Assembly (NCBI GenBank): GCA_017994695.1
Contig: JAGOKF010000035.1
Span: 1 to 38,769 of the forward strand
DNA from: Myxococcota bacterium
Lineage (GTDB): Bacteria; Myxococcota_A; UBA9042; DTJE01
Reading direction: 5' to 3'
DNA length: 38,769 nucleotides
The notes beneath the pieces are model-generated. The model was not told where the DNA came from. It made no database searches and was given only the letters and a program-made list of their open reading frames with translations. The position numbers and the translations under genes are program-made. Below are positions 1 to 38,769 of this stretch, one piece after another. Numbering within the stretch: position 1 is the stretch's first letter; every line of letters starts with the position of its first letter.

Positions 1-2
1 GA

Positions 3-1334
3 ATCCCCTCGGGTCCCCAGGAGTGCCGTGGAGCCGTCCCGGCAGGGCCCGGGATCGGCTGCGAGGCCGGCGAGGCGGCCCTCCGGGCCGTGGAGGAACT
101 CCGGGCCGAGCAGTGGGCGAGGCTCCAGGACCCCTTCACCTTCGCGTTCCGGAACGGGGCGACCCTGCGACTCTTCGGGAAACTGGAACTGGTGGGCTAC
201 TACGACACCACGACGCCGGCCATCAGCGACTGGCTGGCCTGGGTGGAGCCGAAGGGAACCTACAACGGCGACGAGGACTCCTTCAGCATGTCGGTCCGGG
301 CGTCGCCCGTCGGGATGCACTTCACCGTGCCCCGGGCGGTGGGCGCCATGGCCCTGAACGCCCGGGTCGAGGCGGACTTCGTCGGGGGATTCGTCACCGG
401 GGGCAGCAGCGCCTATTCCCCGCTGATGCGTCTGAAGCAGGCCTGGGTCAGCCTGGACAGCCCACACGTGACCATCCTCGCCGGGCAGCACTTCGGGATC
501 TTCGGGCCTCTCTTTCCCGACACGGCCAACTGGATCGCCCTCGGCACCTCGGGGAATCCCTGGATCCGGCTGCCCCAGGTCCGCCTGACGCTCCGGGCCG
601 CGGGGCTGCAACTGGACCTGTCGGCCAACCGCCCGATGGGAAGCAACGAGGTGCTGACGGACACGGTGAACGATCACGTCAGCGACGGGGAATGGAGCAA
701 CATGCCGTTCCTGATGGGGCGGATCGGGGGGGCGCACGACCTGGGACGCGGGGTCTCCCTGGCCTGGGGAGCCTCGGGGGTCTACGGCCGGGAGAAGGTG
801 CGCCGGGTCGTCGATCCCGACACGGGCAAGGTGCTGGCCCGGACCGACGCCGGGGAGTGGCACTCCCGGCTGGTGCCGGTCTGGATGGCGAACCTGGACC
901 TGAAACTGACATCGCCCTACCTGGACGTGATGGGGGAGTTCTTCGCCGGTGCCAACCTGAACACCTTCTTCGCCGGGGTGCTCCAGGGGGTGTCGATCAC
1001 GGCCACGCCGCGGACCGACACGGCCCCGGTGGACTTCCACGTCCGGTCCATCCGCACGATGGGAGGGTGGGGCCAGGTGACCGGCAAGCCCCTGAAGGAC
1101 CTGCGGATTTACGCGGGTGCGGGGATCGACCATCCCGAATCCGGCGACCTGATCCCGAATCCCAAGGCGCCGCCCCGGGCCTGGAACCTCCAGGTGTACG
1201 GGGCGGCCCACTACGCCATCGGGGGGGCCTGGCGGGTGGGGGCCGAGGTGTCGTACACCCGGACGGCGTACCTGGACACGGCGGCCACCAACGCGAACGT
1301 CCGGGCGGTCCTGCGCACCTCCTGGTCCTTCTGA
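3..1334 (+). CDS. outer-membrane beta-barrel (porin-like) protein, 5' end missing
   Basis: The reading frame is open to the left edge of the window, so the true start lies outside; an internal GTG at position 90 is available but probably not the start. The residues just before and after it (GEAALRAVEELRAEQWARLQ) look like a short coiled coil, as found ahead of some porin barrels. The rest is a run of alternating amphipathic strands rich in Gly, Trp and Tyr, and the protein ends in Ser-Trp-Ser-Phe. A terminal aromatic residue is the usual outer-membrane insertion signal. The expected role is a porin or other barrel in the outer membrane; the substrate cannot be told. The 96 bases after the stop separate it from a convergent gene and show only weak hairpins. 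Confidence 0.75.
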   Translation: MPSGPQECRGAVPAGPGIGCEAGEAALRAVEELRAEQWARLQDPFTFAFRNGATLRLFGKLELVGYYDTTTPAISDWLAWVEPKGTYNGDEDSFSMSVRASPVGMHFTVPRAVGAMALNARVEADFVGGFVTGGSSAYSPLMRLKQAWVSLDSPHVTILAGQHFGIFGPLFPDTANWIALGTSGNPWIRLPQVRLTLRAAGLQLDLSANRPMGSNEVLTDTVNDHVSDGEWSNMPFLMGRIGGAHDLGRGVSLAWGASGVYGREKVRRVVDPDTGKVLARTDAGEWHSRLVPVWMANLDLKLTSPYLDVMGEFFAGANLNTFFAGVLQGVSITATPRTDTAPVDFHVRSIRTMGGWGQVTGKPLKDLRIYAGAGIDHPESGDLIPNPKAPPRAWNLQVYGAAHYAIGGAWRVGAEVSYTRTAYLDTAATNANVRAVLRTSWSF

Positions 1335-1430
1335 TCGCCCGTTCCAAGGGAATCCGCCGGGGATTTCCCATGGGCCAGAGCCGGCTTCCATCCGGTCCGA
1401 TTCCCCGGGAAGTCTCGGACGCGCAGCCAC

Positions 1431-3254
1431 CTACCGGCAGCACTGGGGCGGAGGGGGCAGCCCGTAGTCGCACTCGCAGCAGGGGGGCGGCGTGCAGGGC
1501 TTGTCGCAGCACTCGGCCCGGAGGTCCGGGGGGATGGACCCGGGGGCGCTCCGGCACGGCAGTCCGCTGCAGTCGGGTGCTGCGGAGTCCGCCGGCCCGG
1601 GGTCCGTCGGCGGAACGTCTGCCGGGCCCTCGCAGCAGGCCTTCCAGACCTCGTCGGGGATGACCCCGTACTCGCAGGCGCAGCAGACCGCGGAGCAGTC
1701 GATCGCGTCCGGTCCGGCCTCTCCGGAAGCCGGGTCGGAGGCCCCGGGATCGGCCGTGGAGGGCACGTCCGCGGGACCCTCCTCGGGCTGAACCGTGTCG
1801 GCCGGGCCCTCGCAGCAGGCCTTCCAGACCTCGTCGGGGATCACGCCGTAGTCGCACGCGCAGCAGACGGAGGAGCAGTCGATGGTCTCCCGGCCTTCGT
1901 CGGTCGCCGGGACCTCCGGCAATCCCGGATCGGCGGGCACGAGGTCCGGGGAACCGGGGTCGAAGACCTCCCCGGGGGTCCCCGGGTCCGAGGCGTCGGC
2001 CGGCCCGGAGTCCGGGGGCGCGGCCTCGACGGGGATGTCCCTGCCGGCGTCGCTTCCCGCCGAGGGTTCGCAACCGGGGATCGCGGCGACCATCACCGCG
2101 GCCACGGCGGCCCTGGCGCCCCGGATCACCGCCTCCCGGAATCCCGGCCGGGCGTCCAGGGAACGGATGCGCCAGTCGCAGTAGGGGTCCTCCGTGACCG
2201 CTCCGGTGAACGCCACGGCCACGCACTTCGCCCCGCCCCGGCAGCGGGCCCCATGGCGACAGGTCCGGCAGGCTCCGGTGAGGTCCCGGATCCCCTGGTC
2301 CCGGTTGAAGGCGAAGGCGCCCGGACGGAACCACCAGTGGGACAGCGGGGCCTCCCGGAGACTCCCCTCCCGAAACGGGTCCTCGGGACCCGTCCGGGCC
2401 TGCAGGGACAGGCATCCCTTGATCCCGCCGTCGGACTCGATGCCCAGGGCCCGGATACCCGCCTGGCAGCCGTGCCAGGCCTCGGGGCGGCCGCGCCAGC
2501 CCCATCCCCGGAGGGAGCGGTCCGCGTCGGTGCAATAGCCGATGGAGTCGCCGACGGCGACGTGGATGCCGCCCGCCGCCTTCATCCGCACCAGGAGGTC
2601 CACCAGTCCGGGCACCTGGCGCGGCGAGATCACCCAGTCCTCCCGGTCCTTCAGGGCTCCCATGGGTTTCCCCAGCTGGAAGCGGATCTGGGAGGCGCCC
2701 AGGTCGATGGCCAGCCGGCGGAGGGATTCCAGCCAGGCCAGGTTCAGCCGATGCACCGTGGCCAGGACCGCCACGGGCATCCCCGCGGCCCGGAGTTGCC
2801 CGATGCCCCGGACGGCGGCCCGGAAGGATCCGGGGCCCCGGATGGCGTCGTGTATCGCCTCGGGACCATCGAGGCTGACCCCGACGTTGGCCAGGCCGGC
2901 GTCCGCCAGTCGCCCGGCGACCCGGTCGTCCACCAGCGTGCCGTTGGAAACCAGGTTCACCGCGAGCCCCCGGCGGACTCCCTCCCGGGCGATCGCTTCC
3001 CAGTCGTCCCGGATCAGGGGTTCTCCGCCCGAAAGGGTCAGCAGTTCGCCCCCCAGGTCCGCCAGTTGGCCCACCACCTCCAGGCACTCGGCGGTGGACA
3101 ACTCGTCTTCCCGAGCCCGTCCCGCCCGGGAACCGCAGTGCCGGCAGGACAGGTTGCACGCGAGGGTGATCTCCCAGACGGTGTTCCGGGGGCGCCAGTC
3201 CCGCGGCAGGACTTCCGGGCCGGGACAGCCCGGCGGATTGCGGGGAAGGGGCAT
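1431..3254 (-). CDS. radical SAM/SPASM enzyme fused to a lipobox and a Cys-rich repeat tail
   Basis: The 607-residue protein starts at an ATG preceded by GAGGTGAC. Residues 25-200 carry a radical SAM core: Cys33-x3-Cys37-x2-Cys40 binds the 4Fe-4S cluster, and Gly-Gly-Glu-Pro lies at 76-79. A SPASM-type Cys set for extra clusters follows (Cys263, Cys281, Cys329, Cys332, Cys338, Cys344, Cys359). Radical SAM/SPASM enzymes often modify peptides. Unusually, the frame continues into a hydrophobic stretch ending Ala-Ile-Pro-Gly-Cys395, which resembles a lipoprotein signal. Next comes an Asp/Pro/Gly-rich linker (396-457), two nearly identical Cys-rich repeats (458-486 and 518-546) and a divergent third (561-606). 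The last 148 residues hold 22 Cys. The tail looks like a multi-core substrate, so this may be a maturase joined to its own target; that is inference. An in-frame internal start giving a separate lipoprotein is the main alternative. Confidence 0.85.
   Translation of the reverse strand: MPLPRNPPGCPGPEVLPRDWRPRNTVWEITLACNLSCRHCGSRAGRAREDELSTAECLEVVGQLADLGGELLTLSGGEPLIRDDWEAIAREGVRRGLAVNLVSNGTLVDDRVAGRLADAGLANVGVSLDGPEAIHDAIRGPGSFRAAVRGIGQLRAAGMPVAVLATVHRLNLAWLESLRRLAIDLGASQIRFQLGKPMGALKDREDWVISPRQVPGLVDLLVRMKAAGGIHVAVGDSIGYCTDADRSLRGWGWRGRPEAWHGCQAGIRALGIESDGGIKGCLSLQARTGPEDPFREGSLREAPLSHWWFRPGAFAFNRDQGIRDLTGACRTCRHGARCRGGAKCVAVAFTGAVTEDPYCDWRIRSLDARPGFREAVIRGARAAVAAVMVAAIPGCEPSAGSDAGRDIPVEAAPPDSGPADASDPGTPGEVFDPGSPDLVPADPGLPEVPATDEGRETIDCSSVCCACDYGVIPDEVWKACCEGPADTVQPEEGPADVPSTADPGASDPASGEAGPDAIDCSAVCCACEYGVIPDEVWKACCEGPADVPPTDPGPADSAAPDCSGLPCRSAPGSIPPDLRAECCDKPCTPPPCCECDYGLPPPPQCCR
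1617..1883 (-). repeat. tandem coding repeat, 180-base period, Cys-rich
   Basis: Two copies of a Cys-rich unit lie exactly 180 bases (60 residues) apart, at 1617-1703 and 1797-1883. The protein pattern is Ile-Asp-Cys-Ser-x-Val-Cys-Cys-Ala-Cys-x-Tyr-Gly-Val-Ile-Pro-Asp-Glu-Val-Trp-Lys, then Ala-Cys-Cys-Glu-Gly-Pro-Ala-Asp. The first 41 bases of the blocks beginning at 1621 and 1801 are identical, so the duplication is recent or kept even. A third, diverged unit occupies about 1434-1575. Confidence 0.9.
2127..2137 (-). promoter_or_regulatory. possible internal ribosome binding site and GTG start for a lipoprotein
   Basis: A GGGAGG lies two bases before an in-frame GTG (codon 376 of the radical SAM gene). 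Starting here gives Met-Ile-Arg-Gly-Ala-Arg, a short hydrophobic run and Ile-Pro-Gly-Cys, which together make a compact 20-residue lipoprotein signal peptide. The product would be a 232-residue Cys-rich lipoprotein. The two-base spacing is shorter than ideal, so the call is tentative. Confidence 0.3.
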
Positions 3255-3454
3255 GGGTCACCTCGGCGGGAGACAGAACATGGTAGCGGTCCGCTCCCGG
3301 GGAATCCAGGGCCCCGTGATGGGTCTTCCGGTCCCAAGATCCCAGCCGCCCCGGATCCCTGCAGGACCTTCTGGGAGCCTGCCGGCCGGGGCTTCAACGG
3401 GGCCCTGCCATGCCTGGAATGGCCGTCGGAAGCGGCGGCCCGGCCCTCGGGTCG

Positions 3455-4717
3455 TCACCTGGGTGGGTCCAGGGCGTCCACGGCGTAGCCCGTCAACTCG
3501 GTGTATCCCTCCCCGGCCAGCACCCGTTCTCCGGCGGTGCCGGACAGCCGGGTCTGTCCCTCCCAATAGTTCTGGGCCAGGTTGTGCATCTCCTGGTCGT
3601 CCACGGAGGTGACCACGGCGATGCGCCAGTCCCCCTGGGGGATCCGGATGTCCCAGTCCAGGGGGTAGGTGCCGCCGGAGTGGGGGCTGGTCCAGGTCCG
3701 CCTGGGCGTGATGGTGAAGGCGTCCATGCCTTCCAGCGGGGTCAGGGTGCCGTCGGGGGCCACCAGGGTGCCGGCCTTCAGGGACAGCACCCCGTCCCAG
3801 TCCGTGAACTGGAAGAGCATCACCTCCCATCCGTCTTCGAACTGCATGCTCCACCAGTCCCAGCCCCGGAAGTCCTGCATGTCGAAGTCGCCCCACTGGT
3901 GGTCCATCCAGGCCTGGCCGGTCACCGCGTGGTCGCCCCCGGGCGTGGACAGGGTGCCCCGGGCCTCCATCCGCGTGAACGAGTAGTACCAGCTGGTCCC
4001 GCCGGTGTCGGCCATCGGGATGATCCCGTCCGTGCCGTGACGGGCGGGGCGCTTCCGCGGTTCCAGGGCGAGGTCGAAGGCCCAGGGCGTCGCCTTGCCG
4101 TCCTTCTCCTTTCCCGTGGGGATCTCGCCCCGGATGCGGTCGCGGCCATCCCCTCCCAGTTCCAGGTGGCAGAAATCGACCTCCAGGTCGATGGGATCCC
4201 GGCTCCAGGTCCGGGGCGCGAGGGAGATCGTGTCCGCGTGGAAATGATCCCCGGCATCGAGGTCCACGATCCCCACGTGGCACATCCAACCGAGTCCCGG
4301 CGTCCCGAACATCTCGGTGAAGTCGTACTGGAAGATGGTGACCTGGAAGCCCCACTCGCGGTCCCCGTCCCGCAGGTGCCCGGTGTAGTACCACCACTCG
4401 GTGCGCTCGCCGTGGATCCCTGCGTCCCGGGGAAACACGATGGAGGTGGGTTCGCACCGGCCCCCGTTGCAGTAGGCGTCCGGGCCGCAGTCCGTCCGCC
4501 GGATCGACCCGTCCGTGCAGGCCACGATCTGGTTGCCGTCGCAGGCCGCCGGGGCCGGATCGCAGGCCTCGAGTCGCCCATCCCCATCCCCCGGGTCCGT
4601 CCCGGAGTCCCGGGGTTCGCATCCCAGTGCCGCGACGGTCCCGAGGATCAGGGCGGTCGCCAGGGGCCACCAGGGGGGCCTGGTTCCGGTTCCGGGAGGC
4701 CTTGCAGCGATGGGCAT
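3455..4717 (-). CDS. secreted CrtC/AttH-type lipocalin-like lipoprotein
   Basis: The 420-residue protein starts at an ATG with GGAGGGG eight bases upstream; a longer in-frame start at 4774 lacks such a site. The N-terminus is a lipoprotein signal ending Ala-Ala-Leu-Gly-Cys33. A short Cys-rich segment follows, of the kind seen in myxobacterial surface lipoproteins (CDGNQIVACTDG, then CGPDAYCNGGRC). The main domain matches the CrtC/AttH (hydroxyneurosporene-synthase-like) fold: HGERTEWWYYTGHL near its start and the later WMDHQWGDF are hallmark motifs. Members include carotenoid hydratase and uncharacterised secreted proteins. No carotenoid genes lie nearby and the protein is exported, so carotenoid hydration is unlikely and the substrate is unknown. 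The 200 bases downstream, before the radical SAM gene, hold nothing recognisable. Confidence 0.8.
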   Translation of the reverse strand: MPIAARPPGTGTRPPWWPLATALILGTVAALGCEPRDSGTDPGDGDGRLEACDPAPAACDGNQIVACTDGSIRRTDCGPDAYCNGGRCEPTSIVFPRDAGIHGERTEWWYYTGHLRDGDREWGFQVTIFQYDFTEMFGTPGLGWMCHVGIVDLDAGDHFHADTISLAPRTWSRDPIDLEVDFCHLELGGDGRDRIRGEIPTGKEKDGKATPWAFDLALEPRKRPARHGTDGIIPMADTGGTSWYYSFTRMEARGTLSTPGGDHAVTGQAWMDHQWGDFDMQDFRGWDWWSMQFEDGWEVMLFQFTDWDGVLSLKAGTLVAPDGTLTPLEGMDAFTITPRRTWTSPHSGGTYPLDWDIRIPQGDWRIAVVTSVDDQEMHNLAQNYWEGQTRLSGTAGERVLAGEGYTELTGYAVDALDPPR

Positions 4718-4746
4718 CGGGGAATCCCCTCCGGAGGTGCTGTCGA

Positions 4747-4776
4747 AGTGTAGTTCCCATGCACGACGAGGCACAA
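4747..4776 (-). promoter_or_regulatory. predicted sigma-70-type promoter for the CrtC/AttH-like gene
   Basis: Read on the minus strand, TTGTGC (4771-4776) is separated by 18 bases from TACACT (4747-4752), about 30 bases before the ATG at 4717. The -35 match is weak. The -10 is the same hexamer as the promoter predicted at 19074-19102. Confidence 0.35.
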
Positions 4777-4832
4777 GCGGAGGGCCGGGATGCCGCGCCC
4801 CGGGCGGGACGCGGACCGTGTCCGGGCGGAAC

Positions 4833-5960
4833 CTAGTCCCAGCGGCCGTGGCCTCCCAGCCAGCCCTGGCGACGGAACCACCAGATCATCGCCCCTCCCA
4901 CCGCCAGGGCGACGCCCCAGAAGAACGGGTACCCGAACCGCCAGGAGAGTTCCGGCATGTTGAACGGAGAGGCCGCGGTGTCGAAGTTCATCCCGTACAC
5001 GCCGGCCAGGAACGAGAGGGGCATGAACACGGTCGCGATGATGGTCAGGACCTTCATCACGGCGTTGAGCCGGTTTCCCACCGACGACTGGTAGGCCTCC
5101 ATCAGTCCGGCGACGATCTCCCGGTAGGTCTCGATCATGTCCAGCACCTGGAAACTGTGATCCAGGCAGTCCCGGAGGTACATTCGCGTGTCCGCGGTGA
5201 TCCGGGGGGAGTCCTCCCGGAGCAGGGAGGCCAGGGCGTCCCGGAGGGGGAAGGCGGCCCTCCGCAGGGACAGAAGGTCCCGCTTGACCTGGTGGATGGC
5301 CTGGATGCAGTCGCTGGAAGGACGGTCGATGATCGTGTCCTCCAGGTCGTCCAGCCGTTCCCCGAAGGCCTCCAGCAGCGGGAAATACCCGTCCACGACC
5401 GCGTCGAGAAGGGCCCAGGCCAGGAAGTCCGGCCCCATCCGCCGCAGGCGGCCCTCGCCGCTGCGGAGCCGCGCCCGGACCGGCTCCAGGCAGTCCCCGG
5501 GCTGCCGCTGCTGGAAGGTCAGCACGAAGTCCGGCCCCAGGAACAGGGACAACTGTTCCGACGCGATTCCCCGGTCCAGGGGCAGGAGCATCCGGGAGAC
5601 CACGAAGAGACAGTCCCCATAGCGTTCGGCCTTGGGGCGCTGGATGGGGTTCAGGACGTCCTGGACCGCGAGGCCGTGCAGGCCGAACACCCGGGCCACC
5701 TCCCCGATCCGGTCGGGGTCGGCCAGTCCGTCCACGTCCACCCAGGTGATGGCCCGGCGCCCTTTCCACCGGGCCAGGTCCTCCGGAAGCAAGACCTCCG
5801 CTTCCTCCAGCGATTCCGAATCGTAGGAAAAGACCCGGATCCTCGCAGGAGCCCATCGGTCGGGCTCCCGGGGAGCCGGGGGTGCCGGGAGTTCCGGCTC
5901 GGGCCCCGAGACCCGCCGGGGAGGCAAGGCGAACCATCGCCGGTAGAGATTCAGATCCAT
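4833..5960 (-). CDS. corA: CorA-family divalent metal ion transporter
   Basis: The 375-residue protein has the CorA layout: a long, soluble, mostly helical N-terminal domain, then two C-terminal membrane helices separated by a short loop. The signature Tyr-Gly-Met-Asn-Phe sits at the end of the first helix and forms the ion selectivity filter. A positively charged Trp-Phe-Arg-Arg segment follows the second helix, as expected. The protein would form a pentamer in the inner membrane and carry Mg2+ (or Co2+/Ni2+); the sequence does not decide the ion. The start is supported by GGAGGATCCCG directly before the ATG. A TAGGAT about 28 bases upstream may be its -10 element. The gene is divergent from the sulfatase-like gene at 6044. 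Confidence 0.9.
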   Translation of the reverse strand: MDLNLYRRWFALPPRRVSGPEPELPAPPAPREPDRWAPARIRVFSYDSESLEEAEVLLPEDLARWKGRRAITWVDVDGLADPDRIGEVARVFGLHGLAVQDVLNPIQRPKAERYGDCLFVVSRMLLPLDRGIASEQLSLFLGPDFVLTFQQRQPGDCLEPVRARLRSGEGRLRRMGPDFLAWALLDAVVDGYFPLLEAFGERLDDLEDTIIDRPSSDCIQAIHQVKRDLLSLRRAAFPLRDALASLLREDSPRITADTRMYLRDCLDHSFQVLDMIETYREIVAGLMEAYQSSVGNRLNAVMKVLTIIATVFMPLSFLAGVYGMNFDTAASPFNMPELSWRFGYPFFWGVALAVGGAMIWWFRRQGWLGGHGRWD

Positions 5961-5995
5961 CGGGATCCTCCGGGGGAAGGCCCGGCGATCCTAAC

Positions 5996-6024
5996 TTGAA
6001 GATGGCGGACCGGTGTCCTATGCT
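5996..6024 (+). promoter_or_regulatory. predicted sigma-70-type promoter for the sulfatase-like gene
   Basis: TTGAAG (5996-6001), a 17-base spacer and TATGCT (6019-6024) precede the GTG start at 6044. The implied leader is about 13 bases and includes the GGAGG site. A candidate minus-strand -10 for corA (5988-5993) lies alongside. Confidence 0.45.
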
Positions 6025-6043
6025 TCCGTCCCGTGGAGGCGGG

Positions 6044-8197
6044 GTGACGGATTCGCGACCACAGGGCATCGACGACGGCCGTGCGGGGATCCTGGGGCCC
6101 CTCGCCTGGGTGCTGGCAGGAAGCCTGGCCACGGGGCTGCTGGACCTTTTCGCCGAACCGGGATTCCCCGGGGATGCCATTCCGGGGGCCGGGTCGGGGA
6201 TCCTGATCAGCCTGCTGCTCCATCTCTTCTGGGGATTCCCGTCGGGGATGCTGATCGCGCTGGGGGTCGCCCGGGCGGCCAGGCTCCGGAGCCGGATCGG
6301 CCCGGAAAGACTGAACGGTCCGCTGCTGTGGCTGCTGGCGGCGCTTCCTGTGCTGGTGCTGGGGATCGCCCTGGGGGGACCGGCGTTGGAGCGGGTGACG
6401 GACCCGGCTCTCCGGGGGCTCCTGCTGGCCACCGGAGCGATGGGGCTGCTGGCCGGCGGCGGCCTGGTCGGCGCGCTGCTGGTCCGGATCGCCGCCCGCC
6501 TGGGGCTGTCGTCCTCCCCGACGGCCTTCCGCCTGCTGGGAATCCTGGTCGCCCTGGGGCTGACCGCCTGGTGGACCTTCCTCTCGGGGAGGTTCCGCGC
6601 CGGGGGGCTCCAGGGGCTTTTGTTCCTTCCCGCTGCCGGGACGCTGCTGCTGGCCATTCCTGCCCTGGGGCTCGCCTGGCCTCTCTGGCCGTCCCGACTG
6701 CATCCCGGGGACCTGCGGTGGTGGACCCGGTGGCTGGTTCTCGGGGCCGGGATTCCCCTGGTCTCCCTGATCCTCGCCGAGGGAACCGCCCGCCTGGATC
6801 CGGACGGGGTGCGGTGGGCCGCCGGCCGGTCCTCCTTCTCGGTCCAGGTGCTGATCGCCATTCGGGACGTCGTGGACCTGGACGGGGACCGGGCGAGCCC
6901 GATCCTGGGCGGCGGGGATTGCGACGACCTGGACTTCCTGCGGTATCCCGGCGCGGTGGACGAGCCCGGGGACGGGGTGGACCAGAACTGCGACGGGCAG
7001 GATGCGGGGATGACCGAGGCCGAGACGGCCTCCCCCTACGCCCTGGCCCCCGAGGAGGGCCGGCGCCTGAACGTCGTCCTGATCTGCGTCGATGCCTTCC
7101 GGGCGGACCGGGCGTCCTTCCTGGGGTATGCCCGGAAGACGACGCCGCACATCGAGGCCCTGGCCCGGACCTCCTGGGTCTTCGAAAACGCCATCGCGCC
7201 CTCCTCGACCACCCGGGAGTCGATCCCTCCGCTCTTCACGGGCCGCTACGCCTCGGGGATTGCATGGGAGGGGGAGTCCCGGATCCGCCAGGTGGCGCCG
7301 TCCCAGGGCCTCCTGGCCGAGGTGCTGCTGAACGCCGGCTGGCAGACCCTGGCGGTGGCCGACGAGTGGCTGCTGAAGTTCCTGCCGACCGTGATGCGCG
7401 GGTTCCAGAAGATGGACGTGGCCTACGGCCTGGGCCACTGGCGGGAGTACGGCCAGAAGGCCGGGCCCTTCACCCTCTTCGACGCCGTGCAGAAACTGCT
7501 GCAGCGGGACGCGAAACGCCCGTTCCTGCTGTACGCCCATTTCGAGGCGGCCCACCATCCCTACGTCCCCCACGAGGGCTTCCAGTCCTTCGGCAACCGT
7601 CCCTCGGACCTCTACGACCAGGAACTGGCCTATGCCGACCGCTACGTGGGGCTCCTGCTGGAGTTCCTGGAGACCGAGGGGCTGATGAATGACACCGTCG
7701 TGGTGATCTTCGGGGACCACGGGGAGGAGTTCCAGGAGCACGGGGGCAGCCAGCACAGCCGGACGCTCCACGGCGAGAGCGTGCGGGTCCCCCTGGTGGT
7801 CCGGATCCCGGGCCAGGCCCCCCGGCGGGTGAAGACGCGCGTGTCGCTGGTCGATGTCTTCCCGACGCTGATGGACGCCCTGGGACTGCGCCCCGAGGAG
7901 CCGAAGCCCCAGGGATTCAGCCTGTACCACTACCTGGACCGGGCCGACCCTTTCCCGGATCGGCCGATCTTCGCGGAACTGATGGTGAACAACGAGGGCA
8001 CGCTGCGCTACCGGAAGGCGATCTACCAGGGACGGTACAAGCTGATGTGGGACATGTCCTCGGACGAGATGCTGCTCTACGACGTGGTGGCGGATCCCGG
8101 GGAGCATCGCCCGCTGGAGGAACCGGAGGTCCAGGACCGGCTGTTCCAGGTCCTGTCGGACTTCGTCGCCCGGGGGACCCACCGCCCCGGAACCTGA
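6044..8197 (+). CDS. membrane-anchored sulfatase/phosphoethanolamine-transferase-fold enzyme with MopE-like motif
   Basis: The 717-residue protein starts at a GTG with GGAGG four bases upstream; longer in-frame starts overlap corA and the promoter. About seven hydrophobic helices fill residues 1-260. Residues about 275-325 carry a MopE-like putative metal-binding motif (DLDGD, then GGGDCDD, YPGAVD and DGVDQNCDG). From about 342 a sulfatase/alkaline-phosphatase-superfamily domain begins (LNVVLICVDAFRAD). Its nucleophile region is Ser-Ser-Thr-Thr-Arg-Glu-Ser near 388, and the metal-binding FGDHGEEFQEHGG follows. A Thr/Ser nucleophile without the Cys-x-Pro-x-Arg sulfatase motif fits phosphoglycerol or phosphoethanolamine transferases better than true sulfatases. 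The substrate, perhaps an envelope glycan or lipid, is unknown. The active domain would face the periplasm. Confidence 0.85.
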   Translation: MTDSRPQGIDDGRAGILGPLAWVLAGSLATGLLDLFAEPGFPGDAIPGAGSGILISLLLHLFWGFPSGMLIALGVARAARLRSRIGPERLNGPLLWLLAALPVLVLGIALGGPALERVTDPALRGLLLATGAMGLLAGGGLVGALLVRIAARLGLSSSPTAFRLLGILVALGLTAWWTFLSGRFRAGGLQGLLFLPAAGTLLLAIPALGLAWPLWPSRLHPGDLRWWTRWLVLGAGIPLVSLILAEGTARLDPDGVRWAAGRSSFSVQVLIAIRDVVDLDGDRASPILGGGDCDDLDFLRYPGAVDEPGDGVDQNCDGQDAGMTEAETASPYALAPEEGRRLNVVLICVDAFRADRASFLGYARKTTPHIEALARTSWVFENAIAPSSTTRESIPPLFTGRYASGIAWEGESRIRQVAPSQGLLAEVLLNAGWQTLAVADEWLLKFLPTVMRGFQKMDVAYGLGHWREYGQKAGPFTLFDAVQKLLQRDAKRPFLLYAHFEAAHHPYVPHEGFQSFGNRPSDLYDQELAYADRYVGLLLEFLETEGLMNDTVVVIFGDHGEEFQEHGGSQHSRTLHGESVRVPLVVRIPGQAPRRVKTRVSLVDVFPTLMDALGLRPEEPKPQGFSLYHYLDRADPFPDRPIFAELMVNNEGTLRYRKAIYQGRYKLMWDMSSDEMLLYDVVADPGEHRPLEEPEVQDRLFQVLSDFVARGTHRPGT

Positions 8198-8237
8198 ACC
8201 CGAACCGCTCCGGAAATCGTCGGGGACCGGGCGGCCC

Positions 8238-8266
8238 TTGCCGGGAGCGCCCGGGAGGCTTACAAT
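8238..8266 (+). promoter_or_regulatory. predicted sigma-70-type promoter for thrS
   Basis: TTGCCG (8238-8243), a 17-base spacer and TACAAT (8261-8266) lie about 50 bases upstream of the thrS ATG. Transcription should start near 8273, which coincides with the first base of the palindrome described next. Confidence 0.55.
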
Positions 8267-8272
8267 GCGCCC

Positions 8273-8305
8273 GGCCTTCCGGAAGGCCATTCCCTTGACG
8301 GAATG
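8273..8305 (+). promoter_or_regulatory. thrS leader with two adjoining hairpins
   Basis: The perfect palindrome GGCCTTCCGGAAGGCC (8273-8288) is followed at once by CATTCC-CTTGAC-GGAATG (8288-8305), a six-pair stem with a six-base loop. Both lie between the predicted start of transcription and the ribosome binding region of thrS. They could be an operator, an mRNA control structure or a stabilising 5' end. Confidence 0.4.
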
Positions 8306-8316
8306 AGGCGGTTGCG

Positions 8317-10227
8317 ATGAACGAGACCTGGGTGGTGGACGTGGAGGGACTGGGGGCCGTCGAGGTGTCCCCGGGGGCCGACTGGAGGACCGTGCTGGAA
8401 CTTTCGGGGAAGGCCGACCAGGACTCCGTGCTGGCGGTCCTGGTGGACGGGGTCCCGGTGGACCTGGGCCGGAAGGTGACCGGTCCGGCCCGGGTGACGT
8501 TCCTGACCTTTGACCACGAGGCCGGAGTCGAGGTCTTCCGGCACTCCTCGGCGCACCTGCTGGCCCAGGCGGTCACGCGACTGTTTCCCGGGGCGAAGCC
8601 GACCATCGGGCCCGTCGTCGAAGAAGGCTTCTACTACGACTTCGCGGCCGATCCCTTCACCCCCGAGGACCTGGCCCGGATCCAGGAGGAGATGCAGCGG
8701 ATCGTCGCCGAGGACCTGCCGGTGGAGCGGCTGGAACTCTCCCGGGAGGAGGCCCTCCAGGCCTTCCGGGACAACCCCTTCAAGATCGAACTGATCCGGG
8801 AGATGCCGGAGGAGGCGGTCATCACCGCATACCGCCAGGGGGACTTCCTGGACCTCTGCCGGGGGCCCCACGTTCCCCGGACGGGCCTGATCCGGGCCTT
8901 CTCGCTGACCAAGGTGGCCGGCGCCTACTGGCGCGGGGACCAGAACAACGTGCAACTGCAGCGGATCTACGGCATTTCCTTCCCGGACGCCCAGAGGCTG
9001 GAGGCCCACCTGAAGGCCCTGGAGGAGGCCCGGGAGCGGGATCACCGCCGTATCGGCCAGGAGATGGACCTCTTCAGTTTCCATGACGAGGGCACGGGCT
9101 TCCCCTTCTGGCATTCCCGGGGCATGGTGCTCCGCAACGCCGTGGTGGACTACTGGCGGGAGGTCCACCGGGCCTACGGCTACCACGAGATCCAGACCCC
9201 GGCCATCCTGAACATGTCCCTCTGGCGGACCTCGGGGCACTACGACCACTACCGCAAGAACATGTACGTGACCCAGATCGACGACGTGCCCCATGCCATC
9301 AAGCCGATGAACTGCCCCGGGGGCCTGCTGGTGTACAAGTCCCGGCTGCACTCCTACCGGGAGTTCCCCCTCCGGGTGGCGGAACTCGGCCTGGTGCACC
9401 GCCATGAGCTGTCGGGCGTGCTGCACGGGCTGTTCCGGGTCCGGGCCTTCACCCAGGACGACGCCCACATCTTCTGCACGCCGGACCAGGTGGCCCAGGC
9501 GGTCGAGGAGACCATCGGCATGGTCTTCGAGATCTACCGGACCTTCGGGTTCCAGGAGGTCCACGTGGAACTGTCCACCCGGCCCCTGTCGGGAAGCATC
9601 GGGTCCGACGAGGTCTGGGAGAAGGCCGAGTCGGGGCTGCACCAGGCCCTGAAGGCCCGGGGGATCGACTACCAGCTGAACCCGGGCGACGGGGCCTTCT
9701 ACGGGCCGAAGATCGACTTCCACATCCGGGACTGCATGAACCGGTCCTGGCAGTGCGGCACGATCCAGGTGGACTTCAGCATGCCCGAACGCTTCCACGC
9801 GACCTACGAGGCCGAGGACGGGACCCGGAAGGTCCCGGTGATGATCCACCGGGCGATCCTCGGCAGTCTGGAGCGGTTCATCGGCATCCTGATCGAGCAC
9901 CACGCCGGGAAGTTCCCCCTGTGGCTCAATCCGACCCAGGTGAAGGTGCTGCCGGTCAGCGAGAAGTTCGCGGAGTACGCCCGGACCGTCCACCGGGCGC
10001 TGCTGGACGCGGGTCTGCGGTCGGAAATCGACCTGCGTCCCGAGAAGCTGGGCCGGAAGGTCCGGGATGCCCAGCTGGCCCGCGTGAACTACCAGGCGAT
10101 CTGCGGAGGCCGGGAGGCCGAGACGGGATCGGTGTCCGTGCGCACCCGGTCCGGGGAGGACCTGGGAGCGGTGGCGGTCCCGGATTTCGTCGGACGGCTG
10201 CGGGACGAGTGGAAGCGCCGGGTCTAG
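8317..10227 (+). CDS. thrS: threonyl-tRNA synthetase
   Basis: The enzyme joins threonine to tRNA-Thr in the cytoplasm. The 636 residues have the full family layout. An N-terminal TGS domain (about 1-65) leads to the editing domain, with His-Ser-Ser-Ala-His and the later LCRGPH that together bind zinc or serve editing. The class II catalytic core follows, with Met-Asn-Cys-Pro-Gly carrying the zinc-ligand Cys, motif 2 in GLFRVRAFTQDDAHIF, and motif 3 in GSLERFIGILIEH. An anticodon-binding domain closes the protein (LPVSEKFAEYA to the end). Length is normal and no key residue is missing. Unlike in many bacteria, thrS is not next to infC, which is about 28 kb away here. A promoter and a hairpin leader lie directly upstream. 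Confidence 0.97.
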   Translation: MNETWVVDVEGLGAVEVSPGADWRTVLELSGKADQDSVLAVLVDGVPVDLGRKVTGPARVTFLTFDHEAGVEVFRHSSAHLLAQAVTRLFPGAKPTIGPVVEEGFYYDFAADPFTPEDLARIQEEMQRIVAEDLPVERLELSREEALQAFRDNPFKIELIREMPEEAVITAYRQGDFLDLCRGPHVPRTGLIRAFSLTKVAGAYWRGDQNNVQLQRIYGISFPDAQRLEAHLKALEEARERDHRRIGQEMDLFSFHDEGTGFPFWHSRGMVLRNAVVDYWREVHRAYGYHEIQTPAILNMSLWRTSGHYDHYRKNMYVTQIDDVPHAIKPMNCPGGLLVYKSRLHSYREFPLRVAELGLVHRHELSGVLHGLFRVRAFTQDDAHIFCTPDQVAQAVEETIGMVFEIYRTFGFQEVHVELSTRPLSGSIGSDEVWEKAESGLHQALKARGIDYQLNPGDGAFYGPKIDFHIRDCMNRSWQCGTIQVDFSMPERFHATYEAEDGTRKVPVMIHRAILGSLERFIGILIEHHAGKFPLWLNPTQVKVLPVSEKFAEYARTVHRALLDAGLRSEIDLRPEKLGRKVRDAQLARVNYQAICGGREAETGSVSVRTRSGEDLGAVAVPDFVGRLRDEWKRRV

Positions 10228-10273
10228 GGGCCGTGTCGCGGCCGATCCGAAGGACGGCACCAGGAGGCGGCAG

Positions 10274-11128
10274 ATGGTTCGGACGCTGCGATCCATCGAG
10301 GAGGAGGCACGGGTCCACCGGGTCCGGGGGCCCGGGCTCGATCGCTGGTTCCAGGACGACGCGCTGCGCCGGCTGCTGGAAGGGGAGGCCTGGGATCAGA
10401 CCATGACCTTCCTCCAGGACGGGACGCGCCGCGTGCTGGCGGGAGGCCTGGAGGACGGAGGCCAGGCGGCCCTGGAACTGCTCCGGAACGGGAAGTTCGT
10501 CACCGTGGTGGACCCGGACGAGGAGGCCGTGGCCCGCCTCCAGCGCCAGGCCCAGGAGGCCCGCTGCGATCTCCGTCTCCATGCCATCGCCTGCGACTAC
10601 ATGAAGCGGGAGTTTGCGGCCGGGGGATTCGACGCGGCCTTCTTCCCGGCGATGCTCTGCCGCTACAACGAGCCCCTGGTGGTGCTGCGCAAGGCGGCCC
10701 GGGAACTGAGGGTCGGGGGACGCGTCGCCTTCCGCATGCCGGTCCGGCCCTCGGGGATGTCCCTGCGGCAGGTCGCCACGCGATGGAAGACCCTCGATCG
10801 CTGGGCCTCCCGGGCCGGCCAGGGGGCGCAGAAGATCCCCGCATTGCGAGCCTTGCTGGAGATTCCCGACCGGCGCGGGTTCCTGGAACAGGTCGGGGAG
10901 GTCTTCCGGGTGGAGCGGGCGATCCCGATGCACCTGCTGGCCCCCCTGGCAGGATCGCTGGCCGTGACGGGCCCGGAACCGGTGGCGTCGCTGGCCCGGA
11001 AGGCGGTGCCCCTGCTGGACCGCCTGGACCGGATCCTGTCGTCCCGGGATCCCTTCTCCCGGCTGGCCGGCACGCTGCTGGTCCACGGCACCAAGGAACT
11101 CCAGCTGGGCCGCACCTTCCAGGTCTGA
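10274..11128 (+). CDS. SAM-dependent methyltransferase-like protein
   Basis: The 284-residue protein has a class I Rossmann outline. A glycine-containing strand-loop (RRVLAGGLEDGGQAALELL) is followed by a second strand ending in Val-Val-Asp-Pro-Asp, where the acidic residue would bind the ribose of SAM. FDAAFFPAMLCRYNEPLVVL then matches the motif 4 region, and LRVGGRVAFRMPV resembles the strand after it in methyltransferase type 11/12 domains. The C-terminal 120 residues are helical and of unknown role. The target is not known. It lies 46 bases after thrS and is probably cotranscribed. The first glycine loop is looser than the usual GxGxG, so loss of activity is possible. Confidence 0.6.
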   Translation: MVRTLRSIEEEARVHRVRGPGLDRWFQDDALRRLLEGEAWDQTMTFLQDGTRRVLAGGLEDGGQAALELLRNGKFVTVVDPDEEAVARLQRQAQEARCDLRLHAIACDYMKREFAAGGFDAAFFPAMLCRYNEPLVVLRKAARELRVGGRVAFRMPVRPSGMSLRQVATRWKTLDRWASRAGQGAQKIPALRALLEIPDRRGFLEQVGEVFRVERAIPMHLLAPLAGSLAVTGPEPVASLARKAVPLLDRLDRILSSRDPFSRLAGTLLVHGTKELQLGRTFQV

Positions 11129-11164
11129 GGGGTCGGGGAATCCGGCGAGCGGTTCCGAAAGGTC

Positions 11165-12145
11165 CTAGACGCGGGTGCGCAGCCGTCCCAGGACCTTGCG
11201 GGCCAGCAGCGACAGCAGCCAGCCGACCAGGAAGCCCCCGAGCCCTCCGAAGATCCCCGACCAGATGGCGGCTCCAGGCATCTTCGCCGGCTCGTAGGAG
11301 GAGTTGAAGACCAGGAGGAATGCCGCCGCGGCCCCGATCCAGGGCGTGAACCGCCACCGCCAGGTCGCCTGCTGGTAGATCCCGTCCAGTCCCATCGCGA
11401 AGAGGGCCACGACCCCGAGCAGGCCGTAGAGGATCCACGGGGGCACCATCTTGGGATAGACCGACACCCGGAGGTCCGGCCCGATGGCGCTGTCGATCCG
11501 GACGGCCTTCAGCGTGACCTCGCTTCCCGGCAGTCGCACCAGGTAGGAATCCAGGTAGTGCCGGTCCTCCACCTGGGTGGTCCGGCCCCGGCGGCCCCGG
11601 ACGGATCGCATCGCGTCGCTGAATTCCCCCTTCAGTTCCCGGTCCCCGAGGACCAGCTTGTACTGGCCCTGGCCCAGGCGGGTCTCGGCCGAGGCGAAGG
11701 TCTCGGCAAAGACGTCCACCCGTGCCCAGGTGCCGGAGATCCCGGAAAGGGGCACCTCCCCGGCCTCCTTGCTGATTAAGGTGGTCGCTGCCGGCTTCCC
11801 GGGATAGATGGTCTCCACGAAGGGGAACACCCCGCCGGCCAGGTAGAGCACCCCCGCGGCGATGGCTAGGCGCCGTGCCTTGGCCGGGATGTCGGTCTCC
11901 CGCATCAGGAACCCGAAGGCCATCCCCAGGCCGAGCAGCAACTCGAGTCCCAGGATCAGCCCTGTCGCCAGCGAATCCAGCAGGGAGATGCCGTGGAGCC
12001 CCAGGGGGACGCCCAGGGCCACCAGGGGGAGCACCAGCCGACCCCAGTCGTCCAGGAACTTCTTCCAGAGGACCCCCTTGCGCGTCGTGGTCGCCCCGGC
12101 GCTCGCCTGGGTCTTCACGGTCCGGTTCGCCTTCTTCGCTGCCAT
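11165..12145 (-). CDS. integral membrane protein with a soluble middle domain
   Basis: The 326-residue protein starts at an ATG preceded by GGAGGAGCGGAGGC; an upstream extension in frame lies inside the neighbouring gene and is rejected. The N-terminus is basic and Thr-rich (MAAKKANRTVKT). Three hydrophobic helices occur within about residues 30-125, including one near VLYLAGGVFPFVETI. A soluble segment of about 110 residues follows (about 126-235), then three more helices (PWILYGLLGVVALFAM, PWIGAAAAFLLVF and IWSGIFGGLGGFLVGWLL) and a basic tail. No enzyme motif is seen and the family is not recognised. It follows the FHA activator by 28 bases on the same strand, so it may be part of a pfkA-activator-membrane protein operon. 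Confidence 0.7.
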   Translation of the reverse strand: MAAKKANRTVKTQASAGATTTRKGVLWKKFLDDWGRLVLPLVALGVPLGLHGISLLDSLATGLILGLELLLGLGMAFGFLMRETDIPAKARRLAIAAGVLYLAGGVFPFVETIYPGKPAATTLISKEAGEVPLSGISGTWARVDVFAETFASAETRLGQGQYKLVLGDRELKGEFSDAMRSVRGRRGRTTQVEDRHYLDSYLVRLPGSEVTLKAVRIDSAIGPDLRVSVYPKMVPPWILYGLLGVVALFAMGLDGIYQQATWRWRFTPWIGAAAAFLLVFNSSYEPAKMPGAAIWSGIFGGLGGFLVGWLLSLLARKVLGRLRTRV

Positions 12146-12173
12146 GCCTCCGCTCCTCCAGGGGTGGGTCGGT

Positions 12174-13598
12174 TCACTCGTCCGGCTCGTCGGGTCGTCC
12201 TGCGAGACCGTGCTTCCTGACCAGTTTCCGCAGGTGCTTGCGATCCAGGTCCGCATCCCGGGCCGCCGCCGAGAGGCTCCCCTTGTTCCTCGCCAGCAGG
12301 GCCTCCAGGTACTCCCGCTCGAAGCGTTCCAGGGCCGCCTCCTTGGCCTCCCGGAAGGACCGGAAGAGGGATCCCTGGGGGATCGAGGGTTCCGTCCGGT
12401 CCTGACCGCCCCGGTGGGAGGCCCGTCGCAGGGACGCCACCAGGTGCGGGGGCAGGTCATCCACCTCGATCAGGTCCCCCTCGGCGAAGGAGGTGGCCCG
12501 TTCCACGACGTTCAGCAGTTCCCGGACGTTGCCCGGCCAGTGGTACTCCATCAGGATGTTCGCCGCCTCTTCCGACAGCCCCTTCACCCGGGGCTCCCCG
12601 TCGGGACCCCGGTTGAAGGGGGCCTGGCGCAGGAAGTGGCGGGCCAGCAGCGGGATGTCCTCCCGGCGGTCCCTCAGCCCCGGCAGCGAGATGCGGACCA
12701 CCGAGAGCCGGTAGTAGAGATCCTCCCGGAAGCGGCCATTCCGGACCTCCGCCTCCAGGTTCCGGTTGGTCGCGGCGATCAGCCGGACGTCCACCTTGAT
12801 CGGGCGGTTGCTTCCCACCCGCCGGATCTCCCGGTGCTCCAGCGCCCGGAGCAGCTTGGGCTGGAGGTCCAGCGACAACTCCCCGATCTCGTCCAGGAAC
12901 AGGGTGCCCCCGCTGGCCATCTCGAAGAGCCCCTGGCGGGTCTGGACGGCGCCGGTGAAGGACCCGCGCTCGTGCCCGAACAGTTCGCTCTCGATGAGCT
13001 CCCGGGGGACGGCCCCGCAGTCGAAGACCACGAAGGGCTCCCTGGACCTGGAACTCCGACCGTGGATGGCCCGGGCCACCACCTCCTTGCCGGTGCCGGT
13101 CTCCCCTTCCAGCACCACGGTGGCATTGGTCTTGGAAATCCGCTCCAGGACCGCGAACACCTCCCGCATCCGCCGGCTGCGGCCCACCAGGGGACCGAAG
13201 GAATCCCGGGTGGACGGGACCAGTTCCAGCCGCTCGTCGAAGGTCTGGAAGCGCACCTCGACGCCGCCCAGGCCGATGACCGCCCCGCTGCGAAGCCACG
13301 CCTCCCGGACCCGGACCCGGTTCACGGAGGTGCCGTTCGTGCTGGCCAGGTCCTCCACCTGGTATCCCGAGGGCCCGTGGAGGATCCGGCAGTGCTCCCG
13401 GCTGACCCGGGGATCGTCGATCACCACGTCGTTGGAGGGGTCGGACCCCAAGGTCACCCGGTCCTGGTCGAAGATGTATTCCCGCAGTCCTCCCGCGGAG
13501 TCCTCGATCACCAGCTTGATCCGGGAAAGACGCAGCGTGGCGGGTCTTCCGTCGCGCCAGTCCAGTTGGGTCCCGTTGTCGCGGTCGCTGCCCGCCAT
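12174..13598 (-). CDS. FHA-domain sigma-54-dependent transcriptional activator
   Basis: The 474-residue protein has an N-terminal FHA domain (about 25-120; VTLGSDPSNDVVIDD, SREH, STNGTSVN), which binds phosphothreonine. The AAA+ sigma-54 interaction domain follows (about 135-370), with Walker A GETGTGKE, Walker B GGTLFLDEIGEL and the sigma-54 contact loop written Gly-Ser-Phe-Thr-Gly-Ala. A C-terminal Fis-type helix-turn-helix ends the protein (GSLSAAARDADLDRKHLRKL). Such FHA-linked activators are plentiful in myxobacteria and connect Ser/Thr kinase signals to sigma-54 promoters. The loop has Ser where most activators have Ala (GAFTGA). The gene lies 33 bases after pfkA and 28 before a membrane protein gene. 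Its own ribosome binding site is weak, so translational coupling is possible. Confidence 0.93.
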   Translation of the reverse strand: MAGSDRDNGTQLDWRDGRPATLRLSRIKLVIEDSAGGLREYIFDQDRVTLGSDPSNDVVIDDPRVSREHCRILHGPSGYQVEDLASTNGTSVNRVRVREAWLRSGAVIGLGGVEVRFQTFDERLELVPSTRDSFGPLVGRSRRMREVFAVLERISKTNATVVLEGETGTGKEVVARAIHGRSSRSREPFVVFDCGAVPRELIESELFGHERGSFTGAVQTRQGLFEMASGGTLFLDEIGELSLDLQPKLLRALEHREIRRVGSNRPIKVDVRLIAATNRNLEAEVRNGRFREDLYYRLSVVRISLPGLRDRREDIPLLARHFLRQAPFNRGPDGEPRVKGLSEEAANILMEYHWPGNVRELLNVVERATSFAEGDLIEVDDLPPHLVASLRRASHRGGQDRTEPSIPQGSLFRSFREAKEAALERFEREYLEALLARNKGSLSAAARDADLDRKHLRKLVRKHGLAGRPDEPDE

Positions 13599-13631
13599 GG
13601 GCCGGAATCGTGCTCCAGGGAACGGGGAAAG

Positions 13632-14711
13632 TCAATCACCGAAAGAGGTTCCGATCCCCCGGGCTGCCCGGATCAGGGGGTGGTCCAGGGGGACCGTGCG
13701 GACCTTCCCGGCAACCTCCTCGATGGGCACGGAACCGGTGCGGCCGTCCCGCTGGACCACCAGCCGGTTCCAGCGGCCGGCCCGGAGGATCTCGAAGGCG
13801 TGGTGGCCGAACTCCGTGGCGAGCATCCGGTCCCGGGGCGTGGGCGTGCCCCCGCGCTGGACGTGTCCCAGCACGATGCTCCGGGCCTCGAGCCCCGTCA
13901 GATGCTCGACCTCCTGGGCGACGAAGCGCCCCACGCCTCCCAGCCGGATGGGGTCCGGGGAGTCCGGGTCCACCCGGTCCACGAACTCGTGGCCTCCCAC
14001 CGGGACCGCACCTTCGCCCACCGAGATGACCGTGAACCGCTTGCCGTGGGCGCTGCGCTGGAGGCACTTCTCGGCCACGGCCTCCATCCGGAAGGGGATT
14101 TCCGGGATCAGGATCACGTCGGCACCGCTGGCCACCCCGGCCGACAGGGCGATCCAGCCGGCGTGGCGCCCCATCAGTTCCACCACCAGGATCCGATGGT
14201 GGGCGCTGGCGGTGTCGTGGACCTTGTCCAGGGCCTCGGCGGCGGTGGTCACCGCGGTGTCGTGGCCGAAGGTGATCTCGGTGGACCAGAGGTCGTTGTC
14301 GATGGTCTTGGGGACCCCCACGACGGGAAGGCCCCGCTGGCACAGAGAGGCGGCCCCGGCCATCGTCCCGTCCCCGCCGATGACCACCATCACCTCGATG
14401 CCCATGTCCCGGCACCGGGCCACGATGTCGTCCCGCAGGTCCTTCACGACGACCCGGTCGCCCTCCCGGACGCGGCAGGCGGCGGGGTCCGTCTTGTTGT
14501 TGGAACCGAGGATCGTCCCTCCCCGGGTCAGGATGCCGCTCAGGTCCTCGGGGGTCAGCAGGCGCATGCGCCCCTCGCAGAGCCCCAGATAGCCGTCCTC
14601 GACCCCCACCACCTCCAGTCCGCCCTGGTGGGCGGCCTTGCCAACGACCCGGATCACGGCGTTCAGCCCCGGGCAATCCCCGCCGGCGGTCAGGATCCCG
14701 ATGCGTTTCAC
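13632..14711 (-). CDS. pfkA: 6-phosphofructokinase (group III, mixed-substrate type)
   Basis: The enzyme phosphorylates fructose 6-phosphate in glycolysis. The 359-residue protein starts at a GTG with AGGAGGAGG just upstream; a TTG five codons earlier would sit inside that site. The N-terminal ILTAGGDCPGLNAVIR is the nucleotide-loop signature. GGDGTMAGA has Gly at the position equivalent to 104 of the E. coli enzyme, which points to ATP. PKTIDNDL has Lys at the position equivalent to 124, as in pyrophosphate-dependent enzymes. This Gly/Lys pair marks the mixed-substrate group III, whose characterised Gly104 members mostly use ATP. MGRHAGWIAL and PEIPF are sugar-phosphate-site motifs. It is the first gene of a probable operon with the FHA activator. 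Confidence 0.93.
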   Translation of the reverse strand: MKRIGILTAGGDCPGLNAVIRVVGKAAHQGGLEVVGVEDGYLGLCEGRMRLLTPEDLSGILTRGGTILGSNNKTDPAACRVREGDRVVVKDLRDDIVARCRDMGIEVMVVIGGDGTMAGAASLCQRGLPVVGVPKTIDNDLWSTEITFGHDTAVTTAAEALDKVHDTASAHHRILVVELMGRHAGWIALSAGVASGADVILIPEIPFRMEAVAEKCLQRSAHGKRFTVISVGEGAVPVGGHEFVDRVDPDSPDPIRLGGVGRFVAQEVEHLTGLEARSIVLGHVQRGGTPTPRDRMLATEFGHHAFEILRAGRWNRLVVQRDGRTGSVPIEEVAGKVRTVPLDHPLIRAARGIGTSFGD

Positions 14712-14729
14712 GGCCTCCTCCTGCAAAAT

Positions 14730-14758
14730 ACACTATTTAGGTTCTTCTTTATAGACAA
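14730..14758 (-). promoter_or_regulatory. predicted pfkA promoter
   Basis: On the minus strand, TTGTCT (14753-14758), a 17-base spacer and TAGTGT (14730-14735) precede the pfkA GTG by about 20 bases. The match is modest. The stretch is one of the few AT-rich patches of the window, and its -35 overlaps the -35 of the opposite promoter. Confidence 0.35.
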
Positions 14759-14780
14759 ACCCCGCGCCGGGACCTATGGT
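14752..14780 (+). promoter_or_regulatory. predicted promoter of the hemerythrin-PAS gene
   Basis: TAGACA (14752-14757), a 17-base spacer and TATGGT (14775-14780) lie 56 bases upstream of the ATG. The -35 differs from consensus by one base and the -10 by two. Confidence 0.5.
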
Positions 14781-14836
14781 AGCCTTCATCTCCAGGCGGC
14801 AACACCTGGAAACACTACCTGCTGGGAGGGAATGAC

Positions 14837-15799
14837 ATGGCGTTCGAGCGGTGGGACGAGCAACTAGTGGCCGAGCACGAGTGGATCGAGCGGGCGATGG
14901 CGGTGCTGAGGGGGGAACTGGCCAAGGTGCCCGGGGGGGACTTCGACGCCTTCCGCCTGGGTCGGGCCGTCGATTTCCTGCTGGAGTTCGGGGACCGCAT
15001 CCACAACCGGAAGGAGGAGGAGGTCCTCTTCCCGAGGATGGAGCAGCGGGGCATTCCCCGAATGGGCCCCATCGGGGTGATGCTGATGGAGCACGAGGCC
15101 GAGCGGGGGCTCCTGGCGGAGATGCAGCGGGCCCTCCCGGGGCTGGCGACCCTTTCCGCAGACGCCCGGCGGAAGTTCGCCCGGGACGGGGAGGAGTATC
15201 TCCAGGTGCGGGCCGAGCACATCTGGAAAGAGAACGACGTCCTCTACGCGATGGGTCGGCAGGTCCTTTCGGCCGCGGACAACGGCGAGCTGCTGGCGGC
15301 CTTCGACCGGATCGACCGGGAGACCTACGGCGAGGGGGCCGGGGAGCAGTTCGCCCGGATGGTGTCGGAGATCGAGGCGGGAAGCGGAGCCAGGAAGCGC
15401 CTGGTCGAGAACCTCACGATGGAGCAGATCCACGGGATCCTGGAGGCGCTGCCCGTCGAGGTGACCTTCGTGGACGCGAACGACCAGGTGGCCTATTTCA
15501 ACCGCCTGGACCGGGAGAAGGTCTTCGTCCGGACCCGGTCGGTGATCGGCCGGAAGGTGCAGAAGTGCCACCCGGAAAAGAGCGTGGACGTGGTGAACCG
15601 CATCGTGGACGCATTCCGGGCGGGCCGGAAGGAGAAGGCCGAGTTCTGGATCGACTTCGCCGGGGACAAGGTCCTGATCCAGTACTTCCCGGTGCGCAAC
15701 GAGCAGGGGGAATACCTCGGCGTGCTGGAGGTCACCCAGCGCATCGGCGCGATCCAGGCCATGTCCGGCCAGCGTCGCCTGCTGGACTGGGAGGACTGA
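14837..15799 (+). CDS. hemerythrin domain plus PAS domain protein
   Basis: Residues 1-145 form a hemerythrin-type helical bundle with the expected di-iron ligands: His14, His56, Glu60 or Glu61, His86, His128 and an acidic residue near 132-134. It should bind O2, NO or a redox signal through two irons. Residues about 190-310 form a PAS domain (ILEALPVEVTFVDANDQVAYFN, ending GEYLGVLEVTQ), the combination found in DUF438/PAS proteins. There is no kinase, cyclase or DNA-binding output domain, so it probably acts through a partner. The start is supported by GGGAGGGAATGAC before the ATG. It is divergent from pfkA, which may link glycolysis to oxygen or NO sensing, though this is only suggested by position. 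Confidence 0.88.
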   Translation: MAFERWDEQLVAEHEWIERAMAVLRGELAKVPGGDFDAFRLGRAVDFLLEFGDRIHNRKEEEVLFPRMEQRGIPRMGPIGVMLMEHEAERGLLAEMQRALPGLATLSADARRKFARDGEEYLQVRAEHIWKENDVLYAMGRQVLSAADNGELLAAFDRIDRETYGEGAGEQFARMVSEIEAGSGARKRLVENLTMEQIHGILEALPVEVTFVDANDQVAYFNRLDREKVFVRTRSVIGRKVQKCHPEKSVDVVNRIVDAFRAGRKEKAEFWIDFAGDKVLIQYFPVRNEQGEYLGVLEVTQRIGAIQAMSGQRRLLDWED

Positions 15800-15887
15800 T
15801 CCGGCGGTCCCGTCCGGGCGGGACGTCGCGGTCGGGAGTTTCCGGGGCCGGGGAAGGGCGTGGTATCCTCCTCCGCCGGGGGGGACC

Positions 15888-16754
15888 ATGCGCCTTGCAC
15901 ACCTCAGCGACCTGCATCTCTGGCCCTCCGGTTTCTTCCCCGTCCAGGCCCTCCAGGGACGGCGCCTGGCGGGTGCCGCGAACCTCTGGTGGACCCGGAA
16001 GGCGACCCTCCAGCGGACCGTGGTCGAGGCCGCCGTCCAGGCGATCCTGGAACGGGAGCCCGACGCCATCGTCTGCACCGGCGACGTGGTGAACCTCGCG
16101 CTTCCCGAGGAGTTCCAACTGGCCCGGGAAGTGCTGGAACCGCTATGCCGGACCGGCCGCTTCTTCATCGTGCCGGGAAACCACGACTTCTACACTCCCG
16201 AGGCCATCGAGAAGCGCCGGTTCGAGGGGACGTTCCAGGGATGCCTGGGGGAGGGCAGGGAATGGCCGAGGTTCGCGGATCTCCCCGGCGGGGTCCGCCT
16301 GATCCTGGCCCGCAGCGCCACGAGGACCCTTCCGCTGATGGCCCACGGGTGGCTGGGCAAGGACCAGTTGCGGGAGATCGAGTTCCTGGCCCGCGAGGGA
16401 AGGGTGGCGGGGCGTCTCGTCGTGCTGGCCATGCACCACCACCTGCACGTCCGCTGGAACTTGCGGGAGGTGACGGGCTTCCTGCGGGATCGCCGGGACG
16501 TCCTGGAGACGCTGCACCGTTCGGAGGTGGGGCTGGTGATCCACGGACACGACCATCATCCCCATGCCTTCGGACTGCCGGGGGCCGGGGGAAGGACGGT
16601 GCCGGTGATCGGCTGCGGTTCGACGGCCCGGTTCGATCCGGGCCGGGGCCGGATGGGGAGGTTTCATCTGTATGACCTGTCCGGGGGGCAGGTGAGGGTG
16701 GAACGATGGCAGGTCCGGGAAGACGGTCGGTTCGAGGCTCTTCCGGGGGAGTGA
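15888..16754 (+). CDS. calcineurin-like metallophosphoesterase
   Basis: The 288-residue protein carries all the two-metal motifs in order: Asp8-Leu-His10 (HLSDLHLW), the Gly-Asp pair in CTGDVVN, Gly-Asn-His-Asp in VPGNHDFY, the His cluster in AMHHHLH and Gly-His-Asp-His in IHGHDHH. It is a soluble cytoplasmic enzyme of the 3',5'-cyclic-nucleotide phosphodiesterase/YkuE-like type; the substrate cannot be told. A TATCCT at 15864-15869 may be a -10 element giving a very short leader. The 3' end overlaps the next gene by 49 bases, so the two are likely translated together. Confidence 0.88.
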   Translation: MRLAHLSDLHLWPSGFFPVQALQGRRLAGAANLWWTRKATLQRTVVEAAVQAILEREPDAIVCTGDVVNLALPEEFQLAREVLEPLCRTGRFFIVPGNHDFYTPEAIEKRRFEGTFQGCLGEGREWPRFADLPGGVRLILARSATRTLPLMAHGWLGKDQLREIEFLAREGRVAGRLVVLAMHHHLHVRWNLREVTGFLRDRRDVLETLHRSEVGLVIHGHDHHPHAFGLPGAGGRTVPVIGCGSTARFDPGRGRMGRFHLYDLSGGQVRVERWQVREDGRFEALPGE

Positions 16755-17557
16755 AGGGGTACTTTGCGGGGACCCGGACAACCCTGGTGGGCCTCGCCGT
16801 GACCCTGCCGCTGCTGGCGCTGCACAACGTCGGCATCCTGCTGGCGGGCAACCAGGACATCAACGCGGTGGACCTGCTGACGCGCCTGGTGCCCCAGACA
16901 TTGGGGTGGACGGCGCTGCGGTACATCGACGCGGCGCTGCTGCTGGCGGCCCTCGGGATGGTGTTCTGGGCCTTCCGGAAGGGGGGGCTCCGGTGGGGCT
17001 GGTGGGCGGGGCTGGTGATCGAGGGGGCCCTGTACGGGGTGGCCATGGCCCTGGCGGTCCACTACGTCCTGGGGAAGGCCCACCTGATGGACCTGAGGGA
17101 GGGGGCCGGGCAGGTCGCGGGACAGGTGGCCGGCCAGGTCCTGTCCCATGCCCGGGAGGGCCTGGAAACGGGGGCGAAGGTAGCCCGGGACGCCGCCCGT
17201 CTGCCGCTGGCCCAGGTGCTGATCATCGCGGCGGGGGCCGGCTGGTGGGAGGAGGCGGTGTTCCGGCTGGGCCTCGTCGGGGGTCCCCTGGCCATCGCCC
17301 GGCGCCTGGCTCCTCCGTCGGGAGTCCGGCGGGTGCTGGTGCTGGGGGTCGTCTCCCTGCTGGCCGTCGCGGCGTCGTCCTTGGTCTTTTCCGCGATGCA
17401 CCACGTCGGCGCCGAGGAGGCTCCCGATCCCTACCTGTTCTGGTACCGGTTCGGGGCCGGAGTGGTGCTGTCGGGGATCTTCCTGGGACGGGGATTCGCG
17501 GTGGCCGCCTGGACCCACTTTCTATACGACGTGATGGTGCTGCTGCTGGGGCGGTAG
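16706..17557 (+). CDS. CPBP-family intramembrane metalloprotease
   Basis: The 283-residue protein is mostly membrane helices and carries the three conserved CPBP (Abi/Rce1-like) motifs: Trp-Trp-Glu182-Glu183-Ala-Val-Phe-Arg, then Phe-Ser-Ala-Met-His-His, then Ala-Ala-Trp-Thr-His-Phe-Leu-Tyr-Asp. The paired Glu and the His residues form the active site in this family, which includes prenyl-protein proteases and bacteriocin-related proteins. A soluble stretch rich in Gln and Val (GAGQVAGQVAGQVLSH) lies between helices. The ATG at 16706 has a GAGGGTGG upstream. A GTG at 16751 forming a GTGA overlap with the metallophosphoesterase stop is an alternative start that removes 15 residues. The target is unknown. 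Confidence 0.85.
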   Translation: MAGPGRRSVRGSSGGVKGYFAGTRTTLVGLAVTLPLLALHNVGILLAGNQDINAVDLLTRLVPQTLGWTALRYIDAALLLAALGMVFWAFRKGGLRWGWWAGLVIEGALYGVAMALAVHYVLGKAHLMDLREGAGQVAGQVAGQVLSHAREGLETGAKVARDAARLPLAQVLIIAAGAGWWEEAVFRLGLVGGPLAIARRLAPPSGVRRVLVLGVVSLLAVAASSLVFSAMHHVGAEEAPDPYLFWYRFGAGVVLSGIFLGRGFAVAAWTHFLYDVMVLLLGR

Positions 17558-17601
17558 GGGTGCCCGCCGCGGACCGGCCACTCGGATCCAGGGACCCGTC
17601 C

Positions 17602-19017
17602 TCACTCCTCGGGTTCGCCGTCGGCCAGGTGGGGAACCAGGAAATCGAGACACTGCTCGGCCTGGACGGGCGTGGCGAGGCGCCCGCTCTCGATGGCCTC
17701 CAGCAGGAGGTCCCGGAGCCTGCCCACCTCGGGTCCGGCGGGGATCCCGAAGCGCTCCATGATCAGGTTGCCGATGCCCTTGGGCAGGGGGCTTTCCCGG
17801 GCGTCCTGCTCCCGGATGTCCTGGATGCGTCGCTGGAGGTCCACCAGCAGCCCCTGGATCATCTCCACGCGCTCGGCCCGCTTGGAGGTCAGGTCCGCCC
17901 GGCTGAAGGCCACCAGGTCGTCCAGGGAGTCCCCGACCTCGCGGATCAGTCGGCGCACCGCGCTGTCGGTCCAGTCGTCCCGGTACAGGTTCACCCGGCT
18001 GTGGTTCTGGATGATGTAGCGGATCCGCCGGTGGTCGTCCGGCGGGAACTCGAAGCGCGCAGCCACGGCGTCCCAGAGCATCGCCCCCATGTCCTCGTGG
18101 CGGAAGAAGTGGACCTTGGACCCACTGATCTGGCGGGTCCAGACCTTGCCGATGTCATGGCAGAGGGCGGCCCACCGGACCACCGGAACGGGGTCGGCGT
18201 TGGTGACGACCTGCTTGGTGTGGGCCCAGACGTCCTTGTGGAGGTCCTCTCCGGTCTCCCGGAGCCAGGTCAGGGCGCTGACCTCGGGGAGGATCAGGGC
18301 CAGCACGCGGGTGTCCTGGAGGAACTGCAGTCCCTTGGCCGGCCAGACGCCACAGAGGACCTTCTCCATCTCCTTGCGCCAGATCTCCCGGGGCACGTCG
18401 AGGATGCCCGCCGCGTCCCGGTCGGCGGCCTGCCGGACCTCCCGGGCGGCGTCCATTCCGTACCGGGCCACGTACCGGGCCACCTTGAGCAGCCACGAGG
18501 CGCTCTCCCGGAAGAGGGTTTCGACTGGAAAGACCGGGCGGATGAGACCTTCCGCGAAGTCGGCGGTTCCCCCGAAGGGGTCCACGAGGTCCCCGGCCGC
18601 GTCGTAGCCGAAGGCCTGGATGGTGACCTCCCGGGTGGCGAGGTCCAGCAGGATGCCCGAGAGGCGATGACCCCGGAGGGACCGCAGGGGCGGGAGGTAG
18701 TTCCGGAAGGGCCCGATGTTGAAGGTCAACGTCACGGGTCCCCGGGGGACCTTGAAGGTCCACAGGCGGGAGCGCTCCTCCTTGGGGGCCTGGGGCGGGA
18801 CGCCGAAGAGGCGCCGTCCGGCCTCCTCGAGGAAGGACATCGGGGCATCCACGGTGAGGTCGAAGGACGTGGCGTCCTCGATGGAGATCCCCGAGGCGAG
18901 TTCCCGGGCCCTGGGTCCGATCAGGTAGGCCTCCCGCCCGTCGCGGGCGAAGGCGTCGAAGACCTCCCGGAGGGGAGGGGGGTAGCGGACGGGATTGCCG
19001 GAGGTGCGTGGGGTCAT
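17602..19017 (-). CDS. CCA-nucleotidyltransferase-like protein with degenerate head and intact HD domain
   Basis: The 471-residue protein aligns by eye over its whole length with the tRNA CCA-adding/poly(A) polymerase family plus a C-terminal HD domain. The catalytic head is eroded. The usual Gly-Gly nucleotide loop reads Ile33-Gly-Pro-Arg-Ala-Arg-Glu-Leu. The usual Asp-x-Asp reads Ser51-Phe-Asp53. The Arg-Arg-Asp-Phe-Thr motif reads Thr-Arg-Glu-Val-Thr. The Glu-Asp-x-x-Arg nucleotide-selecting motif reads Glu-Ser-Ala-Ser-Trp. The HD domain keeps its metal ligands (AHTKQV, then LCHDIGK, and a later QNHSRVN). It is therefore probably not a CCA-adding enzyme; it may be an RNA-binding or HD phosphohydrolase protein. 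A good promoter lies upstream on the same strand. Confidence 0.8.
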   Translation of the reverse strand: MTPRTSGNPVRYPPPLREVFDAFARDGREAYLIGPRARELASGISIEDATSFDLTVDAPMSFLEEAGRRLFGVPPQAPKEERSRLWTFKVPRGPVTLTFNIGPFRNYLPPLRSLRGHRLSGILLDLATREVTIQAFGYDAAGDLVDPFGGTADFAEGLIRPVFPVETLFRESASWLLKVARYVARYGMDAAREVRQAADRDAAGILDVPREIWRKEMEKVLCGVWPAKGLQFLQDTRVLALILPEVSALTWLRETGEDLHKDVWAHTKQVVTNADPVPVVRWAALCHDIGKVWTRQISGSKVHFFRHEDMGAMLWDAVAARFEFPPDDHRRIRYIIQNHSRVNLYRDDWTDSAVRRLIREVGDSLDDLVAFSRADLTSKRAERVEMIQGLLVDLQRRIQDIREQDARESPLPKGIGNLIMERFGIPAGPEVGRLRDLLLEAIESGRLATPVQAEQCLDFLVPHLADGEPEE

Positions 19018-19073
19018 GCTGGCGACCGTGTTCCTGGTCCGGAGAGAGCCACCCCGCCCGAGGCGGGAAGCGA

Positions 19074-19102
19074 AGTGTAAGGGGGCGATGCCATGTCGTC
19101 AA
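19074..19102 (-). promoter_or_regulatory. predicted promoter of the nucleotidyltransferase-like gene
   Basis: On the minus strand, TTGACG (19097-19102), a 17-base spacer and TACACT (19074-19079) lie about 57 bases upstream of the ATG at 19017. The -35 matches five of six consensus bases. A small hairpin (CCCGCC/GGCGGG, 19053-19067) falls at the expected start of transcription. Confidence 0.55.
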
Positions 19103-19117
19103 TGCCTCGGGCCGAGA

Positions 19118-19194
19118 GGGGACAGTCACCTTTTCTGCCAGCGAATCCCAAGGGAAAACCGGTTGTTGTGCAGGGTAAAAAGGTGACTGTCCCC
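19118..19194. repeat. REP-like inverted repeat
   Basis: Two perfect 17-base arms, GGGGACAGTCACCTTTT (19118-19134) and AAAAGGTGACTGTCCCC (19178-19194), flank a 43-base spacer. A further CTGC/GCAG pair lies just inside the arms. The GGTGACTGTCCCC core resembles palindromic elements that recur between genes in many bacteria and are linked to IS200-like REP transposases. Only one copy is seen in this window. It sits between divergent promoters and could also act as a transcript end. Confidence 0.7.
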
Positions 19195-19223
19195 TTTACC
19201 GGGGGGCCGGGGCGGTGCAGAAT
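19195..19223 (+). promoter_or_regulatory. predicted udk promoter next to the REP-like element
   Basis: TTTACC (19195-19200), a 17-base spacer and CAGAAT (19218-19223) lie 26 bases before the udk ATG. The -35 begins at the base after the REP-like repeat ends. Confidence 0.35.
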
Positions 19224-19248
19224 CGCGGCGGGGACCCGGAGAGATTCC

Positions 19249-19902
19249 ATGAAGCCCTTGATCACCATCGGCATCGCCGGAGGCACGGGGTCCGGCAAGA
19301 CCACGGTGGCGGCCCTGCTGGCCGAGGACCTGGGAGAGGACCGGGTCTGCATGGTCGTCCAGGACCGCTACTACAAGGACCTCGGCCACCTGCCCCTGGA
19401 GCAGCGGGCCCGGACCAACTTCGACCACCCGGACGCGGTGGACGTCGGGCTGATGGCGAGCCAGGTGCGGGACCTGAAGGCCGGACGGGCCGTGGAGGCC
19501 CCCCGCTACGACTTCCGGACCCACAGCCGCCTGCCCGAGTCCACCCGCCTGGAGCCCCGGGAGATCCTGCTGGTCGAGGGCATCCTGGTGCTGGAACTGG
19601 AGGAGATCCGCCGGGAACTGGACCTGAAGGTCTACGTGGAGACCGACGACGACCTCCGGTTCATCCGGCGGCTCCGAAGGGACATCCACGAGCGGGGAAG
19701 GACGGTGGACAGCGTGGTGGAACAGTACCTTTCGACGGTGCGACCGATGCACCACGAGTTCGTCGAGAAGAGCCGCCGCCACGCGGACCTGATCCTCCCC
19801 TGGAGGGACTTCAACAACACGGCGATCGAGATGCTGCTCCGGATCCTGCGCTACGGCCTGCCCCCGGGGGAAGGCCACCGGGAGGGCTCGGAAGGGGGGT
19901 GA
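19249..19902 (+). CDS. udk: uridine kinase
   Basis: The 217-residue enzyme phosphorylates uridine and cytidine in pyrimidine salvage. It has Walker A in GIAGGTGSGKTT, and the family motifs VQDRYYKD, NFDHPDAVD and YDFRTHSR, the last for nucleoside binding. VEGILVL forms the Walker B strand. RDIHERGRT and VRPMHHEFVEKS match the lid region. The ATG at 19249 gives the usual family length; an in-frame upstream extension would run through the REP-like repeat and is rejected. The last ten residues are Gly/Glu-rich and variable. Confidence 0.93.
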   Translation: MKPLITIGIAGGTGSGKTTVAALLAEDLGEDRVCMVVQDRYYKDLGHLPLEQRARTNFDHPDAVDVGLMASQVRDLKAGRAVEAPRYDFRTHSRLPESTRLEPREILLVEGILVLELEEIRRELDLKVYVETDDDLRFIRRLRRDIHERGRTVDSVVEQYLSTVRPMHHEFVEKSRRHADLILPWRDFNNTAIEMLLRILRYGLPPGEGHREGSEGG

Positions 19903-19968
19903 GGGAGGGTCCCCGGGCGGGCAGCCGGGGCGACGTGAACGGTCCTTCAGGACAGGAGTGGAGGGAGC

Positions 19969-22506
19969 ATGAATCGCCGCTGGATGGTCCTTTGGGGGGT
20001 CATGTCGGTCTGGGGCTGCGGGGAAGCGTACGACGCGCCGCGGGATGCCTCGCCGCAGGATCCCGGGTGGCGGGACGCGATCCAGGGGGAAGTGGACGCC
20101 GCACCGAACCCCGACTTCGGGGAGGACTCGGGGGCGGCCCTGGAGGATGTGGGGTCGGGTGAAGACCCGGGGACGACCGACGTCCCGGGTCCCGACGTGC
20201 CATCTCCCGATCCCGGTCTGGACGCGCCGCCGCCGGATGCCTGGAACCCGGACCCGGCCTTCTTCCACGCGGTCCGGGATCACGCGGACCGGCAGTCCGA
20301 CGATCCGTACGACTACGACCTGGCATTGGATTGCGGCGGGGATCCGTGCCTGGAGGGCCTCCGGGTGGACGCCCTGTGGGTTGCAGGGACGGAGGTCTGG
20401 GCCGGGACGCCCGGGGGCCTGTTCCGGTGGCAGGGCGGGGACGGACCCTTCGAGCCGCATCCGGCGGGGGAGGACCCCGAGGGGCCCGTGGTGGACCTCG
20501 CCGGGTCCGCCGACGGGAGCCTGCTGGCGGTGGTGCTGCCCGACCGGATCCGGCTGCTGGACGGGGAAGGGGCCTTCCTGGGCACCCTGGGGCCCCTGCC
20601 GGGGGTCTCCTGGACCTCGGCGGCCTTCCGGCCCGACGGCATGCTGGTGGCGGGGGGGGACCACGGGATCTTCGAGGGGCTCCTGGGCGGATTCGGCCCG
20701 GTGGAGGGCACGTCGGAGTGGAAGGTCCGGGACCTGGCGGTCCTGGGAGACCGGGTGGTGGCGGTGCTGGAGGATGGATCGATGCGCCTGGGGACCGAGT
20801 CGCTGGAGGTTCCCGGCCACGTCGGGTCGCCGCGAAGGGTCGCGAACGGGAGGGATCGCGTCTGGGTCGCCGCCTCCGAGGGCCTGCTGGACCTGCAGCA
20901 GGACGGGGTGCTCCGGGTGGTCCTGCGGCCCGGCATCGGGGGGCTGCCGGCCGGGGATCTCGTCGCCGTGGCGGCCGGGGACGGATGGGTGGTCACGGGA
21001 CACGGGATCGGGGCCTCGGCGGTGCCCTGGCCCGCGGGAAGGGGGTCGGGCATCCAGCACTACGTGTCCGAGCGATGGCTTCCGGCCGACGAGGTCACCT
21101 CGGTGGCGGCGGGCACGGACCTCTGGGTGGGCACCCCCCGGGGACTGGCCCGCATCGGGTTCCTGCAGGGCCGGCTGGAGGAGAAGGCCGAGGTGCTGTT
21201 CCGGCAATGGATGGACCGCTTCTGGAGAATGGACGGGTTCCTGTCGCCCGACGCCTGGACCGATCATCCCCGGACGCCGACGACGTGGCGCCTCTGGGAC
21301 TCGGACAATGACGGCCTGTGGACCCAGATGGGCATCGGGGCTCTCTGCCTGGCCTACTCGGTCACCGGGGACGACCGCTACTACCAGGCGGCCCGGAAAG
21401 CCATGGAGACCATGTTCCTGCTGATCGACGTTCCGGCGGTGGATTTCCAGGCGGCGGGGCTTCCCCGGGGCTTCATCAGCCGGTCCCTGGTCCGGGAGGA
21501 CGAGGGGGAGGTCTTCCAGTCGAAAGCCAGCCAGCCGGACCGGTGGCACCTGGTGGAGTACCAGGGTCGCCGCTACTACTGGAAGGACGACACCTCCTCG
21601 GACGAGACCACGGGACACTTCTTCGGCTTCCCCCTCTACTACGATCTCTGCGCGAAGGACGAGGCGGAGCGGGCGGAGGTGGCCGATCATGCCGCCGCGC
21701 TGGCCCGGTACATCGTCGAGGGGGGCTACACCCTCCGGGACCTGGACGGGAATCCGACCACCTTCGGGCACTGGGAACCCGACCGGGTCGCCATCACCGT
21801 GGACGGCCTGGAGAACTGCGGGTTCGATCACCCCCTGGAGGCCTGCCTGGAGGCCGAGTACGGAGGGGGGTGGCTCAATGCCACCGAGATCCTGGGGCAC
21901 CTGCTGGCGACCTGGCACATGACCGGCGACCGCTACTTCTACGACGCGTACGACCGGCTGGTCCGGGACCACCGCTACGACGAGGTGGTGACCTGGTCCC
22001 GGAAGGCCATCACGGTGAACAGTCCCCGCACGGCGAACCACAGCGACCACGAACTGGCGATGCTGGCCTACGCGACGCTGGTCCGGTACGAGCCGGACCC
22101 CGATCGCCGGTCGCGGTACCTGGACGGGCTCCGGGGGCTCTACGAGTACGAGCGCCCCGAGCGCCAGCCCCTCTGGGCCGCCATCGTCGCCCTGGCGGAG
22201 GCCGGTGTCGCGGACCTTCCCGGGGCGGTCCGGACCCTCCGGGAGATGCCCATGGACCACCGGGACGTGCGGGTGGACAATCGGCACCGGCGGGACGCCG
22301 TCGAGGACGTGGTGGACCGGTTCGAGGACCGGCAGTGGGACCGGGTCTTCCCCTACGACGAGATCCACCTGATGTGGTGGAACAGCAACCCGTACCGGAT
22401 GGTGGACGGGTCCTCGGCCCGGTCACGCCAGAGCCCCATGCCCTTCCTGCTGGCCTACTGGGCCCACCGGTATGCCGGGACGATCGGCGCGCCCGCCCGG
22501 CGCTGA
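19969..22506 (+). CDS. large lipoprotein: propeller-like repeats plus alpha/alpha-toroid-like domain
   Basis: The 845-residue protein starts with a short signal ending Val-Trp-Gly-Cys17, a slightly unusual lipobox with Trp at -2. An Asp/Pro/Gly-rich linker follows (about 20-95), much like that in the radical SAM tail. Residues about 105-400 contain repeated strand pairs such as VDALWVAGTEVWAGTPGGLFRW and VAAGTDLWVGTPRGLARI, resembling a beta-propeller of the sensor type. Residues about 410-830 are helical with paired hairpins (MGIGALCLAYSVTGDDRYYQAA and LGHLLATWHMTGDRYFYDAYDRL), suggesting an alpha/alpha toroid as in six-hairpin glycosidases. No catalytic residues can be assigned with confidence. 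It would sit in the outer membrane or periplasm, perhaps binding or cutting polysaccharide. Confidence 0.75.
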   Translation: MNRRWMVLWGVMSVWGCGEAYDAPRDASPQDPGWRDAIQGEVDAAPNPDFGEDSGAALEDVGSGEDPGTTDVPGPDVPSPDPGLDAPPPDAWNPDPAFFHAVRDHADRQSDDPYDYDLALDCGGDPCLEGLRVDALWVAGTEVWAGTPGGLFRWQGGDGPFEPHPAGEDPEGPVVDLAGSADGSLLAVVLPDRIRLLDGEGAFLGTLGPLPGVSWTSAAFRPDGMLVAGGDHGIFEGLLGGFGPVEGTSEWKVRDLAVLGDRVVAVLEDGSMRLGTESLEVPGHVGSPRRVANGRDRVWVAASEGLLDLQQDGVLRVVLRPGIGGLPAGDLVAVAAGDGWVVTGHGIGASAVPWPAGRGSGIQHYVSERWLPADEVTSVAAGTDLWVGTPRGLARIGFLQGRLEEKAEVLFRQWMDRFWRMDGFLSPDAWTDHPRTPTTWRLWDSDNDGLWTQMGIGALCLAYSVTGDDRYYQAARKAMETMFLLIDVPAVDFQAAGLPRGFISRSLVREDEGEVFQSKASQPDRWHLVEYQGRRYYWKDDTSSDETTGHFFGFPLYYDLCAKDEAERAEVADHAAALARYIVEGGYTLRDLDGNPTTFGHWEPDRVAITVDGLENCGFDHPLEACLEAEYGGGWLNATEILGHLLATWHMTGDRYFYDAYDRLVRDHRYDEVVTWSRKAITVNSPRTANHSDHELAMLAYATLVRYEPDPDRRSRYLDGLRGLYEYERPERQPLWAAIVALAEAGVADLPGAVRTLREMPMDHRDVRVDNRHRRDAVEDVVDRFEDRQWDRVFPYDEIHLMWWNSNPYRMVDGSSARSRQSPMPFLLAYWAHRYAGTIGAPARR

Positions 22507-22527
22507 GCAATGGCGCGAGTCAGGGCG

Positions 22528-23352
22528 TCATGGGGCCAGGGCCCCGTTCCAGATCAGCACGCCGGTGACCGCCGCCAGGGCCAGGCGGTACCAGCCGAAG
22601 GGTCCCAGGCCGTAGCGGCTCAGCGTGCCCACCAGGAAGCGCACCGACACCGCCGCCGAGAGGGCCGCCACCAGGAAACCCAGGAAGACGTGGAACGTGC
22701 CCAGGTCCCGGACCATCGCCGTCCCCACCTGGATCGCCGAAAAGGTCACGGCCGCCAGCAGTGTCACGAAGCCCAGCAGGAAACTGAACTCGACGGCCGC
22801 CATCAGGCTCAGGCCGGCCAGGAGGCCCCCCACCAGCGCCATCAGGCTGCGGCTGATCCCCGGCCAGAAGATCGAGGCCAACTGGCACAGTCCGATCAGC
22901 AGGGCACCCTGCCAGGACAGCGTCTCGACCGTGCGTCCCCGGTCCGGGGGGATGTCCCTGCGCCTGCGGTGCAGCCCGATCAGCAGCAGTCCTCCGGCGG
23001 CCCAGGCCCCGGCCACGACGTCCAGGCGGAACAGGTGCTCCTTCACGAAGGACGCCATCATGCCCGCGGGGATCGCCGGCAGGAAGGCCACCACCAGGTT
23101 CCGGAAGACCGCCAGTCCCTCCCGGTCCCGTCCCGCGACGCCCCGGGCCATCGACCAGAACCGGTTCCAGTAGAGGCCCAGCACGGCGAGGATCGCCCCC
23201 CCCTGGATGATCACCGCGAAGGTGTCGTTCGCCTCGTTTCCGGGCATTCCCATGGCCCTCTGGGCCAGCACCAGGTGGCCCGTGGACGACACGGGCAGGA
23301 ACTCGGTGAACCCCTCCACCAGTCCCAGGATGATCGCCTCGATCCCGTTCAT
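22528..23352 (-). CDS. uppP: undecaprenyl-diphosphatase
   Basis: The 274-residue inner-membrane enzyme recycles the lipid carrier for peptidoglycan by removing a phosphate from undecaprenyl diphosphate. Both signature regions are present: EGFTEFLPVSSTGHL near the N-terminus, with the catalytic Glu and Ser, and WPGISRSLMALVGGLLAGLS in the second half, with the phosphate-binding Arg. The usual eight or so membrane helices can be traced. One small change is Met-Ala where many homologues have Thr after PGxSRS. It converges on the large lipoprotein gene with a 21-base gap and is divergent from trpS. Confidence 0.95.
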   Translation of the reverse strand: MNGIEAIILGLVEGFTEFLPVSSTGHLVLAQRAMGMPGNEANDTFAVIIQGGAILAVLGLYWNRFWSMARGVAGRDREGLAVFRNLVVAFLPAIPAGMMASFVKEHLFRLDVVAGAWAAGGLLLIGLHRRRRDIPPDRGRTVETLSWQGALLIGLCQLASIFWPGISRSLMALVGGLLAGLSLMAAVEFSFLLGFVTLLAAVTFSAIQVGTAMVRDLGTFHVFLGFLVAALSAAVSVRFLVGTLSRYGLGPFGWYRLALAAVTGVLIWNGALAP

Positions 23353-23378
23353 CGAACCTTCCCGCCGCAGCCGCCGCC

Positions 23379-23407
23379 AGGGTATGCCCGGCAGGCGGCC
23401 CGGTCAA
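23379..23407 (-). promoter_or_regulatory. predicted uppP promoter
   Basis: On the minus strand, TTGACC (23402-23407), a 17-base spacer and TACCCT (23379-23384) lie 27 bases upstream of the uppP ATG. Confidence 0.5.
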
Positions 23408-23453
23408 TCTTCCGGGCGCAACGGCGGGATCGGTGCCGGCGACGGGTGGCGGG

Positions 23454-23482
23454 TTGACCGGCGGAGGGGCAGGCGCTAGAGT
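23454..23482 (+). promoter_or_regulatory. predicted trpS promoter implying a leaderless mRNA
   Basis: TTGACC (23454-23459), a 17-base spacer and TAGAGT (23477-23482) end only eight bases before the trpS ATG at 23491. Transcription would start at or within a base or two of the ATG. The bases between are GTCCGCCCCC-like, with no ribosome binding site. Confidence 0.55.
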
Positions 23483-23490
23483 CCGCCCCC

Positions 23491-24474
23491 ATGAAAAAGC
23501 GCATCCTTTCGGGCATCCAGCCCTCCGGTCGGCTGCACCTGGGCAACTGGTTCGGGGCGATCCGGCAGCACGTCGCGCTGCAGGAAGAGGGCCACCAGTG
23601 CTTCTACTTCGTGGCCAACTACCATGCCCTGACCAGCGGCATGGACCGGCAGCGCCTGGCGGAATCCACCCTGCACGTGGCGGCGGCCTACCTGGCCCTG
23701 GGGATCGACCCCTCCCGAAGCGTCCTGTTCGTCCAGAGCGACGTTCCCCAGGTCACCGAACTGGCGTGGTTCCTGAACTGCGTCTGCCCGATGGGGCTCC
23801 TGGAGCGGGCGACATCCTTCAAGGACAAGGTGGCCCGGGGCATCGGGGCGAACGTCGGCCTTTTCGACTACCCGGTGCTCCAGGCGGCGGACATTACCGC
23901 CTACGACGCACACCTGGTGCCCGTCGGGGCCGACCAGAAGCAGCACATCGAGATCACCCGGGACCTCGTCGGCAAGTTCAACCAGGCGGTGGGGACCGAG
24001 GTGCTGGTGACGCCCGAGCCCTACATCGTGGAGAACGTCGCCGTGGTGCCCGGCATCGACGGGCAGAAGATGAGCAAGTCCTACGGCAACACGATCGAGA
24101 TCTTCGAGACCCCGAAGGCGACCGCCCGCCGGGTGATGCAGATCGTCACGGACTCGACGCCCCTCGAGGCGCCCAAGGACCCCGGGAAGTGCAACGTGTT
24201 CGCCCTGCTGAGGCTCTTCGCGCCCCCCGAGGAGATCGCGGAGATCGCCGATGCCTACCGTCGCGGCGGCTACGGCTACGGCCACGCGAAGAAGCGCCTC
24301 GGGGAGTGGATCAACGAGACCTTCGCCCCGGCCCGGCAGCGGTACGACGACATGATGGCCCATCCCGACCGGGTCCGAGACGTCCTGCGGGACGGGGGGC
24401 GCCGGGCCTGGGAAGTGGCCGAGGCCACGCTGGCAAGGGTCCGGGATGCCGCCGGGATCCTCTGCCACCTCTGA
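23491..24474 (+). CDS. trpS: tryptophanyl-tRNA synthetase
   Basis: The 327-residue class I synthetase loads tryptophan onto tRNA-Trp in the cytoplasm. The HIGH-type motif is HLGNW in SGIQPSGRLHLGNWFGA, and the KMSKS motif appears as GQKMSKSYGN. Other family marks are the Asp-Gln pair in VGADQKQHIEITRD and LQAADITAYDA at the amino-acid pocket. Length is normal. The start is fixed by the conserved MKKRILSGIQPSG, yet there is no Shine-Dalgarno sequence and a good promoter ends eight bases upstream. Confidence 0.97.
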   Translation: MKKRILSGIQPSGRLHLGNWFGAIRQHVALQEEGHQCFYFVANYHALTSGMDRQRLAESTLHVAAAYLALGIDPSRSVLFVQSDVPQVTELAWFLNCVCPMGLLERATSFKDKVARGIGANVGLFDYPVLQAADITAYDAHLVPVGADQKQHIEITRDLVGKFNQAVGTEVLVTPEPYIVENVAVVPGIDGQKMSKSYGNTIEIFETPKATARRVMQIVTDSTPLEAPKDPGKCNVFALLRLFAPPEEIAEIADAYRRGGYGYGHAKKRLGEWINETFAPARQRYDDMMAHPDRVRDVLRDGGRRAWEVAEATLARVRDAAGILCHL

Positions 24475-24538
24475 ACCGCCGCGCTTCCCGGGAGTCCCGT
24501 GGATGCGGTGACCTGACTCCATCCGCTGGCAGGGAGCG

Positions 24539-26125
24539 TCAGGACGGCCGGAAACGTCGGAGGATCGTCTCGGCGACCCGGATGCCGTCCACCGCCGCCG
24601 AGACGATGCCTCCGGCCCAGCCGGCTCCCTCCCCGGCGGGAAACAGGCCCCGGAGGGAGGACTCCCCGTCGTCGTCCCGGGGGATTCGCACGGGCGACGA
24701 CGTGCGGGTTTCCACGGCCGTCAGCACCGCGTCCGGATCCCCGAAGCCCCGCATCCGGCGGTCCATTTCCGGAATGGCCTGGCGCAGGTGGTCCGCAAGC
24801 CACCGGGGCAGCACCTCGTCCAGCGACGAGGGCTGAACCCCCCGGGAGAAGGTCGGGCGCACCTTCCCGAAGCCCGACGACGGTCTTCGGGCCAGGAAGT
24901 CCCCCACCCGCTGGGCCGGCGCCCGGTGGCCGCCTCCCCCGGCCTCCAGGGCGGCCCGTTCCAGGCGCCTCTGGAAGGCCACGGCGCCCGTCCAGGTCGG
25001 GGCCTCGAAGTCCTCCACGCGGACCTGCACCACCAGCGCGGCGTTCCCGTTGGGCCCGTTCCGGGCATGGAGGCTCATGCCGTTGGTGACCAGGCCCCCG
25101 GCCTCGCTGCACGCGGCGACCACCTGCCCGCCCGGGCACATGCAGAAGGTGTAGCACCCCCGGCCCGACGGGGCCTGCCAGGACAGGGCGTACGATGCGG
25201 GTCCCAGGGCCGGATGCCCGGCGAGCCCGTGCCAGCGGGCCCGATCGATGGTCTCCTGGAGGTGTTCGATGCGCACCCCCGCGGCGAAGGGCTTGGCCTG
25301 CAGGTCCAGTCCCTTCCCGGCCAGCATCGCGAAGGTGTCCCGGGCGCTGTGGCCCGGGGCCACCACCAGGGCCTCGCAGGGAATCGCGTCGCCGCCGCTC
25401 ACCACGACTCCCCGGACCCGGTTCCCTTCCACCACGAGGTCGGTCACCCGGTGGCGGAAGCGGACCTCGGCCCCCAGGCCCACCAGCCGTTCCCGGAGGT
25501 TCCGGACCACCTCCCGGAGGCGATCGGTGCCCACGTGGGGTTGCCAGGACCAGGCGATCTCCTCCGGCGCACCGGCCCGGATCATGGCGTCCAGCACGAA
25601 GGCGCACCGGGGGTCCTGGATGCGCGTGGTCAGTTTCCCGTCGCTGAAGGTACCGGCCCCCCCTTCCCCGAACTGCACGTTGGACTCGGGGTCCAGGTCT
25701 CCCGAGGCCCAGAATCGGGCCACGGCCCGGACCCGATCCTCGAGGCGGTCCCCCCGCTCCAGCAGGATCGGGCGGAACCCCGCCTCGGCCAGCAGCAGGC
25801 CTGCGAAGAGGCCCGCCGGGCCCGTGCCGACGATCACCGGCCGGTGGGCCATCCCCTGGGAACCATGCTCCGGAGGACGGTATTTGGACTCGGGGGTCCG
25901 GGCGACGCCGGGAGGGGGTCGCCGGAGAACCGCCTCCTCGTCGGGGACTTCCACGTCCACGGTCCAGACCACCGCGATGGAACCTCGGCGGGCGTCCACC
26001 GACCGCCGGACCAGCCGCCACGTCCCCAGGCGGGCGGCCGGGATTCCAAGAACCCGGCCCGCCTCCCGACGGACCTGATCGGGGTCCGCCTCCGGCGGCA
26101 GGCGAAGTCCCGAAACGCGGATCAT
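24539..26125 (-). CDS. COG2509-type FAD-dependent dehydrogenase
   Basis: The 528-residue protein begins with a small alpha/beta domain of about 90 residues, then an FAD-binding Rossmann motif (VIVGTGPAGLFAGLLLAEAG) with ILLERGDRLEDR at its second strand. NVQFGEGGAGTFSDGKLTTR is a diagnostic motif of the uncharacterised COG2509 family. TFCMCPGGQVVAACSEAGGLVTNGMS and the C-terminal LFPAGEGAGWAGGIVSAAVDG, which closes the flavin site, also match. The reaction is unknown for the family. The start is the conserved MIRVSGLRL. A TACCAT upstream could be a -10 element but has no good -35. It converges on trpS over a 64-base gap with no clear terminator. Confidence 0.88.
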   Translation of the reverse strand: MIRVSGLRLPPEADPDQVRREAGRVLGIPAARLGTWRLVRRSVDARRGSIAVVWTVDVEVPDEEAVLRRPPPGVARTPESKYRPPEHGSQGMAHRPVIVGTGPAGLFAGLLLAEAGFRPILLERGDRLEDRVRAVARFWASGDLDPESNVQFGEGGAGTFSDGKLTTRIQDPRCAFVLDAMIRAGAPEEIAWSWQPHVGTDRLREVVRNLRERLVGLGAEVRFRHRVTDLVVEGNRVRGVVVSGGDAIPCEALVVAPGHSARDTFAMLAGKGLDLQAKPFAAGVRIEHLQETIDRARWHGLAGHPALGPASYALSWQAPSGRGCYTFCMCPGGQVVAACSEAGGLVTNGMSLHARNGPNGNAALVVQVRVEDFEAPTWTGAVAFQRRLERAALEAGGGGHRAPAQRVGDFLARRPSSGFGKVRPTFSRGVQPSSLDEVLPRWLADHLRQAIPEMDRRMRGFGDPDAVLTAVETRTSSPVRIPRDDDGESSLRGLFPAGEGAGWAGGIVSAAVDGIRVAETILRRFRPS

Positions 26126-26229
26126 GTGCGTCCTCCCGGAGGGCGCCTGGATGGTATCCCAACCGGGACCTCCAAGGCAGGCCGAACCCGACGATCCATC
26201 GCTCCACCGTGGAAATTTCCAACGAAATG

Positions 26230-26258
26230 TTTACAGATGATCCAGTTTCTGGGACACT
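26230..26258 (+). promoter_or_regulatory. possible promoter of the giant surface-protein gene
   Basis: TTTACA (26230-26235), a 17-base spacer and GACACT (26253-26258) fall about 90 bases before the ATG. The -10 match is poor. A perfect palindrome GGAAATTTCC lies just upstream at 26212-26221 and could be an operator. The surrounding AT-rich patch is unusual for the window. Confidence 0.3.
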
Positions 26259-26347
26259 GAGCGCGAATCCTGGAACCTGGGAAGGTCGTTCGGTGCTGCT
26301 GGTTGCAGGATTCCTCGTTTTGGACGGCATGTTTCCGGGAGGGAATC

Positions 26348-32209
<5,862 letters not shown>

Positions 32210-32230
32210 GTCCCGGTCCAGCCTCTCCTC

Positions 32231-32260
32231 TTGGCTTCCGACCCTGGAGCGGGGTATCCT
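32231..32260 (+). promoter_or_regulatory. predicted promoter of the AMIN-like gene
   Basis: TTGGCT (32231-32236), an 18-base spacer and TATCCT (32255-32260) lie 29 bases before the ATG at 32290. The gene can therefore be expressed apart from the giant gene upstream. Confidence 0.4.
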
Positions 32261-32289
32261 TTCCGGTGGATTCCGGAAGCGAGGTTCCG

Positions 32290-32910
32290 ATGAGACCCAT
32301 TCCCCCGCTGCTGGTGCTGCTGGTCTCCGCCGTGGCGACGGCCCAGACGTTCCCGACGGCCCCGGCCACCCCCATTCCGGAGACCCGGCCCGAGGAGGCC
32401 CCGAACCCCGTCCGGAAGGCCACGGACAAGAAGGGCGTGGTGGTGCTGGCCCCCGTCGAGGACGGCCAGTCGGTGGTCGAGGAGGACGGGACCCTCTACA
32501 AGCAGCGGGGATACCAGGGGGTGGTCCCGGGAATCCGGGACCAGGCCGAAGTGCCGGCGAAACGGCCCGAGAACGAAGCCTTCGCCGCCACCCGGGCCAT
32601 CCTGGAGTGGGTCGGGTTCCAGCCGTTCCCCGCCTATTCCCGGGTCTTCATCCAGATGTCCGGCCGCTTCTCCTTCTCGGTGACCCGGCCGCAGCCCCAG
32701 CGGATCGAGGTCCGCCTGCCCAACACGGACCTGTCCACTCCCAACGATGGGCGGCACCTGATCACCCGGGACTTCCCCACCGCGGTGGACCGGATCGACA
32801 TCGGGGCGGACCCCGACGGGACCCTGGTGGTCGGGATCACGCTGAAGAGGCCCGTGGGCTACCTGTACCGCCAGGAAGGCCGCTACATCTTCGTGGACAC
32901 CGAGATCTGA
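32290..32910 (+). CDS. exported protein with AMIN-like C-terminal domain
   Basis: The 206-residue protein has a Sec signal (MRPIPPLLVLLVSAVATAQ), a Pro/Glu-rich linker and a C-terminal beta domain of about 100 residues. The latter (SVTRPQPQRIEVRLPNTDLS, then VDRIDIGADPDGTLVVGITL and GYLYRQEGRYIFVD) reads like an AMIN domain, which binds peptidoglycan in amidases and secretins. No secretin or amidase domain follows, so it would be a periplasmic accessory. The ATG at 32290 is preferred over one eight codons upstream because it begins the signal peptide directly and has GCGAGG upstream. Confidence 0.6.
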   Translation: MRPIPPLLVLLVSAVATAQTFPTAPATPIPETRPEEAPNPVRKATDKKGVVVLAPVEDGQSVVEEDGTLYKQRGYQGVVPGIRDQAEVPAKRPENEAFAATRAILEWVGFQPFPAYSRVFIQMSGRFSFSVTRPQPQRIEVRLPNTDLSTPNDGRHLITRDFPTAVDRIDIGADPDGTLVVGITLKRPVGYLYRQEGRYIFVDTEI

Positions 32911-32928
32911 CCCCGATCCGACACCTCG

Positions 32929-32991
32929 CCCCGAAGGGATCCGGGGACCGGCTTCCGGGATGTTCCCGGCTTGGAAACCCCGCGTTCGGGG
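32929..32991 (+). other. cluster of three short GC hairpins between genes
   Basis: Three stems follow the AMIN-like gene: CCCCG/CGGGG (32929-32946), CCGGGA-TGT-TCCCGG (32955-32969) and CCCCG-CGTT-CGGGG (32978-32991). None has a T-run, so they are not textbook intrinsic terminators. They could slow or end transcription, or protect the mRNA end. The rest of this 157-base gap shows nothing else. Confidence 0.35.
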
Positions 32992-33067
32992 ACGGGTCGA
33001 AAGGGTCCCCCGGACTTCCAAAGGATGGTAGGATGGGCGCCGGCCGGTTCGAGGGGGAGGTCGCGGG

Positions 33068-34015
33068 GTGCGGGTCCGGGTCCTTGTCCTGCTGGCAGGC
33101 CTGTTCCTGGCGGCGTCCCTGGCCGGGGCACAACCCTCGTCCGGGTCGGTCGAGGATGCCCTGGCGCGCCTCCAGGATCGGAGTGCCAAGGTGCGGGCCC
33201 AGGCCGCGCTGGTCCTGGGATCGATGGATCCCGACGACCGGATCCGAGCTGCCCTGAGGGAGAGCCTGTCCGATCCGTCGCCCATCGTTCGCGCCGCTGC
33301 GGCAAAGGCCCTGGGGCGAAGACCCTCGCCCGACCTGCTGGACGCCCTGGAGGAACTGGCCCGGGACCCGGACCCGATGGTGACGAAGTGGGCTTCCTGG
33401 GCCCTCCGGCGGACCATTGCCACGGTGAGCCGCCTGCGGATCACCGACACGGTGCTGCGCATCTCGGGGACCCGGGAGAGTTCGACGGTCGGCCGGACCT
33501 TCGAAAGCGAACTGCTTCGCGGACTGCTGTCCTCCGAGGGGCCCTTCGAACTGGATCCCAGGGAATCGACCCTGGATTTCTCCGAGGACTCCCCCCGGGA
33601 TCCGGACCCGGGGCCCTCCACCGCCGACGTCAACCGCTGGATGCGGGACGGGAGGTTCGAGATGGCGGCTGTGGAGGACGGGGATGAAGGGAAGCGGGCC
33701 CGGGAGGATCGGCCCTGTCCCCTCCGGATTTCGGGAACGGTCGAGATGCGGGAGGGCGACCGGGAGGTGGTCGTCCAGGCCTCGATCCGGCTGGTGATGG
33801 CAGACGGGTTCGAGGTGCTGGAGGGCAGGGCGAACGTACGGGCCGCTCCTCCGGCGGGGGATCCGAGGGATCGGGACGAATACAGCATCGAGGTCACCCC
33901 CGCGCAGTTGCGGATCCAGGCTGCCGGGGAGGCTGGACGCAAGGTCGCGGAGGACCTGCGCCGGCGGCTCCGGCAGGTCCTTCAGGACGGGAGACAGGAG
34001 GAGGGCGGATCATGA
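33068..34015 (+). CDS. exported HEAT-repeat protein
   Basis: The 315-residue protein starts at a GTG with GGGGGAGG upstream. A signal peptide ends at Leu-Ala-Gly-Ala-Gln. Residues about 27-120 hold three HEAT/PBS-lyase-type helical repeats (DRSAKVRAQAALVLGSM, DPSPIVRAAAAKALGRR and DPDPMVTKWASWALRR). The remaining 190 residues are beta-rich: SRLRITDTVLRISGTRES resembles the start of a lipoprotein-assembly-type domain seen in secreted myxobacterial proteins, and RISGTVEMREGDREVVVQASIRLV a further sheet. A scaffold role in the periplasm is the best guess. It overlaps the next gene by four bases (ATGA), so the pair is translationally coupled. Confidence 0.7.
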   Translation: MRVRVLVLLAGLFLAASLAGAQPSSGSVEDALARLQDRSAKVRAQAALVLGSMDPDDRIRAALRESLSDPSPIVRAAAAKALGRRPSPDLLDALEELARDPDPMVTKWASWALRRTIATVSRLRITDTVLRISGTRESSTVGRTFESELLRGLLSSEGPFELDPRESTLDFSEDSPRDPDPGPSTADVNRWMRDGRFEMAAVEDGDEGKRAREDRPCPLRISGTVEMREGDREVVVQASIRLVMADGFEVLEGRANVRAAPPAGDPRDRDEYSIEVTPAQLRIQAAGEAGRKVAEDLRRRLRQVLQDGRQEEGGS

Positions 34016-34617
34016 CGACGGCCAGGGATCTTCGGAAGCGGGTGCTGGTGAACTACTCCTTCCAGTTGCGCTACTCCGTGGTCCTGGCCGGCATCGTGCT
34101 CGTCATCTTCGTGCTGCTCGGTGCGCTGTACCGGGAAGCCCTGCGGGAGCAGAAGGCGCTGCTGGGGCTGTCGGCGATCTCGCAGACGGCGGTCCTCACC
34201 GACGAGGACCGGGATTTCGACCAGGACCTTTCGTCCCGGGTGGACGAGGAGGACCAGCGGAGGGTGGCGTCACTGGCCATCGGCGCGGCAATCCTGGTCG
34301 CAATGCTGGCCTGGCTGGGCATCCGCCTGTCCTTCCGGGCGGCGGGACCGGCGATCGCGGTCTCCCGGATGCTCCGGTCGATGGCCGAGGGGGATTTCCA
34401 GGGCCTGCGGAGGTTCCGCCATGGCGACGACTTCCGCTTCCTCGAAGAGGACGTGTTCGCGCTGCGGGATGCCTGCCGGCGGGACGCCCTGGAGGAGGTC
34501 GAGATGTTGGACCGGGTGCTGGCATTCCTGGAGAGATCCCCGGGGGAGGGGACGGCCGCCCTGGCGGAGGCGATCCGGCAGCGCCGGGATGCGATTCGTG
34601 GGCGGTTCAGCCTCTGA
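34012..34617 (+). CDS. two-helix membrane protein with HAMP-like segment
   Basis: The 201-residue protein has two membrane helices (about 22-42 and 85-108) around a short extracytoplasmic loop. After the second helix comes a HAMP-like stretch (RAAGPAIAVSRMLRSMAEGDF), in which Gly-Pro and the Glu-Gly-Asp ending match HAMP signal-relay domains. A helical tail of about 60 residues follows, with no kinase, cyclase or chemotaxis output domain. Proteins of this shape are common in Myxococcota and may pair with separate signalling partners. The start codon overlaps the stop of the HEAT-repeat gene. Confidence 0.7.
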   Translation: MTTARDLRKRVLVNYSFQLRYSVVLAGIVLVIFVLLGALYREALREQKALLGLSAISQTAVLTDEDRDFDQDLSSRVDEEDQRRVASLAIGAAILVAMLAWLGIRLSFRAAGPAIAVSRMLRSMAEGDFQGLRRFRHGDDFRFLEEDVFALRDACRRDALEEVEMLDRVLAFLERSPGEGTAALAEAIRQRRDAIRGRFSL

Positions 34618-34632
34618 GGGGCGGTGTGGGCC

Positions 34633-35631
34633 ATGCGGGTCTTTCGGGGATTCGGCGCCCTGCCCGGAGGGATCGGCCCTTCCGCCGTGGCGATCGGAAA
34701 CTTCGACGGGGTGCATCTGGGCCACCGGGCCGTCCTGTCCGGCCTGGTCCGGTCCGCATCGGGCCAGGGAATCCTCCCGGTGGCGGTCACCTTCCATCCC
34801 CACCCGTTGCGGATCCTGGCCCCCGAGAGATCCCCCCTGCTGATCCAGGCCCTGGAGGACCGGCTCGAGGCGATGGAACGCCTGGGCCTCCGGGCGGTGG
34901 TGGTGGTCCCCTTCAACCGGGTCTTCGCGGACCTCCAGGCCTCCCGGTTCCTGGAGGAGATGGTCCTTCTTCGGCTGGGCGCCCGGGAGGTGTGGGTCGG
35001 GTCCGACGCCCGGTTCGGCCGGGGGCGGGAGGGGGACCTGTCGATGCTCCGGCAATGGGAGGCCGAGGGGAGATTCCGGCTGGTGGTGGCCGATGACGTG
35101 GCCTCCGGCGGCCACCGGATCTCGTCGTCGGGAATCCGCCGGCTGGTGGCCCGGGGGGAGGTGGAGGAGGCGGCGCGGTACCTGGGGCGGCCGTTCGAGA
35201 TCCGGGGCGAGGTGGTCCGGGGGGCCTCCCGGGGACGGGGAATGGGGTTCCCGACGGCCAACCTCGTGCCCGACCTGCCCCTGGTGCCCGGGGAGGGGAT
35301 CTACGCCGCCGAGGGCGAGGCGGAGGGACTGGGCAGTCGGCCGGCCGCGGTGCACGTCGGGCCGGTGCCGACCTTCGGCATCCGGGACCCGGTGGTGGAG
35401 GCCCACCTGCTGGACTTCGACGGGGACCTTCCGGGCCGGCGGATGCGGCTGCGGTTCCTGGCAAGGATCCGGTCCATCGAGCGTTTCGACCGGGTCGATG
35501 CCCTCCGGGATCGGATCGCCGAGGACGTCCGGATCGCCCGGGAGGTTCACCGTCGATGGGCCTCGGAACGACTTGACATTCAGGGGCAGACCGGATACAA
35601 AATGACGCCCTTCGGACCGGAAAGGGGGTGA
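34633..35631 (+). CDS. ribF: bifunctional riboflavin kinase/FAD synthetase
   Basis: The 332-residue enzyme turns riboflavin into FMN and then FAD. The N-terminal adenylyltransferase half has GNFDGVHLGH and ISSSGIRRLV, both nucleotidyl-transfer motifs, and TFHPHPLRIL. The C-terminal kinase half has GRGMGFPTANL, where Pro-Thr-Ala-Asn binds Mg-ATP, and VEAHLLDFDGDLPG with the catalytic Glu. The ATG at 34633 gives the usual MRVFRG start; a GTG three codons earlier is possible but sits too close to the GAGGGG site. The last 20 residues run past the usual end, and their codons supply the ribosome binding site of the next gene. Confidence 0.94.
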   Translation: MRVFRGFGALPGGIGPSAVAIGNFDGVHLGHRAVLSGLVRSASGQGILPVAVTFHPHPLRILAPERSPLLIQALEDRLEAMERLGLRAVVVVPFNRVFADLQASRFLEEMVLLRLGAREVWVGSDARFGRGREGDLSMLRQWEAEGRFRLVVADDVASGGHRISSSGIRRLVARGEVEEAARYLGRPFEIRGEVVRGASRGRGMGFPTANLVPDLPLVPGEGIYAAEGEAEGLGSRPAAVHVGPVPTFGIRDPVVEAHLLDFDGDLPGRRMRLRFLARIRSIERFDRVDALRDRIAEDVRIAREVHRRWASERLDIQGQTGYKMTPFGPERG

Positions 35632-35636
35632 TCCGC

Positions 35637-35855
35637 GTGAATCCGAAGCAGTTGGAGTTCCATCCGCTGGACGTCAACGTGATGGAAGGCGACCTGGGGC
35701 GGGCCCTTTCCGCCCTGAAGCGCAAGATGGCGAACGAGGGGCTCTACAAGGAGCTCAAGAAGCGCCGCTTCTACGAAAAGCCCAGCGTCCAGAAGAAGCG
35801 GAAGCAGCGGGAGGCCGCCCGTCGCCGGAAGAAGGTGTACTTCGGCGGACGGTGA
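35637..35855 (+). CDS. rpsU: 30S ribosomal protein S21
   Basis: The 72-residue protein matches S21: a short N-terminal strand, then DLGRALSALKRKMANEGLYKELKKRRFYEKPS, where the Arg-Phe-Tyr-Glu-Lys-Pro core is the family signature, and a very basic tail. S21 sits near the mRNA exit site of the small subunit and aids initiation. A GTG at 35637 has AAGGGGGTGATC four bases upstream, an almost full anti-16S match, so it is preferred to an in-frame GTG at 35628, which lies inside that site. The ribF stop codon (TGA, 35629-35631) is part of the ribosome binding site, which ties the two genes together. Confidence 0.9.
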   Translation: MNPKQLEFHPLDVNVMEGDLGRALSALKRKMANEGLYKELKKRRFYEKPSVQKKRKQREAARRRKKVYFGGR

Positions 35856-35882
35856 ACCCGCGGGTGTCCCCTGGAGGACGCG

Positions 35883-36374
35883 ATGCGGATCTCCCCCATT
35901 CTCGGGATGGTGGCGGTGCTTGGCGTGGCGGGTTGTTCCGGCCCGCAGGTCCAGCCCGAGGCCGCCGCAGACAAGGGTCCCACCTCCTTCCCTTCCTCCT
36001 ACGCCGACTGGGTCCGGCTGAACCAGTCCCCCCTGATGGTCGAGGGGGCCCGAACGGCCCGGAACCTCTATGCGAACCCGACCGCGCTGTCCCGGGAACG
36101 GGCCGATGGGCCCTTCCCGCTGGGGTCCATCCTGGTGAAGGAGGAACGGACGCTGGTGGTGGATGCCCAGGGGCAGGCGCGTCCCGGGGAGGTCTTCCGG
36201 GTCTCGGTGATGTTCAAGGTCGGACAGGGGCAGACGTCGGGATGGGCATTCAAGGCCTTCGATCCGGCCACGGGCCGGGAGATGCCCCGGGACAAGGTGG
36301 ACCCCGACGGCTGCTACTTCTGTCATGCCGACGTGGCGGGCCAGGACTACGTCTTCACCCGGGTGGGTCGCTGA
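35883..36374 (+). CDS. cytochrome P460-like lipoprotein
   Basis: The 163-residue protein has a lipoprotein signal ending Val-Ala-Gly-Cys18. The C-terminal half follows the cytochrome P460 fold, with GSILVKEER, FRVSVMFKVG and SGWAFKAFDPATGREM, and a c-type heme site Cys144-Tyr-Phe-Cys147-His148. P460 proteins include hydroxylamine oxidases, NO-linked enzymes and cytochrome c'-beta; activity depends on a Lys cross-link that cannot be judged here. It would be anchored in the outer membrane or periplasm. GGAGGACGCG precedes the ATG. The last 20 bases overlap the convergent merR-type gene. Confidence 0.8.
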   Translation: MRISPILGMVAVLGVAGCSGPQVQPEAAADKGPTSFPSSYADWVRLNQSPLMVEGARTARNLYANPTALSRERADGPFPLGSILVKEERTLVVDAQGQARPGEVFRVSVMFKVGQGQTSGWAFKAFDPATGREMPRDKVDPDGCYFCHADVAGQDYVFTRVGR

Positions 36375-36894
36375 CCGGCGGGTCCGCGGCCTCCTCCTCC
36401 AGCCTTCGGGCCCAGTCGGAAACCAGTCGCACCAGCGAGTCCAGTTCCTCCCGCAGGCGCCGGTTCTCCTGGCGGGCCTGGTCCAGGAGGTCCTCCAGTT
36501 CCCGGATCGTCGCCTGCCAGGGCGCCGGGTCCGTGGAACGGGTTTCGTCGCTTCCGAAGGGCCCGTCCGGTTCGCCGGGAAGAGGGGGGTCACGGAGGAA
36601 CGCTTCGGGATTCTTCAGGATTTCCGGAAGCCGACGGCGGGCCTCCCGGCTGCCCAGACCCTCCCGGTGGACCAGGTGGTGGATCGCCCGGAAGACCAGC
36701 AGGTCCTCCCGCGAATAGACGTGTCGTCCGCTGCCGGTCCGGACCGGGTGCAGGAAGCCTTCGAAGACCTCCTGCCAGTGGCGGATGGTGGAGGGGGGCA
36801 CGCCCACGGCCCGGGCGACCTCTCCAAGTTTCAGGTAGAGGGGACCGCCGGAGGGGTCCAGGATGTCCGTCTGGGAACCGCCACCCGGCTTCAT
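36355..36894 (-). CDS. MerR-family transcriptional regulator
   Basis: The 179-residue protein has an N-terminal MerR winged helix (YLKLGEVARAVGVPPSTIRHWQEVF, then HVYSREDLLVFRAIHHLVHREG) and a C-terminal coiled coil (WQATIRELEDLLDQARQENRRLREEL) for dimerisation. There is no Cys-rich metal loop, so it belongs to the small-effector or effectorless branch often found next to ihfA in deltaproteobacteria. It follows the ihfA stop by six bases and is surely cotranscribed. Its 3' end overlaps the P460 gene by 20 bases in convergent orientation. Confidence 0.9.
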   Translation of the reverse strand: MKPGGGSQTDILDPSGGPLYLKLGEVARAVGVPPSTIRHWQEVFEGFLHPVRTGSGRHVYSREDLLVFRAIHHLVHREGLGSREARRRLPEILKNPEAFLRDPPLPGEPDGPFGSDETRSTDPAPWQATIRELEDLLDQARQENRRLREELDSLVRLVSDWARRLEEEAADPPVSDPPG

Positions 36895-36900
36895 GGATGC

Positions 36901-37179
36901 CTAGGAGTTCAAGAGGCTTCGGAGCACCTGGCTGGGCTTGAAGGTCAACACCTTCCGGGCCGTGATCTCCAGGGGGCTCCCGGTCTTCGGATTCCGCCCC
37001 ATCCGGGGCCGCTTCGACCGCACCGAGAAGGACCCGAAGGAGGAGATCTTCACCCGCTGGCCCTCCACCAGGGCGTCCTTGATGATCTCCAGCGTCGTCT
37101 CGACCAGCCACGCGGCCTCCTGCTTGGAGAAGCCGCCCATCTTCTCGTAGACGCGCTCGATGATGTCCGCCTTCGTCAT
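36901..37179 (-). CDS. ihfA: integration host factor alpha-like DNA-bending protein
   Basis: The 92-residue protein belongs to the HU/IHF family. It begins MTKADIIERVYEK and has GFSKQEAAWLVETTLEIIKDAL. The beta-arm MGRNPKTGSPLEI carries the Arg-Asn-Pro-x-Thr-Gly motif, whose Pro wedges into the DNA minor groove. Position after rplT and before a merR-type gene fits ihfA rather than HU. AGGAGGAGAGGG precedes the ATG. IHF bends DNA at sigma-54 promoters, which suits the FHA sigma-54 activator elsewhere in the window. Confidence 0.9.
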   Translation of the reverse strand: MTKADIIERVYEKMGGFSKQEAAWLVETTLEIIKDALVEGQRVKISSFGSFSVRSKRPRMGRNPKTGSPLEITARKVLTFKPSQVLRSLLNS

Positions 37180-37196
37180 CCCTCTCCTCCTGGAGT

Positions 37197-37544
37197 TCAG
37201 GCCGTCACCGACCGGACGATCCGGCCGAATCCCTCGGGATCATGCACCGCGATGTCCGCGAGCACCTTCCGGTCCAGGTTGACCTGGTGGGTCCCCAGGG
37301 CGTGGATGAAGTCGCTGTAGCGGGTGCCGTTCATCCGGCAGGCCGCGTTGATCCGGGCGATCCACAGGGATCGGAAGTCGCGCTTCTTCAGTTTCCGGTG
37401 GATCGTCGCGAAGGCCCAGGCACGGTGGACGGTTTCGACCGTCCGCCGCCACGTGGTCCTTCGGCGTCCCCAGAACCCCTGGGCCGCCTTGAAGATCTTG
37501 TTGGTGCGCCGCCGGCGCTTGAACCCGCGTTTCACTCGAGCCAT
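37197..37544 (-). CDS. rplT: 50S ribosomal protein L20
   Basis: The 115-residue protein is a normal-length L20. It has a long basic N-terminal arm (ARVKRGFKRRRRTNKIFKAA), GFWGRRRTTWRRTVETVHRAWAFA, and the globular IARINAACRMNGTRYSDFIHAL with which L20 binds 23S rRNA. GAGGAGGTACGGACC precedes the ATG. In the infC operon L20 often represses its own synthesis by binding the mRNA leader; no such structure is obvious in the 21-base gap to rpmI. Confidence 0.96.
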   Translation of the reverse strand: MARVKRGFKRRRRTNKIFKAAQGFWGRRRTTWRRTVETVHRAWAFATIHRKLKKRDFRSLWIARINAACRMNGTRYSDFIHALGTHQVNLDRKVLADIAVHDPEGFGRIVRSVTA

Positions 37545-37565
37545 GGTCCGTACCTCCTCGACCGA

Positions 37566-37763
37566 TTACAGGCCGGGCAGCAGGCGCCGCACCTTCGCCA
37601 TGTCCGCCCCGGACACCAGCGTGGACTTCCGCAGTCCGCGCTTCCTCTTGGAATCCTTCTTCGTCAGGATGTGGCTGTGAAAGGCCTTCTTGCGGGCGAC
37701 CTTTCCGCTGCCGGTGGCGCGAAGGCGCTTCGCCGCCGCCCTATTGGTCTTCATTTTCGGCAT
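37566..37763 (-). CDS. rpmI: 50S ribosomal protein L35
   Basis: The 65-residue basic protein begins [22 protein letters not shown], the family signature, and continues with [19 protein letters not shown], as expected for L35. GGAGGGGGAAC precedes the ATG. The first 23 bases overlap the 3' end of infC, so the ribosome finishing IF-3 reaches the L35 start directly. Confidence 0.96.
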
Positions 37764-38313
37764 GTTCCCCCTCCGGTTTCTTCCGGGCCACCGGGCCCTT
37801 CGACAGCAGGTACATCGCCAGCATCCGCGTTTCCATGCGGGGCGGCCGCTCCAGCACGCCGACGTCCATCAGTTCCGCGGCGATGCGCTCCATCGTCTGC
37901 TGGCCCAATCCGGCGAACTGGATCTCCCGTCCCCGGAAATACATCACGAACTTGACCTTGTGGCCCTCCATCAGGAACTCGCGGGCCTGGCGGATCTTGG
38001 TCTGGAGGTCGTGCTCGTCCGTCTTGTAGCGGATCTTGACCTCCTTCAACTGGGCCACGAACTGGTGCTTCTTGGCCTCCTTGGCCCGCTTGTTCTTTTC
38101 GTACTTGAACTTCCCGTAATCCATGATCCGGCAGACCGGAGGCATGGCCATGGGGCTGATCTCGACGAGGTCGAGGCCCGCCTCCTCGGCCATCCGCAGG
38201 GCGTCCCAGAAGGGGACGATCCCGATCTGCTGCCCGTCGGCGCCGATCAGGCGCACCTCCCGGGCACGGATCCGGTTGTTGATACGGACTTCCTTCTCTT
38301 CCGCTTCGGCCAC
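37741..38313 (-). CDS. infC: translation initiation factor IF-3
   Basis: The 190-residue factor keeps ribosomal subunits apart and checks the start codon. The N-domain begins [25 protein letters not shown], and the linker and C-domain carry [21 protein letters not shown] and [27 protein letters not shown]-3 genes usually start at a rare AUU or AUA codon that IF-3 itself discriminates against. Here the only sensible start is a GTG at 38313, and no ATT, ATC or ATA lies in frame between it and the tRNA. The self-repression through the start codon may therefore be weaker. AAGGAG lies 12 bases upstream. The gene follows the tRNA-Val by 36 bases. Confidence 0.94.
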
Positions 38314-38349
38314 GTCCTTGCCCTGCTCCTTTCGCGAATGCCCCGCGAG

Positions 38350-38421
<72 letters not shown>

Positions 38422-38443
38422 GCCGGACCCGAAAAGCGTCGCA

Positions 38444-38471
38444 AGCATAAGCGAATTCTTCGGCCTGTCAA
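38444..38471 (-). promoter_or_regulatory. strong predicted promoter of the tRNA-Val/infC operon
   Basis: On the minus strand, a perfect TTGACA (38466-38471), a 16-base AT-rich spacer and TATGCT (38444-38449) end 22 bases before the tRNA. It is the best -35 in the window, as expected for a tRNA and ribosomal protein operon. Confidence 0.7.
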
Positions 38472-38769
38472 GCCCCCGGTTCGCGGAACGCGGGGGCCCA
38501 ACTTCTACAGTTTCTGACGGATCGGGGGCCGCGGCCCCGCATCGCACCTTGTTTTGGCATCGGACGGTCCGCGAAATGCGGTGCCATAAACGACCGCCGA
38601 CAGGACTTAAGAGAGTTGCAATGTTAACGGCGTAGGTGTAACGTTGCGGTGTCCCTCGTGGGGGCGCGGATGTTCACGCGCATCAAGAGGTCCGGGAAGC
38701 ACCAGTACCTTCAGATCGTGGAAAACCGCCGGGAGGGCCAGCGGACGGTGCAGCGCGTGATCGCCACGG
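38472..38769 (+). mobile_element. left part of an IS1634-type insertion sequence (end cut by window)
   Basis: The transposase start at 38670 shows an insertion sequence, whose left end must lie between the tRNA promoter (ending 38471) and 38670. The exact terminus is unknown because the right end is outside the window. This 198-base non-coding stretch holds a hairpin (38472-38497), the palindrome GGGGCCGCGGCCCC (38525-38538) and a TTTTGGCA...TGCCATAAA imperfect inverted repeat (about 38552-38590). Its base content is less GC-rich than its surroundings. The hairpin next to the promoter may belong to the host. Confidence 0.5.
38670..38769 (+). CDS. IS1634-family transposase, N-terminal fragment (continues beyond window)
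   Basis: The last 100 bases encode 33 residues from an ATG at 38670. They begin MFTRIKRSGKHQYLQIVENR and continue with a basic, Gln-rich stretch ending Arg-Val-Ile-Ala-Thr. This N-terminus is characteristic of IS1634-type (IS4-like, DDE) transposases, which normally run to about 500 residues. No stop or frameshift is seen in the visible part. GGGGGCGCGG upstream is a weak ribosome binding site. Confidence 0.75.
   Translation, partial: MFTRIKRSGKHQYLQIVENRREGQRTVQRVIAT

Follow-up and report, generated by a model that had tools for sequence, protein, structure and literature searches.

A Myxococcota radical SAM/SPASM enzyme fused to a repeat-bearing lipoprotein tail that may be its own substrate

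The locus described here raises the question of what a radical SAM (rSAM)/SPASM enzyme does with a repeated, Cys-rich lipoprotein tail carried on the same polypeptide. The gene lies on a contig of 38,769 nt from a Myxococcota bacterium (JAGOKF010000035.1, assembly GCA_017994695.1; the whole stretch is called the window below). A sequence-only reading had seen in it an enzyme joined to a candidate substrate, with the tail cysteines as the modified core. The open reading frame proposed there is real, and we add its strand, minus, which had been left unstated (Table 1). The enzyme part is matched over the cut-off by Pfam PF04055 (Radical_SAM; E 3.8e-25), and both cysteine sets are complete, as had been claimed: C33-x3-C37-x2-C40 and seven SPASM cysteines between residues 263 and 359. 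The latter are invariant in homologue set A1 and, except for C344, in set A3; GGEP at residues 76–79 is also conserved. The Pfam search gave no PF13186 match for the window protein; homologues L064, L067 and L073 score above the PF13186 cut-off in a profile search. In the AlphaFold2 model the enzyme part has pLDDT values mostly above 90, followed by a helix at residues 372–390 and a largely disordered tail, the repeats of which are modelled with low confidence. The nearest solved folds are PqqE, SkfB, SuiB and anSME, all of which are SPASM modifiers of peptides or proteins.

Table 1. Features of the fused gene and its product in the window.
Feature	Position	Strand	Basis or remark
Fused radical SAM/SPASM-lipoprotein gene	1431..3254	minus	607 aa + stop
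GAGGTG, Shine-Dalgarno-like, 4 nt before ATG	3259..3264	minus	sequence
Radical SAM + SPASM enzyme domain, residues 22–360	2175..3191	minus	PF04055, AF2 model and fold matches
AdoMet [4Fe-4S] motif CNLSCRHC (C33, C37, C40)	3135..3158	minus	
SPASM cysteines C263, C281, C329, C332, C338, C344, C359	2178..2468	minus	sequence conservation
Predicted internal signal peptide with lipobox, VIRGARAAVAAVMVAAIPG/C395, residues 377–395	2070..2126	minus	homologue conservation and modelled helix 372–390
Acidic Pro/Asp-rich linker, residues 396–458 (63 residues), predicted disordered (pLDDT <50)	1881..2069	minus	
Tail unit 1, DCSSVCCACDYGVIPDEVWKACC	1812..1880	minus	
Tail unit 2, DCSAVCCACEYGVIPDEVWKACC	1632..1700	minus	
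Tail unit 3, DCSGLPCRSAPGSIPPDLRAECC, diverged, residues 562–583, YG lost	1506..1574	minus	counterpart YG units intact in L039–L042 (alignment)
Terminal short unit, CTPPPCCECDYGLPPPPQCC, residues 587–606, C-x4-CC-x-C-x-YG-x2-P...CC	1437..1496	minus	

After the enzyme part follows an Arg-rich and Ala-rich, lipobox-like signal, and the fused homologues keep at this place an Arg, an Ala-rich helix and [GA]C. The reading of the tail as a lipoprotein is supported by this outward-facing signal and by unfused relatives, in which a lipoprotein of the same kind is encoded by a separate gene next to the enzyme gene. The 22 cysteines of the tail (residues 460–606) had been arranged into two near-identical units and a diverged one; all three are present, together with a short terminal unit that brings the count to four. 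Units 1 and 2 are identical at 26 of 28 residues and differ at 7 of 84 bases, and a profile search found no second copy of the Cys unit in the source genome. The tail also has YG at positions 469, 529 and 597, each with a Pro at +4, a YG count reached by 2 of 1000 residue shuffles (0 of 1000 for most homologues).

The fusion is conserved. Among the 53 relatives searched, full-length co-linear homologues with about 46–66% identity occur both in other genera of the same family and in a second family within the class. GTDB genomes, when scanned, yielded 28 loci, in MAGs whose titles read Myxococcota, Myxococcales, Polyangiaceae, 'Deltaproteobacteria' or uncultured proteobacterium, and nearly all of the complete loci are fused; L066 stops at a contig edge within the signal helix, and L059 alone has a broken frame. 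About 30 fused homologues are known in this way, from Myxococcota MAGs of several families, and the occurrence of full-length fused homologues in many genomes rules out a frameshift or an assembly artefact. In a tree of the rSAMs all fused proteins fall in one clade (28 rows, support 81/75, which is only moderate), apart from the tail-less rSAMs, with an inner fused clade of 23 rows supported at 99/97. The layout of an enzyme with a substrate-like repeat tail, which had been remarked on as unusual, is a conserved fusion of single-clade origin. We looked for a transporter, a peptidase and PqqD nearby and found no neighbour gene that recurs across the fused loci beyond close relatives, so the fusion appears to be self-contained. 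In one fused homologue (L073:5806-7965, plus strand) YGVxxP motifs of the tail flank a PrcB_C domain (PF14343).

The common denominator of the fused tails is [D/E]-Y-G-[V/I]-x-P, not Cys. The 29 fused tails contain 136 YG pairs, of which 114 have D/E before, 101 have V/I after and 110 have Pro at +4, and the Tyr of these tails falls mostly within YG. In most of the tails the YG count is higher than in all, or almost all, of 1000 shuffles, the clear exceptions being the minimal Polyangiaceae-type tails of L070 and L076, which have one YG each and are not above chance. Four fused proteins (L062, L067, L071 and L074) lack Cys altogether beyond the lipobox, yet have 4–7 YG motifs; other fused tails combine Cys units with plain YGxxP repeats. 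Within the Cys unit six Cys are invariant (set A2), and the Cys count is even in 27 of the 29 tails, counts that are not independent as the proteins are related. Of 379 Myxococcota genomes, 14 contain the Cys unit, always in an rSAM open reading frame or, once, in a contig-end piece. No stand-alone Cys-unit lipoprotein occurs in these 379 genomes; the contig-end piece (L097) fits the missing end of a truncated fusion in the same genome (L087). Cys-unit tails lacking an rSAM partner, the case that the sequence-only reading had set against itself, were thus not seen.

The fused tails have a separate-gene equivalent beside related rSAMs. Searching 237 genomes with TIGR04133 gave many rSAM loci, and at many of the 20 that were fetched for neighbourhood reading there is an adjoining separate lipoprotein with a lipobox and then YGxP. 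Most of these separate lipoproteins (set A4) have a short, zinc-ribbon-like N terminus (CPxC..HVR..CPFC) before the signal, and beyond the lipobox they mostly lack Cys. The zinc-ribbon YGxP lipoproteins are not covered by any model in Pfam or NCBIfam. A profile of them matched in 46 of the 189 genomes searched; there were 73 strong matches in 30 genomes, at least 44 of them within 4 kb of an rSAM and at least one such in each of the 30 genomes, some of which supplied the profile and are therefore not all independent. An rSAM was recognised by motif at 26 of 30 fetched YGxP-lipoprotein loci. The extra, unlinked lipoprotein copies hint at substrates that act in trans.

A large Myxococcota lipoprotein family with such unlinked extra copies was seen at L116, L117, L118, L120, L121, L123, L124 and L127 (e.g. 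L117:3156-3665, plus strand), and its plan is an N-terminal CPxCxRHVRxxExxCPFC ribbon, an internal lipobox and YGxP repeats, with SPASM rSAM neighbours. Natural variation of the motif is found at L119 (1612-2551, plus strand), where two ribbon lipoproteins beside an rSAM have DYAGGP and DYGSAN in place of YGxP. At L122 (4365-5216, plus strand) a lipoprotein near an rSAM on the opposite strand alternates KYGIP, LYGIP and DYGIP with six acidic double-disulfide repeats (NF033662); apart from this case, no clear YGxP partner was seen for the unfused sister clade nearest to the fused one. The source organism's own family also contains a paralogous clade of tail-less rSAMs (L029, L034–L036 and G000:C151, L030:5486-7129, plus strand), for which no convincing YGxP partner was found.

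TIGR04133 (rSAM_w_lipo) and TIGR04134 (lipo_with_rSAM, titled 'radical SAM-associated putative lipoprotein') are hypothetical equivalogs in NCBIfam. At one locus, L110, both are represented by members: the rSAM scores 555.5 bits (cut-off 425), and two adjacent lipoproteins score 54.8 and 66.0 bits (cut-off 39.8). These two lipoproteins carry YGTP after the lipobox (ACIVEYGTPYAEFSLKGKV-like, matching around TAC..EYGTPYAEF.LKG), so YG-P after the lipobox is common to TIGR04134, the zinc-ribbon lipoproteins and the fused tails. The window enzyme is below the cut-offs of TIGR04133 (135.4 bits vs 425), TIGR03913 (235.1 vs 591.75) and TIGR04103 (242.4 vs 725). The window tail has no TIGR04134 match at the cut-off of 39.8, and neither the source genome nor the control genomes gave one. 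In the wide sense the window protein nevertheless has the parts of an rSAM/lipoprotein system, namely a lipobox at C395, a YGxP-type motif and an rSAM, here in the same open reading frame. It resembles the TIGR04133/TIGR04134 pairs in combining a SPASM rSAM with a lipoprotein, the YGxP of the L110 members standing right after the lipobox; it differs in that the pairs are two genes, whereas the window tail is fused, multi-repeat and Cys-elaborated, with YGxxP spacing. The Myxococcota pairs of TIGR03913/TIGR04103-like rSAMs and ribbon lipoproteins are similar in having an N-terminal domain before the lipobox, YGxP repeats after it and a SPASM rSAM adjacent, but there the substrate is separate and led by a CPxC..H..CPFC ribbon instead of an enzyme, and the rSAM belongs to a different clade. 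The sactipeptide and ranthipeptide maturases (SkfB, CteB), PqqE, SuiB and anSME share the radical SAM and SPASM fold; their substrates are separate peptides or proteins with a Cys or other core and without a lipobox.

Thioether links are formed by some SPASM rSAMs, SkfB among them, and the tail cysteines had been taken for a modified core. A SPASM domain making sactionine or ranthipeptide links inside each CxxxCCxC...CC unit would fit with SkfB being the best sequence match and the second-best fold match of the window enzyme in the PDB, and with the six invariant cysteines of the unit. We nevertheless consider this unlikely: the conserved thioether-donor Cys by which sactipeptides and ranthipeptides are recognised is lacking in L062, L067, L071 and L074, where the same enzyme has a Cys-free tail with YGxxP kept, the separate-gene substrates mostly carry no Cys beyond the lipobox, and even Cys counts fit disulfides at least as well. 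Alternatively, the tail could be a periplasmic or surface domain with a structural or metal-binding role that anchors the rSAM to the membrane, while the enzyme acts elsewhere. Cys-rich, even-numbered units could indeed bind metal or form disulfides, and no conserved partner gene points to another substrate; such a role leaves unexplained, however, the Cys-free tails, the recurrent YG and the separate YGxP lipoproteins beside rSAMs, and we hold it to be quite improbable.

A further option is that the gene gives two products, an rSAM and a lipoprotein translated from an internal start before the signal, with the enzyme acting in trans. In the window a GTG (V377) before the signal would give a lipoprotein signal of standard length, and several homologues have an ATG or GTG nearby, but the position of the start is not conserved among homologues, and the purine-rich GGAGG of the window is only about 2 nt from the GTG. 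Moreover, L037, L074 and L089 lack any ATG, GTG or TTG between SPASM and lipobox, so in these the tail is translated from the fused frame, and we regard two products as very unlikely.

The tail as substrate is the most economical reading. We suggest that the enzyme and the substrate lipoprotein of an rSAM/lipoprotein system have merged into one polypeptide, and judging from the sequence comparisons it is likely that the enzyme works in cis, modifying its own tail at Tyr-Gly before export and lipidation. The N-terminal radical SAM/SPASM domain would fold in the cytoplasm and act on its own tail, or on the tail of another copy, at the [D/E]YG[V/I]xP repeats. The modified residue would most likely be the Tyr, the Gly next to it, or both, since no other position is invariant, and modification would come before export, because an iron-sulfur enzyme faces the cytoplasm. 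The internal signal would then direct the tail outward through Sec; LspA may cleave ahead of C395, and the repeat lipoprotein, once matured, would be lipid-anchored in the envelope, possibly displayed on the surface. The Ala-rich, weakly hydrophobic signal could allow slow export, and cutting by LspA would release the enzyme once it had processed a single substrate. Where the genes are split, a ribbon domain precedes the internal lipobox of the lipoprotein, and in the fused form the enzyme would take that place. The tail cysteines probably pair as disulfides after export.

Some features speak against self-modification. YG is short, the spacing of the Pro varies (+3 or +4), and in the third tail unit of the window protein YG is gone while the Cys are kept. 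The single YG of the L070 and L076 tails, the moderate outer support of the fused clade and, L122 aside, the want of a clear YGxP partner in the nearest sister clade count against it too. An internal signal after a folded domain of 370 residues is also unusual, and its cleavage is something that we only infer. The fuller proposal, a self-modifying, self-exporting lipoprotein with the tail YG modified once and then cut by signal peptidase II, belonging to a new class of surface modification with TIGR04133/04134 as its split form, is put forward tentatively.

In fungal borosins of types I–III (OphMA) an enzyme is fused to its own C-terminal core, and type IV are split relatives (PMC8429565). The window protein shares with the fused borosins the joining of a modifying enzyme to its own presumed C-terminal core and the existence of split relatives, a likeness that we know from the layout; the borosins differ in using an alpha-N-methyltransferase instead of a radical SAM enzyme and in having no lipoprotein signal. 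If our reading is true, the system would be a radical SAM counterpart of the fused borosins that ends in the cell envelope and not in a small peptide product. In the open-licence literature searched we found no paper describing such a fusion, no mention of rSAM-fused precursors or of TIGR04133/04134, and no reported modification for either. Judged by its sequence, the fused system appears to be a self-modifying form of a system for modifying surface proteins that has hardly been studied and whose TIGR04133/04134 pairs carry only provisional names. The fusion pairs one enzyme with one substrate without guesswork, and the comparison of fused and split forms narrows the likely target to the Tyr-Gly motif, so that a single expression construct could reveal the chemistry of rSAM-lipoprotein systems.

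Two other genes of the window are mentioned for completeness. Upstream of the fused gene and on the same strand lies a gene for a CrtC/lipocalin-like protein with a lipoprotein-like N terminus (3455-4774, minus strand), which is not kept beside the fused gene at other loci. Positions 5882-8197 (plus strand) encode a member of the sulfatase family that has hydrophobic stretches at its N terminus and a Cu-binding motif of the MopE-like kind (PF11617).
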